Assembly (NCBI GenBank): GCA_016930085.1 | Contig: JAFGHO010000018.1 | Span: forward strand, 1 to 64,000 | Reading direction: 5' to 3' | From: Spirochaetales bacterium | GTDB lineage: Bacteria; Spirochaetota; Spirochaetia; SZUA-6; JAFGRV01 | Length of the DNA: 64,000 nucleotides | Shown here: positions 1 to 64,000 of the stretch, piece after piece | How the letters are laid out: every line of letters starts with the position of its first letter | How positions within the stretch are numbered: the first letter of the stretch is position 1 | Made by a program: the position numbers and the translations under genes | Notes under the pieces: generated by a model | What the model saw: the letters and a program-made list of their open reading frames with translations, nothing else | The model's database searches: none | Told to the model about the DNA's origin: nothing

Positions 1-24
1 CTCATGCAAAACAGATGCTGTCAT
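1..24 (-). CDS. 5' end of an unknown gene leaving the window
   Basis: Reading leftward, an ATG at 24..22 follows an AAGGAG ribosome-binding site with 6-nt spacing. It opens eight codons (MTASVLHE) before the window ends. Nothing can be said of the product. The call rests only on the good Shine-Dalgarno/start spacing. Confidence 0.5.
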
Positions 25-429
25 ATGAGGCTCCTTGAATAAAAAGTTTTATACATTATATAACGCATAGAAAGTGACCGCTGCTTTAATTTTATTCTGA
101 AACCGATAAAAAACCCATGCCTCTGCGTTTTTTGTAAGAGATGGCTTATATATAACCACCAATTTATTATTCAACGATAATTATTTGAACAATAGCTGTC
201 GGGCATCTGTGGAAGGCCGGCACCTTTCATTTAAACATCCTGTTAACCGTAAAAAGATCAACACTCTTTTAAAACCGGTGCCGGCCGATCTGCTGTTTTT
301 AAAACATTTTTATTAATAATCAATTCCTCTTTCACTGTGCTATCTTTCGTTATAGTATTAGCGAGAAAAGGCCCGTATGCATTGAAATTCGGGACAATAA
401 GGAATATATTCTCATGAAGGAGCTGGTTG
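25..429. other. Intergenic region between divergent genes
   Basis: About 400 bp without a convincing gene, AT-rich. It holds a 10-bp inverted repeat, GGCCGGCACC at 215-224 and GGTGCCGGCC at 277-286, separated by 52 nt. Both flanking genes point away from it, so it should contain their promoters. I could not assign -35/-10 boxes with confidence. Confidence 0.5.
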
Positions 430-2652
430 ATGAATAGAAATATAATGAAGAGACTCGCATGGTTCTGCATATCCGCCATGCTATTGATATTCGAAGCGTG
501 TCCGCCTCCCGAAGACGGCAGAGCGGTCGCACTGGGAGTGGAGGGGGAATACGCACCCTATCTCCATATTCCTTACCATAAAATCTACTATGCCCGGGCC
601 GGAACGGAATACAGTACGGACGATGAAGCCACATGGACGGCCTGTCCCGGTTCGATCTTCGATATTAATCTTGACGAAGGGGACCGGGTATGGATCCGGG
701 ATATAGACGAACCCGCGGACACACTTTTTCTGGGTGAAGTGAAAGCGACCGGCGGAAAAGCGGATTTTCTTGCCTGGGAAAAAATCTATGCCGGAGAAGG
801 AAGTTGGGAAGACAAGGCGTACGGGTATCCCGGCCAGAAGAAAAAAATATTGTTTTACTTCGATAATATCGGAACAAGATCGGACAGTGACTCGAATCAA
901 CGGATCAGGTTGTATCTTTCCGGGGACAGAACGATCACATCATCGGACACCCTTTTACGCGACATCAAGTACACCTATAACTGTCCCGTTGGTGAAGTCT
1001 TCGGGGGCCAGGAAGAGTTTACGGTGCCCTCCGTCCCATACGGTACGTATTACATCGGTTGTATCATAGACGCGACGAATGTCATTGCCGAACTGAACGA
1101 AGACAACAACACGACGCCCCCGGCGTGCACCGCCGAGTTCCATGTCCAGGACCCGGACGCGAACACGGGAAGCGGGGCGTTCAAGGTTGTCAATTCATGG
1201 GGTACCACGACCAGCTGGCAGAATGTCGGGGGCGACGGCCATTACTGGATTACCTATGAGGTCATGAAAAAACAGCAGATGATGATCTATTATTTTTATA
1301 ACGATTTCAGCCACGTCTACAAACCGACCATTGTCGCCGTGTTCCGCCTTACCCACCCCCAGCGAAACAGGTGCCGCGTGGTTGCCGGACTCGGCAATCC
1401 CTCATCTCCTTATATGGAAAAGGAACTTCAGCTGCGGGACGGGGACGATAAAATTTACAGCGGCGCCGAACCGTTTCCCGCGAACGATATCGTCCTCGAC
1501 ATCTCCGAGTTCGCCCCGGCGATCAATGACTTCGACCTTTTTCTTTCAGTTGAAAACCGCAGTACGATTGACAATTGCATGGTCGGGGATTTTTCCGCGG
1601 AACTGTATACGAATTACGACGACGGCCCCCCCGGCGACCAGTCCTTCACTGCGGAACTCGAATCCCTGCCGTACACCATAGCCCCGCTTTCGACGGGCAC
1701 CCTGACCCTGGCCACAAAGGGGATGGTGACGGTGGATCCCGAACAGATCCTTCCTTTAACCCGCTCGGCGAGCTCTCGGGCCGTGATCACCGAAGGCATC
1801 CCACCGGATGACGAACTCCGTAGCGACATGAAAGCAGGCGGGGTTTTTCGGGAAGGTGTCACGTACAATATCGTCACTCAGGACGGCCACGGGACCGGCT
1901 ACCGGCCCCCCACGGAATCACAGTGGAAAAGCATGAAGAAACTCCGCGGGGTATCGCCCCCCTCACTCACGCGGGGGGTGGCGGTGGATCAGGAGGCCGA
2001 TCATTCGGCGACACAGTATTTCCCGCCCGTCGGGGAACAGGGCGATAAGGGCTCCTGCGCGTGTTTTGTCATGGGCTATTATATCACGACCTTCAACGAG
2101 GCAAAGGAGCACAGCTGGGACTTGAGCGGCGCGTCATGGACCGGGGGAGCGCCGGATGCAGGCCACCGGCAATACATCTTTAGTCCAGACTTTCTCTACC
2201 ACCAGATAAACGAGGGTCTCGACGACGGATCGAGCATGCTCCATGCCGCCTCCATGGCGATCAGGATGGGGTGTTCAAGCTGGCTCGAGATGCCCTACGA
2301 GCTTGACGATTATACAATATGGCCATCCGAAGCCGCGTTCAGGGAAGCCGCGCGTTACCGCGGCCGCGAGGTGGGAAACCATTACTGGGAATACGCGCCG
2401 TGCGGCTATTTCATCATCTATACCGACGCGGACGTCAACATGCTGAAACACCTGATCGCCTCCGGGTACTGCGTCGGGACGTCGATTCATGTGGAAGCGG
2501 TGAGAAATCCTAATGACTTTTATTATTACCTCGACGACAATGATGTGTTTTGGGATGATTCCGTTTCAAAATTCACCGACCTGAATCACGCCCAGACTAT
2601 CGTCGGGTTCAAGGACGGGACCGCCTGGAATCCGTCAAATCCGGGCGCATGA
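430..2652 (+). CDS. Papain-like (C1A) cysteine peptidase lipoprotein with permuted motif order
   Basis: The start is the ATG at 430, 7 nt after AAGGAG (a TTG at 427 is also in frame). A signal peptide ends near Cys24 (IFEAC), a loose lipobox. Residues about 140-240 look like a CARDB beta-sandwich (IDATNVIAELNEDNN). Residues 250-285 match the C-terminal part of papain enzymes, with NSWG at Asn255 followed by GDGHYWITYEVM. A beta domain follows (to about 400), then a linker. The N-terminal papain part then appears: EQGDKGSC with Cys543 aligned to the catalytic Cys and Gln537 six residues before it (oxyanion-hole Gln). NHAQTIVGF carries His720, and the protein stops about 20 residues later. All catalytic residues are present, but in the order Asn-Cys-His instead of Cys-His-Asn. 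Probably exported and membrane-anchored. It overlaps the cystatin-like gene. Confidence 0.85.
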   Translation: MNRNIMKRLAWFCISAMLLIFEACPPPEDGRAVALGVEGEYAPYLHIPYHKIYYARAGTEYSTDDEATWTACPGSIFDINLDEGDRVWIRDIDEPADTLFLGEVKATGGKADFLAWEKIYAGEGSWEDKAYGYPGQKKKILFYFDNIGTRSDSDSNQRIRLYLSGDRTITSSDTLLRDIKYTYNCPVGEVFGGQEEFTVPSVPYGTYYIGCIIDATNVIAELNEDNNTTPPACTAEFHVQDPDANTGSGAFKVVNSWGTTTSWQNVGGDGHYWITYEVMKKQQMMIYYFYNDFSHVYKPTIVAVFRLTHPQRNRCRVVAGLGNPSSPYMEKELQLRDGDDKIYSGAEPFPANDIVLDISEFAPAINDFDLFLSVENRSTIDNCMVGDFSAELYTNYDDGPPGDQSFTAELESLPYTIAPLSTGTLTLATKGMVTVDPEQILPLTRSASSRAVITEGIPPDDELRSDMKAGGVFREGVTYNIVTQDGHGTGYRPPTESQWKSMKKLRGVSPPSLTRGVAVDQEADHSATQYFPPVGEQGDKGSCACFVMGYYITTFNEAKEHSWDLSGASWTGGAPDAGHRQYIFSPDFLYHQINEGLDDGSSMLHAASMAIRMGCSSWLEMPYELDDYTIWPSEAAFREAARYRGREVGNHYWEYAPCGYFIIYTDADVNMLKHLIASGYCVGTSIHVEAVRNPNDFYYYLDDNDVFWDDSVSKFTDLNHAQTIVGFKDGTAWNPSNPGA

Positions 2653-3107
2653 TGATTGAATATACGGGGCGGACAGGAAGCGGCCGCCGGGTGGGCGGCG
2701 TGAAATTGACGATCCTTACGTATATTATCATATCCGGCCTCTGCTTGTGCACCTCTTCCCGGAAGCAGGCTGTCGGTGGAGGGAATATCAGCCAGCCGGA
2801 AAACCTCGCACAGCCGGCACACAACAAAACCGGCGCCTTTGAAGCGATCGATACCGGGTCGGCCATAGCGGTAAAGACCTTCGCGTTCCTGAAGGAGACA
2901 TTGGAAAAAGCCCGCCCGCATCTTTCGCTGCATTCGGTAAAGGAGGCGGAAAGCCAGGTCGTTCAGGGCGTCAATATCAGGCTGGTCTGCGAATACAGCC
3001 TTGAAGGCGATGATACGCCGCGGCTCCTCCGCGCCACAGTCTATTGGGATCCCGGCGGGAATCCCTCTCTCACGGAAGCATCACCCGATGACGAAAGGGA
3101 TTCCTGA
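2649..3107 (+). CDS. Cystatin-like secreted inhibitor
   Basis: The ATG at 2649 overlaps the stop of the peptidase gene (ATGA), so translation is probably coupled. A GTG at 2700 (in-frame residue 18) would start directly at the signal peptide KLTILTYIIISGLCLC and may be the true start. The mature part reads as a cystatin: a helix-like stretch (AVKTFAFLKETLEKA), then VKEAESQVVQG with the QxVxG inhibitor loop at residues 103-107, then paired strands (VNIRLVCEYS and LLRATVYWDP). Length (about 100 residues after the signal) fits the family. Cystatins block papain-family enzymes, so this is inferred to be the cognate inhibitor of the upstream peptidase. Cys32 or Cys34 could be lipidated. The fold call comes from motif reading and was not checked with a profile. 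Confidence 0.72.
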   Translation: MMIEYTGRTGSGRRVGGVKLTILTYIIISGLCLCTSSRKQAVGGGNISQPENLAQPAHNKTGAFEAIDTGSAIAVKTFAFLKETLEKARPHLSLHSVKEAESQVVQGVNIRLVCEYSLEGDDTPRLLRATVYWDPGGNPSLTEASPDDERDS

Positions 3108-3113
3108 ACCCCC

Positions 3114-3596
3114 GTGCTTTTCGACGCCGATCTTTCACTGGTACAGTTTTCCCGCCTCACCTCCGCGTTTGTCGACAGTTCCTCGCTGATCTACATGGAC
3201 AAGACGGGGTGTCTGGGGGAGGTTGTTTCCGCAATAATGCTTAAAACGATTCCCGAAGTCACAGAAGAAACGGGTTTTACGCCGCCTGGCGTATCGGTCT
3301 TCACCCACTCTTTTCCGGAACACGACACCGACAGCCTTCTGCTTAAAGCCGCCGCCGGGGAAACATCCCCGATTATATCGGAAGACAAATCACTCATTCT
3401 TCGGGCGGACCGGGCCCGGCTCCCCTGTTTCAATACACTCATGATGCTTCTTTTTCTGCTTTACAAAAAGAGAATCACCGGACCGCAATACCGCTCTTTT
3501 TACGACCGCCTTGTACCGATAGCACGTTATGGAGAATACGTTCTCCGTTTTGGAGAGGAAACGGCGGTGAAACTTGGCGCCGGACCGGATACGTGA
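3114..3596 (+). CDS. PIN-domain-like protein
   Basis: A GTG start at 3114, seven nt after the cystatin gene, makes this the third gene of the apparent operon. The opening SAFVDSSSLIYMDKTGCLGEV resembles the first strand and helix of PIN domains, with an Asp that would bind metal. The later ISEDKSLILRADRARLPCFNTLMMLLFL resembles the second acidic cluster and the GTLGLL-type segment of PIN ribonucleases. No antitoxin lies next to it. It is therefore best described as a predicted PIN-fold nucleic-acid-binding protein, and activity is unproven. Why it sits with a peptidase and inhibitor is unclear. Confidence 0.62.
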   Translation: MLFDADLSLVQFSRLTSAFVDSSSLIYMDKTGCLGEVVSAIMLKTIPEVTEETGFTPPGVSVFTHSFPEHDTDSLLLKAAAGETSPIISEDKSLILRADRARLPCFNTLMMLLFLLYKKRITGPQYRSFYDRLVPIARYGEYVLRFGEETAVKLGAGPDT

Positions 3597-3603
3597 GAGT
3601 GGT

Positions 3604-5895
3604 TCATTCCTTGATAAACGTATAATTTTTTTTCATGAACAATTCCAGACAGATATCGACCGCGCCGTTGTCATAGAGAATCCCCTTGTTGTTGAACACC
3701 TCTTCGAGCGCTTTGTCAATGCCGAGGGCTTCCCGGTACGGCCTGCGCGAGGCCATTGCCTCGACCACGTCCGCGACGCTGATAATACGCGCGGGGACAT
3801 TGATATCCTCGTCTTTCAATCCCCTGGGATAGCCGCTTCCGTTCAACCGTTCGTGGTGCTGGAGAACGACTTCCGCGATCGGCCACGGGAAATCGATCGC
3901 CTTGATTATATTATAGGCCATCATGGGGTGGGTTTTGATTAAATCGAACTCGATGTCCTTGATTTTACCCGGTTTACTGAGAATATCGGCGGGAATATAA
4001 ATCTTGCCGAGATCGTGGATAATGCCGGCCATACGGACCGTTTCGATCACATCGGGGGGCAGATTCATTTCCTGCGCGATCCGCCGCGCGAGATCCGCCA
4101 CACGTCGCTGGTGGCCGGCCGTAAAGGGATCCCTTGTTTCGATGGCCTTGACGAGGGTATTGATGAACGCCGCCATGGCCTTGCGGAATTTTTCAAGATG
4201 AAGCTGTAGTTCCTTTTTCTGCTTCTCGAGTTTGTTTTTGTTCATTTGAGACCGGCGGAAGATAAGGCTTCCGTAGAGAGCATTGCTTATAATCCGCCTC
4301 AAATTACTGTAGATCCCGCACTGATGTATGTTGAACGGGAAAAGGGTAAAACCGAAAATGTGATCCGTATAATTGAGGCAATGGACAAGATAAGCGAATC
4401 GCCGTTTGTGTTGAAAAAATTTTTGCGGAAGAAGGCCGCGGGACGGAAAAACGACTTCGTCATCATGAAGATCGATCCGTTTTGAGTCTTTATAAGCGAA
4501 GAGAAGCCGCGATATCCCGTCTGGACCCGCCGGGCCTTCGTAATAATACGAAAGATAGAATTCATCGATTTTCAGAAAAGCGAGTTTACGGGAAAGAATG
4601 GAAATAAACTCGTCTTCTTCCATGGTCACGACGAGGGAATCACGGATATCGTTCAGCGCATGGTTATACTGCTCTCGTTCGAAATTGATCCGCTTGTCGA
4701 TTTGCGCCGTTTTTTTCTCTATTCTCTCGGACGCTTCCTGCCACGTCTCATTTATCCATTGCGATGAAGCATCCATCGTCACATTGTGGAGGATGACGCT
4801 GAAAAGCTCGTTCAGAATAGCTTCAATGATGTAAAAGGTCTCCATCATGCGAAACACATTTCTGAGAAATGAATCCCAGGCGAGGAGGAAAGCCGCCGGA
4901 TTTTCCGAGCCGATCATTTCAGAAAACTGATTGACAAGTCTTTCCGCCTCTGTCCGCATTTCCGCTTCATCCCTGAAAAAGTACAGCCGTCGCAGGTGGC
5001 CGATAATGTTTTGCTTTATCGCCGTTTTCTTTTTATCAAATAACGCCGTTAAGGTTAATGTCCGTTCACCGGTTTTTTCCTTATTGTATGGGATATAGTA
5101 TCCGAAGGTGCACCCGCAGGATTGCCGGATGACCGCTTTTGTCTGTACGAACGTCTCGGAAGGTACTTTTTTACCGGCTATCCGATCTAAAAGCACCGTC
5201 AACGCCGTGATACCCACTTCCCGCAAAGGCTGGCGTACCGTGGTCAGCGGCGGTGTCATGACGCTGCTGTTTTTCAGATCGTCAAACCCGGTTACGGCAT
5301 AATTACCCGGAACATTGAATTCAAACGACCGCAATGCGGTTATTGCGCCAAAAGCCATATCGTCACTGGCGGAAACGATGGCATCGAATTCCGTTCTACC
5401 GCCTTCGATGAGTTTTCGTACTTCCTTTTCGGCGGTCGTTGTATAGTATTCCCCGTCCAGAATCAGGCTTTCGTCGACGGGAATATTCCTCGAAGCTAAT
5501 GTGTCACGGAAAACGGTCAGGCGGTCTTGAGCATCCCGGTCATGTTCGGTCCCCTTGATGAAAACGAATCGTCTGTATGAATGCTCATCAATGAGGTGAT
5601 AGAGGATTTCCTTCATGCCGTGCTTGTTGTCGACAAGGACACTCGGGATTCCGTCGATCGAACGGCCGACACTCACCATCGGGATGGGGGTATAGCCCTC
5701 ACAAAATGCTTTAAGCCGTTCATCAGAAAGACGATGGGCTATTGTTCCCAGAAAAAGAATAAGACCGTCGACGATCGCCGCATCCGGAAAGGAAAACATG
5801 ATATTGCGGCTGGCATCGTGCATATCCGCTTCTTTCGCCCTGTCGAGGACGCCGCCCTCATAGCAGATGAGATTGATATCATTCACCGCAGCCAT
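3604..5895 (-). CDS. LacI-type ligand-binding domain fused to HD-GYP phosphodiesterase
   Basis: Residues 1-260 resemble the sugar-binding part of LacI/GalR regulators (FDAIVSASDDMAFGAITAL, TGFDDLKNSSVMTPPLTTVRQP) without the DNA-binding helix-turn-helix. A helical region and a GAF-like segment follow (about 270-560). The C-terminus is an HD-GYP domain: His627-Asp628 in IIHDLGK and HHERLNGSGYPRGL near 680-693. HD-GYP domains hydrolyse cyclic di-GMP. With no signal peptide or membrane segment it should be cytosolic and answer an internal ligand. The first ATG is at 5895, but the same frame is open to 6021 and encodes RPTIGILIDWTE, clearly the first beta-strand of the sensor domain, so the real start lies upstream and is not ATG. 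It is divergent from a paralogue at 6252. Confidence 0.88.
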   Translation of the reverse strand: MAAVNDINLICYEGGVLDRAKEADMHDASRNIMFSFPDAAIVDGLILFLGTIAHRLSDERLKAFCEGYTPIPMVSVGRSIDGIPSVLVDNKHGMKEILYHLIDEHSYRRFVFIKGTEHDRDAQDRLTVFRDTLASRNIPVDESLILDGEYYTTTAEKEVRKLIEGGRTEFDAIVSASDDMAFGAITALRSFEFNVPGNYAVTGFDDLKNSSVMTPPLTTVRQPLREVGITALTVLLDRIAGKKVPSETFVQTKAVIRQSCGCTFGYYIPYNKEKTGERTLTLTALFDKKKTAIKQNIIGHLRRLYFFRDEAEMRTEAERLVNQFSEMIGSENPAAFLLAWDSFLRNVFRMMETFYIIEAILNELFSVILHNVTMDASSQWINETWQEASERIEKKTAQIDKRINFEREQYNHALNDIRDSLVVTMEEDEFISILSRKLAFLKIDEFYLSYYYEGPAGPDGISRLLFAYKDSKRIDLHDDEVVFPSRGLLPQKFFQHKRRFAYLVHCLNYTDHIFGFTLFPFNIHQCGIYSNLRRIISNALYGSLIFRRSQMNKNKLEKQKKELQLHLEKFRKAMAAFINTLVKAIETRDPFTAGHQRRVADLARRIAQEMNLPPDVIETVRMAGIIHDLGKIYIPADILSKPGKIKDIEFDLIKTHPMMAYNIIKAIDFPWPIAEVVLQHHERLNGSGYPRGLKDEDINVPARIISVADVVEAMASRRPYREALGIDKALEEVFNNKGILYDNGAVDICLELFMKKNYTFIKE

Positions 5896-6021
5896 ATCAT
5901 AAATACCGGTAAGGATACTGACATGATAATCGCTTTCCGTCCAGTCGATGAGAATCCCTATGGTCGGCCTGTTTTTATGGGCTGCTTTCGCCGTATTCGT
6001 TTTCCCCTTCCGGATATCCAG

Positions 6022-6251
6022 TTATGCTACTATAAATATAAAAAAAAGGTGTGCCCGAGTAAAGAAAAAAAATAAACCGATTGAGTAAAAATCCGCCCTC
6101 ACAGTATGTCCGCCGATCGTCGCGGACTTTTGCCGTGAGGATATTCGGTTTCTTCCGCTTCCAAAACGATGTTTTGAAAGGAGACGCCTTATTATTTGTT
6201 GCGAAGACCTCCGCATTTATACTATACTTTTACTGGTAATCAAAGGGTATC
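6022..6251. promoter_or_regulatory. Divergent promoter region of the two HD-GYP genes
   Basis: About 230 bp separate the two divergent LacI-sensor/HD-GYP paralogues. The last part is AT-rich (TATACTATACTTTT at about 6219-6232) and probably holds the rightward promoter. The gene start at 6252 follows AAAGGGT. No operator could be identified. Confidence 0.4.
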
Positions 6252-8591
6252 ATGCGGAAAAAATATCGTTTGAAAAAATGGAATAATTCACCTTTTACCA
6301 TAGGATTTATCACGGAAAAGGTCATCGGCGGATTCAATGCACCCCTCTGGCAGGGAATCGTCCACGGCGCGGAAGATCTCAAAATAAATCTCATTACCTT
6401 TGCCATCAATGAAAGCACAATACGACAGGAGAAACAAAAATTCGTTAACGACATCTACCCTTTGATCGGTCCTCATAATATCGAAGGGCTTATCATCAAC
6501 TACGGTATCCTGAGTATTTTCGGGAGTAAAAAGAGAATCACCGATCTCATCCAAAGCTTAAAACCCATGCCGATCATTTCCATTGCCGTTCCCGTCGACG
6601 GTGAACATTTCCCGTGTATTTCGGCAGACAATTACAACGGCATGTTCGAAATCGTCAATCATCTTGTCAATACACACGGAAAACAGCGGATTGCCTTTAT
6701 TCGCGGGCCTAAAAATCATCCGGAAGAAGAAGAAAGATTTCGTGCGTATGAGGATGCCCTCGTATCCAACGGTATTCAGGTCGATCCGGTGCTGGTCACT
6801 TCACATCTCAACTGGTCCGGAATCGTTTCGGCAAAACGGGCCCTCTCTCTTTTTATCGAAAAAAACAAAGACGGTTTCGACGCCCTTATCGGGGCAAACG
6901 ATACCCTTGCCCTCATCGCCATGGATATATTAGGGCGAAATAATATCCGCATTCCCGACGATATTGCCGTCTGCGGATTCGATAATATCGATGCGTCCTA
7001 CATCAGTACGCCAAGGCTTACCACGGTCCAGAACGCGACTTTTGAAATGGGGAAAAAAGCGGTGGAAACCATAATCGCACTGCTAAAAGGTGAAATTGTC
7101 GCGGAAACCACAACTATCCCCTCACGGCTGATCATACGGCAATCTTGCTGCCCCTCATCGCCCGACGTTACGTACCGGTCTTCACAATTCGAAGATCTCG
7201 AACATGTCATTATCGAACGAAAACTATCAGGGAAAAAGGAATACTTCGAGCTTCTCATCGATGAGTTTACAAAGCGGGTGGTACAGCTTGTCCAGGATAT
7301 CAATATCGATCAATATATGTCGGTGATCGAATCCCTTCTCGAAGCCATGAAAACCGATATCATCGAAGAAAAAAGCGGGACTTTCCTTCCCTTGCTTTCC
7401 GATATCATACAAAAGGAGTCCATCAGGGGTAATATTTCGTTATACCAGAAGATATTCCGGCTTCTCCACGATTTTCTGACCCACCATTGTCCACTCTCCG
7501 ACTTTTTGCTTCGGGCCCAGGATCTTCTGCTTGAGGCCCGTTACTGCATAGAAAACCGGTTCATGCAAGAATACCATTATCAAAAGCAATACCTCTCCGC
7601 CCTCACAAACGATATGAGTATTATCAAGTTCGAGATGGAAAGTATATCCACCTATAAAGATCTTATCGCAAATATCGATGCACAGGTACGAACGGCCGGA
7701 ATTAAAAGGGCGTTTCTTTTTATGTATAACGAAGCGGGTGTGCCTTCATCCGAGTGCAAACTCATCTATTCGCTTACCGATATATCAAAGGAAAGGCCCG
7801 GTAAAACTAAAAACGGAATCCACTCGCATTCCATTATTTCACCTGATATTTTACCGCTTGCAGACCGGTTCTCGTTACTGGTACAACCATTAAGATCCGC
7901 CGAGGACGCGTTCGGATTTATCGTTTTCGAAGTATCTTCGCATGAAGGTTATCTTTATTTCGATATATGCAGCCATCTCAATAATTCATTGAGGGTGCTT
8001 CTCTCTGTATATAAACAACAGAAAATAATGAACGGTATGATTAATGCCCTCATCCATGCCGTCGAATCACGCGATCCCTATACCGCAGGACACCTTAAAA
8101 ATGTCGCGGAACTCGCAACGGCAATCGCCCTTGAAATGGGATATTCGGATGATGCGGTGGAAGGTATTTTCATGGCGGCATCTATTCACGACATCGGTCG
8201 TATTTCCGTCCCCGCGGAAATCCTCTGTAAACCCTCAAAACTCACGGAGATTGAATATAATATCGTGAAAACTCATGCACAAATCGGTTTTGAAATTCTT
8301 GAAGAAATATCGTTTCCCTGGCCGATTGCAGAGATCATCCATCAGCATCATGAAAGACTCGACGGATCGGGATATCCGCGCGGACTGACCGGCGGCGACA
8401 TCCTGCCTGAAGCACGTATTCTGGCCGTCGCCGACGTTATCGAGGCGATGTCCTCCTACCGTCCGTACCGTCCGCCGTTCAGTATCGATGAGGCGCTCGA
8501 GGAGATCATCAACAACAAAGGGACGCTCTATGATCAAGCCGTTGTGGATGTTTGTGTCAGACTTTTCAGAGAGGAAGGATTTCAGTTTTGA
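6252..8591 (+). CDS. LacI-type ligand-binding domain fused to HD-GYP phosphodiesterase (paralogue)
   Basis: Same architecture as the divergent gene at 3604. A LacI-like sensor (FTIGFITEKV at the start, FDALIGANDTLALIAMDIL, CGFDNIDASYISTPRLTTVQ) covers residues 1-290. A helical/GAF-like middle follows, then an HD-GYP domain with His646-Asp647 (SIHDIGR) and HHERLDGSGYPRGL. The usual HDxGK reads HDIGR here; the metal-binding His-Asp are kept but the Lys is replaced by Arg. The N-terminal MRKKYRLKKWNN precedes the first strand directly with no signal peptide, so it is probably cytosolic. The two genes are inferred to have arisen by inverted duplication and then to have diverged in ligand specificity. 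Expected role: lowering c-di-GMP, relevant to the exopolysaccharide locus nearby. Confidence 0.9.
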   Translation: MRKKYRLKKWNNSPFTIGFITEKVIGGFNAPLWQGIVHGAEDLKINLITFAINESTIRQEKQKFVNDIYPLIGPHNIEGLIINYGILSIFGSKKRITDLIQSLKPMPIISIAVPVDGEHFPCISADNYNGMFEIVNHLVNTHGKQRIAFIRGPKNHPEEEERFRAYEDALVSNGIQVDPVLVTSHLNWSGIVSAKRALSLFIEKNKDGFDALIGANDTLALIAMDILGRNNIRIPDDIAVCGFDNIDASYISTPRLTTVQNATFEMGKKAVETIIALLKGEIVAETTTIPSRLIIRQSCCPSSPDVTYRSSQFEDLEHVIIERKLSGKKEYFELLIDEFTKRVVQLVQDINIDQYMSVIESLLEAMKTDIIEEKSGTFLPLLSDIIQKESIRGNISLYQKIFRLLHDFLTHHCPLSDFLLRAQDLLLEARYCIENRFMQEYHYQKQYLSALTNDMSIIKFEMESISTYKDLIANIDAQVRTAGIKRAFLFMYNEAGVPSSECKLIYSLTDISKERPGKTKNGIHSHSIISPDILPLADRFSLLVQPLRSAEDAFGFIVFEVSSHEGYLYFDICSHLNNSLRVLLSVYKQQKIMNGMINALIHAVESRDPYTAGHLKNVAELATAIALEMGYSDDAVEGIFMAASIHDIGRISVPAEILCKPSKLTEIEYNIVKTHAQIGFEILEEISFPWPIAEIIHQHHERLDGSGYPRGLTGGDILPEARILAVADVIEAMSSYRPYRPPFSIDEALEEIINNKGTLYDQAVVDVCVRLFREEGFQF

Positions 8592-8725
8592 ACGCGCGAA
8601 GCCCGGAACTGCTCAATATAAAAACAGCACGGTGCCTATCGACATTTTTTTTCAACCTCAGGTATGACACTTTTTATAACCAATGGTTTATAGAAATCCG
8701 TAATTCATAGAGGAGAGTTATCGAA

Positions 8726-8947
8726 ATGAATTCAACTTCCGTACCGGACTATATCCTTGCATATACCAACTGGGTATTGAATAACATGAAAAGGGACGGT
8801 TACCCGATAGAAACCCACAAATGGGAAGGAAAGGTGCTGAAGATCATCCTGTCCGATAACGGAGAGGAAAAAGATATTCTTTCGAGATTCAAGAAAAAAT
8901 GCGAAGGAAAACTGGACGGTATCGGCATCGAAATAATCCGTCCTTAA
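8726..8947 (+). CDS. Small conserved-looking protein of unknown function
   Basis: 73 residues, start preceded by GAGGAGAG. The protein is charged, with no signal peptide or membrane segment; sequence such as YILAYTNWVLNNMKRDGYPIE suggests an N-terminal helix, and the C-terminal half an alpha/beta fold. I do not recognise the family. It lies alone between the HD-GYP gene and the giant secreted protein, 134 bp after the former. Codon use is like its neighbours. Confidence 0.6.
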   Translation: MNSTSVPDYILAYTNWVLNNMKRDGYPIETHKWEGKVLKIILSDNGEEKDILSRFKKKCEGKLDGIGIEIIRP

Positions 8948-9108
8948 TGCTATTCGTTTTAGTGGAAACATTTCTTTCTTTTCTCTTCTGAAAACATTTC
9001 CCGCTTTTCAAAACAACTTACAAATTTCAGCAATTCTCCATTTTTCCGAAGGATTTTTACCAGTCAAACGATTATCTCAATAGTCGGAATGAAATTCGGA
9101 ATATAAAT

Positions 9109-9127
9109 AAGGAGGAAACGTATGTAA
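9109..9127 (+). promoter_or_regulatory. Strong Shine-Dalgarno followed by a start-stop (ATG TAA)
   Basis: AAGGAGG at 9109-9115 sits six nt before ATG TAA at 9122-9127, in the leader of the 5.1-kb gene starting at 9189. That gene has its own ribosome-binding site (AAAGGAG). A perfect initiation site leading only to a stop codon may be a minimal upstream ORF that controls leader translation or mRNA stability, or a chance or decayed start. Confidence 0.4.
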
Positions 9128-9188
9128 AAAACCGGGCATATCGAAAAATGTTTCAGTTAAAAAAATATTAATCGAAAGGAGAAAACAA

Positions 9189-12100
9189 ATGAAACATAGT
9201 AAAAAAAGTTTGATCACGATACTTTTCTGCGTGATCGTGCTTTCCCTTACGGGATTGCTGTGGGGGCTGGATACAAAAGGCGGATTTAAACTCGATCGAA
9301 AGGACGATACCTGTGCATATCCGGTATATACGTATACCTATGACAGCCAACCCAATATTAAGTATTTCAGATTTACATTAAGCCCTTACTTAATGTACGG
9401 CTGGTCGACATCAAAAGCCTTCAATGGGGGAGATTCGGCCGGGGAAGGTTCAAACGCCGAAATACTCAGCGCTATCAAGGATATAAAAGAGAAGATCCCC
9501 TGGTTCATCAAGATTGACGATATAAGGGCAAAACCGCAAATATTGGAAATTTATACCTATATCAATGTTGATTCCATTCAAAAAATCACCGTGAGATTGA
9601 AAAGTTATACACAATCGGATCTTCAAAAATTCATACCCTTCAATCTTTTCACCGAATGGCTTAAGCCGGTACACCTGAACTCGTTCAATGATCGCTTCGA
9701 TCGAAACTGCGACCGTGTTTTCCGGTTTTCCGATCAAACGCAAATCGAGATGGCCCGGGGATTTATCGATTCTTATAATTCGAGCGCAAAAGATCTTACG
9801 GATAAAATAAAAACGGACGGTTTATCGTATGTGGTTGTTAAAAAAGACGACAAGCAATTTCCGTATCCACATTTTTCGAGTTACCTCTTGACTGATCCTG
9901 GAAGTAAAATCGCGCCTGATATTGAAAAGATTCCCGGAGTGCATGAAAAATATTTCACGAAAAAAAGGAATACATCCGGCAACATTGTTGAAGAAGAAAT
10001 GGTAAACTTCCTGCACAAAAAACCGCAAGATCATAAACTGGGCAAAACCCTGACTTCCCGCGAAATCCATGACTGGTCGGGCAGAGACCGTAAACCATTG
10101 ACGCAAGACGAAGTCATGAATAATTGCAGTGCAAATGAAATCGCTTTCGCGCTGGGTCTCGAACGGCATATCGCTCCGAACTCGACACCGGTAACGAACA
10201 ACAATTCCTGTGATAATTTCGGATATGAGTGGCTGCATCTTGTCGCACATTCGTTGGGTCCGGCAGCCGGTTTGAATAATAATCCCCAGCATAAAAAAAA
10301 CCTGGTAATTGGTACAAAAGCGGCGAATACGCTCATGATTAATCATGAGCAGATCGTCAAGATTCTTGCACTGAACGGTTTTGATGTAACGTTGACCGTC
10401 AAGGCGATTCCGTTTGAAAAAACCATTGGCGGCGAATATCCCCTCTGGATAGTGAAAGATATAGAATACATCTATGAAGTCAAGGGCCATCCCGAATTGA
10501 GTAATGTCGTTCATATCGATCCGTTTCTTAAAACGACACCTTCACTTGCGGAAAAAATATTTTGCGACAGGTTTATAACGTTCGGAAACGATATTCAATC
10601 AGTCGAAGGATCAATGGTGGACGATACGGCACGCCGTAAACACTATGTGTGTTTCTCTGAAAAGCTTCGTACCATGCCTGTAAAATCACGATCGTCAGGT
10701 GTGTATACGGTTAAGCATACTGTGGGTAATTCTCCAGACATGTTTCCATACGGAAGTGCCAAACCGGCCGGTTTTCCTCATCTTTATGATAATTTGCCAT
10801 ATACCAATATAAATTACAACAACTATTATCATATTGACGAGACATCACTGATTTCCAGATATCTCAATCTCTCATCCGCTTCCGTTTCAAATCCCGTATC
10901 CGGTAACATATATACTGCCTCGGCAAGAATTCCGGATTCACACCTCCCGGCATTCAATCAATTTTTATGCAGTGAAGTAACTTCACCTCCTGTTTTCGAA
11001 TACAAAACCGATAATTTCATGTTAAGCGATTTGTTTCAGGATTTCGATTGTGAATTTCTTGACCAGTTTGTTTTCGACAATGTATCGATCGGGATTGAGC
11101 GGGAAGAAGGAATATCGGGCACAGACAATATTATCGTATTCGAGGGAACTCTCGTAATGAATAAGGGCATCCTGGAGGCGTTTGGTGATTTTATGCATGT
11201 TCAAGACGGTTTGATCATGCGGGCAAGGATTAATGCGGGAACGGACGATCAAATCCTTGCGGGGAAAATCGATCCCAAAAGCATTGTCATTGAAAGCGCC
11301 ATGAAATTCAATCTTCCCGTCACGTCGGGAATAACGCTCACAGAAGCCGGACTTCAATTGATCATTATGGAAAAACTGGATTATATCAATATGAAACGCG
11401 GATGGTATATCAAACCTTCCATTCACGGTTCCATTGAATTTAGCGACCTGGGAACTGCGGAACCTGTGGTTCTTGATTGTCTGCTCTCTTACGACAACGG
11501 AACACTTCATGCCGATGCATTTTGTGACGGTGCTTACGGATTGTTCGGAATCGAAAGGATTTATCTTGACAGTCTCCAGATTCAGTTCGATCTTGGAAAT
11601 ACAAACAATATCGAAATTGCCGCTTATCTCTCCACGGGGACAAAAATGTACGGTCTTGGAGGAAAGCTTTCTTCATCAGGCGCTGGCCTTTTTGTAAAGG
11701 CGGAGGAGTTTACCATTAATGATCTGGGAGAACTCTTTTATACGACGACCGGAAGGTCACTGACAATCCCCGATTTTGACATCCAGTTCAACGATGTATT
11801 GATCGGGATAGCCACCGATTCATGCTCGATAGGGGACGTTTACCTCGAAAAAGGCCTGACCTTAAGCGGTACCGTGACGGCGCACGGTTACACGGGAAGC
11901 GGAACGACCGTTATCTCGGGATCCATGATCTCGTTTACCGGCGCCATGGATGAATTCGATTTCGGTCCCGTTCATATCTCCGATGCATACGCAAGCATGT
12001 ATCTCTATTCGGGAACCCGGGCGGAGTTTTCCGTCGGGGGCTCTGCCTCGATTCAGGGGATCGACCTCGCATGCGAGGTCAAATTCGAGAAATACGAGGG

Positions 12101-14312
12101 TGTATGGAATTGTGTTCTTTATGGCAAGATAGAAGGCGAGGACCTCCGGTTTTCGTCCGTTTTTCCCGTTGCCGAAGGGACATTCATGGACAGCCTGAGT
12201 TTCTCAAAGGCCGCCTTTATCGTGGCGCTCAGGGACTGCGCGACACAACATCCCGACTACGCATTTACCGTCCGGAAAGGCCTGCAGCTGATGGCGGTAC
12301 TCGAGGAAATTCCGATTCTTTCTCAACTGACTGGAAACACACAGACCGGCCTCGAACTCTGTGCTTACTTCGGCACCGGGATCGACATTACGGTGGCGCT
12401 TCCCGACACACGTCTTGCACTGGGGGATTTTATCGAAACCGATCCATTCAAGATACGTGTTTCCCTCGCGCCTCCGTCGTTCAGTCTGATATTCGGAATG
12501 AATGTCGCCATGATGAACCAGACGGAACCCCTTCACTTCGATGTCGTCCTGGATCTCGGCCTGCTCGAGGCGAAAGGTTCGGGTACGATGAAAGGCTACT
12601 GGGAAAATCCCTTCGGTATTCAGGGACTGCGAATCGGACCTGAACTCGCCCTTGAAATCGGTATCAATTATGCACAGTTCGCTACCACACTGACCCCTTC
12701 GACTTTCGGAATAATGGGGGGAATGGCCGTCGGAGATGTCGAGGCGCAGATGGCGCTGCGGCTCTCTTCCACATCGGCACAGCAGATTCTCATGGGAAAA
12801 CTCACCAAACTTTCGCCGCATGATCTGATCGCCTTCACAAATACGATCACCGGTTCGAACATCCCCTCAGACCAGATTCCCGATTTCATCGAATTCAATG
12901 ATCTCAATATCTATATCGCGCCGCTGGGCGGATCGATCGGTACGGTCATTTTCGAAAGGGGGATCAGTTTTTCCGGAGAAATGATCTGTTTCGGGAAAAG
13001 AGCGTCGATCAATGCACGCCTGAGCGACAACGGATTTGTCGCGAAGGGTCACATCGACCAAATCGATTTCGGCCCCCTTAAAATACACGGAAAACAGGGG
13101 GAAAATGCGGAACTGGATATCGAACTGACTCAGGCCCGCCAGTCCATATTCATCGACGGGGAGATCGAGTTCTTCAACTGTTCCGTTGGTGTATTCGCCA
13201 AAGCGTCGGTGAACGGGATCGAATTCGAGTTCGATCAAACTATACTGGACATACTCCGCTTAAGCCTTCACGGTAAAAGCGAAGGATCGCTCGACGACCT
13301 CGCGTCGCTGGGCTTCACCCTTTCCGGCGAACTGGTGCTTGCCGGAAACCGTGTTGCCGTCAACGGCCTCCTGCGGGCAAACGGCACCTTCTCACTCGAA
13401 GGGGACGCCCGCATCAACCTCGCCGGGATCGATCTCGCCGACGCCCACCTCGCCTTCTCGAACAGCGGTATCGCACTCTCGGGCAACATCAATATCGGCG
13501 GCAGCTACTTCAGGGTAAGCGGGGATATCGCCAGTAACGGCAGTTTCAAGCTGGCCGGCGCAGGTAATATTACGATAGGGGGATTCAGCCTTGCAAACGC
13601 CCAATTCACTTTTGACAACAGCGGCATCACCGTAAGCGGCAAGGTGAATATAGGCGGCAGCATGGTCCAGGTCAGCGGAAGCGTCAACGCATCCGGCGCC
13701 TTTTCGTTCAACGGGACGGGGAATATCAGTCTATTGGGTTATTCGATTGCCGGGGCGAAGATCGCCTTCTCAAACAGCGGTATCTCGGGATCGGGTGCCC
13801 TCAGTTTCGCAGGCTTCACCTTCAGTGTTTCGTTTTCCGCCTCGACTGACGGAAAAGTGAACGGAAGCGGAAGCGTGAATGTCGGGCCGTTCTACCTCGG
13901 TGCATTCGGCGTGGAAGTCGGCAGTTTTTCCGGAACGGTGACCCTTTCCATTTCCAACAATGCGGTCCGCGCGTCATTTGCCGGCAGGTCGTGCATTATG
14001 GGGGCGTGCAGCAATCTGAGCGGTTCGGTCGGGACGGACGGTGTTCTCACCTTCACGGCGCAGGTTTGTCTTTACCTTCCCGTCGCGGGAATCTCGTGCT
14101 CGCGCCAGTGTACCAATGTCTGTCTTCCCGAATGTTACTGGGGTTCAAGCTGCTCTCAGATCTGTGTTCCTTTTCTGGGTTGCAGTACCGTCTGTGTCCC
14201 GGTGCTTCTATGCCCTATTAAATGCCACAAGGTATGTATCGATGTGTGCGTTCCCGTTATCAACATGGTGTATACATGTTCGAACGTCACATTCAGTATT
14301 GATTTATTCTGA
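9189..14312 (+). CDS. Giant secreted repeat protein with Cys-rich C-terminus
   Basis: 1707 residues. Start preceded by AAAGGAG; signal peptide KKSLITILFCVIVLSLTGLLWG. Residues 30-600 form a unique region with several Cys; about 600-1380 is rich in beta-strand-like segments. Four consecutive 52-residue units begin at Gly1380, 1432, 1484 and 1536, each with GxxxIGGxxxxVSG followed by F-x-NSGI. The last 70 residues carry 14 Cys in short CxxxC-like spacing (SRQCTNVCLPEC, KCHKVCIDVC), ending in SIDLF. The repeats suggest a beta-helix or beta-solenoid surface protein, and the Cys tail suggests disulfides or metal binding. No sorting motif or autotransporter barrel was seen. The family is not recognised. 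The leader contains a start-stop element. Confidence 0.85.
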   Translation: MKHSKKSLITILFCVIVLSLTGLLWGLDTKGGFKLDRKDDTCAYPVYTYTYDSQPNIKYFRFTLSPYLMYGWSTSKAFNGGDSAGEGSNAEILSAIKDIKEKIPWFIKIDDIRAKPQILEIYTYINVDSIQKITVRLKSYTQSDLQKFIPFNLFTEWLKPVHLNSFNDRFDRNCDRVFRFSDQTQIEMARGFIDSYNSSAKDLTDKIKTDGLSYVVVKKDDKQFPYPHFSSYLLTDPGSKIAPDIEKIPGVHEKYFTKKRNTSGNIVEEEMVNFLHKKPQDHKLGKTLTSREIHDWSGRDRKPLTQDEVMNNCSANEIAFALGLERHIAPNSTPVTNNNSCDNFGYEWLHLVAHSLGPAAGLNNNPQHKKNLVIGTKAANTLMINHEQIVKILALNGFDVTLTVKAIPFEKTIGGEYPLWIVKDIEYIYEVKGHPELSNVVHIDPFLKTTPSLAEKIFCDRFITFGNDIQSVEGSMVDDTARRKHYVCFSEKLRTMPVKSRSSGVYTVKHTVGNSPDMFPYGSAKPAGFPHLYDNLPYTNINYNNYYHIDETSLISRYLNLSSASVSNPVSGNIYTASARIPDSHLPAFNQFLCSEVTSPPVFEYKTDNFMLSDLFQDFDCEFLDQFVFDNVSIGIEREEGISGTDNIIVFEGTLVMNKGILEAFGDFMHVQDGLIMRARINAGTDDQILAGKIDPKSIVIESAMKFNLPVTSGITLTEAGLQLIIMEKLDYINMKRGWYIKPSIHGSIEFSDLGTAEPVVLDCLLSYDNGTLHADAFCDGAYGLFGIERIYLDSLQIQFDLGNTNNIEIAAYLSTGTKMYGLGGKLSSSGAGLFVKAEEFTINDLGELFYTTTGRSLTIPDFDIQFNDVLIGIATDSCSIGDVYLEKGLTLSGTVTAHGYTGSGTTVISGSMISFTGAMDEFDFGPVHISDAYASMYLYSGTRAEFSVGGSASIQGIDLACEVKFEKYEGVWNCVLYGKIEGEDLRFSSVFPVAEGTFMDSLSFSKAAFIVALRDCATQHPDYAFTVRKGLQLMAVLEEIPILSQLTGNTQTGLELCAYFGTGIDITVALPDTRLALGDFIETDPFKIRVSLAPPSFSLIFGMNVAMMNQTEPLHFDVVLDLGLLEAKGSGTMKGYWENPFGIQGLRIGPELALEIGINYAQFATTLTPSTFGIMGGMAVGDVEAQMALRLSSTSAQQILMGKLTKLSPHDLIAFTNTITGSNIPSDQIPDFIEFNDLNIYIAPLGGSIGTVIFERGISFSGEMICFGKRASINARLSDNGFVAKGHIDQIDFGPLKIHGKQGENAELDIELTQARQSIFIDGEIEFFNCSVGVFAKASVNGIEFEFDQTILDILRLSLHGKSEGSLDDLASLGFTLSGELVLAGNRVAVNGLLRANGTFSLEGDARINLAGIDLADAHLAFSNSGIALSGNINIGGSYFRVSGDIASNGSFKLAGAGNITIGGFSLANAQFTFDNSGITVSGKVNIGGSMVQVSGSVNASGAFSFNGTGNISLLGYSIAGAKIAFSNSGISGSGALSFAGFTFSVSFSASTDGKVNGSGSVNVGPFYLGAFGVEVGSFSGTVTLSISNNAVRASFAGRSCIMGACSNLSGSVGTDGVLTFTAQVCLYLPVAGISCSRQCTNVCLPECYWGSSCSQICVPFLGCSTVCVPVLLCPIKCHKVCIDVCVPVINMVYTCSNVTFSIDLF
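13326..13949 (+). repeat. Four tandem 156-bp (52-residue) coding repeats
   Basis: Inside the giant secreted gene, Gly1380, 1432, 1484 and 1536 start four units of exactly 52 residues. They share NIGG/VSG, an alternating Gly/Ser stretch and an AFSNSGI-type end. The fourth unit is the most diverged. Such even spacing indicates duplication of one beta-solenoid module. Confidence 0.75.
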
Positions 14313-14325
14313 GTATCTCTTCACC

Positions 14326-14355
14326 GGAAGCCGGGGGCTTTTGCTCCCGGCTTCC
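14326..14355 (+). terminator. Hairpin after the giant secreted gene
   Basis: GGAAGCCGGGGGC pairs with GCTCCCGGCTTCC around a TTTT loop, 13 bp with one mismatch, 13 nt after the stop at 14312. No U-run follows, so it may be a terminator or an mRNA-stabilising or processing hairpin before the DUF1573 gene. Confidence 0.6.
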
Positions 14356-14401
14356 GTAATAAACGAACGCATACGGTTGATATGCGGAAAGGAAAATAAC
14401 T

Positions 14402-15175
14402 ATGAAAAACATTAGAAAAACAATAACGATAATATTCATTTGTCTTGCGGCATATGCACCATGGTGTATTGCGGACGATAAACTCGGTCCCATTATGGTT
14501 TTCGACAGTCTTGTTTTTGATTTCGGCAAAGTGAAACAGAACGACACAATGTCGTTTGATTTTTCATTTACCAACAACGGCGACGGCCCGCTTAAAATCA
14601 CCCAATACCAGACATTCTGCGATTGTACGGCGATCGAAAATGTGCCGGAGAAGATCGACCCGGGTGAAAAGGCAAGCATCAGGGGAACCTTTCATTCGAA
14701 GAATTACAAAGGAGAGGTTGAAAGAATGATCAAACTCATGACAAACGAGAAGGTAAACGAAGCACATGTGCTTTATATCAAGGCGGATGTCACCGAACTG
14801 ATCAGGATCGAACCGGAGAATACCATGATGTTCCAGCATGAAGCAAAAGAAGGGATCATAATCAAAGAGATGACGATTTCGAGTGTCGACGGGAGACGCT
14901 TTGCGATAAAGGATATAAAAAGCAAAGTCGATTTTCTCACCGGTATGGTTATTGTCGAAGAAGAGAAGAAGAAGGAGAAAGCAAAGGATGAAAAGGAGAA
15001 AATGAAGTCTTCATACAAAGTGAATGCCGCTGTCGATTGTTCAAAAATTCCGGATTTCGACTACTTTTACATCGCCGTCGAATTGGCCTTTCTGGTGGAG
15101 TTCGAGCAAGCGGACAAAGGAACGATCGAGCAGAAAACAATGCTTTTGATTTTTAATGAAATGGAACCGCTATAA
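14402..15175 (+). CDS. Secreted DUF1573-domain protein
   Basis: 257 residues with signal peptide RKTITIIFICLAAYAPWCIAD. Residues about 32-130 match DUF1573, an ASH/HYDIN-like beta-sandwich: FDSLVFDFGKVKQNDTMSFDFSFTNNGDGPLKI, then FCDCTAIENVPEKIDPGEKASI. The CDC is the usual Cys pair of this family. A Lys/Glu-rich stretch (EEEKKKEKAKDEKEKMK, about residues 185-205) separates a C-terminal beta-like part. The function of DUF1573 proteins is not known; they are periplasmic or secreted. It follows the giant gene by 89 bp with a hairpin between, so co-transcription is uncertain. Confidence 0.82.
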   Translation: MKNIRKTITIIFICLAAYAPWCIADDKLGPIMVFDSLVFDFGKVKQNDTMSFDFSFTNNGDGPLKITQYQTFCDCTAIENVPEKIDPGEKASIRGTFHSKNYKGEVERMIKLMTNEKVNEAHVLYIKADVTELIRIEPENTMMFQHEAKEGIIIKEMTISSVDGRRFAIKDIKSKVDFLTGMVIVEEEKKKEKAKDEKEKMKSSYKVNAAVDCSKIPDFDYFYIAVELAFLVEFEQADKGTIEQKTMLLIFNEMEPL

Positions 15176-15205
15176 GACGACCTTAAACACAACCGTAACA
15201 AAACA

Positions 15206-15231
15206 GCGGCCGGAAGATAGGCTCCGGCCGC
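15206..15231 (+). terminator. Rho-independent terminator-like hairpin
   Basis: GCGGCCGGA pairs with TCCGGCCGC (9 bp, 8-nt loop), followed by CATTTTCAT, 30 nt after the DUF1573 stop. The GC-rich stem and short T-run fit an intrinsic terminator. Confidence 0.65.
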
Positions 15232-15390
15232 CATTTTCATACAAGTTCGTGAAAAAAGACGGCTGTGCAGCAATGACAACTTTTACAGCAAAGTACCCGA
15301 AATAATATTGAATATATATCGGGAATATTATATAATATAATTTATGTAAAAATTAAAGCAATAAATCGTTAGGGAAAACATTCCGGAATC

Positions 15391-18006
15391 ATGATTATAC
15401 TGGCATTTATTTCATATACACTTTTTCTGCTATGCCTTTACCTGGGATACGATTCGATCGTGGGGCAAGAGAAAACACCCGTTCATAAACTCTATATATT
15501 GCTTATCGCCCTCTATTGTCTCTGGAATCTCGGAATGACATTGTATCATTTTGCAGGGACAAAGGAAATCGCCTTTTTTATTTTCAATCTGAGCAGCAAC
15601 TGGATTGCCCTTTTTACATTACCGCTGTTCCTTCACTTTACCCTTTTTTTTACCCATGCACATCTCGAAAAAAAATATCTGACAGCCGTCACGATCGTTT
15701 TTTATATTCCCTATATCGTCCTCCAGATCCTTTCCTTATTCCCTCGCTACACATGGCTCGATTCGGTCATCGCAACCGATACCGGCTGGCAGATCAAAAC
15801 CAGTTTATTTTCCGTCACGAATCTGCTTTTGATAACGTATATGACTGCGGTATGTTTGTGCGGATTTTCCATGATTATTCTGTGGGGAATCCGTGCAAAA
15901 AGCGGAAAAATCAAGAGACAGGCGGGACTGCTGGCCGCGGCAACACTGGCGGCTTCCCTCTTTTCGGCATGCTCATATATGCTCTGGATGTTTTTTCAGT
16001 CATCGGGTTTTCCATATACCAATCACTTCGCCACTTTTTTTCTGGCAGTCGGCTTCAAGATCGCCATTTCACGCTACCGGTTTCTCGAGGTAAGCCCGCA
16101 AATCGCACTTCCCGATATCATCAACAATATTGAAGATTTTTTCCTGCTTTACGATAAAAACGGCACGATGATCGCCTCCAACATGCGAATCAATGAAATA
16201 CTCGGCTACCAGGCCGACGATGTGGAAAAACGTTCACCCGACATTGTCGTCGATAACACGAAGATGGGTCTGGATTCCTTTATCAGCCGGCGGAAACCGG
16301 ATACACCGGAATCGGTCAATCTGAATTTCGTCTCGAAAACAAACGAATATATCCCGGTCCGGCTGTCGATAACGGATATCCGCGATCGTTTCTCGGAAAT
16401 AATCGGGTGCCTGGTGATCGGGCACGACGAACGAATACGCCGGGATCTCGATCTCGAACGAATGGATAAACTGGAAAAGGAACGATCGCTTGAAGCATCG
16501 GAAGCCCAATACCGCAAAACAATCAATTCGCTGACCGATTATATTTTTGTTATCGGCACGGATTACCGCATGCTTCTTTATAACGAAGCATGTCTCAAAT
16601 ACGCACGGTCCCTGGGTATCGGAGAAGAACTCAAAGGGCGTCTCCTCGAAGATATCTTTCCGCACTTTTTACAAAAAACAAAAGGATCATATGAAGAGGT
16701 ATTCAGAACGGGCCGGCAATCGGCTAACCGTTATTCGATCGAAATGAAAGATAAAATGATGTCCTACGATTACAGTTTATTACCGGTTTCCGAAGGCACC
16801 GCCGTCAGAAAAATCATATCGATTGTGCGGGACATTACGGATCAAAAAAGGGCGGAAGAAAACCTTATCCAGACAACGAGGCTGGATTCCCTCGGTATTC
16901 TTGCCGGCGGTATCGCGCACGACTTCAATAATGCGCTTACCGGCATTATCGCCAATATTTCCTTTGTCACCGGCTGTCTTTGCGATAACGAGACAAAAGA
17001 AATAAACGCCATACTGGCCGAAACAATCAACGCCGCGATGAAGGCAAAAAACCTTACCTTACAGCTTCTCACCTTTGCAAAAGGGGGCATGAACGTCAAA
17101 AAAACCGGCTCGATCCGAACACTGCTGGAAGAATCGGTCTACACTCCCGTGCGGGACAGCAATTGTACCGTCAACCTGCGCATCACCGACAACCTCAGGC
17201 TTGTTGAAATGGACGGCGGCCAGATATCGACCGCCTTGCAGAATATCATGTTCAATGCAAGGGAATCCATGCCGGCAGGCGGCGAGATACACGTACGGGC
17301 GGCCAATGTCCGGCTGTCCTTCCATAACACATTCAACCTGAAAAGCGGCCATTACGTTAAAATCAGTATCACCGACAAAGGACACGGTATCGATCCCCTT
17401 ATCGCGGACCGTATCTTCGATCCTTATTTCAGCACAAAGGAAGACGGACACGGCCTCGGACTGGCCACGGCTTTTACGATCATCAGAAATCATCAGGGGT
17501 ATATCGATGTCCATAGTGTTCCCGGCAGGGGGTCCACATTCCACATCTACCTTCCCGCGACGACGCAAAAAAATATCGCCGAACCCACCGTAGAACGGCC
17601 GGGCGATCTGAAAAACATCAATGTTCTGCTGCTTGAAGACGACAGGTTCATTCAAAATGTCGTCGAGAGGGTAATCAGGCATATGAAAGGTACCATCACG
17701 ATAACGGAATCCGGAGATGCAACCGTCAAGGCATACAAAAAAGCAATGGAAGAACATCATCGCTTCGACGTCGTTCTGCTTGACCTGACCATACCGGGGG
17801 GGATGGGCGGAAAAGAAACAATACAGCACCTTCTGCGCATCGATCCGGATGTGAAAGGGATCGTATGCAGCGGATATTCGACGGACCCCGTGATTTCCCG
17901 CTACAGGGAATACGGATTCCGGTATTATTTAAAAAAACCCTTCGATTTAAACGAGTTTCTCGATGTCATCAGCATCGTCGTCAATAGTGAAAATGACCTC
18001 GGATAA
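15391..18006 (+). CDS. Hybrid sensor histidine kinase with 7TM N-terminus and receiver
   Basis: 871 residues. The first 215 hold about seven hydrophobic segments (type 7TM-histidine-kinase N-terminus). Two PAS-like regions follow (about 225-345 and 370-480; NNIEDFFLLYDKNGTMIASN, YRKTINSLTDYIFVIG). The kinase core has the H-box GGIAHDFNN with His510, the N-box NIMFNARESMPAGG, and the G-boxes DKGHGI and GHGLGLA. A receiver domain (about 745-865) has LLEDD, phospho-acceptor Asp798 in VVLLDLTIPGG and the conserved KKPF lysine. It is a membrane-bound phosphorelay protein. No separate regulator lies beside it. An ATP-binding region and receiver in one chain suggest internal phosphotransfer or output through another protein. 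Confidence 0.93.
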   Translation: MIILAFISYTLFLLCLYLGYDSIVGQEKTPVHKLYILLIALYCLWNLGMTLYHFAGTKEIAFFIFNLSSNWIALFTLPLFLHFTLFFTHAHLEKKYLTAVTIVFYIPYIVLQILSLFPRYTWLDSVIATDTGWQIKTSLFSVTNLLLITYMTAVCLCGFSMIILWGIRAKSGKIKRQAGLLAAATLAASLFSACSYMLWMFFQSSGFPYTNHFATFFLAVGFKIAISRYRFLEVSPQIALPDIINNIEDFFLLYDKNGTMIASNMRINEILGYQADDVEKRSPDIVVDNTKMGLDSFISRRKPDTPESVNLNFVSKTNEYIPVRLSITDIRDRFSEIIGCLVIGHDERIRRDLDLERMDKLEKERSLEASEAQYRKTINSLTDYIFVIGTDYRMLLYNEACLKYARSLGIGEELKGRLLEDIFPHFLQKTKGSYEEVFRTGRQSANRYSIEMKDKMMSYDYSLLPVSEGTAVRKIISIVRDITDQKRAEENLIQTTRLDSLGILAGGIAHDFNNALTGIIANISFVTGCLCDNETKEINAILAETINAAMKAKNLTLQLLTFAKGGMNVKKTGSIRTLLEESVYTPVRDSNCTVNLRITDNLRLVEMDGGQISTALQNIMFNARESMPAGGEIHVRAANVRLSFHNTFNLKSGHYVKISITDKGHGIDPLIADRIFDPYFSTKEDGHGLGLATAFTIIRNHQGYIDVHSVPGRGSTFHIYLPATTQKNIAEPTVERPGDLKNINVLLLEDDRFIQNVVERVIRHMKGTITITESGDATVKAYKKAMEEHHRFDVVLLDLTIPGGMGGKETIQHLLRIDPDVKGIVCSGYSTDPVISRYREYGFRYYLKKPFDLNEFLDVISIVVNSENDLG

Positions 18007-18146
18007 CCTGCTTAAATGAAACCGCATTAACTTCGATTGTAAAAAATAATGCGATGTACCACTGTAAATTATTTTTATTATATTATTGTAATATTCTCTA
18101 AATATATTTATAATATTTCTATTATATTAATGATGGGAGGAAGTTA

Positions 18147-18365
18147 ATGAAAAATGAAACAAAAGATCAGCGATTCAAGCGTGTGGCTGAAAAAAGGGTC
18201 CAAAACATTATCAAAAGCATACGAAGCCTGTCACAACTCGCGAATTCGAACATTTATCAATGGAACAACGAACAGCTAAAGAAAATATGGAATATCCTGG
18301 AAAAAGAAATCGAGGGCTGCAGAAAGCGTTTCGAACATCCTGACTCCGATATGTTTACATTGTAG
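18147..18365 (+). CDS. Small helical protein of unknown function
   Basis: 72 residues, mostly helical and basic (KDQRFKRVAEKRVQNIIKSIRSLSQLANS), ending ENPD-like in EHPDSDMFTL. Start preceded by GGGAGGAAGT. It resembles small hypothetical proteins with an RVQNII...LSQLAN pattern that occur widely in bacteria, with no known role. It is 13 nt from the ABC-class ATPase gene, so the two are probably co-transcribed. The upstream DNA is very AT-rich (18060-18130) and should hold the promoter. Confidence 0.65.
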   Translation: MKNETKDQRFKRVAEKRVQNIIKSIRSLSQLANSNIYQWNNEQLKKIWNILEKEIEGCRKRFEHPDSDMFTL

Positions 18366-18378
18366 AGCGGGACAGAGA

Positions 18379-20091
18379 ATGCAGACCATTGACACATTAC
18401 GAAAGAAAATTTCCGCCATCGACGGAAAAGACTATGGAGCGTATCAGTCGCTCATCGGTGTTTATGAATATGGGGACTTCATTCTTTTCTGTGACCGGAT
18501 CCCGAAAGATCCCTACGCGCCGCCGCATACCGGTATTTATCGCCTCCGGATTCCGCGTGATTATACAACCATCCCTTCCGGGGTGTACGATTCGGTGATT
18601 ACCGGCACGGCGTATCGTGATTTCTGCGCGCGGAAATTTTACGATGCGTCTTCACGCATTTCGGGAACCCGATTGGGAACGGGATACAGCGGCATTATGA
18701 CAATAGACAAGCCGGGACAATCGATACTCGAAAGAAGCTCCGTCGTCGTGACCGCGGCATATCTCGAAATACGTTTTTTTATCGGCCTGCCGGCCGAAGG
18801 GAGAAACATTACATCGCAGGCGACCGCCGTCATGCTGTGCGACAAACTACCCGCGATCGTCGAAACATCCCTGTTCGCCCGGAATATCGATACATACGGG
18901 CTTGAAGAACATATACGAACGGCGGAAGATGCCGACTGCCTGAGGAAAAAGCTTACATCTTTGAAACTTGTCGCCTTTATCGCGGACGGGGCGATTCTTC
19001 CCAGAAGAAGCGGGACTGACGATAAACCGATGGAAGAAAAACAGGCGGTTTTTTTCCGTTCACCCGCACGTCTCAGGACATCCATCGCATTGCCCCATGC
19101 GGGAACAATAACCGGTATGGGAATTCCCGAGGGAATTACCCTGATAGTCGGGGGAGGATATCACGGGAAATCAACACTGCTCAACACGATATCACATGGT
19201 GTGTATAATCATATCCCCGGCGACGGGAGGGAGCGTTGCGTCTCGAATCAAAACACGATAAAAATCCGATCATACAGCGGCCGTTATATCGAGAAGGTCG
19301 ATATCTCGCCGTTCATAAACAACCTTCCCTCACGTTCGGATACCAGGGCCTTTTCTACCGAAAACGCAAGCGGCAGTACCTCACAGGCAGCGGCGATACA
19401 GGAAGCGGTCGAAGCGGGCGCGGAAGTATTGCTTATGGACGAAGACACATGCGCGACGAACTTCATGCTTCGCGACCATAAAATGCAGATGCTTGTCGAT
19501 AAAAAGGACGAGCCGATCACTGCGTTTATCGACAAAGCCCGGCCGTTGTTCACGGAAAACGGTGTCTCGACGGTCCTGGCTTTGGGAGGCTCGGGCGATT
19601 ATTTCGATATCGCCGACAGGGTCATACAAATGAAACGATATGTCCCTTATGATGTGACAGGAAAGGCCTTCCGGATATCCCGGCAGTTTCCTTCCTGCCG
19701 TTCGGTCGAGGACCGGCGGTTTCCGCGGCAATCGGGAAGAAGAATACCGCTTCCGGGCAGCATGGATCCGCGCAATGAATACGGGAAAGAAAGCGTGTAT
19801 ATGACGGAGGTCTACCGGATACATTTCGGAAAAACGATTATCGACCTTACCGATGTCGAACAGCTTGTGGAACTTTCACAAACAAAAGCCGTCGCCGCGG
19901 CTATCGTATTTTTACAACGCTCTATAGACGGAAAGAAGTCGATACGCGAAATTCTTGATGCTTTTGAAATCGAACGCAGCGATAAAGGTATCGACTTTAT
20001 TAGTGAAAAAATATCCGGCCATTTCGCCGGATTCAGGATTCTGGAGTTAGCCTGCGCCATAAACCGGTTGAGGGGGATGAAAATGCGGTAA
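18379..20091 (+). CDS. Predicted ATPase of the ABC class
   Basis: 570 residues, matching the family of predicted ABC-class ATPases (Pfam ABC_ATPase). Walker A is GGGYHGKST at about 258-266. A signature-like GSTSQAAAI precedes Walker B VLLMDEDT (about 349-356), and a switch-like LALGGSGDYFDIAD follows. No membrane segments. The family is widespread, cytosolic and uncharacterised. It ends four nt before the convergent C39-like gene. Confidence 0.9.
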   Translation: MQTIDTLRKKISAIDGKDYGAYQSLIGVYEYGDFILFCDRIPKDPYAPPHTGIYRLRIPRDYTTIPSGVYDSVITGTAYRDFCARKFYDASSRISGTRLGTGYSGIMTIDKPGQSILERSSVVVTAAYLEIRFFIGLPAEGRNITSQATAVMLCDKLPAIVETSLFARNIDTYGLEEHIRTAEDADCLRKKLTSLKLVAFIADGAILPRRSGTDDKPMEEKQAVFFRSPARLRTSIALPHAGTITGMGIPEGITLIVGGGYHGKSTLLNTISHGVYNHIPGDGRERCVSNQNTIKIRSYSGRYIEKVDISPFINNLPSRSDTRAFSTENASGSTSQAAAIQEAVEAGAEVLLMDEDTCATNFMLRDHKMQMLVDKKDEPITAFIDKARPLFTENGVSTVLALGGSGDYFDIADRVIQMKRYVPYDVTGKAFRISRQFPSCRSVEDRRFPRQSGRRIPLPGSMDPRNEYGKESVYMTEVYRIHFGKTIIDLTDVEQLVELSQTKAVAAAIVFLQRSIDGKKSIREILDAFEIERSDKGIDFISEKISGHFAGFRILELACAINRLRGMKMR

Positions 20092-20095
20092 GCGG

Positions 20096-21769
20096 CTACC
20101 GTATCACCTCGAGGACATTATCGCGAATCGACCTCATGAGTTCCGACGCGCTGTAATAACGATTTTTTCCGAGCATACTTGTTCCGTCCGCATAACGGGC
20201 CGAATTGGTTTTCCAGTCGGAAGGGATCGGGTCATAGACAATAAAGTATTTCCTGTCGAGTGTATATCCCTTTACAATCACATAGTGTCCGACACGGTCT
20301 TCGTAATATCTTCCGACGATATTTGTCGTCCTGTCGCCTTTTGTCCTGCTTATCTTTCCCGTATTGAATAAAATAATGACAATATTTCCGCGATCGATGA
20401 TCCTGAAAATATCATCGTTTCCTGATATGGTTTTCCTGTCGACCTCAACTCCGTGTCTTCCGAACGAACGTATCATGTTATCGAAACTGATGGCGCCGTC
20501 CCTGTAAGGCATACCGATTTCCGCCCTCACCTTTTCGACGGGAATATCGCGCGCGGTTGCCCAGTGAATCGCCATCGCGACACAGGCGGGCCCGCAGTTG
20601 CCGTTCACACCGGTGGCGAACTGCGTTTTGTACCAGTTATACGGGGGGTCGTAACTGTGTTTCGAGGGAAAAGGGCTGATAAAAAGATACATGGTATGTT
20701 TTTCCTTTTCCGTTTGAACGATTGCCCGCGAATACCCGCCCGAGGTGGTGAGAAATTTGTTTTCGCCGATATGCTGTAAAACGTTCGGCGCCTGGATTAA
20801 TGTAGCATTACCGCTTTCAAAGGAAACATCGTTTCCCAATACTTCCGACAGATCGATTATGTTGTTTATTTCACCGACCGTGACGAACCTCGGCGTATTC
20901 GATTCGATGCGAACCTTTTTCGTGGTTTTGGGCATGACCTCAATGCTTAATGTATTCGAAACGACTTCATGATGATCTTTATCCGTCAGAATAAGGAAAA
21001 CTTCGAACCTTCCGGTTTTCCTGTAAGTGAATGTCGGATTCTTTTCGAATGCATACCGGTCGTTTCCCAACACCCACATAAAGGAAGCGGCGCCTTCGGG
21101 AATCGGCGTATCGAGAGAAAAACTCACCGCCAACGGAGCATATCCCCTCCCGGAATTTGCACTGACCGAAATCTCCTCAGGCAGCAGGCGGGTATCCTGA
21201 CGATTTCCTTCGACGTGCGCTGCCGGGGAAACATCTGTTGCGGGAAATATATTAATCGTATCACCCGTCCTGAGGCTTTTCGGGTCGCTTATTCTGTTCG
21301 CTTTTAACAGATCGTAAAAGGAAATATCGTATTCTTTCGCGATACTGTAAATGCTGTCCCCCTCCCGGAGAATATGTATCGGGGGGACCTGCTTCTCCTC
21401 CGGGTTTCTCATCCCGATACCGATAAGCGCCGGCCGGCTTTCGTCATCAATCATTCCGAAAACAGTATATCCCGCATGGAACCCTGCGAGGGACGTTTCT
21501 TCAGGCAACAGCAAGGTTTTCCCGGAAAATGTAAGAGAAAAGATGTGGGGCGACGAAAGAAAGAGGAAAACAAGGAGAAGAACAAGCGCGCCCAGAATCG
21601 GGTACTTCAACATCGACGGTTTAAATCCCTTATGTCGCCGTCTTCTCGCCAAGGAGAATGACCAATTCACCCGCTTCCGCGATATACGGGAGACCGGCTG
21701 TTTGACGGGTCTGAGACCGGGCCGGCTGGATCTTTTTCTTATCTTCTGATTCTGTAATACGGAAATCAT
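20096..21769 (-). CDS. Membrane-anchored LysM/PKD protein with C39-like peptidase domain
   Basis: 557 residues. A basic cytosolic N-terminus (residues 1-50, many Arg/Lys) precedes one membrane segment (about 55-78). A LysM domain (about 125-170, LREGDSIYSIAKEYDISFYDLLKAN) should bind peptidoglycan. A PKD-like domain follows (about 200-280, PLAVSFSLDTPIPEGAASFMW). The C-terminal domain matches Peptidase_C39_2: Cys392 in NGNCGPAC, His495 in VGHYVIVKGY and Asp513 in IVYDP. All catalytic residues are present. The likely role is a periplasmic cysteine peptidase held at the cell wall; the substrate is unknown. Confidence 0.88.
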   Translation of the reverse strand: MISVLQNQKIRKRSSRPGLRPVKQPVSRISRKRVNWSFSLARRRRHKGFKPSMLKYPILGALVLLLVFLFLSSPHIFSLTFSGKTLLLPEETSLAGFHAGYTVFGMIDDESRPALIGIGMRNPEEKQVPPIHILREGDSIYSIAKEYDISFYDLLKANRISDPKSLRTGDTINIFPATDVSPAAHVEGNRQDTRLLPEEISVSANSGRGYAPLAVSFSLDTPIPEGAASFMWVLGNDRYAFEKNPTFTYRKTGRFEVFLILTDKDHHEVVSNTLSIEVMPKTTKKVRIESNTPRFVTVGEINNIIDLSEVLGNDVSFESGNATLIQAPNVLQHIGENKFLTTSGGYSRAIVQTEKEKHTMYLFISPFPSKHSYDPPYNWYKTQFATGVNGNCGPACVAMAIHWATARDIPVEKVRAEIGMPYRDGAISFDNMIRSFGRHGVEVDRKTISGNDDIFRIIDRGNIVIILFNTGKISRTKGDRTTNIVGRYYEDRVGHYVIVKGYTLDRKYFIVYDPIPSDWKTNSARYADGTSMLGKNRYYSASELMRSIRDNVLEVIR

Positions 21770-21907
21770 GGTTCTCCCCCTCCCGTTAAGAATATCGACA
21801 TTATTTTTTACTCATTGAAGAAAAATCGGGATAAAAACAGGCGGGGATAAACTCCCATGCTGCGGCCGTCGTGAAGCACGATGCCGTCTATGATATGGGA
21901 GAACGTG

Positions 21908-21949
21908 GATCCGGCGGTCCCGGATTCCGATCCGGCGGTCCCGGATTCC
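21908..21949. repeat. Exact 2 x 21-bp tandem repeat
   Basis: Two identical adjacent 21-bp units beginning GATCCGGCGGTCCCGG (21908-21928 and 21929-21949). They abut the stop of the symporter gene, which is read leftward from 23177 and ends at 21951. GC-rich, in the 181-bp gap before the LysM gene. Confidence 0.8.
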
Positions 21950-21950
21950 G

Positions 21951-23177
21951 CTAAATGAAATCCCTTGCTTCTATCTTGAATTTCATACTGTCATGATGGG
22001 TGATAAAAAACGCGACAAAAGCTGACACGGCAACATCGATCACAACCCCGAAACTGACAAGAAGGGGGGCAATCGGTTTTAAAATCAGGTACATCTCCTG
22101 AACGCCGCTTCCGAAGCTGTTGCAGAGAAGACTGATTGCGGTAAAGGCCCCTATCCCGGGCACGGGGCTGATAACAAATGAAACAAGAAATGAAAGCCCG
22201 ATAATCCATAAAACTTCGAGGATGCTGATATCGAGTGAACGTGAAGAGTTGAGAATCACGATAAAGGAGACACTCGTGACGAGGGCGGTCCCGGCCTTAC
22301 CGAACAGGGCGAACATCGGATAGGAGATGGAACCGATTTTGCGGGAAACACCCATATTTTCCTTCCCGTGTTTGATGAGCATACCAAGGGATATATACTC
22401 GTCCCCTGTTATAAAAGCGGTCAGCAGCGGGGCCGTGATTGCGTAAAGCCATTTAAACGGATTTTTCCTTTCGACAAAGAAATAGAGAAGCAGGGGAAAA
22501 ATACAAAAAAGAACAATGGCAACATCAATAATGAGGATGATAATTAGCTGGAAATAGATCGAAATATCCTCGATCATGGTGAATTTCATGATTGTCGCGG
22601 TCGTGATGGCAAGAATTCCGACCGCGAATATTTCGGCGACAAAGGAATAAATATGATAGAAAACCCGTGAAAGGGAATCGACCAGCTGAACAACGGGCCG
22701 TGTAATAATCTTGTCGAATGTGAGATTCATGCCGATTACCAGCGCAAGGACCACGAGGGGAAGGAGAAAATCCCCCCGGTCGATCAACGCATTGAACATG
22801 TTCTTCGGGAACATGGTAAGCAGGGTCTCCTTGAGTCCCGGCACATTGATCTTTTCCATTTCCTCCGGTACCATCGCAATGCCCTTGGGAAAAAAGATGA
22901 ACACCGAAAGCACCCCGATCAGAACGAGGATAAGCGTCGAGGCGATCATGAAAAGGAACATATAACCGTACGTTTTGAACCTGCTCTTTTCAAGCTTCAG
23001 TTCATAGGTACCAATGACAAGAGAAAAAAAGACAAGGGGAAAAATCGCATACCTGCCGATATTGACGGCAATCTGGGCGGCACTGTCAAAAAAACTTCCC
23101 ACAAGATTCGAAGGAACAACGTATCCCAAAATGATTCCGAGTATAATCCCGATAAGCAGCTTGATCCATATCTTCAT
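21951..23177 (-). CDS. Dicarboxylate/amino acid:cation symporter
   Basis: 408 residues with about eight to nine hydrophobic segments. The opening IWIKLLIGIILGIILGYVVPSN, followed by IGRYAIFPLVFFSLVIGTYEL, is typical of the SDF/DAACS family (GltP/DctA type). TTATIMKFTMIEDISIYFQ and later ISPVPGIGAFTAISLL are the re-entrant-loop regions. The exact substrate cannot be read; the usual NMDGT-like motif is not obvious, so it belongs to a divergent branch. Inner-membrane, sodium- or proton-coupled uptake is expected. It stands alone. Confidence 0.85.
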   Translation of the reverse strand: MKIWIKLLIGIILGIILGYVVPSNLVGSFFDSAAQIAVNIGRYAIFPLVFFSLVIGTYELKLEKSRFKTYGYMFLFMIASTLILVLIGVLSVFIFFPKGIAMVPEEMEKINVPGLKETLLTMFPKNMFNALIDRGDFLLPLVVLALVIGMNLTFDKIITRPVVQLVDSLSRVFYHIYSFVAEIFAVGILAITTATIMKFTMIEDISIYFQLIIILIIDVAIVLFCIFPLLLYFFVERKNPFKWLYAITAPLLTAFITGDEYISLGMLIKHGKENMGVSRKIGSISYPMFALFGKAGTALVTSVSFIVILNSSRSLDISILEVLWIIGLSFLVSFVISPVPGIGAFTAISLLCNSFGSGVQEMYLILKPIAPLLVSFGVVIDVAVSAFVAFFITHHDSMKFKIEARDFI

Positions 23178-23468
23178 AGTTCATCCCCGTCTACTTTTCT
23201 CTCCGAAGCAATAACACTATCGCTTAAAATCGTTGACCGTAAAAGTTCCGCGGAGAGATCATTTCATGAAAAAACATCAGATTATTTTATATATCGATAT
23301 GACAAGTACGTCAAGTGAAGAACCGATAATTCCGCCGGTATGCCCGCAGGGTGCCGCAATCATGATGATGCGGCCCGTTCGGAGGCGCTAAACCGGGCCC
23401 GCATGAACTGCTTTTCATGTATACGGCTTGAAGAAACGCATAAAATATCCTACAATGCCCCGGCAAGC

Positions 23469-24818
23469 ATGAAAATCAGAACGCGTTTTACCTGTCAATC
23501 ATGCGGTCATGAAGAACCGCGATGGCTCGGCCGCTGTCCCCACTGCGGTTCATGGAATTCATTTGAAGAAATCAAGGCGGGTACATCCGCAACCCGCCGG
23601 ACACAAACGAGCGGCCATGCACCGGTACCCCTCAACGCGATCGAAACAAAAGACAAAGTGCTTTCTGATTCAGGTATCGAAGAACTCAACCGGGTGCTCG
23701 GCGGTGGAATCGTCACGGGTTCGACAATACTCGTCGGCGGTGAGCCCGGCATCGGGAAATCCACCCTGATGCTTCAACTCGCCGCATCCATGAAAACGAA
23801 AGGCCGGGTTCTCTATGTCACGGGTGAAGAATCGGCCGAACAGATAAAACGACGGGCGGGAAGACTTGCTGCCTGTACGGACACAATCGAAGTCTTTTGT
23901 GAAACGAATCTCTCATCGATCCTGAAATCGATGGAGACATTGAAACCCGTCCTCGTCATAATCGATTCGATCCAGACGATTCATTCGGATGAGGCGGGGG
24001 CGATTCCCGGTACACCGTCACAGGTAAAAACATGCACCTATGAGTTGAACGAACACATCAAGAGACATGGTTCATCGCTTTTCCTCATCGGTCACGTGAC
24101 AAAAGAAGGAATCATCGCGGGGCCCAAGATTGTCGAACATCTTGTGGACACGGTCCTCTATTTTGATCAATCCGATTCCGATGTGAGAATACTCAGGTCG
24201 ACAAAAAACAGGTTCGGAGCCACCCATGAGATCGGTCTTTTTACCATGACGGAAAAGGGACTTCTTCAGGTGGCGGACCCCTCTTCCCTTTTTCTCGAAC
24301 ACAGAGAGACAAGCCCGCCGTCGGGCGTCGTCGTTGCCGCGGTCTATGAAGGGACGCGGGCGCTTATGGTCGAAGTGCAAAGCCTGGTCGTTCCGGTAAA
24401 AGGGGGTATCTCCCGTGTTTTTTCCGATAAAATCGACTCGCGCAGGGTATCCCGGCTTGCCGCCGTCCTCGAAAAACACCTTCAGGTGGCTTTTTCCGAT
24501 GTTGACATCTATGTCAATATCGCGGGCGGCATCAAAATCACCGAGGTGGGAATCGATCTCGCCATCTGCCTTTCACTCTATTCGGCCAGAACGGACCTGC
24601 TCCTGCCCCCGAAAACGGCGGTCGTCGGTGAAGTCAGCCTTGCGGGAGAACTGCGTTCCGTCACCCATACCGAAAGAAGAATCAAATCCGCGTACGAAAT
24701 GGGTTTTTCCCACATTATCGGTCCGGCCCTCAAGGAGGAGGAAAAGGCGGCGGGAATATCGTATAAAGGGCTGACGACGGTGAAGGACGCGGTAAGAACC
24801 GCATTTACACAACAATAA
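23469..24818 (+). CDS. radA: DNA repair protein RadA
   Basis: 449 residues from the ATG at 23469. The frame is open from 23340, but the family starts just before the zinc finger, so the internal ATG was chosen. A C4 zinc finger (Cys9, 12, 23, 26: CQSCGHEEPRWLGRCPHC) precedes the RecA-like ATPase with Walker A GGEPGIGKST and Walker B VLVIIDSIQT. The RadA-specific KNRFG motif is present (STKNRFGATHEIGLF). The C-terminal Lon-protease-like domain (VYVNIAGGIKITEVGIDLAICL) lacks the catalytic use. RadA promotes branch migration in homologous recombination. The length matches the family. Confidence 0.96.
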   Translation: MKIRTRFTCQSCGHEEPRWLGRCPHCGSWNSFEEIKAGTSATRRTQTSGHAPVPLNAIETKDKVLSDSGIEELNRVLGGGIVTGSTILVGGEPGIGKSTLMLQLAASMKTKGRVLYVTGEESAEQIKRRAGRLAACTDTIEVFCETNLSSILKSMETLKPVLVIIDSIQTIHSDEAGAIPGTPSQVKTCTYELNEHIKRHGSSLFLIGHVTKEGIIAGPKIVEHLVDTVLYFDQSDSDVRILRSTKNRFGATHEIGLFTMTEKGLLQVADPSSLFLEHRETSPPSGVVVAAVYEGTRALMVEVQSLVVPVKGGISRVFSDKIDSRRVSRLAAVLEKHLQVAFSDVDIYVNIAGGIKITEVGIDLAICLSLYSARTDLLLPPKTAVVGEVSLAGELRSVTHTERRIKSAYEMGFSHIIGPALKEEEKAAGISYKGLTTVKDAVRTAFTQQ

Positions 24819-24943
24819 ACTGTTCGCCGGAAACAGTTTTAGCACCGTCGCACGGGAAACACGACAGGAACACATGACGGCCGCCTGAACAACAGAAATC
24901 GTGATACGCATCCATTCGGTTCCTCATCAAGCCCCGCAAACAT

Positions 24944-24990
24944 AAAAGCCGGACGCGTCCTTCCGTCGAGGTTCCCGCCGCCCGGCTTTT
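24944..24990. terminator. Terminator-like inverted repeat between convergent genes
   Basis: AAAAGCCGG (24944-24952) pairs with CCGGCTTTT (24982-24990). The A and T ends make it work in both directions for radA and the leftward zinc-ribbon gene. The loop is long (29 nt), which weakens the call. Confidence 0.45.
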
Positions 24991-25014
24991 CATGTGTCGT
25001 GCCGCTTCACTCCC

Positions 25015-25248
25015 TCAATCCGCCCAGGCGGGCATCGAGTTCATATAGTGGTCGGCTCGCTTCAGGAAATCGACATTCTTTTTTTCCGGCGCCCACTCCC
25101 TGAGCCATCCGGCTATGCCCTGTCGCACCTGTTCACGGGGCAGAAGATTCCCCTCCTTGTCGGAACAATACGTGCAATATATCTCCTTTGCTTTCGGATT
25201 CGCATTCCCTTCAAGGAGCATGCCGCATGACAGACATGATGAAGCCAT
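25015..25248 (-). CDS. Small zinc-ribbon protein
   Basis: The start is the ATG at 25248, after GGAGGTGACATT, a strong ribosome-binding site; the open frame reaches 25311 but lacks one there. The 77 residues begin ASSCLSCGMLLEG and continue YCTYCSDKEGNLL, a CxxC...CxxC zinc ribbon like Pfam Zn_ribbon_2. A helical tail follows (VRQGIAGWLREW...YMNSMPAWAD). These are small cytosolic proteins of unknown role, sometimes fused to regulators. Confidence 0.75.
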   Translation of the reverse strand: MASSCLSCGMLLEGNANPKAKEIYCTYCSDKEGNLLPREQVRQGIAGWLREWAPEKKNVDFLKRADHYMNSMPAWAD

Positions 25249-25393
25249 AATGTCACCTCCCTTTAATATTTTCTTCAATCCTATCATTCGGCTTTGACAC
25301 CAGTATGTCATGTTTGGCGAGTAAATTTTTTTATATAAAAATTGTGTTGACGGATACCATCCTGTTTCAGTAATGATTTGAAATCACCGGAAA

Positions 25394-25861
25394 TCACATA
25401 CCCATTGTATTGAGTGCCGGTCTGAGTTCCTTTATCAGCTGTGTTTCTTTCGATAATATCGAACATAAAGGAAGGTATGCCCAGCGGAGAAAAAGCGTAC
25501 CGTTAAAATACTGACTGGCATGAAGGAGGGCCCGACCCTTATGACGGCTGGTTTTGTGTTTCGGAGGGCGGCCCCCGTGCCGTTTGATTTCCAGATAGGG
25601 ACGGAATTTATAACCGGGAAGACGTGTATGAAGATCTTTTGCCTTGCCGACATACACTACGGAAGGGGTTATTCTCATCTTATCTATTGCCTTTACATAA
25701 TTGGGATCAGTCTCCGATGGCAGACGGGGATTGGGTTTAAGCGGATCGGGATACTCGGTAAAAACATAAACCCCGGAACCGGCAGGTATGTTTATTTTTT
25801 TGAAGTCAATTGTCGATAACCGATACGGTCCGATCCATTTTAGCTGGTTATATAACGGCAT
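25394..25861 (-). CDS. GIY-YIG nuclease-like protein
   Basis: 155 residues from the ATG at 25861, chosen because GGAGG lies just upstream; the frame is open to 25912. GSGVYVFTEY and VVYVGKAKDLHTRL are the two strands and helix of the GIY-YIG fold (here GVY...VYVG). The C-terminal ELRPALNTMG matches the usual Asn-containing end. The region between is longer than normal and basic (KRHGGRPPKHKTSRHKGR). Alone, with no partner enzyme. Nuclease activity is possible but not shown. Confidence 0.7.
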   Translation of the reverse strand: MPLYNQLKWIGPYRLSTIDFKKINIPAGSGVYVFTEYPDPLKPNPRLPSETDPNYVKAIDKMRITPSVVYVGKAKDLHTRLPGYKFRPYLEIKRHGGRPPKHKTSRHKGRALLHASQYFNGTLFLRWAYLPLCSILSKETQLIKELRPALNTMGM

Positions 25862-26100
25862 ATACACCTCCATTTGAAATGCACCTGCAACCGGAGGGGG
25901 ACGACAAAACATCCCGTCCGTCCCTTTGCATTATCATAATGGGTTTCATCTTCCCATAACCATGATTTCACTTGATGTTTCAGAAATAGTATTCTGTTTT
26001 TTTATCCGGTTCCTGTCAAGACATTTTGCGTGATTATTTTTATTTTTATAAAATGAGACCACCTTACAAAAAAAATCTCATCCCTATCATCCATCCGCAT

Positions 26101-27405
26101 CTATTTCTCAAAAATGAACTCCACCCGCCGGTTCTTCCATACATTATCCGTATCGTCGAACGGGACAATCGGCATATCCCCCCCGACGCCCCTCACCGTC
26201 AGCCTCCCGGCATCGATGCCCCGCACGACAAGGGCGTCTCTCACCGCTTCCGCGCGAACGAGGGAAAGCGGCAGTAAAACTTCCTCCTGTTCGATTTTCT
26301 TCTTTTCGGGGTCCGCCCAGTCGAGATGATTCGCGTGGCCCTCGATGCGGATCGAGTAACCGCCGAATTGCGTTGAAAACAGTTCGGCGAGATGATCGAG
26401 AATCTCCCGGTTTTTTTCCGTTGTCGCCTCATCGCCGTCGATGACGAGACTGGCCGAAAACGGGGGGAACGTGATACTGGGGATTCGGACGTTGAAGGCG
26501 GTTTCCGTTTCATGGACCAGGATACCCGTATTGATAACCGCCCGCGCCTCCGTTTTTCTGCCGAACTCGTCCGACAACGAAAACTCCACATAATAGGTCA
26601 TAGCCGATTCGACAAGTTCTTCGTCATCGGAATAGCCGTCCCACAGGATTTTACCGGGTACCGGTTCGGTACCGGAAAAGGATCTGAAACGGTGGTGCAT
26701 GGGGTCGAGAATGTGAAGTTCCCATTCGTCGATGTGAGAAAAGGTGAGAACATGAAGGGAAATCTCGGCAATATCGTTCCGGTCGTCGCCGTCCGGTGAA
26801 AATAAAGGCGGAGAAACACCGATCCAGGCCTTCGCCTTTTCCGGTATACCGGGGATAATCCGGTAGCGGTTTTTCAGACCGATGTGAAACCGGAACATGA
26901 GCGGCCAGCCGTTCGACAACTGGAGGGAGGTGTCGAAGGAAAAAAAGACGGAGGTGTTTTTGACGATATTGACGTCGAACAGACAACCGGCGGTCAGATG
27001 TGGATTGACGAGCAGATCGATGTAATTATAATGGAAGACAACGCCGCCCCCGGCATGGGGGGTGACGAGCAGAAAAGGAAAGGGTGCAAAATGATACCCC
27101 CCCGTAAGGACAATGTCGCAATGGCTTGAAAACGCGATGTCTTCCCGCTGCGGTCTGCTCAATGCCGTATCCAGAAAAAGCTGGGTATAAAAATGGCTGG
27201 CAATGATATTCGACGCACCAATGCCGAAAAGAAAACCGGGGGCCGCTTCATAACGACTGTGTAAATCAGGCTGCTGAAAAGAAAAGGTTGCGGCCATAAA
27301 AGGAGAAAGGTGAACGATCGGATACGGATAGGTATAGGCACCCAGCGGTTGAGCAATAGTAATGAAGAAAAACGGTAATACGGCAATATTCAGTTTCTTT
27401 TTCAT
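26101..27405 (-). CDS. Outer-membrane-associated OmpA-domain protein
   Basis: 434 residues with signal peptide KLNIAVLPFFFITIAQPLGAY. Residues 25-200 look like a beta-barrel or beta-rich domain. Residues about 205-305 contain VSPPLFSPDGDDRNDIAEISL...ILWDGYSDD, an FlgD/Ig-like segment often seen in spirochaetes. The C-terminus (about 318-434) is an OmpA-like peptidoglycan-binding domain: IRIEGHANHLDW, SLVRAEAVRDALVVRGID, RRVEFIFEK. It probably links the outer membrane to the cell wall. Divergent from the CsgG-like gene at 27610. Confidence 0.82.
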   Translation of the reverse strand: MKKKLNIAVLPFFFITIAQPLGAYTYPYPIVHLSPFMAATFSFQQPDLHSRYEAAPGFLFGIGASNIIASHFYTQLFLDTALSRPQREDIAFSSHCDIVLTGGYHFAPFPFLLVTPHAGGGVVFHYNYIDLLVNPHLTAGCLFDVNIVKNTSVFFSFDTSLQLSNGWPLMFRFHIGLKNRYRIIPGIPEKAKAWIGVSPPLFSPDGDDRNDIAEISLHVLTFSHIDEWELHILDPMHHRFRSFSGTEPVPGKILWDGYSDDEELVESAMTYYVEFSLSDEFGRKTEARAVINTGILVHETETAFNVRIPSITFPPFSASLVIDGDEATTEKNREILDHLAELFSTQFGGYSIRIEGHANHLDWADPEKKKIEQEEVLLPLSLVRAEAVRDALVVRGIDAGRLTVRGVGGDMPIVPFDDTDNVWKNRRVEFIFEK

Positions 27406-27609
27406 CGCCTGTCAACTATATTGAATTTGTTCGTCACGATAAACGAAAGGGTAGTATATCAGATTCGACGAACTAGTAAAAGCAATCGGGGAAATATACA
27501 ATTTACCGGACGTATCGTTACGGCACAAGGGCCGCTTTTTGTTATGAAATTCGCCATCCCCCCCCGCATTTCCTTGACAGGTGTGATGATAACCCTATAA
27601 TTCAAGGTA

Positions 27610-29328
27610 ATGGAAAGAAAAACGGTTTTTATTTTGATATTCCTTTTTGTATGTCTTGTGCCGTGTGCGGCCGGAGAGCGGGCACGTATCGCGGTGCTCG
27701 ACTTCGAGGTGCAGAGCGACAATCCTTCCTACAAATATCTTGGCAAGGGCTTTGCTGAGTTTATCGCCGTCGAGCTGGCGGCAGCGAAAGGGATCACGAT
27801 TATCGACCGTGAACGGCGGAACGTGATTCTGGAAGAACAGGAGTTCGCCGTCTCCGATTTATCGGATGATTCCCAGACGATGCAGATAGGGAAAATGCTC
27901 ACCGCCGAATATCTTGTGGCCGGAAGCGTCTTCGACGTCTTCGGGCAGCTCGCCGTGACGGTAAAGCTGATCGACGTACAGACCGGCGCGACGGTGACGA
28001 GTGTTCAGGTCGACGGACCGCCCGAAACCTACAAACGGCTTGTCGCGGAACTGGCCGAAGCAGTGGTCCGTTCCCTCGACCTCAAGCCGGCCCCCGCGGT
28101 TGTCGCCGTTGCAAAAGAACCTGAAATCGCCAAGGAAAAGGCGGAAAAGGTACTGACCGTTTTTTCCGAAGCGGTCGACGCTGTCGACAAAAAGGACACG
28201 GAAACGGCAAGAAAAAAGCTGAAGCAGGCGGAGAAAATCGACAGCACCAACCGCGCTGTCACCTACTACCTGAACAAACTATTTGCGGCCAGCCCCAAGT
28301 TCAATGTCGAGCTGATTTTCTACGCGCCGAGCTTCAACCCGGCGTACCTGGGATTCGTGAACAAGGACAGAATATACCTCACCGGCAGCACCAATTATCT
28401 GAGTCCGTTCTACGTCCAGTACCCGGAAGAAATCGACGGCCACAGAGATTTCACGTGGGAAGTCATTCCGGGACTTTACAATCAACTGGATATCCTGAAA
28501 AACGAACTCGGCTATTATTTCCCGATCGGTAAAAACATGGGCGCGGGCGCGGAATTCACCTTCGGCATGAACTCGAATATCTCCCGGGATCTCAATTACG
28601 AGATACCTTCGGAGCCCCCCGGAAGCGATATCTACATTGCTTCGCGGGCGAATGTATTGGGCGGCAGGCTGAGTTTCGGCGTCGGCCTCAACGACTGGTT
28701 CGCTGTCGGCGGCTCCGCATTCATATTCAACAGTAATGCGAACCTCGGCGGCAGCGACGGCCCCGGCGATCCACGTTCAAATACAATTTCCGCCTCCGCC
28801 ACCCTCGGCCTGTACACCCGGTTCGACGGCGGAAGGCTGACATTCGACACCCTTGCCACCGTGCCGTTCCTCCAGGAGGTGTACCTCGATTACAGCGAGA
28901 AGGAATACGTGGCGTATAAAACCGCGCCGTACCCGCTTGTCTGGGAGACGACCATGGTAAGCGGGCTTTTCGGAAACCGTCTGTATGCCGCCGTAAAGGA
29001 AGTGGCGGAAATATATTACAGCCTCGGGGACGACGAGCGGTGGGGGGTGGCCTCCCGGCTTATCGGGTCCCTCGAATGGTGGTTCCTCGACTTCCTCGCG
29101 CTGCGCGGGGGCGGCGAATACGACTTTCTCACCCTCCTGGACGTAACTGAACACGGTTTTGGCGTGTTCGGCGGGGTATCGGTCCGTATCGGGGCCTTCG
29201 ACCTCGACGCCAACTACACCTATATGCAGCGGGCACTCAGGTTTTATCCCGGTCTCACCGCCCCCGATGCGACCCTCCTTCTTCAACTCTCCTGGAACGG
29301 GGCATTTATCAAGGAGCGACAACAATGA
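27610..29328 (+). CDS. CsgG/FlgO-like lipoprotein-associated protein with C-terminal barrel
   Basis: 572 residues with signal peptide KTVFILIFLFVCLVPCAAGE. Residues 24-155 read as a CsgG-type domain: ARIAVLDFEVQSDNPSYKYLGKGFAEFIAVELA, IIDRERRNVILEEQEF, AEYLVAGSVFDVFGQLAVTVKLIDVQTG. A short helical repeat follows (about 190-235), then a beta-rich C-terminal half (about 240-572) with aromatic-terminated strands suggesting an outer-membrane barrel. CsgG-like proteins assemble or secrete surface polymers; the exact role here is unknown. It overlaps the next lipoprotein gene by ATGA and is probably co-translated. Confidence 0.75.
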   Translation: MERKTVFILIFLFVCLVPCAAGERARIAVLDFEVQSDNPSYKYLGKGFAEFIAVELAAAKGITIIDRERRNVILEEQEFAVSDLSDDSQTMQIGKMLTAEYLVAGSVFDVFGQLAVTVKLIDVQTGATVTSVQVDGPPETYKRLVAELAEAVVRSLDLKPAPAVVAVAKEPEIAKEKAEKVLTVFSEAVDAVDKKDTETARKKLKQAEKIDSTNRAVTYYLNKLFAASPKFNVELIFYAPSFNPAYLGFVNKDRIYLTGSTNYLSPFYVQYPEEIDGHRDFTWEVIPGLYNQLDILKNELGYYFPIGKNMGAGAEFTFGMNSNISRDLNYEIPSEPPGSDIYIASRANVLGGRLSFGVGLNDWFAVGGSAFIFNSNANLGGSDGPGDPRSNTISASATLGLYTRFDGGRLTFDTLATVPFLQEVYLDYSEKEYVAYKTAPYPLVWETTMVSGLFGNRLYAAVKEVAEIYYSLGDDERWGVASRLIGSLEWWFLDFLALRGGGEYDFLTLLDVTEHGFGVFGGVSVRIGAFDLDANYTYMQRALRFYPGLTAPDATLLLQLSWNGAFIKERQQ

Positions 29329-29756
29329 AGCGTACGATGAAAACAATCACTATCGTTTTTGTTTCGATTCTACCCCTCCTGCTGCCATCCGGCTGCGAAC
29401 CGAACGACTGGGACATAATCATGGCGGCTCCGCCGCCGGTGGAAAACCTTTCGATCTTCAGTCACAGCGGAGACGATATTATCTTTGCGTTCACCCTCCC
29501 TGATTTTTCGGAAAAGCATGAGGTATTCTCGAAGTTCGAGTTCCATGTCTACATTTATTCACGTCCCGCATCGGGCGGGGAAGAGACGTACCACAGTTCC
29601 GATTATTTCGATCAATCACAGATAGGAACGGATCAGACAATAATGGATACATTCACCGGCCTTACAGGCGGGACGCAATATATATTTATCCTCTATGTGG
29701 TCGATACCGAATTCCAGAAATCGGATCCTGTGGAGACGTTACCGGTCAACTGGTAA
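29325..29756 (+). CDS. Small lipoprotein with fibronectin-like fold
   Basis: 143 residues. The signal peptide ends at a lipobox LPSGC. The mature part (VENLSIFSHSGDDIIFAFTLPDFSEKHEVFSKFEFHVY and TGLTGGTQYIFILYVVD) has the strand pattern of an FN3-like domain. The start overlaps the stop of the CsgG-like gene, indicating a two-gene operon and probably a partner at the outer membrane. Confidence 0.72.
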   Translation: MKRTMKTITIVFVSILPLLLPSGCEPNDWDIIMAAPPPVENLSIFSHSGDDIIFAFTLPDFSEKHEVFSKFEFHVYIYSRPASGGEETYHSSDYFDQSQIGTDQTIMDTFTGLTGGTQYIFILYVVDTEFQKSDPVETLPVNW

Positions 29757-29879
29757 CCGGACCACGACACATGCCGAACGGGACAGGCTGCACATATATA
29801 TACCTTTTCTCCAATACAATTGACATGATAAATAATATTTCTTGTATCCATAATATAAATACGGAAAAAGGATCAAGGA

Positions 29880-30217
29880 ATGCCCACCACACTATTGAGT
29901 ACAACAATCGATGAAAAAATTGCGGAAAAGCTGGATAAAATAGCCGCCGAGACCCACAGAAAAAAAGTTTCTTCGTCAATCAGACCCTCAAGGAATATTT
30001 CGAGGAAATCGAAGAGTACGATACAGTTTTGAAGCGTAATAACGGTGAGTTTATCGAACTGGAACGGGCCAAAAAGGAATTGAAGGGAAAGTACCGGGGA
30101 TTGTACAGTTACCGGTTTTCCGATTACAGAATCGTCTATCGGATTAATAAACCCGCAATTGAAATTCTCATTCTCAGAATACGACACAGGAAAAATGTGT
30201 ACGACGGGTTTTATTGA
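29880..30217 (+). pseudogene. Degraded RelB/RelE-type toxin-antitoxin relic
   Basis: Frame 0 (29880-30032) gives an antitoxin-like start, TTIDEKIAEKLDKIAAETHRKK, then garbage to a TGA at 30030. The -1 frame continues the antitoxin exactly (SFFVNQTLKEYFEEIEEYD) and runs on without a stop into the C-terminal part of a RelE-type toxin: KGKYRGLYSYRFSDYRIVYRI and IRHRKNVYDGFY. The antitoxin end and the first half of the toxin are missing, so the two genes are fused by deletion. The frame break falls at seven A plus G (29960-29967), AAA AAA G, a classic -1 slippery run. Either a dead relic or a fusion made by frameshifting; a dead relic is more likely. Confidence 0.75.
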
Positions 30218-30230
30218 AATTCCTTTTCCA

Positions 30231-30641
30231 TCACGCGTCGTGTTTTTCTTCCGTATACAGCAGGCGAATCTTCTCCGCCTTCTCCCTGATGATCGTACGG
30301 ATATAATGAGGTTTCACTACTTCCACGTTATCTCCGTAACTCAAAATCATGGAATACACCCATTCGTCTTCGGGAAACCGGAGCCCGACGAGCAGATCCC
30401 CTTCGTCGGTAACGGTGATCGAATCATCCTCGAAATATTCCTCCACCCGATCCTTCACCTCCGCTTTAAAGCGTAATACGATTTCCGCATCCCCGCCGTC
30501 ATCCGGTTCTTCACAAAAGATTTCCTCATATAAGGCGTTTTTACGGCGGAAGGTTTCTGAGAGGAGACCGATATCCTTCATGCGGGAGACACGGAAAAAA
30601 CGGTAATCGTTCCGCGTGCGGCACCAGGCAAAGAGGTACCA
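30231..30641 (-). pseudogene. C-terminal fragment of a WYL-domain transcriptional regulator
   Basis: The frame from 30641 leftward begins WYLFAWCRTRNDYRFFRVSRM, the WYL signature that names this YafY-type family. It continues with the C-terminal extension (FKAEVKDRVEEYFEDDS, GLRFPEDEWVYSMILSYG, EVVKPHYIRTIIREKAEKIRLLY). A TAG lies immediately upstream in frame (30642-30644), and the DNA beyond does not encode the helix-turn-helix and first half. The gene is therefore beheaded. A downstream ATG at 30581 could still make 116 residues. Confidence 0.78.
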
Positions 30642-30776
30642 CTATTACCATTTCTTTCATATAACCGGCAAGACGAACATTAACCCCGACAGGTTTTTTC
30701 CCGCAACACCCGAGTGATTTTCTTTTTTCAAACGATATACATATATACCTCAAATAAAAACTGAAAGGAGTGTAAA

Positions 30777-31625
30777 ATGCATTATATTAAAAAATATATC
30801 TGGCTTATCACGATCCTCATCATCCCGGCGGGATGCGAGCTTATCGATCCGGAAATACCGACTCCCTCCGACCGGCCGCCCTCCATGGAAACTCCCCTGC
30901 CGACCTCCGGGATAACCGATACCCCGACGGCCTTGCCTACGGACATGGCAACCGGAGAACCGTCGCCCATTCCCACCGTTCAACCCACAACGGTTCCGAC
31001 AGCCGAGCCGACCGAATCTCCATCACCCGATCCCACATCCGCCCCGACCGCGGTTCCGACCGTCACACCCGGCCCGACCGCGATACCGGTCCACTATGCG
31101 ACGATCTATGTTGTATCGGATACGGATTGCACCGCCGCCCAACACGCGCAGGCGCGGATTGAACTCGATAACGCCCTCCGGGAAATCCGGGACAGCTACA
31201 ATCCGGTCGATTTTACCGTCATCGACCTCGGGCGTGTTTGGGACGGACCGGATGGAGACGACTCAAGCGCGGCGCTGAGCGACCTCAGAAACGATTTCAG
31301 ATCGTACGGCACCGGCAACAGGTATGTCATCGGTTTTATCCCGGACATGGGGATAAATAACGGGATGGGATATATGAACGGTAATTTCTGCGCCGTTTCC
31401 TGGGGCGGGTTGATCCCGCTCAATACCGCCGTCGTCATTGCACACGAGTTGACCCATAACTGGGGGGTGGCAGCCGAAGGACATGTCGATGCGTATCTTC
31501 CCGGGCCGGATATGTGCGTCATGAACTATTTCTACGCGGCGATCATGGACCCGGACAATATTGTATGGTGCGACGAATGCCGCGCCACAGTACAGGCGAC
31601 GATCAATCGGTGGCCGGCGCGTTGA
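30777..31625 (+). CDS. Metzincin-like zinc metalloprotease lipoprotein
   Basis: 282 residues. Signal peptide and lipobox IPAGC, start after AAAGGAG. A Pro/Thr/Ser-rich linker spans about 25-105. The catalytic part has HELTH (His223, Glu224, His227), then NWGVAAEGH. CVMNY follows as a Met-turn, and WCDEC resembles the CxxC at the end of archaemetzincins. The third zinc ligand is not at the usual spacing (HExxHxxGxxH); a His sits three residues further. It is probably a lipid-anchored surface protease on a flexible stalk. The class is inferred; the fold is unproven. The GC-rich linker repeats account for several overlapping shadow frames. Confidence 0.7.
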   Translation: MHYIKKYIWLITILIIPAGCELIDPEIPTPSDRPPSMETPLPTSGITDTPTALPTDMATGEPSPIPTVQPTTVPTAEPTESPSPDPTSAPTAVPTVTPGPTAIPVHYATIYVVSDTDCTAAQHAQARIELDNALREIRDSYNPVDFTVIDLGRVWDGPDGDDSSAALSDLRNDFRSYGTGNRYVIGFIPDMGINNGMGYMNGNFCAVSWGGLIPLNTAVVIAHELTHNWGVAAEGHVDAYLPGPDMCVMNYFYAAIMDPDNIVWCDECRATVQATINRWPAR

Positions 31626-31702
31626 CACTCGCTGATACCGGTATTTCGTTAAAGGCCGTACATTGCATCGAAACGTAATATTGCCGTAAAAGGATTAAAA
31701 AG

Positions 31703-31722
31703 GGGCGGCCGGCCGGCCGCCC
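31703..31722 (-). terminator. Rho-independent terminator of the leftward barrel gene
   Basis: A perfect 20-bp GC palindrome (GGGCGGCCGGCC...). Read leftward it is followed by CTTTTTAATCC, a T-run, and lies 48 nt after the stop of the gene at 31771. This is the clearest intrinsic terminator in the window. Confidence 0.8.
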
Positions 31723-31770
31723 TCCTGAATGCTTAACGTATGTGTTTCGGATAAATCCGAAGTCCGCAGA

Positions 31771-32364
31771 TTACATGAAGATTGCCGCGCCGATTTTCGC
31801 GCCGAATTCCATAGTCTGGTAGGAATAATTGGCATCTTCCGGGGTAACAGAAGAATAATTGAAAACACCCCCTATCTGGATCGCGGCGTTATTATTCAGG
31901 AAAAGCGCGATTCCCGCTTCAGGCGTTACCTGAAATCCGGTAGCAGACGAATCCGTACCGCCGCCACTCTCCGTTTGCATCAGAAACTTCGCGGAAGCCT
32001 TCCCAAAAAAAGCCATCATTCCGCCGAGATCAAGGTAATATCCAATTTGAGCTCCGATCCCTATCACAGTATAACTGTCATCAGATTCATTGGAGCTATC
32101 AAAAAGCAGCTCGACGTCAGGCCCTACTTCCAGTCCGTCAATGACAAAAAATCCCATCGAACCGCTTAGCTGAATGACAAATGAATCCTGTAATACAGCG
32201 ACTTCCTCGCCGTCTTCATCGATAACTTTCATCGATGATACGCCGCCGAACCCCGTCACATCCCCGCCGATCATGATATTCCCTGCGTTGATTGCCTTGC
32301 TGCCCTGGGCGAAGAGCAGGCTTCCCATCATCAGTAGCATTAAAAGTACGAGATATTTTTTCAT
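31771..32364 (-). CDS. Small outer-membrane beta-barrel protein
   Basis: 197 residues from the ATG at 32364, preceded by AGGAGG; the frame is open to 32391 but the internal start fits. Signal peptide KKYLVLLMLLMMGSLLFAQG. Alternating strands ending in aromatic residues and a final FGAKIGAAIFM with a C-terminal Phe-Met suggest an OmpW/OmpA-like eight-stranded barrel. No known family was recognised. It ends near a strong terminator. Confidence 0.75.
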   Translation of the reverse strand: MKKYLVLLMLLMMGSLLFAQGSKAINAGNIMIGGDVTGFGGVSSMKVIDEDGEEVAVLQDSFVIQLSGSMGFFVIDGLEVGPDVELLFDSSNESDDSYTVIGIGAQIGYYLDLGGMMAFFGKASAKFLMQTESGGGTDSSATGFQVTPEAGIALFLNNNAAIQIGGVFNYSSVTPEDANYSYQTMEFGAKIGAAIFM

Positions 32365-32488
32365 ATCTTCCTCCTGATAATATAGTTGCAATTGATTCTA
32401 ATGCATCAGTATTTATAATTCCAATAAAACGTATAATTTTTTCAAGTTTTTTTGTTCCTTTTTAATATAAAATACAATCAATCGATTA

Positions 32489-32926
32489 TTATCCGGAAGG
32501 AAAAATCCTGCGTCTTTCACGAACAGCGAGCCAGTAGACGACAACGAGAAGGACAGAAGCTGGCGGGAATTTGGTCGCGAAAAAAAGCCTTCCGTACCCG
32601 TCTTCGTTATCCGCAAATAATGCAGGAACATGCCGCAACGCGGAGATGAGAAAAAATACCGCCGCGATAACCGTTGTCCCAAGGAAAAATTTAAAGAAAA
32701 GTTCTTTATGCTCATTAAACATCTTTCTGGTAAAAAAGAGATACAGAAGCGTGACGACGGCGGCTCCTGCAACGGAAAAGCATAAAACAAAGAGGTTGTA
32801 TCGAAATACCATGCCTGCATGTTCGGGGTGCCCGGAATATACATACAATAACGGATAAAAGACGGTCGCGAGGATGAGCATGAGGGGAAATAGAATAAAT
32901 AGTAATATTCCGGGAATTTTCAACAT
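32489..32926 (-). CDS. Four-helix membrane protein of unknown function
   Basis: 145 residues from the ATG at 32926, chosen because AGGAGG lies 9 nt upstream (the frame is open to 33079). Four hydrophobic segments: LFILFPLMLILATVFYPLLYV, FVLCFSVAGAAVVTLLYLFF, LGTTVIAAVFFLISALRHV and ASVLLVVVYWLAV. The C-terminus is short and basic. No family was recognised. Confidence 0.65.
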   Translation of the reverse strand: MLKIPGILLFILFPLMLILATVFYPLLYVYSGHPEHAGMVFRYNLFVLCFSVAGAAVVTLLYLFFTRKMFNEHKELFFKFFLGTTVIAAVFFLISALRHVPALFADNEDGYGRLFFATKFPPASVLLVVVYWLAVRERRRIFPSG

Positions 32927-33111
32927 GTTGTGTCTTCCTCCTTTCGGTAATACAGGCCGCAGCCGGATTACTCCGGACAGAAGAAGAGTACCGTAACGGG
33001 GGGTATTGGGCAAGGGGGATAACGGATGTAATACGTCTCCTTCTGTCTGTATTACTATCATGTACACGCTTTCTCTCAAGCGGGGAGTAACGAAAGCCGA
33101 CCATTGACTAT

Positions 33112-33639
33112 ATGATTTTTACTTTTTGTCCCCGATGCAAGGCAAAAAAGGTCAATTTTGACGGGTTCAAGGAATACTCCTGTATTTCCTGCGGGTATAC
33201 CTTTTATCATAATCCGGCGGCGGCAGTGGCAGCGCTCATTCCGTTAAACGACAAGGTATTAATGATAAAGCGGGCACGGGATCCGGGAAAAGGTAAGCTC
33301 GATCTTCCGGGGGGATTTGTCGATCCGGGAGAATCGGCCGAAAATGCCTTGAGGCGTGAGATACGCGAGGAACTTGGCGTCGAGATTCGTTCACTGACAT
33401 ATTTCGGCTCGTACCCGAATATTTACAATTACAAACGAATCGAATACCACACTTGCGATCTTGTCTTCATTGCCGAAATCGAGGAATTTCCCGAACATAA
33501 GGACGATGAAGAAATTGAAGAAACCATAATGATCTCACCATGCGCCTTGATGCGGGAAAGAATTGCCTTTGATTCGATCAAGCATGCACTAAAGGATTAT
33601 TGTGCATTATTGCGCCGGAATCCGAATGGTTCACGATAA
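33112..33639 (+). CDS. NUDIX hydrolase with zinc ribbon
   Basis: 175 residues. The N-terminal zinc ribbon has Cys6, Cys9, Cys24 and Cys27 (FCPRCKAKK...CISCGYTFYHNPA), as in NudC-type proteins. The NUDIX box spans 67-90 (GGFVDPGESAENALRREI followed by REELGV), with the Glu pair for magnesium in place. Such enzymes hydrolyse nucleoside diphosphates linked to other groups (NADH, ADP-ribose, dNTPs); the substrate cannot be told from sequence. A single gene ahead of the polysaccharide locus. Confidence 0.88.
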   Translation: MIFTFCPRCKAKKVNFDGFKEYSCISCGYTFYHNPAAAVAALIPLNDKVLMIKRARDPGKGKLDLPGGFVDPGESAENALRREIREELGVEIRSLTYFGSYPNIYNYKRIEYHTCDLVFIAEIEEFPEHKDDEEIEETIMISPCALMRERIAFDSIKHALKDYCALLRRNPNGSR

Positions 33640-33800
33640 ATACGTATATAATGCAGCCATAAACGATGTGGTTCACGTTTATCACAGGTGAACAGTTATT
33701 TTTGAATTGCAAATTCCCTAAAAGTGTGATTTATTTAATATTGATAAGGTATGCCTCCGGCACAGGGAGTAATAATCGTACATTATTCAAGGATGGATTT

Positions 33801-35534
33801 ATGAATACTATATTACGGCTGTCCAACAGGCAGATAACAATATTAATAACCCTCCTTATTATGCTGTTTATACCGTCAGGGTACGCCCAGCAGCAGGAGA
33901 TGGAAATTACGGCCGAAGAAGGAGCACAAAATCGTGTCTTTCTCGCCCTTTCCAGTGAAGAATACGACGTAACCCCCGGAGATATCTATACACTCAGTTA
34001 TCTCAAGGCGGACGAACTCATAAGCTTTAATATTGTCGTTGAAAGCGATTATGCTATCAATATAAATGTCATCGGCCAGATTGACGGCAGAAACAAAAAG
34101 TTCCTCCGGCTTCAAAAGGAGGTCGAACGAAAGGTCCTCAATGTCTATCCCCAAAGCACCCCGCACCTTATCATCACGTCTGTCGGTATATTCCAGATCA
34201 TGATAAAAGGAGAAATTCCGCAAACCGTCTATGCGACCGCCTGGGGGCTTTCCCGATTGAGTGAGATCGTCGAGAACAATCTCGGCCCCCTTTCTTCATT
34301 ACGGGATATCCGGATCGAGTCAAAGGATGGAAAATCCAAAACGTATGATCTTCTCCGGGCCAGATTATTCGGCGATATCGATAATGATCCGTATGTAAAA
34401 CCAGGGGATACGATCGTTATCTCCCGGAGGGAGAGAGAGGTTTCGGTAAAGGGGGAGGTAAACAGACAGGGAAAATATCAGCTTGTTGAAAACGAAAACA
34501 TTTCCACACTCCTCGAAGAATATGCGAGGGGAATAACCCTGCGCGGAGACAAATCAAGAATAAAGATCGAAAGACAAAGCGGCGAACCGCCGGAAGTACT
34601 CTACATTGACGTCGATAATGCCGATGGTTTCCGCCTGGAAGACCTTGATACCATCACTGTCGAAGCGAAATCCAATTTTACCACCTATGTCTTTTTTGAA
34701 GGGGCCGGAATAAGGCGGCCGGCTTCCGAAATGGCCGCAGCCGAATCGGAAGAAGAAGGAGGGGGGGCAGAAAATGAAGGATATAACAGAATCAGGCATC
34801 CTATATTAAAGGGTGAAACGCTTCACAGCGCGGTCAGCGGCATTTTGTCATCGATCGATCCGCTTGCAGATCTGGATAACTCTTATATTATTCGCGATGG
34901 ACTCGAAAAATCCATTCCCGTCAATATCGAAAAACTTATATCGCAATATAATGCAGACGATGATGTGGATCTTATGCCGATGGATACGATCCATATCCCC
35001 TTGAAACAACTCAATGTCGTTGTTCTCGGCGATGTCCGGTCACCCGGTCTGTACCGCTATCAGCCGAATAAATCGTTTCTCTATTATATCCATATGGCCG
35101 GTGGCGTGATCAGCGGGTTTCCCGAAGATTATGATATCGTCATTTCGGATAAAACGGATTCCAAAAAAAATCATACCGATTATATTAATCCCGGGGACAA
35201 GATTATAATTCATCAGGAAACGGTGAATGTCATCGGGGCGGTGATGAATCCGGGGAAGTACCCCTACTCGCACAATAAAGCGTACCTTTTCTATGTCAAT
35301 CTTGCGGGCGGCATCAATGAGGAACGTAATTCCGGGGGTGCCGTTGTTTTAAAAGACAGTGACGGTAACGTCATAAAAGACCGGGAAATCATCAATCCCG
35401 GGGACACGATATATCTGCAGAGTAATTCTTTTCTTTACCATTTTAACCGGGTCGCGCCGGTTTTTACCACCACCCTGGGAATTATTACTTCGGGGATAAC
35501 GATCGCGCTGTTTGTCATGAACTATACAAATTAA
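33801..35534 (+). CDS. SLBB-domain polysaccharide export protein
   Basis: 577 residues from the ATG at 33801 (after AAGGATGG); the frame is open from 33666, but the signal peptide NRQITILITLLIMLFIPSGYAQ begins here. A Wza-like polysaccharide export domain follows, with three SLBB repeats: VSVKGEVNRQGKYQLVE, LNVVVLGDVRSPGLYRYQ, VNVIGAVMNPGKYPYS. The C-terminal segment (VFTTTLGIITSGITIALFVM) could cross a membrane. It probably forms the periplasmic/outer-membrane conduit for the polysaccharide made by the genes to the right. An Asp/Glu-rich insert lies near residue 310. It overlaps the convergent regulator by four bases. Confidence 0.87.
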   Translation: MNTILRLSNRQITILITLLIMLFIPSGYAQQQEMEITAEEGAQNRVFLALSSEEYDVTPGDIYTLSYLKADELISFNIVVESDYAININVIGQIDGRNKKFLRLQKEVERKVLNVYPQSTPHLIITSVGIFQIMIKGEIPQTVYATAWGLSRLSEIVENNLGPLSSLRDIRIESKDGKSKTYDLLRARLFGDIDNDPYVKPGDTIVISRREREVSVKGEVNRQGKYQLVENENISTLLEEYARGITLRGDKSRIKIERQSGEPPEVLYIDVDNADGFRLEDLDTITVEAKSNFTTYVFFEGAGIRRPASEMAAAESEEEGGGAENEGYNRIRHPILKGETLHSAVSGILSSIDPLADLDNSYIIRDGLEKSIPVNIEKLISQYNADDDVDLMPMDTIHIPLKQLNVVVLGDVRSPGLYRYQPNKSFLYYIHMAGGVISGFPEDYDIVISDKTDSKKNHTDYINPGDKIIIHQETVNVIGAVMNPGKYPYSHNKAYLFYVNLAGGINEERNSGGAVVLKDSDGNVIKDREIINPGDTIYLQSNSFLYHFNRVAPVFTTTLGIITSGITIALFVMNYTN

Positions 35535-36214
35535 AGGTTTTTGGCCGCCCATAATGCGGCCTGAAGTCTGTTGGTGACATTTATTTTTTTATAAATATTA
35601 TACAGATGGGTTTTTACCGTATTTAACGAAATGAACGTTTTTTCTGCAATTTCTTCGTTCTTTGCACCCATACTTACCAATGTCAATATTTCAAGCTCAC
35701 GCTGGCTGAGATTTGTCTGATTTTGGATGAGGTACCGCTTTATCTTGAAACTGTTGAGTGCACACTCGGTAAGTATATCCCTGGAGATCCAGATTTGACC
35801 TTTGAATATCACCTCGATCCCCTTCATCAGCATATTGAGGCTGTCATTGGCATAAAAGAAACCCTTTATATGTTTTCCGATTGCGACCTTTTCCACGCCC
35901 GTACCGTAATTAAGATTAAAAACGGCAAGCAGATCGGCGGGCTGGGCGTTTGATCCGCGCGGGATGAGATGTTTGAGGACATGTTCGAAACTATGCATGC
36001 TGCTGTCGATCATGATGAATCGGAGTTTATCGTGATTGTCGGGCGGAATGATTGAAATGTCCTCGATTATCCTTGTAGGGGTTGAAAATTCCCGTTCGAT
36101 CATGTACGCGACTAATTCACAGTGCAGACTCTTCTTTGTCACCAATAACGTCTCCGTGACATCGAGCGTCGTGTCACTGATTTCCTCATTATTTAAGGCC
36201 GGTTGAAAGTTCAT
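35531..36214 (-). CDS. CsgD-like LuxR-family transcriptional regulator
   Basis: 227 residues from the ATG at 36214; a GTG at 36229 is also possible. The C-terminal 60 residues form a LuxR helix-turn-helix: SQRELEILTLVSMGAKNEEIAEKTFIS...NTVKTHLYNIYKKINVTNR. The N-terminal half resembles the degenerate receiver of CsgD (FFYANDSLNMLMKGIEVIFKGQIWISRDIL) and lacks a clear phospho-acceptor Asp. CsgD-type proteins control curli and exopolysaccharide genes. It sits at the end of the export gene with the rml genes beyond, so it probably regulates this locus. Two TACCATTTGGTA palindromes lie upstream of its start. Confidence 0.82.
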   Translation of the reverse strand: MNFQPALNNEEISDTTLDVTETLLVTKKSLHCELVAYMIEREFSTPTRIIEDISIIPPDNHDKLRFIMIDSSMHSFEHVLKHLIPRGSNAQPADLLAVFNLNYGTGVEKVAIGKHIKGFFYANDSLNMLMKGIEVIFKGQIWISRDILTECALNSFKIKRYLIQNQTNLSQRELEILTLVSMGAKNEEIAEKTFISLNTVKTHLYNIYKKINVTNRLQAALWAAKNL

Positions 36215-36313
36215 ATATGTTAATACCACCTACCCTTTTCATTTTTTACTTTAGCATAGCGCACAATCTTTCGCATAGCGTGTATACAATGACATCAGGT
36301 AGTAATTTTACTA

Positions 36314-36353
36314 TACCATTTGGTATGCTTATCTTAAAATATACCATTTGGTA
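36314..36353. promoter_or_regulatory. Paired TACCATTTGGTA palindromes
   Basis: Two perfect 12-bp palindromes, TACCATTTGGTA, at 36314-36325 and 36342-36353, 28 bp from start to start (about 2.7 helical turns). They lie about 100-140 bp upstream of the CsgD-like gene, in an AT-rich stretch. The arrangement resembles a dimeric operator pair; the protein is not identified. Confidence 0.5.
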
Positions 36354-36446
36354 CGATTTGTCAAGATTTTTTTAACGGGGACAAAAAGCGGCCGCACGCG
36401 CGAAATACCGGAGGGACTTTGAATAAAATCCTCATTATCTATGTCG

Positions 36447-37334
36447 TTACATCGAAAATATCCGGCTTTTTTCGGATTCAAGATAGTCACAAAGGGCTTC
36501 CCGCCAAGGTCTGAGAACAATACCCAGTCGGTTTTCACATTTCCCATTGCTTAACACCGAGTTTTTCGGCCGTTTTGCCGGTGCCTGATATTCATAACTC
36601 GTTATGGGAAGCAGTGAAACATCACGGGTGAGTACACCGTTCTCCTTACCGTACCGGTATATTTCCGTCGCGAATCCGAACCATGTCGTATAGCCTTGAT
36701 TAGTCACATGATAAATACCGTATGAATCGGTCTTAATTTTTATAATCGTTACAATCGCTTCGGCCAGGTCCTTTACGTTCGTCGGACTGCCTGTCCGGTC
36801 ATCCACTATGGTTACCGCTTCCCTTTCATTGAAAAGACCGATCATTGTTTTTACGAAATCCCCCGCGCCCCTTCCGTAAAGCCAGGCGGTTCGAAGAATG
36901 AAAAACCGGTCCGTTTCCGATTGCAGGAGTTTTTCTCCTTCCAGTTTACTCGCGCCATACACGCAAAGGGGATGCGCCGGGTCCGTCTCGATATAAGGGG
37001 CTTCTTTTTCACCATCAAACACGTAATCGGTGGATATGTGTATCAATACGGCACGACGGCGGCGTGCGATCAGGGCCAGATGGCGGGGGCCCGAAGCATT
37101 GAGGCGGAATGCTTTATCCCTCTCCCGTTCCGCGCTATCAACGGCCGTATATGCGGCACAATTGATGATATAATCGATGTCGGGGAAACGCCTTCCGGAT
37201 ATATATGATTCCAGACCTGCCATTGAGGTAATATCGACTTCTTTGTCCGTCGATACATATTCAAACCCGCATCGGGAAATAATCTCTTCGACAGCCGATC
37301 CGAGCATTCCCTTGTTCCCGACAAGCCAGATCAT
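36447..37334 (-). CDS. rmlD: dTDP-4-dehydrorhamnose reductase
   Basis: 295 residues, NAD(P)-binding motif VGNKGMLGSAV at the start, then INCAAYTAVDSAERE, HISTDYVFDGEKEAPY and YGASKLEGE (catalytic YxxxK), all typical of RmlD. It performs the last step of dTDP-L-rhamnose synthesis. Its start overlaps the end of the RmlC-like gene by four bases, showing an operon read leftward. The other two rml genes are on the opposite strand just beyond. Confidence 0.94.
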   Translation of the reverse strand: MIWLVGNKGMLGSAVEEIISRCGFEYVSTDKEVDITSMAGLESYISGRRFPDIDYIINCAAYTAVDSAERERDKAFRLNASGPRHLALIARRRRAVLIHISTDYVFDGEKEAPYIETDPAHPLCVYGASKLEGEKLLQSETDRFFILRTAWLYGRGAGDFVKTMIGLFNEREAVTIVDDRTGSPTNVKDLAEAIVTIIKIKTDSYGIYHVTNQGYTTWFGFATEIYRYGKENGVLTRDVSLLPITSYEYQAPAKRPKNSVLSNGKCENRLGIVLRPWREALCDYLESEKSRIFSM

Positions 37335-37855
37335 ATTGAAACAAATTCCTTAAAGAAAAAATCTTTTTCGTCCTCGTGCCGGATCTCATCGACCTCTTCC
37401 TTTTTATCCCTGCCCGCATAGAGTTTATCCGGATAATTGATCACCATCCCGCGGCATGTTTTTGAAATATTCCTGTATCCGTGTATAATGCCGGGCGGAA
37501 CAACAAGAGAAAGGGGGGCATCTTCTCCGGCGTAAAAAATCATTCGCCGACCGAAAGAAGAAGACCCTTTTCTGTCATCCCACAGATACACCTTGAAATT
37601 ACCCGGACCAATGAATGAGAAAATATCCGTCTGATACCTGTGTTCGTGCGGTCCTCGCCCGATTCCCGGCTCCGTATACGATACATAACTCATTTCCGGT
37701 CTCAATCCTTCGGGAAGCATATCGATGCGCATTGTTTCGACAAGGCATCCGCGTTCATCCATATATTTATGCAACCGGATAACGGTAACGTCGTCTATAG
37801 TCCCTCCGGTAAAATCCATCATTTCTTCATCCTCGTGTATTTTTAGGTGTTTCAC
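37331..37855 (-). CDS. rmlC: dTDP-4-dehydrorhamnose 3,5-epimerase-like protein
   Basis: 174 residues, cupin fold of the RmlC family: VTVIRLHKYMDERGCLVETMR, VSYTEPGIGRGPHEHRYQTDIFSFIGPGNFKVYLWDDR and VPPGIIHGYRN. The usual RGLHYQ-type motif is replaced by GPHEHRYQTD, so it belongs to a variant branch; epimerase function is inferred mainly from rmlA, rmlB and rmlD around it. First gene of the leftward pair with rmlD. Confidence 0.85.
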   Translation of the reverse strand: MKHLKIHEDEEMMDFTGGTIDDVTVIRLHKYMDERGCLVETMRIDMLPEGLRPEMSYVSYTEPGIGRGPHEHRYQTDIFSFIGPGNFKVYLWDDRKGSSSFGRRMIFYAGEDAPLSLVVPPGIIHGYRNISKTCRGMVINYPDKLYAGRDKKEEVDEIRHEDEKDFFFKEFVSI

Positions 37856-37981
37856 CCCAGATTACTACATTTCAAATAAAGCGTCTACAAGGATCATCGG
37901 GTTCATCCGAGGGACAAGGGGGGATTGAATTTGACGCCAATATGATATAGGCTTTATGTTTCCGTGCCAAGGAGACCGAAT

Positions 37982-38848
37982 ATGAAAGGAATAATTCTTG
38001 CCGGCGGATTCGGAACCCGCCTTTATCCGATCACACAGGTCATATGCAAGCAGTTGTTACCCGTTTATGACAAACCGATGATTTATTACCCCCTTTCCGT
38101 ACTTATGCTCGCTGGCATCAGAGACATTCTGATCATTTCAACTCCGGACGATCTTCCCAGGTTTCGATCTCTCTTCACGGACGGCTCCCATATCGGAATG
38201 CATTTTGAATACGCCGAACAATCCGAGCCGCGCGGATTGGCGGAGGCATTTATAATCGGAAAAGAGTTTATTGGAAAGGATACGGTCTGCCTTATCCTTG
38301 GCGATAATATTTTCTACGGTCACGCACTGACCGATCTACTGACATCCTCCGTCCGGCTCCGGAAAGGTGCTATTATCTATGCCTATTATGTAAGGAATCC
38401 GCACCGGTACGGAATTATAGAATTCGACGAACAGCACCGTGTTCTCTCGATCGAGGAAAAACCGAAAAAACCGAAATCGAACTTCGCCGTGGCGGGCATC
38501 TATTTCTACGACAACGACGTTGTCGAAATCGCGCACACGCTGACACCGTCCGAGAGAGGGGAACTCGAAATTACCGACGTGAACAATGCGTATGCGAAAC
38601 GCGGTGAATTAAAGGTGGAAATTATGGGGAGGGGATTTGCCTGGCTCGATACAGGCACACAGGATTCGCTTCTCGATGCTTCCGCATTCGTCAAGACAAT
38701 CGAAGATCGTCAGGGTTTGAAAATATCCTGTATTGAAGAAATAGCCTATGTAAAAGGATATATCAATGCCGGGCAATTAAGAAAAATCGCCGAACCACTC
38801 AAAAAATCCGGGTATGGAGAATATCTGATATCATTATTGAAGGAATGA
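37982..38848 (+). CDS. rmlA: Glucose-1-phosphate thymidylyltransferase
   Basis: 288 residues from the ATG at 37982, after AAGGAG (the frame is open from 37964). [37 protein letters not shown] is the family signature, and [21 protein letters not shown] and [14 protein letters not shown] are further RmlA motifs. It makes dTDP-glucose from glucose-1-phosphate and dTTP, the first step to dTDP-rhamnose. Its stop overlaps the start of rmlB. Confidence 0.96.
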
Positions 38849-39930
38849 CACCGATGAGAAAACTCACCAATATCATGGTAACGGGCGGCTGCGGATTTAT
38901 CGGCTCGAATTTTATACGTCACCTTTTTCTCGAGACAGATTTCGCGGGCACGATCGTCAATACCGACATACTCACCTATGCCGGGAATCCCGAGAATCTG
39001 ACCGACATACAGGAACGCTTCGGCGGTACACGGTATTACTTCGAACGGGCATCGGTCTGTGATTACCGGCTCATGACGGATATATTTTCACGGTACAAGA
39101 TCGATACCGTGGTTCATTTTGCCGCAGAATCACACGTGGACCGTTCTATTTTCGGTCCCAAAGATTTCATTCAGACGAACATTGTCGGGACATTCACGCT
39201 GCTGGAAGCGGCCCGGAAGTACTGGAAGGAAAGGGGCGATGTCATCTTCTATAATATAAGCACGGACGAAGTGTTCGGTTCCCTCGGTAAAAAAGGATTT
39301 TTCACGGAGGGAACTGCATACAATCCAAGAAGCCCCTATTCCGCATCAAAGGCGTCCGCGGATCATCTTGTACGGGCTGCGCATCATACATACGGACTCC
39401 CCGTCATTATTTCTCATTGCTCGAATAACTTCGGTCCGTACCAGTTTCCGGAAAAACTTATTCCCCTGATTATACTCAATATCCTCGACAACAGAGAACT
39501 TCCCGTCTACGGTGACGGAAAACATATACGCGACTGGCTTTTTGTAACGGACCATGCCCGGGCGATATTGCTTATCCTTCAGCGTGGTGAAACCGGTGAA
39601 ACCTATGCCGTCGGCGGCGATAATGAATGGCGGAATATCGATCTCGTCCATCTTCTCTGCGAAAGGGCGGCATTGCTTCAGGGAAAAAACAAGCATACAT
39701 ATAAAAAGAATATCTCCTTTGTCAGGGACCGGCCTGGCCACGACAGGCGATACGCGATCGATTGTTCAAAATTGAAAAAAACAATCGGATGGAAACCGTC
39801 GGGCAGCTTTATCGAAAAACTCGATACGACGATCACATGGTATATGGAGCATATCGAATGGGTCGATCATATAAAATCAGGTGATTATGCAACGTGGATA
39901 GAAAAACAGTACGGCACCTCCACATCATAA
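38845..39930 (+). CDS. rmlB: dTDP-glucose 4,6-dehydratase
   Basis: 361 residues: Rossmann motif [21 protein letters not shown] with the catalytic Asp/Glu, and YSASKAS with the YxxxK Tyr/Lys. [13 protein letters not shown] and [13 protein letters not shown] are typical of RmlB. It makes the 4-keto-6-deoxy intermediate. The ATGA overlap with rmlA shows coupling. Confidence 0.96.
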
Positions 39931-39976
39931 CGCCGCGGAACGTCGCCCCAAGCGGCATCCCCGGATATATGCCGTT

Positions 39977-40267
39977 TTAATCGCTATGCTGACTGTTTTT
40001 TCGGATTAGAAATGCCGCGATATTGTCAAGGGAATCGAGATTTTCAGGAAGCAATTCGGTATCTTCGATTTTAACGCCAAAATTACTTTCAATAAACTCG
40101 ATCACTTCGAGAATTCCCGTTGAATCGATAATTCCATTTTCCATAAACGATATATCATCTTCAATCTGAAAGGATGTATCTCCGAACAGAAAAGTGGTAA
40201 TAATAAAATCTTTCACTTTTCTCTTTATTTCTTCCTTTTTTGCTTCCACTCGCACTCCGATCAGCAT
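39977..40267 (-). CDS. Acyl carrier protein-like protein
   Basis: 96 residues. NGIIDSTGILEVIEFIESNFGVKI carries the phosphopantetheine-attachment Ser in a DS motif followed by a hydrophobic helix, as in acyl or peptidyl carrier proteins. A GTG at 40249, preceded by GGAG, may be the real start. There is no adenylation or ketosynthase gene nearby, so this is an orphan carrier. It may serve acylation in the neighbouring polysaccharide or peptide pathway; this is a guess from position. Confidence 0.82.
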   Translation of the reverse strand: MLIGVRVEAKKEEIKRKVKDFIITTFLFGDTSFQIEDDISFMENGIIDSTGILEVIEFIESNFGVKIEDTELLPENLDSLDNIAAFLIRKNSQHSD

Positions 40268-40522
40268 TAAACTTTCGTTGATATTGTTTCATGGTTAATC
40301 ACCTGCATACTATGTCACAGTAACCCCACATACAATATACTACTTATTCTTTTGGTATGTTGTCAATAATCCGGCCGACACTCTCTCTTTATTTTTACAG
40401 GCAAAAGCGGGAAAACGAAACCGGCATGATATAAACGGTGTCACAGGAATCAGAACAAAGCTTGTTTATTGATATTGCCGTTTCCTGTTTTCGGCAGGTT
40501 TCTTTGTCTTCCTCTTCTGAGG

Positions 40523-41326
40523 CTAATACTGAATAAGACTGCCGTCTTTCTTTGCCCTCTTCACCGCATACCGGAAGAACAGGAGGCTGATCGGCCCCAT
40601 GATAATAATAAATATAACGAGATTGACAAGCGGGAATATGATTTCAACCGGATCGACCCGTGCAAGGAGGAGATCCCGAAGCGCGCGAATCGAATGTGTG
40701 ATGGGGAGTATATTGCCGATAACCCTGAGAGGTTCAGGGAGGACTTCCCTGGGGAAAAAAATCCCTCCCAGAAAGTAGCTCGATGAGCCGAAGAGGATAT
40801 CGATCGGATTGCCCTGCTTGAAAATCATGATAAATGCGGCGGAAAGCATGCCGACCGTAAGAAACGCAATAAAGGTGAGCATAAGAATGACGAGGGTGAT
40901 AAAAAGCTGTGAAACGATAATGGTGATACCGAGAAAAATCATACCCCCCGCAAGCATCAGTACCGAGCCGAGAAACGAGGTGACAAACGACCACATCGAG
41001 TTGCCGATGAGAACCGTATAAATCGATGTCGGGGTACTCAGGAGGGCTTCGAGGGTCCCTTTCACCTGGGCATCCCTGACATCGGAGGAAAGGGAGGATA
41101 GACCGACAAAGACGAAACTCGATACAGCCATGCCGACCAATACATAAGGGAAATACGACCCGCCGTAGGCCTCGAGATAGGGAGAAAGCGTATTACCGAA
41201 TGTTTGCCCGATGAAATAAAACATGAAGAGGGTCGCAATCATAAAGCCGAAACGGAGAATGATGTAAAACCGGTAACTCAGGGAAATCAGAAAATCCTTT
41301 TTGATAAAGGCTAATAATTTCATCAC
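40523..41326 (-). CDS. ABC-2 type transporter permease
   Basis: 267 residues with six hydrophobic segments: FGFMIATLFMFYFIGQTF, YVLVGMAVSSFVFVGLSSL, FVTSFLGSVLMLAGGMIFLGITII, FITLVILMLTFIAFLTVGML, SYFLGGIFFPREVLPEPLR and PLVNLVIFIIIMGPISLLFF. VKGTLEALLSTPTS is the ABC-2 family segment. It overlaps the ATPase gene upstream by four bases. It is divergent from the peptide-modifying genes at 42379, so it could export their product; polysaccharide export is an alternative. Confidence 0.85.
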   Translation of the reverse strand: MMKLLAFIKKDFLISLSYRFYIILRFGFMIATLFMFYFIGQTFGNTLSPYLEAYGGSYFPYVLVGMAVSSFVFVGLSSLSSDVRDAQVKGTLEALLSTPTSIYTVLIGNSMWSFVTSFLGSVLMLAGGMIFLGITIIVSQLFITLVILMLTFIAFLTVGMLSAAFIMIFKQGNPIDILFGSSSYFLGGIFFPREVLPEPLRVIGNILPITHSIRALRDLLLARVDPVEIIFPLVNLVIFIIIMGPISLLFFRYAVKRAKKDGSLIQY

Positions 41327-42276
41327 CGTTTCTCTCCTTCCGTCAATCGAAGAATGATATCGAAAAGTGAATCCTCCTGCACATTACAATTATATACCTC
41401 GCCCCCGTGTTCGATAATCGCCCTGAGTACGGCGGGTATCCCGCGTTCATCCCCGATCCGGAAACATATGCGGTGTTCATCCTGCGTGACGGAGAGGGAC
41501 GGGAAGCGGTCTTTCCACGTCATACGGGGCATTCCGATACATTTGATTTCCACATGGAGAAGCGGGTTCATCGTTTTTCGTATTTCATCCAGGCTTCCCC
41601 GGGCGATCACCCTGCCTTTGTCAAGTATTATAAGTCGATCGGAAAGGGTCTGGGCTTCGAGAACATCATGGGTACAAAGAAGGACGGTTGCTCCCATCTT
41701 TTGAATGAAATTGCGGATGATGAGATCATGAATCGATTTCTTTGTCACCGGATCAATGTGTGTCGTTGGTTCATCAAGAAGCAGAACATGCGGCTCGCCC
41801 AGAATCGCTCTGCCCAGAATGAGTTTTTGCTTCATCCCGGCAGAGTAATGTCTGAAGGGTTTGTCCCCTTCTTCCGCGAGTCCGATCTCTGCGAGTACCT
41901 CCTCAACCCGCTTTTTACGGATTCGCCCCTTGAGGCCATACAATGAAGCGAAAAAATCGAGATTTTGCCGGCCCGTCAATCGCCAGTAAAAAGAGCGGTC
42001 ATTCGGCGTTGCAAGGCCGATGCGGCCTTTATAGGCTCCCGGAATCGTCATGGTCCCATGATCCGGCGTGACAAGCCCCGCGATGATCTCGATAATTGTT
42101 GTCTTGCCCGCCCCGTTCGGACCCAGGAGACAGGTGATGTTACCTTGCGGGCAGGCAAAGCTTACACCGTCCAACGCCTTTGTCTTTTTAGACTTTTTCC
42201 ATGGCAGAAGCGAGGGTGTCCGGTATATTTTAACCACATCATTCATGACGATAATGTTTGTATTCACAATGCACAA
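41323..42276 (-). CDS. ABC transporter ATP-binding protein
   Basis: 317 residues: Walker A LLGPNGAGKTT, signature YSAGMKQKLILGRAIL, Walker B HVLLLDEPT and the H-loop LLCTHDV. The C-terminal 90 residues extend the nucleotide domain, as in DrrA-type exporters. The pair with the permease at 40523 makes a complete exporter. It faces away from the radical-SAM gene set across 102 bp, suggesting a shared promoter region. Confidence 0.93.
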   Translation of the reverse strand: MCIVNTNIIVMNDVVKIYRTPSLLPWKKSKKTKALDGVSFACPQGNITCLLGPNGAGKTTIIEIIAGLVTPDHGTMTIPGAYKGRIGLATPNDRSFYWRLTGRQNLDFFASLYGLKGRIRKKRVEEVLAEIGLAEEGDKPFRHYSAGMKQKLILGRAILGEPHVLLLDEPTTHIDPVTKKSIHDLIIRNFIQKMGATVLLCTHDVLEAQTLSDRLIILDKGRVIARGSLDEIRKTMNPLLHVEIKCIGMPRMTWKDRFPSLSVTQDEHRICFRIGDERGIPAVLRAIIEHGGEVYNCNVQEDSLFDIILRLTEGEKR

Positions 42277-42305
42277 GCATATATCAGAGAAACTCCATTT
42301 GCAAT

Positions 42306-42359
42306 AGGAGGAACAAATGAATTATGATTGAACCTGTAGAAGTGCTTTTTGCGCAGTAA
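42306..42359 (+). promoter_or_regulatory. Strong Shine-Dalgarno with two overlapping mini-ORFs
   Basis: AGGAGG at 42306-42311 leads to ATG AAT TAT GAT TGA at 42317-42331 (MNYD), overlapped by ATG at 42324 opening 11 codons to 42359. The main gene starts 20 nt later with a weaker site. It may be a translated leader; a chance arrangement is possible. Confidence 0.3.
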
Positions 42360-42378
42360 ACAAACGAATCGGGAACAG

Positions 42379-42849
42379 ATGAGTCATTATTCTGCAGAAC
42401 AGTGGATGAAACTTTTAACCGGCGAACTCGAGCCCGGAACGGAAATAGACCTCCCCGTCCTTACCGGGAGCATGTGTCCTTTAATCTGTCCCGGCGACAG
42501 GGTAAAAATTATGCGTGCCTTATGGAACAATTGTCATATTGGTGATATTATCATATTCAAGAAAGGCAATCAGTTAATTGCGCACAGGTTACTCTTGCGG
42601 TTTTCAATCGGAATAATCCAAATCTTTTTTCAAAAAGGAGATTTCAGTAAAAAAGGTTGTTTCATCAAAACGGATCAGATTGTGGGTAAAGTAATTCATG
42701 TCGTCAAACGGGACGGCAGCGTACATGAATATGGAAACAATCGAAAAGACGAGAGAACGATTGCCGTAAAAAAACTAATTCTTTCACTATCGGCGGCGGT
42801 CGTCAGTTATGGAAAGGAATTGATAAAATGGATATTCATTCATCCCTGA
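42379..42849 (+). CDS. SipW-like signal peptidase (S26B type)
   Basis: 156 residues from the ATG at 42379 (a TTG at 42349 is in frame). LPVLTGSMCPLICPGD gives Ser31 of the GSMxP motif; GDIIIF follows, and AHR (His69) replaces the Lys of ordinary bacterial LepB, so the dyad is Ser-His as in SipW and archaeal/ER signal peptidases. KTDQIVGKV is the downstream Asp motif. One C-terminal hydrophobic stretch could anchor it. In a peptide-modification cassette it is the natural candidate for leader or propeptide cleavage. It overlaps the HprK-like gene by 22 bases. Confidence 0.8.
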   Translation: MSHYSAEQWMKLLTGELEPGTEIDLPVLTGSMCPLICPGDRVKIMRALWNNCHIGDIIIFKKGNQLIAHRLLLRFSIGIIQIFFQKGDFSKKGCFIKTDQIVGKVIHVVKRDGSVHEYGNNRKDERTIAVKKLILSLSAAVVSYGKELIKWIFIHP

Positions 42850-43694
42850 GATGCAGCATACGGATCGGAGAAATAATAATCCATCTTCAATGCCCGACGG
42901 AAGATTATGCAAAGGACCTGCGGCGTTATTTTAATGCAAAAGACGAAAGCGGTCAGGGGATTGAAATAGAACTCGAAATTACGGCGGGGGAGGAGAATAT
43001 CGGGATACCGGAGTCCCTTTTTACTGAAAAATCGGTATCCGGCAATCACTTCACCATTACGGGGCACTCCGCCTCCGGATTCTTCGATGCGGCTACGGGA
43101 AAAGGAAAAATAAACGTTCATTATGCGCTGACGAGTTCCCTCAGGACCCGCCTTTTCGAACAGCTTATGTACCAGGCCTTTTACTCGGCGGTAAAAAGAA
43201 CGGCAGGACACAACCTTCTGATTCATTCCTGCGGCGTGATCAGGGACGATCGCGGCTATCTCTTTGTGGGAAAATCAGAAAGCGGGAAGACGACGATCGC
43301 AGGATTGAGCAAAACGTATTCCGTCCTGAACGATGAAATAACGATGATCGATCTTGACGGAAAGATACCGGTACTGCACAGCACCCCTTTTAACGGCTAT
43401 TTCACATCCAAGGTTGAAGGAAAAGCGCCGTTAAGCTCACTGTTTATTCTCAGACAATCACATAAACATGCCGTTACGGAAATCAGAAAGAGTACGGCGG
43501 TGAAGACCATTTTCCATGAGATCGTCCCCATAACTGGCCTTGAAGATGAAATCACGGGGGAAACACATGAGCGTATGCTCGATGACGCATCGGAGATCGC
43601 GGAAAAAACGCCCGTTTATATACTCGAATTCCGCAAAGACGCGGGATTCTGGGCTGAAATCGATACCATGACAAAAAAAAACGGAGTCATATAA
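42828..43694 (+). CDS. HprK-like kinase of a peptide-modification cassette
   Basis: 288 residues. A poorly conserved N-terminal half precedes LLIHSCGVIRDDRGYLFVGKS and the P-loop GKSESGKTT (148-156), then DEITMID as Walker B-like Asp/Glu. The C-terminal half (HSTPFNGYF, PLSSLFILRQS) fits HPr-kinase-related proteins found with PqqD and radical SAM genes, and the kinases of some lasso-peptide clusters that phosphorylate the precursor. No HPr gene is nearby, so the substrate may be the precursor peptide; that is inference. It ends just before the pqqD-like gene. Confidence 0.82.
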   Translation: MDIHSSLRCSIRIGEIIIHLQCPTEDYAKDLRRYFNAKDESGQGIEIELEITAGEENIGIPESLFTEKSVSGNHFTITGHSASGFFDAATGKGKINVHYALTSSLRTRLFEQLMYQAFYSAVKRTAGHNLLIHSCGVIRDDRGYLFVGKSESGKTTIAGLSKTYSVLNDEITMIDLDGKIPVLHSTPFNGYFTSKVEGKAPLSSLFILRQSHKHAVTEIRKSTAVKTIFHEIVPITGLEDEITGETHERMLDDASEIAEKTPVYILEFRKDAGFWAEIDTMTKKNGVI

Positions 43695-43985
43695 ATGGAT
43701 ATATTCGAAATGATACCGGTCACAAATAGTCAGCTTACCGTCAGAGAGATTGGTGATGATATCGTCATTCTATCGGAGGAGACCCTGGAGATTCACAACC
43801 TCGAGGGTTCCGCCGCGTTCCTCTGGAAGTGTATCGATGGGAAAACGACTGTCGGCGATATACGTGATAAACTTTGCCATGAGTATGAGGTAACGGCCGA
43901 GCAGGCAAAGGATGATATCGCCGAGTTTTTTGATGAATGCGAAAAAAAGAACCTCATCTCTTTTCGCGATACGGACAAAGAATGA
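43695..43985 (+). CDS. PqqD-family peptide chaperone (RiPP recognition element)
   Basis: 96 residues: VREIGDDIVILSEETLEIHNLEGSAAFLWKCIDGKTTVGDIRDKLCHEYEV, the PqqD fold with the winged-helix-like pattern that binds leader peptides. These proteins hold the precursor for the radical SAM enzyme. It starts one base after the kinase stop and its own stop overlaps the radical SAM start (ATGA), so the three are co-translated. Confidence 0.9.
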   Translation: MDIFEMIPVTNSQLTVREIGDDIVILSEETLEIHNLEGSAAFLWKCIDGKTTVGDIRDKLCHEYEVTAEQAKDDIAEFFDECEKKNLISFRDTDKE

Positions 43986-45067
43986 ATATGCCGGGTGCGG
44001 ATGATCCCGCCGATATAAAACGGATTGAAGAGAGTCTCCACGCGCAGCTGAATAAACGATATCAAAGGGAAAACCGTATTTTTTCCGTTCTCGTTGAAGT
44101 GACGCACCGCTGTGTCTCCCGCTGTATCCACTGTTTTCTCCTGAAAAACCGCCGGGATGAACTCGAACCGGATGAAATTGAGGATGTATTCGATCAACTC
44201 GCAAAAGAGGGAACGATCGAACTCGCGTTAAGCGGGGGAGAACCCTTTTTACGCGATGATTTTCCGGAAATACTGGCCAAAGCTTCACGTCACCGCTTCT
44301 TTGTTACCATCCTTACGACGGGCATATTGATCCAAAAGCCCGAAGTGACATTACTGGAACGGAACCGTATTAAAAAAATAGAGTTATCGCTTCTTGGCTC
44401 GCGGCCTGAAACACATGATGCCATCATGAATCATGAGGGGGCATTCAACCGTTTAAAGCGGGCGGTAAAATTGTTGAAGCATGCCGATTTCATGATAGCG
44501 CTCAAAGCGACGATTATGCGGCAGAATGTCCGTGAAATCGAGGAAATGCGGAATCTGGCTGAAGAATGGGGTGTCCGGTTTTCCGCAAGTCTTTCCCTGA
44601 CGCCGCGTGAGAACGGAGACAGAACCCCCCAATCCTTCGGACTGGATGCGGATGTCATTGAAACCCTGGACCCGTCATTGCTCGATTTCGCGCCGCTTCA
44701 TAGCGGGGAGTCGCTGAAAAAGCCGCAGCTTACCTGCCGGGCGGGAAGTACGGTCGCGGGGATTTCTCCGGCCGGCGATATATTTCCATGTATATTGATG
44801 AGAAAAAAGGTAGGGAATATCCGCCAACAAAGCCTGGAAGAGATCTGGCATACTCATCCGTCACCATTTCTCAGGGAAATAAGAGCTTTGAAGGAAACCG
44901 ATATCGCAGAATGTTACCGGTGCGAGCGTGTCGCGATATGTCCGCGATGTTCCGGTACAGCGTATATGGAGACGGGCAGTCTCATCATGCCTTCTCCCAG
45001 TGCCTGTATATATTCGAAAGGAATAAAAAAAGCGCTGTTGCGCAGAGAGGGAAAAAACGACGTTTAA
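43982..45067 (+). CDS. Radical SAM/SPASM peptide-modifying enzyme
   Basis: 361 residues from the ATG at 43982, which overlaps the pqqD stop (the frame is open from 43937). The radical SAM cluster motif is CVSRCIHC (Cys44, 48, 51), followed by LSGGEPFLRDDF for SAM binding. The C-terminus is a SPASM domain: CRAGSTVAGISPAGDIFPC (Cx12Gx4C), CYRCERVAICPRC (Cx2Cx5Cx2C) and a last Cys in ACIYSKG. Such enzymes install thioether, carbon-carbon or other links on peptides. Next to PqqD it is expected to act on the small peptide encoded opposite at 45187. Confidence 0.94.
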   Translation: MNMPGADDPADIKRIEESLHAQLNKRYQRENRIFSVLVEVTHRCVSRCIHCFLLKNRRDELEPDEIEDVFDQLAKEGTIELALSGGEPFLRDDFPEILAKASRHRFFVTILTTGILIQKPEVTLLERNRIKKIELSLLGSRPETHDAIMNHEGAFNRLKRAVKLLKHADFMIALKATIMRQNVREIEEMRNLAEEWGVRFSASLSLTPRENGDRTPQSFGLDADVIETLDPSLLDFAPLHSGESLKKPQLTCRAGSTVAGISPAGDIFPCILMRKKVGNIRQQSLEEIWHTHPSPFLREIRALKETDIAECYRCERVAICPRCSGTAYMETGSLIMPSPSACIYSKGIKKALLRREGKNDV

Positions 45068-45186
45068 TCAGTGTATTTCACGACAATACTATATTCCCAA
45101 TAACGTGAGTAGCTTTTTACGTCTGCACAGCTTTTAATTATAAGTCAGATTAACGTTTCAAAAAAACCGTATGAGAGAAAAACGCA

Positions 45187-45327
45187 TCAACCTTTACAGC
45201 ATACTCCCCAAATCCAGGCGGGCCGGATGAATTTCAACGGGCCGCTCTGCTGTCCGTAACAGCCGAAAACCCCTATTTCCATCTTTTCACTCTGGATAAC
45301 CGGTTTTGTATATGTCTTCTTCATCAT
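45187..45327 (-). CDS. Candidate RiPP precursor peptide
   Basis: A 45-46 residue ORF too short for ordinary gene lists, antisense to and 120 bp beyond the radical SAM gene. AAAAAGGGG precedes two Met codons; the second (45324) has better spacing. The N-terminus MKKTYTKPVIQSEKMEIG is Lys/Glu-rich like known leader peptides (K-x-Y-x-KP-x-I-x-SE). The C-terminal half contains FGCYG (Cys22), PLKFIRPAWIWG with two Trp, and a final VCCKG with Cys42-Cys43 (numbering from the second Met). Leader-like start, Cys/Trp-rich core and neighbourhood fit a radical-SAM RiPP precursor. No homologues could be searched. Confidence 0.78.
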   Translation of the reverse strand: MMKKTYTKPVIQSEKMEIGVFGCYGQQSGPLKFIRPAWIWGVCCKG

Positions 45328-45528
45328 TTGCCCCTTTTTCAATACATGATGTATAAAATTTACTATATAATTACATATTTTTTTTATTCTGTCAAGTTTT
45401 TTTTTGTTTTTTTTCAGATTGAATTCAAAGAAAATCGTGATGATCGTATTAATCCGATGAATCCGGGGCCGGTATGATATGCCGGATAATTGACAGCAAA
45501 GAAAGCCTTTTACTATAATAGCCGTATA

Positions 45529-46755
45529 ATGGCATTAGTATTACGAAAAAAGGAAGACCTGTTCGTTATCGCCCTTATTCTCAATGACACCCGAAAAGCG
45601 GAGAATATAATCAATACCAGCGCGCTCGACTGGAAATACATATTGACTGTCCTCGAGAAGAACAAGATAAGGGCCAGGTGCGCGGACACGCTTTTATCGA
45701 TCCCGCTTCCGGCTTCAATAAGCGGAAAACTGAAAAAATACATTACGGCCGCTCTTTTTGAAGCAAAACTGAATAAAAAGATATACATGAGTGAACTCGC
45801 AAAAATAGGGGGCGTATTAAAAAAAAATGATATCGATTTTATACTGCTTAAAGGATTGTCGATCGACCAGGGGGGATTACGAGATATCGGAGATCTCGAT
45901 CTACTGGTACACGAGCACGACCTGAAAAATATTTTCCCTCTCCTGCACGGCATTAACTATACATACAATGAAGACACCTGTGACATTGAATTAAACAAAA
46001 ACGAGATGAATGACGTATTCGAACAATTGCATTGGAATATTCACTTTGGCTTTTTTAATGAAAAGACCGGATTGTTGTGCGAGATTCATACAAACCTCTT
46101 TCACAAAGACAGAATGTACATCGAAAATCTGGATGTTTTGACAAACGGCATTTCTTCTTTCTGGAATAACAGGGTGTACAACTCCCTGCTGGGCTGCCAT
46201 ACGCTTTCGAAAGAAGATTTATTGATACTCATGTGTATCCACGTGACGATAAAAAGGGCCCTTAAAAAAAACCGGTTTGCGCTTCGCGGATTGCTGGATA
46301 TTAAAACGATTGTCGAAAACGACATTGATTGGGATTATTTCTATGAAAGGATGAACCGGCTGCAAGTGAATTATTATGTATTTTTTGCTTTAAAATTCAC
46401 ATATAGTATATTAAATATGAGTGCTTTACTTGATAATATCGGAATAATTAAAAAAACATTGAAAAAACGGGAACTCTTTTTAAGCAGGATCCATTTCAGG
46501 TGTTTTCTGACATTACGGGACAGCGCTGTATTTTACATTAAAATTTACGATTTTTTTATGCCGTTTATATTGGGAAAACAGATGCAGCACAAATTGAAAA
46601 GCCTCTTTATTCTGCCGCTTTTTATTCCGACGCGATTGAGAATGGAGCAAATATTCGGTATCGATAGACGGTCACCCTTGATTTATCTTGCTTATCTGGC
46701 ACTCCCTTTCCGGTGGCTGTTTTTGTTTATTAACAGATTCAAACACATAAAGTAA
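45529..46755 (+). CDS. NTP_transf_5-family nucleotidyltransferase-like protein
   Basis: 408 residues from the ATG at 45529; an in-frame TTG at 45490 gives 421. ILLKGLSIDQGGLRDIGDLDLLVHEHDL carries the DxD metal site of the fold, and QLHWNIH, EIHTNLFH and LLDIKTIVEND belong to the NTP_transf_5 family. These genes recur beside PqqD/HprK-like and lasso-peptide gene sets, with an unknown role. The last third is basic and aromatic. It ends the cassette; next is a 498-bp gap with a palindrome and an inverted-repeat element. Confidence 0.83.
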   Translation: MALVLRKKEDLFVIALILNDTRKAENIINTSALDWKYILTVLEKNKIRARCADTLLSIPLPASISGKLKKYITAALFEAKLNKKIYMSELAKIGGVLKKNDIDFILLKGLSIDQGGLRDIGDLDLLVHEHDLKNIFPLLHGINYTYNEDTCDIELNKNEMNDVFEQLHWNIHFGFFNEKTGLLCEIHTNLFHKDRMYIENLDVLTNGISSFWNNRVYNSLLGCHTLSKEDLLILMCIHVTIKRALKKNRFALRGLLDIKTIVENDIDWDYFYERMNRLQVNYYVFFALKFTYSILNMSALLDNIGIIKKTLKKRELFLSRIHFRCFLTLRDSAVFYIKIYDFFMPFILGKQMQHKLKSLFILPLFIPTRLRMEQIFGIDRRSPLIYLAYLALPFRWLFLFINRFKHIK

Positions 46756-46902
46756 GCAAATGCGCCTTTCAATAGTAGCGTGTAAAAGAATCTCCGGCCT
46801 TAAATCATCGGCAGGATAATTGAATCCCAATGAAAGAAGATATAAACAAACAGAAAACAGGATAAATTCTTTTACGGGGTTACTGCATGAAAGAAGGGGA
46901 TA

Positions 46903-46926
46903 TATTAATCGGACGTCCGATTAATA
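46903..46926. promoter_or_regulatory. Perfect 24-bp palindrome
   Basis: TATTAATCGGAC followed by its exact reverse complement. No U-run follows, so it is not a terminator. Length and symmetry with a CGGACGTCCG core resemble a TetR-type operator. It is about 330 bp upstream of the gene at 47254 and 150 bp after the nucleotidyltransferase gene. Confidence 0.5.
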
Positions 46927-46969
46927 AAAAAAGTATTGAAATTTTAACAATAATGCGATAAATTGATAT

Positions 46970-47113
46970 AATTGAGGCTGTCTCACAACCTCGATTTTTC
47001 ATGGAGTAACAGTAATAAACGCTATATAGCGTCGTATAGTAATAAACCAAGCTAAATACAGTGTAGCGAGGTTGTGAGACAGCCTTATTGTAGGTTGCGG
47101 GACAACCTCAATT
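46970..47113. mobile_element. MITE-like nested inverted-repeat element
   Basis: A perfect 19-bp inverted repeat, AGGCTGTCTCACAACCTCG at 46975-46993 and its complement at 47067-47085. It is enclosed by an outer arm at 47091-47113 that is a diverged copy of the left end (AATTGAGG at 46970-46977 pairs with CCTCAATT at 47106-47113). No transposase is encoded. No clear target-site duplication is seen. It resembles non-autonomous insertion-sequence derivatives whose ends were re-used. Confidence 0.6.
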
Positions 47114-47253
47114 AAAGAAAAAAGCAAAAATTGAGTCTCTCATACCAAATAGTACCAGGTTCAGGTTTTCAATGATAATCATTCTTTATCGTTTTCTACA
47201 AGAAATAAAGGGGAAATCGATATATAAATAAGCGACAGGGGGTATGTATTGCT

Positions 47254-47934
47254 ATGAGTGATAAAATTCAAGACATTGTTTCTTTTCCGGAAGTGAATTC
47301 AGGGATTTCACTGGATTTTATTCATTCGAATAATCTGGATGAAATCGAGAATGGCATCAAGGACACGGTAAACGGAGTAATCTTTTCTAAAAAGGCGATA
47401 TGTATCGCCCTGGCCCACATTAAAGAAAAGGAATTATATAAACAGATACACGTCAATAGTTTTAAAAAATATCTCAAGAAAGAAAGAATTCCAATAAATT
47501 ACTCGACGGCCCTCGATTATTCCATAATCGGTGAAATGCTGATTAAATACGAACCTGAATTAAAAAGTATCGATTTTAACGAAGAAAAAGGTCTTCAAAA
47601 ACTCCTTTTACTGGAAAAGGGGCTCAATAATTACAAAGAACGACCTCGTGTTGTTTTTGAAAATATCAAGGTAAAATCATATCGGGATTTTAAGGTTTTC
47701 GTGAACAATCATAATAATAAAGTAAACACAAAAAATGATCATAGGGAAAATACGGATTCATTACATGAGGTCTCAATAAAAATAGAAGACGAGAGGATTT
47801 TCCTTTCACCATCCGGATTGGACATCCTGTGGTTGAACGGAGATGTTGAAGATAAACTGGGTGTTCCCGGTTTTTACAGGGAATTCAAAAAATATATCGT
47901 CAAATGTGTCGAAGAGTTTATAAAAATGTACTGA
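47254..47934 (+). CDS. Protein of unknown function
   Basis: 226 residues, charged, no signal peptide or membrane segment. ICIALAHIKEKELYKQIHVNSFKKYLKKERIPINYSTALDYSIIGEMLIKYEPEL looks helical and resembles the all-helical part of some DNA-associated hypothetical proteins; I cannot assign it. The last third (ISLSPSGLDILWLNG-like, then a helix) differs. It stands alone after the MITE-like element; its weak ribosome-binding site is GGGGG some 11 nt before the ATG. Codon use is like its neighbours. Confidence 0.65.
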   Translation: MSDKIQDIVSFPEVNSGISLDFIHSNNLDEIENGIKDTVNGVIFSKKAICIALAHIKEKELYKQIHVNSFKKYLKKERIPINYSTALDYSIIGEMLIKYEPELKSIDFNEEKGLQKLLLLEKGLNNYKERPRVVFENIKVKSYRDFKVFVNNHNNKVNTKNDHRENTDSLHEVSIKIEDERIFLSPSGLDILWLNGDVEDKLGVPGFYREFKKYIVKCVEEFIKMY

Positions 47935-48228
47935 ACAATGACGGCGGGATTCGCCGGATTGTAAAAACTCTCAATACCTCGGATGCGTGAAAACGTGCGG
48001 CTTTTTTTATTGACACCGTTTTATATTTACAATTGACAAAAGCAATAGCTTTCCATATTATTTGCTGTATATTTTAGTAATGATTACTGTATATAGTCAT
48101 TAATATAATGACAAAAAAACTTTTTTATCAACATCTATGTCCTTTTTACTTAATCGAGTCAACGAAGCGGAAAGGAAATGAGAGAAGAAAAAAGATGTAC
48201 GAATATATTATCATAAAGGGAAATAACA

Positions 48229-49284
48229 GTGATTAAATTTTATTCAGTTGTCGGAACAAGACCTAATTTTGTAAAAGAATTCCTGATCAACAGTGAATGC
48301 CGGAAACGCGGAATCAGGGAAATTCTTGTACATACGGGACAGCATTATGATTATGAAATGTCTCAAATTTTCTTTGATTGTTTTCACCTCCCGAAACCGG
48401 ATCATCACCTTGCCGTGCAAAACCTCACCGCCGCCCAGTTTTCAGCGGATGTGATTATTCGTCTCGATTCGTTGTTAAAGGATGAACGCCCTGATTTCGT
48501 TTTAAGTTACGGGGACGTCAATTCGACATTATCGGCAGCCGTTGCAGCGACAAAAAACCATATTCCTTTTTTTCATGTCGAGGGGGGGGTACGTGGTGAC
48601 AATCTGTATAATCCCGAAGAAATAAACAGGCGTGTTGCGGATGTTCTTTCGGAAGTGATTTATTGCTGCACCAGAAACGATATAAAAAATCTTCAAAAAG
48701 AGAATTATGATAACGGAAGAATTGTCTATACCGGAGATCTGATGAACGATGCACTCATGTTTACCCTGAAAGAACACAATATTGTTCCGCAACGGGGCGA
48801 TTACATGGTTCTCACACTCCACCGGCAGGAAAATGTCATGCATCCTGAAAGACTGGGGGCAATTATCGACGGCCTGATCCAATCCCAAAAAAGGATTATC
48901 TTTCCCGCACATCCGCGTACACTCAATCAGATCCGAAAAAACGGCCTCATGGAGGGACTTGCACGATCGAAAATCGAAGTTGTCAAGCCGATGGGATATC
49001 TGGAATTCGTAAAGCTTCTGGCAGGATCAGACAAGGTACTGACCGATTCGGGGGGGGTCCGCCGTGAAGCTTATTTGCTAAAAAAACCGTGTATCGTATT
49101 AATCGAGTTGTCCTGGTTTCCGGAAATATCCGAGGCGGGCTGGAAAGTATTGACAAAACCCGACAGCAGCAACATCGAACATCTTGTACAGACGTTCGAA
49201 CCGCGCGGGGAACATCGCAATATTTTCGGCGACGGAAAAGCGTATATAAACATTATCGATGATATTGAGAAGCGCTGTGGGTAA
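48229..49284 (+). CDS. wecB: UDP-N-acetylglucosamine 2-epimerase-like protein
   Basis: 351 residues from a GTG start, after AAAGGG. YSVVGTRPNFVKEFLINSE and LVHTGQHYDYEMSQIFFD are the opening of WecB-type epimerases; VEGGVRGDN, LTLHRQENV and LTDSGGVRREA are catalytic or substrate segments. It makes UDP-ManNAc for surface polysaccharide. The next gene overlaps its end. Confidence 0.9.
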   Translation: MIKFYSVVGTRPNFVKEFLINSECRKRGIREILVHTGQHYDYEMSQIFFDCFHLPKPDHHLAVQNLTAAQFSADVIIRLDSLLKDERPDFVLSYGDVNSTLSAAVAATKNHIPFFHVEGGVRGDNLYNPEEINRRVADVLSEVIYCCTRNDIKNLQKENYDNGRIVYTGDLMNDALMFTLKEHNIVPQRGDYMVLTLHRQENVMHPERLGAIIDGLIQSQKRIIFPAHPRTLNQIRKNGLMEGLARSKIEVVKPMGYLEFVKLLAGSDKVLTDSGGVRREAYLLKKPCIVLIELSWFPEISEAGWKVLTKPDSSNIEHLVQTFEPRGEHRNIFGDGKAYINIIDDIEKRCG

Positions 49285-50518
49285 AAGAAGAAAAAAGACA
49301 ATTCGCATATGCATGCTGGTGCATTCATACTACCTCATGGACCCGCGGGTTCGCCGTCAGGCGGAATGCCTTGCGGAAATCGGGTACGAGGTCCATGTCA
49401 TTTCATGTCGATTGTCTTTTCTGAAACACTCCGGGATTCCATCCTATCAGGTGGTAAAAAATGTCCATATTCATCTTCTGCCGCTGTATAAAAAACGCGG
49501 CGGAACATTACGTTACCTGTTCGAATATGCTTCCATGACAATCCTGGGAATGCTGAAAATTCTCCTGCTCAATGCGAAAAACAAGATCGATATCATTCAT
49601 ATCCATAATATGCCGGATATTCTGGTGCTGGCCGGTTTGCCCTTCAAATGGAACGGTACTACACTGATACTGGACATACACGATCCGATGAGTGAATTAT
49701 ACCAGCAAACCTACAAACTCGACACATCCCATCCTGTCATACGTGCCATAGCGATACAGGAAAGGTTCAGTTACAGGCTGGCGACACAGCTTGTTACGGT
49801 CAGTTATCCAATGGCTTCCAATGTCGCGGAAAAAACAGGGTGCCCGGAAAAAGACGTTATGGTCACCCATAATTTCCCGGACCTGAATATGTTTCCGATT
49901 ATTACCGAAAAAAGAAAATGGCCGTACAGCAAGGACGATTTTATCTTTCTCTATTCCGGAACAATTACCGATCACTACCGGTTGGATATCGCCGTCAGGG
50001 CACTGGCGATAGCGGCACGTTCGGTTCCGGGTATCCGGCTTTATCTTCTTGGAATGGGCACCTCTCTGCAAAAAATTCTGTCTCTCGCACGCGCGCTTTC
50101 CATAACGGATCGTGTCAAACATATAAAACCGATAGAACTCAAAAAAGTGAAAGAAATCATGGCAAATGTCGATGCCGGCATTTCCACCCACGAAGCGGGA
50201 GTATTCGGGGACCTGTATTTTTCCACAAAAATAATCGAATTCATGACACAGGGGCTGCCGGTGTTATCCAGTAGAACTTACACAATACATGAATATGTTC
50301 CGGAAGACGCCATCTTTTATTTCGAACCCGAAAATATCGAAAATCTTGCTGAACAAATGATCTATATGTATAAAAATCCGGACGTTGTTATGAAAAGAAT
50401 CGATAACTCAAAGAAAATATTGTCGAAATACAATTGGCAGGCCGAAAAAGCAAGGTATCAGACATTCTATAAGGGATTGACTGACAATCCGATCAACAGA
50501 CACCGTGCATCGATGTGA
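49259..50518 (+). CDS. Family 4 glycosyltransferase
   Basis: 419 residues; the ATG at 49259 overlaps the wecB end, and a GTG at 49277 may be the real start. ICMLVHSYYLMDPRVRRQAECLAEIGYEVHVISC and DIIHIHNMPDILVLAGLP are the donor/acceptor halves of a GT-B enzyme; FLYSGTITDHYRLDIAVRAL and EAGVFGDLYFSTKIIEFMTQGLPVLSS with the ExxxxxE site match GT4. Expected to add a sugar to a lipid-linked oligosaccharide. Confidence 0.88.
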   Translation: MILRSAVGKRRKKTIRICMLVHSYYLMDPRVRRQAECLAEIGYEVHVISCRLSFLKHSGIPSYQVVKNVHIHLLPLYKKRGGTLRYLFEYASMTILGMLKILLLNAKNKIDIIHIHNMPDILVLAGLPFKWNGTTLILDIHDPMSELYQQTYKLDTSHPVIRAIAIQERFSYRLATQLVTVSYPMASNVAEKTGCPEKDVMVTHNFPDLNMFPIITEKRKWPYSKDDFIFLYSGTITDHYRLDIAVRALAIAARSVPGIRLYLLGMGTSLQKILSLARALSITDRVKHIKPIELKKVKEIMANVDAGISTHEAGVFGDLYFSTKIIEFMTQGLPVLSSRTYTIHEYVPEDAIFYFEPENIENLAEQMIYMYKNPDVVMKRIDNSKKILSKYNWQAEKARYQTFYKGLTDNPINRHRASM

Positions 50519-50536
50519 AAGGCAGTATAAACAACG

Positions 50537-51691
50537 ATGAATATCGCTATTTTGGAAAACAGTATAAATAAAGCGGAAAAATGGGCGGAAGACCGGGGGT
50601 ATAAAGGATACGATCCATTTGACGGATTGTCGTCCGTACTCAAACCACTCATATATAAAAATCTTTTATTGGACAGAATATTAATGCAGCTCAACCGGCA
50701 AAGTCCGATTAATATTCGCCCATTGTTGGGAATCAAACCGCTGGACTCGACCATCGCCCGTGGATATTTTGCCTGGGGGTATGTAAACAGGTTCAAAAAG
50801 ACCGGTAATGAAGCATTTAAAAAGAAAGCCGTCCTCTGCCTTCAATGGCTTATGGATAACAAATCTCCGGGTTATAAGGAATACAGCTGGGGCAAGCATT
50901 TCAATTACGCGAGCAGGGGCGGGCGATACGGCAAACTTGAACCGATTATCGTATGGTGCGGTATTATCGGTCAGGCATTTCTTGACGCGTACGAGTTTCT
51001 CGGTAAAAACGAATATCTCGATGTCGCGAAAAGTGTCTGCCGCTGGATCCTCAATGTTCCCAGAGAAAAAACCGATACCGGTACATGCCTGAGTTATACC
51101 GCCTTGGAGATAATCTCCGTCCACAACTCGAACATGCTCGGGGCCGCAATGCTCGCGAGGACGGCAAAGATATCGGGCGAGGCATCCTGGCTCGACGTCG
51201 CAAAAGAAGCGATGCGGTACAGCTGCTCCCGGCAGCTTCCGGACGGTGCATGGTACTACGGCGATGACCCGAAATATCACTGGGTCGACAATTTTCATTC
51301 CGGTTATAACCTCGACAGCCTGAAATGCTATATCGACAATACGGACGACAAGGAATTCGAAGAAAACCTCGTCCGCGGCTATTCATACTATAAAAACACC
51401 TTTTTCGAAGAAAACGGGAGACCCAAATATTATAATTACCGCGCATATCCCATCGATATACAATGTGCTTCACAGGCAATCGATACACTCAGCTATTTCT
51501 CCGATCACGACGAATCCGCTCTCGACCTGGCATTTAAGGTAGCCGAATGGACGATAAATAATATGTTTGATAATAAAGGGTATTTTTATTACAGGATGTT
51601 GCCATTCAAAAAAGTAAAAATACCAATGATACACTGGGGACAGGCGACGATGTATAAGGCATTGACATTTTTACTACTGAAACTTCGATAA
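50537..51691 (+). CDS. Six-hairpin (alpha/alpha-barrel) glycosidase-like protein
   Basis: 384 residues with repeated helical-hairpin segments: ALEIISVHNSNMLGAAMLARTAKISGEASWLDVAKEAMRYS, PDGAWYYGDDPKYHWVDNFHSGYNLDSLKCYIDN, and SYFSDHDESALDLAFKVAEWTINN. This pattern is that of GH88/GH105-like and related alpha/alpha-6 barrels found in exopolysaccharide clusters. The catalytic Asp is not certain. No signal peptide, so it is probably cytosolic. It follows the glycosyltransferase by 18 bp. Confidence 0.68.
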   Translation: MNIAILENSINKAEKWAEDRGYKGYDPFDGLSSVLKPLIYKNLLLDRILMQLNRQSPINIRPLLGIKPLDSTIARGYFAWGYVNRFKKTGNEAFKKKAVLCLQWLMDNKSPGYKEYSWGKHFNYASRGGRYGKLEPIIVWCGIIGQAFLDAYEFLGKNEYLDVAKSVCRWILNVPREKTDTGTCLSYTALEIISVHNSNMLGAAMLARTAKISGEASWLDVAKEAMRYSCSRQLPDGAWYYGDDPKYHWVDNFHSGYNLDSLKCYIDNTDDKEFEENLVRGYSYYKNTFFEENGRPKYYNYRAYPIDIQCASQAIDTLSYFSDHDESALDLAFKVAEWTINNMFDNKGYFYYRMLPFKKVKIPMIHWGQATMYKALTFLLLKLR

Positions 51692-51756
51692 CTTGACCAT
51701 ACTGTAGACATAACCCAGTTTTTTGATCTGCGCAGATCCATAATGATGTCATATTT

Positions 51757-52353
51757 TTACTGAAGAGACGATTGGGGTTTCGGCTCGACAAGACAGATTT
51801 TCCATTGCAGCTTTCTCGAGGTATTATATAACGTTACTTCGTCGATTATATTCCATCCCAAAGTTTTCATGGTTTTCCAGACGCCGCGAATACACCTGTT
51901 GTTATACGCGAAAGGATCGGATTTTTTATGCATCGATATGATAAAAAGGCCTTTCTCAGCCAGAAAATCCTTATATCGTTTTAAATTATTTTCGGGGTTT
52001 ATGGTATAATAGAGTATTTCATTAAACAGGATGATATCAAATTTTTCATCCGTTACAAACTCTTCAATCGTCGAACAGATAAATTTATCGTGCGGGGTCA
52101 CCGCTTCTATTTTATCCAATGCCACCCGGGATATATCGACACCATAATAGCGGTCGATCAAATCATGGCGGCAGAATTCCAGTATTTTTCCTTCACCACA
52201 TCCGACATCCAGCAGCTTGATCTTCCTGTTAAAGTATTTCATATATGAACATAAAATACCATAACGTGGAAGTTCATATAATTCTTTGAGATAATCCCAT
52301 TTCTTTGATTGATATTGATTATTCCAGTCATCCTGTTTTTGTTTTATCTTCAT
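51757..52353 (-). CDS. Class I SAM-dependent methyltransferase
   Basis: 198 residues from an ATG after AAGGAG. KLLDVGCGEGKILEF is motif I, YGVDISRVAL the acidic motif, and FDIILFNEILYYTINPENNLKRY the motif IV/V region. The acceptor is unknown; a sugar or lipid in the polysaccharide pathway is likely from context. Convergent with the upstream gene. Confidence 0.9.
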   Translation of the reverse strand: MKIKQKQDDWNNQYQSKKWDYLKELYELPRYGILCSYMKYFNRKIKLLDVGCGEGKILEFCRHDLIDRYYGVDISRVALDKIEAVTPHDKFICSTIEEFVTDEKFDIILFNEILYYTINPENNLKRYKDFLAEKGLFIISMHKKSDPFAYNNRCIRGVWKTMKTLGWNIIDEVTLYNTSRKLQWKICLVEPKPQSSLQ

Positions 52354-52788
52354 AACGGACTCCTTATTATTGGAATTATATCTGCTCTTTCCTATAGTAA
52401 CAATTAAAAGACATTAGTTCAAAGAGTTTTTCCCGGTATCGTTTATAAGGAAAGATACATGATTATCGATAAAAGATGAAGCTTTCAATTCGATATTGAT
52501 TATTTGGATATTTCAATGGTTTAATTGACCCGTTTTTATATATTTATACGTTAATTGGCAATGTTACACGCAGGGTTTGAGAATGCAATGACAGTATGGT
52601 GAAAATCATGCCAAAAAGCATATGGTTATTGCTATGGCATGTGGCTATTGTTTAAGGTAACCAATTACCGTATATTAAATAAATGTGACAATGAATAAAG
52701 TAAAATACCAGTAATAGACAGGGATAGTATGCCGGGAGATGACAGGTATATAAAAGGAAAGCGTATTATTCCGAAAAAGGAGGTTGTT
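52354..52788. other. AT-rich intergenic region upstream of the beta-helix gene
   Basis: About 435 bp between divergent genes. No coding signal. It contains an imperfect direct repeat (GCATATGGTTATTG at 52618-52631, GCATGTGGCTATTG at 52637-52650) and is probably a promoter and leader region. Confidence 0.5.
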
Positions 52789-54465
52789 TTGCATAAACAA
52801 TTATTTTTCATAAGTATCTATATGTTAGTGGTCCTTTTATCGTGTTCATTGCCGCATATCCATAAAACAAGTTTTTATTATGAACCGGATATCCCGGCCG
52901 ACGACAATAAAATCATACCCCTCAACAGACGTATTGACTGGTATCCCGGTATACCGGGCGATATTCCCGATTATCCCGATGCGATCAATGCAAAAGATTC
53001 ACCATACAACGCGGCCGGCGATGATACGACGGATGATACCGCGGCAATTCAAGCAGCGATTAATGCATGCCCCCCCGGCAGCGCCGTTTATCTGCCTGCC
53101 GGAACGTACAGAATATCAAATCAATTGACAATTTCCAGAAGCATCGTGTTGAGAGGTGCGGGTCCGGAAAACACAAGGATCAAACAATATAGTACGGCAA
53201 GAATTTTACAATTATACAGCGGCAATCAACGTATCGGCCCGATCGTTAAAATCATTTCCGGCTTTTATAGAGATTCGACCTCGATTACCGTTTCAAATGC
53301 CGCGACATTCGAATCAGGTGATTATATCGTCATGTACCAGGATAATCTCGATGGCCTTGTTTTTAAGGAAGGAAGCGGGGGCCGTCCATGCGAATGGTGT
53401 GGAATTGGTGAAAGCGAGGGCAATCATGCGATGACCCAAATTGTAAGGATCGAGTCAAAATTAGGAAATTCCCTGAAGATTAACAGACCCCTTTATTTTG
53501 GGTTTACGGCTGAAAATAATCCGGAAATACAGGAAATAGGCATGATCAGTGGTGTCGGCGTTGAGGATCTTGCGATCGAACAAGCAGTTTCAGGCGGAAG
53601 CTATAACATATTCGCTTCTTCACTCGCATATTCCTGGCTGAAAAACATTCATAGTTACATGTGTCCGTCCGCTCATTTGCGGCTCATGTATTCATACGGC
53701 TGCGAAATCCGCGACAGTTATTTTTATGATGCCTACACTCATACGGGCAGTGCTTCATACGGCATTTTTATTATTTATCCCAATTCAGACCATCTCATCG
53801 AGAACAATAAAATATTGAAATGTTCGCCGTCCATCTGTCATGAAGGAGGCGGAAGCGGGAATGTCATCGCGTACAACTATGCACGTGAAAGTTTTCATGA
53901 AGATCCGTCGGAATGGTTCTTCAAGAATATCGTCAATCATGGTGCCCATCCGTATATGAACCTTTTTGAAGGCAATTATGTCGACGGTATCGCCCTTGAC
54001 AATTACTGGGGATCGAGCAGTCATAATACATATTTCAGAAATTATGTCACCCGACACAGAACGACTCCGGAAGCCACGGAAGGCATCTATGCCGTCGAAA
54101 TCGGAACATTAAATTATTACAACAGCTTTGTGGGTAATGTCTTTTGTCAACCGGACGCCATAGGAACGGTCAATATGTGCAAATGCAGCGATAACAGAAT
54201 AATCTGGCGTATGGGTTGTTTTAGCGGTGCTTCAACGGGTAATCCAGAAGACCCCTTCGTTTCCTTGACGACATTCAGACACGGCAACTATAATTATATA
54301 ACCAATTCGGTAAATTGGGATATCCGGACCTCAGAGAAAATCATACCCCATTCACTCTATCTCACATCAAAGCCTTCTTTTTTCGGCAGCCTGTCATGGC
54401 CGCCATTCGGGCCGGACGTCTCCGGGAAAGTGGGTGAAATCCCTGCGGCTCATATCGCCGAGTGA
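52789..54465 (+). CDS. Parallel beta-helix (pectate-lyase-like) lipoprotein
   Basis: 558 residues from a TTG at 52789, five nt after AAGGAGG; the frame is open from 52729. A lipobox LLSC follows the hydrophobic stretch FFISIYMLVVLLS. DDTTDDTAAIQAAINACPPGSAVYLPAGTYRIS is the signature of Pectate_lyase_3/GH28-like beta-helices. Many Asn-rich coils follow (HLIENNKILKCSPSICHEGG, NVIAYNYARESFHED). Probably a lipid-anchored surface enzyme that cuts or binds polysaccharide. Catalytic residues are not clear. Confidence 0.8.
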   Translation: MHKQLFFISIYMLVVLLSCSLPHIHKTSFYYEPDIPADDNKIIPLNRRIDWYPGIPGDIPDYPDAINAKDSPYNAAGDDTTDDTAAIQAAINACPPGSAVYLPAGTYRISNQLTISRSIVLRGAGPENTRIKQYSTARILQLYSGNQRIGPIVKIISGFYRDSTSITVSNAATFESGDYIVMYQDNLDGLVFKEGSGGRPCEWCGIGESEGNHAMTQIVRIESKLGNSLKINRPLYFGFTAENNPEIQEIGMISGVGVEDLAIEQAVSGGSYNIFASSLAYSWLKNIHSYMCPSAHLRLMYSYGCEIRDSYFYDAYTHTGSASYGIFIIYPNSDHLIENNKILKCSPSICHEGGGSGNVIAYNYARESFHEDPSEWFFKNIVNHGAHPYMNLFEGNYVDGIALDNYWGSSSHNTYFRNYVTRHRTTPEATEGIYAVEIGTLNYYNSFVGNVFCQPDAIGTVNMCKCSDNRIIWRMGCFSGASTGNPEDPFVSLTTFRHGNYNYITNSVNWDIRTSEKIIPHSLYLTSKPSFFGSLSWPPFGPDVSGKVGEIPAAHIAE

Positions 54466-54542
54466 TATTTTACGCAGGATTGGTTACGAGTTTTATTGAT
54501 AATGTTTATCTATTTCCGCACAAATAATGGGAAGATAAACGA

Positions 54543-56084
54543 TTATATATCGGATAAAAGATTCTGTTTGCAATACACCAATGCATCACCGGCGAATTTT
54601 CCATGAAAACGTTTTATGAGGTACATATCATCGATATACTCATTGCCGAACGTTATAAAAAACTTATTTTCCATATCCGCTTCCCGAACAATATGTGAAG
54701 TATCACAAAGCCATTCCATATACATGTCAAGATATTCTTGTCTTGTCGGAGGACGGTTTCTCCTGTCGATGGCTGTTTCGGGATTATTTATCGGATCTTT
54801 CATTTCCTGATAGAAAATAATATCGTAGGTTTTATAATCCGATTGTATCACCCATTCAGTTATGGATTTCAACTGATGCGTTTTCTCTTTTTCTGCCAAC
54901 AGAGGATTTGTGAAATTGCTTACCAGGGGAATACTGATTCCCATTCGCAGGAGTATAATAAGAATCCCGCAAACGATGTATAAGAGAATTGTGGAATATT
55001 GATTGATAAATTTAATTTTATCATCCACGGTTTTCCAGCCATAAGGGAACGCTATCGTAGCGGCTGCTATCGTATAAATAGTATATGTCGGAGAACCTGT
55101 CGAAAGCCCCATTGGAAGAGGAAATGTCAATAAAATAAGAAATAACAATGACCATTTTTTAATTAAAAACATTTTGATTACAGAGACGCCTATCCATAAA
55201 AAAATAACCGGTACTTTGAAAATAAAAAACACTATTGACAATAACAGGAAGAATATTCCCGAGACAATTTTAATCGGCAATGTTGATCTCTTAACACTGA
55301 ATATTGTCGCAATTGTTAATAGTAATGAAAATACTGAGATCACAGGATGAATCTCTATCATACGATACGATACCAAAAGACCATATAAATTCAGACTCAA
55401 TGACGAAACACTCGTACTGACTCTGATTAAAATGATGAGAAGTGCCGCTATTATCAAGAAGACGATACTCAAAATATATTCTTTAAATGTGAAGGATTTA
55501 TAGTTTTCTATTCCAAAACCGACCAGAAAACCTATAAATACCAATAATGAAGACGGGTGCGCCATATAGGCGATACAGGTAAAGATAAATGCATATACAA
55601 TGGTCCTGACATGACTGCGCTTTGGATTTTCAAACAAATAATAAAGACAGGCAATCAAAAGGAGAACAGGGCTATAGTTGATGCCGTGCAAATGAAACAA
55701 ATAGATATAGCCTGTAAAAAAAACACCGGTAATCAATAAACTAGAAAGTGCAAATATTTTCTTTTCTTTCACAACCATCGCAATAAAAAACCAGGCAATA
55801 ATAGCAAGAAGAAAGTTATATAGTTGATGCAAATATATCCCGCCGCCGGTTATTTTATAGCATAGATATACGATAAGATTGTTTAATGGGCGGAAATTGG
55901 GTTGATAAAATATATTTTCGGTAATCGCCTGAATAAAATTAGTCTTCCCGAGAATCACAACCCAGAAATATGATTCATTATGGTTTTCAAATGGAAATGC
56001 GATAAAAAAACAGAACGTTATTCCCAATATCGCGATTAGCCCGTAATGAAACGTGTGTAGTCCGTCAATTTTAGAATTTTCCAT
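54543..56084 (-). CDS. Integral membrane protein, GT-C-like
   Basis: 513 residues with about 11 hydrophobic segments and a soluble C-terminal tail (IDRRNRPPTRQEYLDMYMEWLCDTSHI). The pattern of a large loop after the first helices (NHNESYFWVVILGKTNFIQAITENIFYQPNFRPLNN) resembles GT-C glycosyltransferases, but I cannot name the family. It lies in the polysaccharide locus and starts after AAGGA. Confidence 0.65.
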   Translation of the reverse strand: MENSKIDGLHTFHYGLIAILGITFCFFIAFPFENHNESYFWVVILGKTNFIQAITENIFYQPNFRPLNNLIVYLCYKITGGGIYLHQLYNFLLAIIAWFFIAMVVKEKKIFALSSLLITGVFFTGYIYLFHLHGINYSPVLLLIACLYYLFENPKRSHVRTIVYAFIFTCIAYMAHPSSLLVFIGFLVGFGIENYKSFTFKEYILSIVFLIIAALLIILIRVSTSVSSLSLNLYGLLVSYRMIEIHPVISVFSLLLTIATIFSVKRSTLPIKIVSGIFFLLLSIVFFIFKVPVIFLWIGVSVIKMFLIKKWSLLFLILLTFPLPMGLSTGSPTYTIYTIAAATIAFPYGWKTVDDKIKFINQYSTILLYIVCGILIILLRMGISIPLVSNFTNPLLAEKEKTHQLKSITEWVIQSDYKTYDIIFYQEMKDPINNPETAIDRRNRPPTRQEYLDMYMEWLCDTSHIVREADMENKFFITFGNEYIDDMYLIKRFHGKFAGDALVYCKQNLLSDI

Positions 56085-56255
56085 TTATTCCTTCTTACCC
56101 GACATAATATTCTTTACATATTATCCGATACAAACCATGTTTTTTACTGTAATACATATTTCATGCAAAAGTCAATAAATTATCGGGTATAACCATGAAC
56201 CCGGATACCTCGCATATAGTGACGTATCACCAACAGACGGAAATCATTATCGCCA

Positions 56256-57611
56256 TCAGGGGGATTCGATTGTTTTCGTACTATCGCGATTAACCGTAAC
56301 GACCGTCAATAAAAATATTCCCCATAAAAAACTGGTCGGTACAATAAACGTACTCTCGGACATGTTATGAATTAAAATCATTATTAATAGAATCAACCGA
56401 AGCCTCGAATAAATCAGATTATATTTATCTTTTTTCGATAATACGATTATATTTTTATATGATTGTAATAATACAAGTATAAAAATTACAAAACCGGCAA
56501 GGCCGAGTTCCAAGTAAATATTAATATAACCATTATGAGAACTATTTAAAACAAAACTATAAACGTTAAACAAAGGATTTGTTAAATTAATGTACCAGAA
56601 CGCCCCAAAACCGGGCCCGAACAGCCAATGGCGTAAAGAAATTTGAATCAATAATGTCCATATACCGATACGTCCGGAAAAAGTCATATCACGCCCTGAC
56701 GATTCAACAATAACCTCCAGAAGCGTTTTATCAAAAAAAGCACCCGTGATCGTTTCTTCCAGATAAAACAATATAAAAGCGGTAATTGATATCCTCATTA
56801 TCCTGTTGATATCCTTTTTCGATCTAAACAGGACAAACATGAGGACGAGGCTTATGATAAATATCAGGACCGATGTGTTACTCCTCGAATCCGATGAACC
56901 ACCCAGCAGGTACAGACCCAGCAGGATAAATACGATATACAGTCTTTTCGCTTTTTTATTTTTTTCTGTAATCATAGAGAAAACGAAATTCGTCAGGAAA
57001 ATTGCCGTTACAACACCGAGAGAATTCTTGTGAATGGTAATTCCAACCCACATCTGTGTAAGGCCGTCTTGTGTAAAGGCAACGCCGATATACCTGAAAT
57101 ACTTAATGCATATAATCGAAAAAGGAAATACAATATAAGCGGACCACCGGAATATGGCACAGAGCGCTTCCATGGGATCATCGTCCGTCAGGACGACCAT
57201 ACTGACGATGATATCTCCGACAATTCTGATCCACCGCTTTATCGATATATCTTTATAATCCGACCATATAATACTGATTAACATGTATAAAAACAGCAGG
57301 ATCAAGGCAAGATTTTTCCTAATAATTTCCTGTATATTAATATTGTTTTTAATCAGGATGATAATACTCAAAAACATCAAAAGAATGAGAAAATTTCTGT
57401 CTATTGGGCTTCCGGCCGAGATATCGAAATCCGTAGCGATGGTTTGAGCGGGATTTAACCAATAAGCCAACGATCTTCCCGTACTGCTGTATAACAGCCA
57501 TATGAACGGCACAATCAGCTTCAAAGAATAGCGTTTGTGTATTCGCAAATCGATAATAAAGACAATGGTAACAAAAACAATACAGGCAAATAATGCTATA
57601 TTTGGACTCAT
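56256..57611 (-). CDS. O-antigen ligase/polymerase-like membrane protein
   Basis: 451 residues, about 10-11 membrane segments. The loop ITIHKNSLGVVTAIFLTNF and the late FGPGFGAFWYINLTNPLFNVYSFVLNSSHNGYINIYLELGLAGF, with the Asn-His of the HNGY type, are typical of WaaL/Wzy enzymes, which join or polymerise oligosaccharide units at the periplasmic face. Without partner data, ligase and polymerase cannot be distinguished. Confidence 0.84.
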   Translation of the reverse strand: MSPNIALFACIVFVTIVFIIDLRIHKRYSLKLIVPFIWLLYSSTGRSLAYWLNPAQTIATDFDISAGSPIDRNFLILLMFLSIIILIKNNINIQEIIRKNLALILLFLYMLISIIWSDYKDISIKRWIRIVGDIIVSMVVLTDDDPMEALCAIFRWSAYIVFPFSIICIKYFRYIGVAFTQDGLTQMWVGITIHKNSLGVVTAIFLTNFVFSMITEKNKKAKRLYIVFILLGLYLLGGSSDSRSNTSVLIFIISLVLMFVLFRSKKDINRIMRISITAFILFYLEETITGAFFDKTLLEVIVESSGRDMTFSGRIGIWTLLIQISLRHWLFGPGFGAFWYINLTNPLFNVYSFVLNSSHNGYINIYLELGLAGFVIFILVLLQSYKNIIVLSKKDKYNLIYSRLRLILLIMILIHNMSESTFIVPTSFLWGIFLLTVVTVNRDSTKTIESP

Positions 57612-58056
57612 ATATTCACTGTTTCATTCTTAAATTTGGCGGTCGAAATATGTTACATAACAATCTCAGCTTTTTATCGATATTCATGGCTTTATCATTA
57701 CCCCAGCATTATTCAACTGCCTGGCTGCTTTTTATTTTTTTCAATCCGGTTTCAATGAAACCATGATATATCAAACACATACAATACCGGGTTAAAAGAA
57801 AGTATAATGTAAAATACCAATAATTGTCCAGCAATCATTGTCTTTCAGCAGCGATGTTTCCAACTTTCCAGCCCCACCTCATCGAAATCACGTGAAATGA
57901 CCCTTTTGTCAATAAGGCTTTTGATGTGCGTACGGGAAATAAATGGCAATAATTATGCTTGACTTTGCTCAGAAGATATAATAGTCTGTTATTGAATAAA
58001 TCAAATCGGCTTGTGAAGTCTTTCCGGCATTAAAATTATATGATAAAGGAGACACT
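57612..58056. other. Intergenic region between divergent genes
   Basis: 445 bp. No gene recognised. A TATAAT-like -10 lies at 57977-57982, but the TTGACT at 57959 is too close to act as its -35. The next gene starts after AAAGGAG. AT-rich. Confidence 0.5.
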
Positions 58057-58620
58057 ATGAAACAAATAATCAGTATATTTTGCATACTTTTAATCTTCAA
58101 TGCCGCTCTTTTCTCACAGACAGCCGAACGGTTGGCCGAAAAACCGGCGGCAAAAAAACCGGAAAAACACGAAATCGGTTTTATTTTTCAAATAGAAAAC
58201 ATCTACCGGTTTGTTACAAATTATTCCGACGGCATCATTTCGGGATTTGGTCTCAAGTACTGGTTTTCAAGTAAACTGGCTTTTCGTGGTGTTACCTATT
58301 TTAATATCTTTACCGATGCAGAAGATGATGTGAACAACTATTATTCTTTTGGCCTTGGCGGTATAGCAGAATACCATTTTACCAGCGGCAAGGCATCCCC
58401 TTATTTAGGCGGTATGGGCGGCTTTGAAATTCTCAACCAGAATGAAGAGTTCTATCTGGATTATCATATCGGCGGTGTCCTTGGCGTAGAAATCAGAACA
58501 GAAGCATATCTTTCGTTTTTTGCAGAATACAGGTTGCTTATCGTCTTTGACGAAATGGGAATGACAGTCGATTTGGGCAAACAATATCTGCCGGTCCTTG
58601 GCGTTACCATCTATTTTTAA
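58057..58620 (+). CDS. Small outer-membrane barrel protein
   Basis: 187 residues with signal peptide KQIISIFCILLIFNAALFSQ. A Lys/Pro/Glu stretch (AEKPAAKKPEKHEIG) is followed by alternating strands such as YYSFGLGGIAEYHFT and YLGGMGGFEIL, and an end GVTIYF with an aromatic terminus: an OmpA/OmpW-like barrel. Family unknown. Located among polysaccharide genes. Confidence 0.73.
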   Translation: MKQIISIFCILLIFNAALFSQTAERLAEKPAAKKPEKHEIGFIFQIENIYRFVTNYSDGIISGFGLKYWFSSKLAFRGVTYFNIFTDAEDDVNNYYSFGLGGIAEYHFTSGKASPYLGGMGGFEILNQNEEFYLDYHIGGVLGVEIRTEAYLSFFAEYRLLIVFDEMGMTVDLGKQYLPVLGVTIYF

Positions 58621-58745
58621 GTATTTTTATATGTCCTGTATAACCATAAACAGAATTCTCATAATGTCAAATATATTATCCTTATTGTAAGCTGTATAAT
58701 AACCCGATAAACGGCAATAATCCGTTAATAGTTAAGGAGAAAAAT

Positions 58746-60566
58746 ATGCCTGGCATATCAGGAATTATTTCAAAGGCCAATAATAGTCAAAACAAACGGC
58801 GAATTCTGGAAATGACGAACGCGATGATGCATGAGTCTTTTTATAATTCAGGTACATATATAAATGAAAATGATGGAATATATATCGGCTGGGTCTCACA
58901 TCGGGGGTCTTTCGATGACTGTCTGCCGGTGACGAATGAAACAAAAAATTTATTGCTTTTTTTCTCCGGTGAAAATTATATTGACAATGCCCTGCTCGAT
59001 CACCTCAAGAAGAAACAGCATATGTTCGATGCCTCGAATGCGAGTTATCTGATTCATCTCTATGAAGAGCAAGGGGATGATTTTTATTTAACATTAAACG
59101 GCTTTTTCAGCGGGATTCTTGTCGATCTCAACAGGCAAACGCTTATCCTTTTTAACGACAGATTCGGAATGAAGCGTGTTTATGCATATACAGACGACGA
59201 TGAGTTCCTGTTTTCAAACGAGGCAAAATCCATTTTACGCGTGCAAAAAAAAACGCGCCGTCTTGAAGAAAAAAATCTGGGAGAATATTTTTCCCTGGGA
59301 TGCGCGCTGGAGAATAACACCATATTCTCCAACATACAAACATTGGAATGCGGATCAAAATGGACGTTTATCAAGGCTGAACATGTTAAAAAGGAACGTT
59401 ATTTCAGTCCGCGATCGTGGGAAGATCAACCTGTCCTCGATGAAAGCCGCTATTATACAAAACTGAAAGAAACATTCCGGAAAATTCTGCCCCGTTATAT
59501 AAAGCCCGAAGAAAACGTTGCTATCTCATTAACCGGCGGGCTGGATACGCGTATGATCATGGCATATATCGATACAGACAGGATGAAACCGGAATGCTAT
59601 ACATTCGGCGGGTTTTACAGAGATAGCTATGATGTTAAAATCGCCAGAAAAATAGCCCGTGCCTGCGGACTCCGCCATCAAACATTGCGTATCGATGACG
59701 GCTTTTTAAAAGAATTTCCCGACCTTGTCGAAAAAACGATATTTGTTACGGACGGAAATATGAATCTCAATGGCGCCGCTATGCTTTTTGTCAATAAAAT
59801 GGCAAGGGAAATCGCGCCTGTTCGGTTAACGGGAAATTATGGAAGTGAAATAATCAGGAAAGTAAGTAATTTTAAATTCAATCCTCCCGATTGCGGCCTT
59901 TTTTCATACGATATGCGTCAAAATATTAACCTCGCCGCAGAAAGCTTCCGTTCGATTAAACACGGACGGGATTTATCTTTTACCCTTTTCAAACAATTAC
60001 CTTTATATCATTATAATTCCTTCTCACTGGAGGCGACGCAATTGATGGTACGCTCTCCGTTTACCGACAACGATTTCATTGAGGTCGCATACCGGAAGCC
60101 GCAATCAATTGATGAAAGGGCTTTGTTACTCCAACTCATTTTTGACGGAAACAAAGAATTGGGCGCAATGATATCGGACAGGGGTATTAAAAGAAATTCC
60201 ATCTTCCCGGTATCGTTCATACGGCACGCATATTACGAATTTCTTTTTAAAATGGAATATTATTTCAATTACGGAATGCCCCAATTTCTGTCAAAACTCA
60301 TGTATATTCTTGGGCACCGGCACCTGGAGAAGATTTTTCTGGGATGGCATAAATACTATCATTTAAGACCGATTATCAGGGATACCTGTTCGGACTATCT
60401 TAACATACTGCTTGATCAGAAAACACTCTCACGGTCTTTTTTCAATAAAGCGTTTATTGAAAAAATGGTAAACGATCATTTGAAGGGATACAAAAATTAT
60501 ACGGTAGAAATAAACACCGCCCTTTCAATAGAACTGACGTGTCGCCTTCTATTGGAACAATTTTGA
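58746..60566 (+). CDS. Asparagine-synthase-like protein lacking Cys2
   Basis: 606 residues. The start is fixed by TAAGGAG before ATG and reads MPGISGIISK. Glutamine amidotransferases of this family begin MCGI, where Cys2 is the nucleophile; here it is Pro, so the glutaminase domain should be inactive. LILFNDRFGMKRVYAYT and FLFSNEAKSIL are the rest of that domain. The synthetase domain has the PP-loop ISLTGGLDTRMIMAYID. These proteins occur in exopolysaccharide loci and may use ammonia or act as an adenylating enzyme. Asparagine formation is not assumed. Confidence 0.87.
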   Translation: MPGISGIISKANNSQNKRRILEMTNAMMHESFYNSGTYINENDGIYIGWVSHRGSFDDCLPVTNETKNLLLFFSGENYIDNALLDHLKKKQHMFDASNASYLIHLYEEQGDDFYLTLNGFFSGILVDLNRQTLILFNDRFGMKRVYAYTDDDEFLFSNEAKSILRVQKKTRRLEEKNLGEYFSLGCALENNTIFSNIQTLECGSKWTFIKAEHVKKERYFSPRSWEDQPVLDESRYYTKLKETFRKILPRYIKPEENVAISLTGGLDTRMIMAYIDTDRMKPECYTFGGFYRDSYDVKIARKIARACGLRHQTLRIDDGFLKEFPDLVEKTIFVTDGNMNLNGAAMLFVNKMAREIAPVRLTGNYGSEIIRKVSNFKFNPPDCGLFSYDMRQNINLAAESFRSIKHGRDLSFTLFKQLPLYHYNSFSLEATQLMVRSPFTDNDFIEVAYRKPQSIDERALLLQLIFDGNKELGAMISDRGIKRNSIFPVSFIRHAYYEFLFKMEYYFNYGMPQFLSKLMYILGHRHLEKIFLGWHKYYHLRPIIRDTCSDYLNILLDQKTLSRSFFNKAFIEKMVNDHLKGYKNYTVEINTALSIELTCRLLLEQF

Positions 60567-60587
60567 TAGTTCCCATGGCGACAATTG

Positions 60588-61358
60588 CTACATATGATGA
60601 CCTTGAACGATTTCAACCGCTTTCACTACAGGCAGGATTGTCGCGCCCGATTCAATTGAATATTGAACGATCTTTTCAAATACACCTGCGCCGCACCCGA
60701 AAGGTGTCGGTTGATCGCCGATATCGTGGGTAGCGAAGATAAGCCATCCACGTTCAACACGATTTTTGTCGATCATTTTCATTATCTCCTGCAGATTTTT
60801 ATTATTTCTTTTATCGATAAAATAACCTTTTAGGAGATTGAAATCGATCGCAGTTCGATTATTCGTTTGCCCGCCGCCGCGACAACAAACAAAATATCTG
60901 CCGGCCGTTCGCTTTGTCAGCGGCTTTGGTACGGCTATTGGATAGGATAACGTCCGGAAGTATGTTCCCGGTAATAATGTCTCGAGAGAATCACGATTCT
61001 TTTTTATCGCTTCTTCAAAGTCTTTCGTATTTGTATGCCATGCATCAAGATGTGAAAACGTATGACATCCTATTTCATGCCCTTCCGATACAATATTTTT
61101 CAAATCATTGACAGAGATTATTTTCCCCGTTGGCGTCTCTTTGCCAAGCAGACCAAGAGAGATATAAAACGTCGCATGTAAACCGTATTTTCTCAGTATC
61201 GCTCCGCCCTCAGTGAACGCCGATGAGGGAATATCGTCGAACGTAAAAGAAATAAGCGGTTTATCCAATAGAAATCGGGTGGATCGTTTAGAGAAAAAAG
61301 TGGACCGTATCCTTCTGTATTTATTATATAACCTGTTCCAAAAGGAAGCATGACTCAT
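60588..61358 (-). CDS. Polysaccharide deacetylase-like protein
   Basis: 256 residues: FTFDDIPSSAFTEGGAILRKYGLHATFYIS has the catalytic Asp pair, GHEIGCHTFSHLDAW the zinc-binding His-x3-His, and FRTLSYPIAVPKPLT a later motif, all of the NodB/CE4 fold. No clear signal peptide. Deacetylates an N-acetyl-sugar, probably of the polysaccharide in this locus. Convergent with the asparagine-synthase gene. Confidence 0.85.
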   Translation of the reverse strand: MSHASFWNRLYNKYRRIRSTFFSKRSTRFLLDKPLISFTFDDIPSSAFTEGGAILRKYGLHATFYISLGLLGKETPTGKIISVNDLKNIVSEGHEIGCHTFSHLDAWHTNTKDFEEAIKKNRDSLETLLPGTYFRTLSYPIAVPKPLTKRTAGRYFVCCRGGGQTNNRTAIDFNLLKGYFIDKRNNKNLQEIMKMIDKNRVERGWLIFATHDIGDQPTPFGCGAGVFEKIVQYSIESGATILPVVKAVEIVQGHHM

Positions 61359-61461
61359 CTTTTAAAATCCATATCCCTTCTTTTCAATAAATGTTATTCG
61401 ACCTATATTATACCTATTCTTTCGAATATTTAACTGTTTTTTATCCAATCCCGTTATTTTT

Positions 61462-62358
61462 TCACTCCCCGGTCCTTTTCTTTTTTACTGTTTTATACCA
61501 CGATGTCCTCATGTTAAGAAAGAAATTTAAAATAAATTTAGGTATCATTGCCTTCATGCCATGGTGTAATCCAGTCTTTATTGCGAGGTCGCCCAAAAAG
61601 GTTAACGGAATAAAATATCGCGGAATCTCTATTTTGAGAAATCCATTATATTTTTTGAATGTCGTCAATGAATCTTCGCCTTTTTTACCATAGACGAATT
61701 TTCCGTAAACAAGATAAGAACACCCTTTTTCTGCACAACGTTTTACCGCGGCGGAAAAAAGCGCATTCATGGGGGATTTGTCGCGATGTGATATTTTAGC
61801 GATTGTTCCGCTCGTTCTTGCGTATTCGTCTCCATAACATAATTTAATGAATCCGACTTTTTCTTTTTCGTGATACGCGACAAGGAATTCACTTCGTTCC
61901 AGATCGGTCGCCCAACCCTTTTTGACGGTACTAAAATCCTTTCCAAAATAAGAATATTTTTTCCCCCTGCGAATGGGAGTCTCATTGAATATATCCATGA
62001 GACCCAGAATGAGATTATCATCAAATTTCTCAATTTTGACGTTTATTCCTTTTTTTTCCGATTTTCTTATCTTGTTGCGTACATTTGTATGGATCTGACC
62101 GGAAAACCAATCTTCGTATGTTGAGATCGGCAGGGCTGCTATATTGTCCGGTTCTCTATAATACAGATATTTCGGTTCCGTTTCTTCTATATTCTGGACG
62201 ACCGTCAAAATATCCGCCTTCAATTTCCTTTTTTTAATCTCTTCCATTATTTCAGCAGGATCTTTGACAGGGAATATCCACTCATCTCTAACAGAAATTT
62301 TTCTAATTAATTTCCCCTTGCTTTCGAAGCATAATTGTCTGATATCAGCATATTTCAT
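61462..62358 (-). CDS. FemAB/GNAT-like acyltransferase
   Basis: 298 residues from the ATG at 62358; an in-frame TTG gives 301. TNVRNKIRKSEKKGINVKIEKFDDNLI, NETPIRRGKKYSYFGKDF, FLVAYHEKEKVGFIKLCYGDEYARTSGTIAK and KGCSYLVYGKFVYGKKGEDSL follow the GNAT/FemAB pattern found in exopolysaccharide loci. Expected to transfer an acyl or aminoacyl group to sugar or peptide. Its exact substrate is unknown. Confidence 0.75.
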   Translation of the reverse strand: MKYADIRQLCFESKGKLIRKISVRDEWIFPVKDPAEIMEEIKKRKLKADILTVVQNIEETEPKYLYYREPDNIAALPISTYEDWFSGQIHTNVRNKIRKSEKKGINVKIEKFDDNLILGLMDIFNETPIRRGKKYSYFGKDFSTVKKGWATDLERSEFLVAYHEKEKVGFIKLCYGDEYARTSGTIAKISHRDKSPMNALFSAAVKRCAEKGCSYLVYGKFVYGKKGEDSLTTFKKYNGFLKIEIPRYFIPLTFLGDLAIKTGLHHGMKAMIPKFILNFFLNMRTSWYKTVKKKRTGE

Positions 62359-62519
62359 AGATGACAACCTTTACTATTTTTTATTGTTTATACCATGTAT
62401 GCCAAAAATACCCAAGAAAATAAAATACCATTACCGTTGTCTGTAAAATGATGTTAACTTTATTTTAAAACGTAACCCTTTCCAACTCAATCCCTCATCA
62501 TTCAACTTTTTAAAAAAGT

Positions 62520-64000
62520 CTATTTATTATCGATCATTTTCAGAAAATGCGACATAACCTGCCTGAACGGTTGTACTCCCCGAAAGAATATGATCAATGT
62601 TAAAACATACACTCCGATAAATACCGGTAATGTGTACAATATATTAATGAGAGGATTTGAGGAGGAAAAGACAAAATTAAGCAATATAAAACATATTACC
62701 GCGGCGATTGCTGAACAGACAAAATATTTCCAGATAGTTTTGATTATCATAGAAACTTTCAAGCCTATTTCTTGGCCCGCATAATGCATTCCCGGAAAAA
62801 CCAGTATATAGATGACAATGATATATGCAACCGCGACCCCCATCACGCCAAAAAACAACCCGATAATATACGAAGCAATATTCAAGATTGAATCAAGGAT
62901 ACCCCAGCGGAACCATTTGTCCGGTCTTCCCAGAGAAACAAAAAGCCAACCCTGGGTTCCATATAAAATCTGCATTGCGGCGCCAACAGCCAGAACAGAG
63001 AGAATTTCTCCCGTTTTAAACCACTGTTCGCCTATGATCATTCTGATAATATCTGTGCTTTCTATACTCAGGTAAAAACAAAACGGTGTCGTGAGTATGC
63101 ATATTGTTTCTATGGCGTTCAGGAAATAACGTATAAAACGCTGGTGGTCATCCTGCAGCTTGCTTAACGTAACGACAGCTACATTCTGCAAAGGGAATAT
63201 CAACTGATTCAACGGCATGAGAAAAAGACTGTATGCTTTACTGTATAATCCCAACTCATGGGCGCCGAATTTCCACCCGATCAGGGTTTTGTCGATATTT
63301 TTCGAAAAATATTTCATAAAATAATAGCCGCTTAAATTCGCACCGAATAATAAAAACGATCTCACACTGGTTTTTCTCGACGGCCTTGACGGAACCCATT
63401 TACTTACAATGCAGATGGCGACAAGATAGAAAAAACTATACAGCAGAAATCGAATCACAATAGCCCAGTAGCCGAATTCCAATATTGCGGCTATTATCGC
63501 GATGACTGAACTGAGAAATGTTGCTACTATTTCTACGACAGCCACCCTTTTAAAAAACATCCCACGTTTCAGCAAAGCCTGGTGCTGGATCGACAGACAG
63601 AGGAAAATAAAATTTGTTGAAAAGATAACGGCTATCATCGTAAGCTTGGGTTCTTTATAAAGCAATGAAATAACCGGTGCAAATACGATTGTTAATACCG
63701 CAAATCCAAATCCGAATAATGTATTAATCCAGAATAAATTACTTACCTGTTGATGAGTGATATCCTTTTTTTGAATTGTCGCATCACTCAATCCCATATC
63801 CTGAAAAACCATAAAAAACCCTGTCAGCGACGTCACCATGGCAATCAAACCAAAATCTTCGGGAGCCAATATTCGCGAGAGGATTATTGTCCCCCCCATC
63901 TGAACAAGATATACGATAAAACGGGATATAACCGTTATACCGCCTCCTTTGATGGCCTTTTTGTTTAAACCGTCCTGCAGATGATCGGCATTAAAATAAT
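62520..64000 (-). CDS. Wzx-like flippase, 5' end outside the window
   Basis: Open to the right edge: upstream of the first Met at 63899 the frame encodes ADHLQDGLNKKAIKGGGITVISRF, the normal N-terminus of this family, so the gene is partial. About 12 hydrophobic segments; LSRILAPEDFGLIAMVTSL and GLSDATIQKKDITHQQVSNLFWINTLFGF are hallmarks of MATE-type lipopolysaccharide flippases. It moves lipid-linked oligosaccharide across the inner membrane for the polymerase encoded at 56256. Confidence 0.9.
   Translation of the reverse strand, partial: YFNADHLQDGLNKKAIKGGGITVISRFIVYLVQMGGTIILSRILAPEDFGLIAMVTSLTGFFMVFQDMGLSDATIQKKDITHQQVSNLFWINTLFGFGFAVLTIVFAPVISLLYKEPKLTMIAVIFSTNFIFLCLSIQHQALLKRGMFFKRVAVVEIVATFLSSVIAIIAAILEFGYWAIVIRFLLYSFFYLVAICIVSKWVPSRPSRKTSVRSFLLFGANLSGYYFMKYFSKNIDKTLIGWKFGAHELGLYSKAYSLFLMPLNQLIFPLQNVAVVTLSKLQDDHQRFIRYFLNAIETICILTTPFCFYLSIESTDIIRMIIGEQWFKTGEILSVLAVGAAMQILYGTQGWLFVSLGRPDKWFRWGILDSILNIASYIIGLFFGVMGVAVAYIIVIYILVFPGMHYAGQEIGLKVSMIIKTIWKYFVCSAIAAVICFILLNFVFSSSNPLINILYTLPVFIGVYVLTLIIFFRGVQPFRQVMSHFLKMIDNK

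Follow-up and report, generated by a model that had tools for sequence, protein, structure and literature searches.

Gene content of the locus

The region examined here spans positions 40523 to 46755 of the window, as we call the whole stretch of 64,000 nucleotides that was analysed, and holds the genes of a candidate RiPP cassette. Two genes on the minus strand encode an exporter, consisting of a DrrB/NodJ-like ABC-2 type permease (40523..41326; Pfam ABC2_membrane, 1.4e-14) and a DrrA-like ABC ATPase (41323..42276; NCBIfam drrA, 5.8e-63, below the cut-off; Pfam ABC_tran, 9.9e-25). The plus strand carries an S26, ER-type (SipW-, SEC11-like) peptidase (42349..42849, alternative start 42379; SEC11C profile, 1.4e-9), an HprK/ScmC-like kinase (42828..43694; NCBIfam ScmC, 4.7e-10), a PqqD-type discrete RiPP recognition element (RRE; 43695..43985; Pfam PqqD, 1.9e-18) and a radical SAM/SPASM enzyme (43982..45067; Pfam Radical_SAM, 6.6e-21, and SPASM, 1.5e-11). 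A precursor peptide lies on the minus strand (45187..45327), and an NTP_transf_5 nucleotidyltransferase-like protein, to be compared with LppN and PsmN, on the plus strand (45490..46755; Pfam NTP_transf_5, 2.2e-31). Every gene was found where the preliminary description had placed it. The gene coupling that it reported also stands: the peptidase and kinase genes overlap by 22 bp, the kinase and PqqD genes abut, and the PqqD and radical SAM genes share an ATGA (43982-43985) if the latter begins at 43982. The radical SAM reading frame is open from 43937, and the start at 43982, which fits the homologues, is the more likely of the two. The ORF start of the NTP_transf_5 gene at 45490 falls within a perfect TTGACA-18-TATAAT match, so that its true start is probably located later.

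The precursor, present as a single copy in the genome, has 46 amino acids (MMKKTYTKPVIQSEKMEIGVFGCYGQQSGPLKFIRPAWIWGVCCKG), with YTKPVIQSEKMEIGVFG in its leader and CC as its C-terminus. Its most likely start is the ATG at 45327, just upstream of which sits AAGGGG, and a promoter-like TTGACA-17-AATTAT is found further upstream (45395-45367). Comparison of the precursors with NCBIfam models gave no match, and comparison with the PDB gave nothing relevant.

Conservation of the precursor leader and distribution of the cassette

Nine further genomes of the same phylum carry the HprK-like and PqqD genes next to a peptide that shares its leader with the precursor of the window, and these relatives together with the window form the set of ten loci used throughout. 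The leader YxxPx[ILV]x[ST]Ex4GVFGxY was present beside the cassette in all ten, followed by a variable core rich in Trp, Phe and Tyr. This pattern appeared in none of 20 shuffles and nowhere else in the 383 kb of loci; its recurrence beside the same genes exceeds what chance would give. The conservation of the peptide beside these genes in relatives, on which the preliminary description had made its proposal of a RiPP system depend, was thus observed in nine other genomes, and the same gene set, conserved leader and variable core in ten loci strongly support that proposal. Its link to a polysaccharide locus did not hold in general, as the neighbouring genes of the nine relatives differ.

The kinase is encoded in all ten loci, the peptidase in eight and the NTP_transf_5 protein in eight including the window (7/9 relatives), these last two being absent nearby in G003 and G443. 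A homologue of the ABC-2 permease lies beside the cassette in eight of the nine relatives, that of G219 being only a 140-aa remnant, and the ABC ATPase in seven. A search around G130, G433, G443 and G074 for more genomes of the phylum yielded no further loci, and inspection of G121 (E=0.006) revealed no cassette member. G252 has a more distantly related set of HprK, PqqD and S26, together with an ABC exporter, and was left out of the count. A single scan of genome contigs yielded only a Chloroflexota radical SAM/HprK locus.

Relationship to Linear Polyphosphorylated Peptides

The closest described relatives of the cassette are the Linear Polyphosphorylated Peptides (LPP), described in May 2026, whose clusters encode a SipW-like LppS, the RRE LppB, the kinase LppK, LppN and an exporter, as in lppAKBSDN of Paenibacillus alginolyticus (PMC13381572). 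In that family the cleavage by LppS depends on LppB, LppK polyphosphorylates Ser3 of the core, the YxxP motif binds LppB via D70 and F74, and the clusters of Bacilli often lie within capsule loci; the family was reported to be restricted to Bacillota and to have no radical SAM enzyme (PMC13381572). The preliminary description had regarded the combination of a Ser-His signal peptidase with no cyclase as unknown, a statement now out of date because this is the gene set of LPP (PMC13381572). Both systems share a SipW/SpI-like peptidase, a discrete RRE, an HprK-like kinase, an NTP transferase and an exporter, together with a YxxPx[hydrophobic] leader, a variable core and a cassette devoid of cyclase; the polysaccharide-locus setting is shared by this window only. 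They differ in the leader, since LPP precursors carry YxxPxVLxHQxIxFETxxS and only YxxPx[ILV] is common to this pattern and to that of the ten loci. They also differ in the exporter, which here is of the ABC-2 type (DrrAB-like), with no peptidase domain, and not MsbA-like as in LPP, in the optional presence of a radical SAM/SPASM enzyme, and in the occurrence of the cassette outside Bacillota.

Neither the S26 nor the HprK gene product gave a significant Pfam match, and the NCBIfam match of the former (sigpep_I_arch, 1.8e-8) is below the curated cut-off. The view that the S26 protein is a signal-peptidase-like protease of the Ser-His type is nevertheless borne out by the SEC11C profile and by its conserved residues: Ser41 and the KGD Asp98, 19 residues past the His, are invariant in the eight homologues, and His79 is present in seven, being replaced by Tyr in G433. 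The spacing of Ser and His matches that of LppS (S29/H68/D93), whereas no conserved Asp was seen at the distance that would correspond to the third catalytic residue of LppS, the KGD Asp being the only one conserved. Hydropathy indicated no membrane-spanning segment, and in G503 the protein is fused to the HprK-like kinase. We propose that it acts as the leader peptidase.

In the HprK-like protein, our proposed peptide kinase, H133, the Walker-A K154, D169 and E170 are invariant across the ten loci, the second D being replaced by E. NCBIfam ScmC matches nine of the ten members, the match in the window lying below the curated cut-off. Comparison with the PDB revealed no relative beyond P-loop noise, a search of plasmids and of viral contigs gave no match, and the structure predicted from the single sequence (pLDDT 33.9) was not usable.

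Comparison with lasso peptide and SynChlorMet systems

The PqqD protein has invariant D74 and F78 at the spacing of the D70/F74 pair of the YxxP pocket of LppB, and is predicted from this to be a discrete RRE fit to bind YxxP. Among its profile matches, lasso B1 proteins (TbiB1, 1.3e-15; PbaB1, 9x90, 1.1e-11) rank above LppB (9x8z, 4.4e-9). This ranking and the YxxP leader would agree with a lasso-type pathway in which the peptide is cyclised by the Asn-synthase-like protein encoded 12 kb downstream (58746-60566) and tailored by the radical SAM enzyme. That Asn_synthase/GATase_7 protein, the sole one of its kind recognised in the window, matches the lasso cyclase model at 2e-23; however, that match reaches 83 bits where the cut-off is 525, the protein has a higher score with asn_synth_AEB, and its gene sits among Wzx/Wzy/deacetylase genes. 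No transglutaminase-like B2 was recognised within the cassette, and neither a macrolactam cyclase nor a B2 peptidase was seen there; visual inspection of the ORF lists around the nine relatives likewise showed neither of these, nor any Asn-synthase-like gene. We consider such a pathway very improbable. The phosphorylated lasso peptides paeninodin and pseudomycoidin share with the cassette an HprK-like kinase, an NTP transferase, a PqqD-type discrete B1 and a [Y/W]xxP leader, but their systems differ from it in having a cyclase C and a B2 cysteine peptidase and in their C-terminal Ser. Phosphorylation of such a residue, as in paeninodin, was rejected here because only two of the ten cores end in Ser.

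Likeness to SynChlorMet (models ScmC, TIGR04249; ScmD, TIGR04248; ScmE, TIGR04250), also suggested by the preliminary description, is fair: ScmC and the ScmE model (9.9e-38) are the best NCBIfam matches of the kinase and the radical SAM enzyme, and ScmD is the second for the PqqD protein, nearly as close as lasso_PqqD_Bac. All these matches are far below the cut-offs, with 39 of 125, 37 of 100 and 130 of 400 bits for ScmC, ScmD and ScmE respectively, and lasso_PqqD_Bac is far below its own. The cassette could on this basis be a SynChlorMet member with ScmC, ScmD and ScmE, although lacking ScmF, that makes a product of that type. Each of the ten cassettes, however, has one radical SAM enzyme or, in four loci, none, so that the pair of radical SAM enzymes ScmE and ScmF occurs in none of them, and the S26 peptidase, the NTP_transf_5 protein, the ABC-2 exporter and the identified precursor further separate it from SynChlorMet. 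We hold membership in that group to be improbable.

The radical SAM enzyme and the C-terminal cysteines

The radical SAM enzyme is encoded in six of the ten loci, with its radical-SAM and SPASM cysteines invariant across the six homologues, and an orthologue was missing genome-wide wherever the cassette lacked it (548-561 bits versus at most 114). All six precursors encoded beside it have Cys at or near the C-terminus (CC in five, a single C in one), compared with none of the four precursors from the remaining loci (Fisher p=0.0048, n=10 loci, with just 2-3 independent transitions). The association is suggestive and unproved, because it comes from ten loci with two or three independent gains or losses of the enzyme. 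Four of the CC cores (the window, G130, G443 and G491) share the pattern xP[LVI][KA]...CC.

The few transitions, the Trp/Phe/Tyr-rich cores and the single terminal Cys of G433, which does carry the enzyme, would fit an LPP-like pathway in which the radical SAM enzyme acts on aromatic or Gly positions and the association arose by descent or chance. Against this, close relatives differ in both traits together: within one genus and between conserved flanks, G130 has the enzyme and a core ending in ...VLCCD and G100 has neither, and G503, G491 and G433 also vary jointly in the two. Moreover, related HprK, PqqD and radical SAM cassettes of Chloroflexota encode YxxP peptides with core Cys in all seven cases read. 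We therefore regard action on other residues as unlikely, and the best reading of these sequences is that of a Cys-directed radical SAM step that has been plugged in and out of an LPP-like pathway. Sactipeptide and ranthipeptide systems (AlbA, StsB, PapB) similarly combine a radical SAM/SPASM enzyme with a Cys-containing precursor, but similarity to them is weak, and here a kinase and an S26 peptidase are present and the radical SAM enzyme is dispensable in four loci.

Proposed pathway

Taking together the gene set, the conserved leader, the variable core, the catalytic residues and the association of the radical SAM enzyme with Cys, all of which are read from sequence, the locus probably encodes an LPP-like RiPP pathway with a radical SAM branch in a phylum other than Bacillota. 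We infer each of its biochemical steps, including the exact cut site, the phosphosite and the cross-link. The YxxPxI leader of the peptide would be bound by the PqqD protein, and the HprK-like kinase would phosphorylate the peptide, most likely at a Ser just past GVFGxYG; the core of G503 has no Ser/Thr directly after the leader motif. The radical SAM/SPASM enzyme would act on the two adjacent cysteines at the C-terminus, with thioether cross-linking as the most likely modification. The PqqD protein would present the leader to the soluble S26 peptidase, which would cut inside GVFGxYG, the phosphate may be decorated further by the NTP_transf_5 protein, and the product would be exported by the ABC-2 exporter.

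There is about an even chance that these loci represent a distinct RiPP subclass, in which an LPP-type core of phosphorylation and signal-peptidase cleavage is joined by a plug-in radical SAM enzyme acting on the vicinal CC at the C-terminus to give a phosphorylated, thioether-bridged exported peptide. The cassette extends the gene logic of LPP, described in 2026 as restricted to Bacillota, to another phylum and, more loosely, to Chloroflexota, and it shows the core of S26 peptidase, RRE and kinase to be modular. Loci of the same genus that differ in the presence of the radical SAM enzyme form natural pairs, and these make the putative substrate of the enzyme, the C-terminal cysteines, directly testable. 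The leader-bearing peptides also supply precursor candidates for cassettes with ScmC-, ScmD- and ScmE-like proteins.

The precursor peptide and its relatives

The preliminary description had proposed that the gene order be sought in other genomes, and kinase searches of relatives together with a phylum-wide search using the peptide alignment recovered nine further loci (genomes G003, G074, G100, G130, G219, G433, G443, G491 and G503), in all of which (9/9) the genes for the HprK-like kinase and PqqD adjoin a small open reading frame with the same leader. This leader follows the pattern YxxPx[ILV]x[ST]Ex4GVFGxY, which occurs once per locus in all ten loci, nowhere else in the 383 kb of scanned loci and in none of 20 shuffles. 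Divided at a point that marks only the end of GVFG, the precursors read MMKKTYTKPVIQSEKMEIGVFG and then CYGQQSGPLKFIRPAWIWGVCCKG in the window, MSKVYVTPKVTSETVELGVFG and SYGHSGFHRPRKPRRPWLWWLW in G074, MYKKAYSKPQIISEKLNAGVFG and SYGSGGGGSISMLKSKRTDAVLNFGPFCCEKNIWPF in G003, MKKSYIPPKVKTEKVELGVFG and CYGSSGGDFWEQMSPLKFIASLFKVLCCD in G130, MKKSYIPPTLKTEKVELGVFG and CYGTNGGNPGNWGMNSFWHWFRKLMNW in G100, MEEKKVYSKPEIKTETIVLGVFG and DYNQSGDQNTQTGIGGFLAGW in G219, MKKTYCKPTIISEQIKVGVFG and SYGCNGGNGNFGKHNKGFLRWWFHFSPRRHHKYM in G503, MKKNYVTPSITSEEIKVGVFG and CYGSSGGNNGGGQFHHYRRHPWFLFFC in G433, MNKKMYSKPLLKSESIEIGVFG and CYGSTSTWTPVKIWNPLFGWCCS in G443, and MKKEYQVPTIISEQIKVGVFG and AYGSNSGPIAILAPFFGLCCS in G491. 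Because the leader is conserved, the core is variable and the gene for PqqD, a RiPP recognition element (RRE), always adjoins, we conclude from the sequences that the small peptide is a RiPP precursor.

Organization and gene content of the cassette

All the genes listed in the preliminary description were found in the window at the coordinates it gave. Those for the S26 peptidase, HprK, PqqD and the radical SAM/SPASM enzyme (rSAM) form a tightly coupled operon on the + strand, with NTP_transf_5 downstream and the exporter genes in divergent orientation. S26 and HprK overlap by 22 bp, HprK and PqqD abut, and PqqD and rSAM overlap in an ATGA at 43982. The 46-aa precursor gene (45187-45327) is convergent to the operon and has Shine-Dalgarno-like and promoter-like sequences of its own; the convergent arrangement recurs in nine of the ten loci, the gene in G219 lying downstream of PqqD on the same strand.

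HprK, PqqD and the precursor are each present in 10/10 loci, S26 in 8/10 (fused to HprK in G503 as a single 478-aa reading frame, L032:7253-8689), NTP_transf_5 in 8/10, both ABC-2 exporter genes in 8/10, with a permease remnant in addition in G219, and rSAM in 6/10. Some of the relatives' assemblies are incomplete (G074, 81%; G443, 77%), the cassette end of G074 being contiguous. The genes flanking the cassette vary from genome to genome, and therefore the polysaccharide locus in which the system was said to lie is indeed its setting in the window but not part of the system. In the window, the interval from the dTDP-sugar genes to the exporter includes a gene for a small acyl-carrier-like protein (39977-40267), whose best NCBIfam match is the ornithine-lipid ACP (4.6e-13, under the cut-off), and an asparagine-synthase-like protein lacking Cys2 (58746-60566; N-terminus MPGISGI), with a weak match to the lasso cyclase model, lies within a Wzx/Wzy/deacetylase gene group. 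A distant HprK, PqqD and S26 set was also observed in locus L021 (G252), where an ABC exporter of 628 aa and a possible precursor of 118 aa accompany it.

Radical SAM enzyme and C-terminal cysteines

The six loci with rSAM encode peptides with cysteine at or near the C-terminus (window CCKG, G003 CCEKNIWPF, G130 CCD, G433 C, G443 CCS and G491 CCS), and no cysteine was found in the C-terminal region in the four loci without it (G074, G100, G219 and G503). A genome-wide rSAM profile search showed that in these four assemblies the orthologue is absent rather than relocated, the profile scoring 548-561 bits in the six and at most 114 bits for anything else. G130 and G100, two members of one genus with common flanks and a nearly identical leader, differ in both rSAM and core. 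Counted by locus, the association gives Fisher p=0.0048 (n=10 loci); on the kinase and RRE tree, the rSAM state requires three changes and well-supported branches offer only two independent pairs, so that significance cannot be reached by independent contrasts. The SPASM cysteine set of the enzyme is complete, and it presumably carries two auxiliary clusters.

Comparison with linear polyphosphorylated peptides

The Linear Polyphosphorylated Peptide (LPP) gene set comprises a SipW-like LppS, the RRE LppB, an HprK-like LppK, LppN and an MsbA-like exporter, and often lies within capsule loci; the family is called Bacillota-restricted, and radical SAM enzymes are unmentioned (Popov et al. 2026, PMC13381572). 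The core gene set is common to the loci analyzed here, which nevertheless depart from LPP in two features, their leader motif and the type of exporter, and have the rSAM step in addition. For these reasons we regard the loci as an LPP-like new variant rather than as proven members of LPP.

The individual parts also bear on the mechanism. PqqD matches the profiles of TbiB1, PbaB1 and LppB, and its invariant D and F have the same spacing as the pair with which LppB holds the Tyr and Pro of the leader (PMC13381572). In the kinase, the His, Walker-A Lys, Asp and Glu are invariant, a set comparable to the motif His-Lys-Asp-Asp that lasso kinases carry (PMC9266682). LppK polyphosphorylates Ser3 (PMC13381572), to which, in LppA, we liken the Ser/Thr found at most three residues past Y-G/N in 9/10 precursors, G503 being the exception. 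The S26 protein is soluble, Ser-His and SEC11-like; LppS cleaves only in the presence of LppB (PMC13381572). In every precursor GVFG is followed by a small residue (C, S, A or D), which would suit signal-peptidase-like cleavage after VFG, FGx or xYG alike. In the S26 homologue of G433 (L033:6414-6920), Tyr replaces the catalytic His; this locus has rSAM and a precursor with a single terminal Cys.

Cassettes in Chloroflexota

More distant HprK, PqqD and rSAM cassettes occur in Chloroflexota genomes, some with S26, NTP_transf_5 and ABC genes. Their precursors, which adjoin the rSAM gene, are YxxP-type (one WxxP), and all seven that were read (L053-L057, L059 and L060) contain Cys in the core; no NCBIfam model among those tested scored above its cut-off in these cassettes. 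One peptide (L056:7645-7872) has a YEKPTIRDLGDV leader and contains several repeats with Cys, such as GDCNAG; it adjoins two PqqD, two rSAM, HprK and NTP_transf_5 genes.
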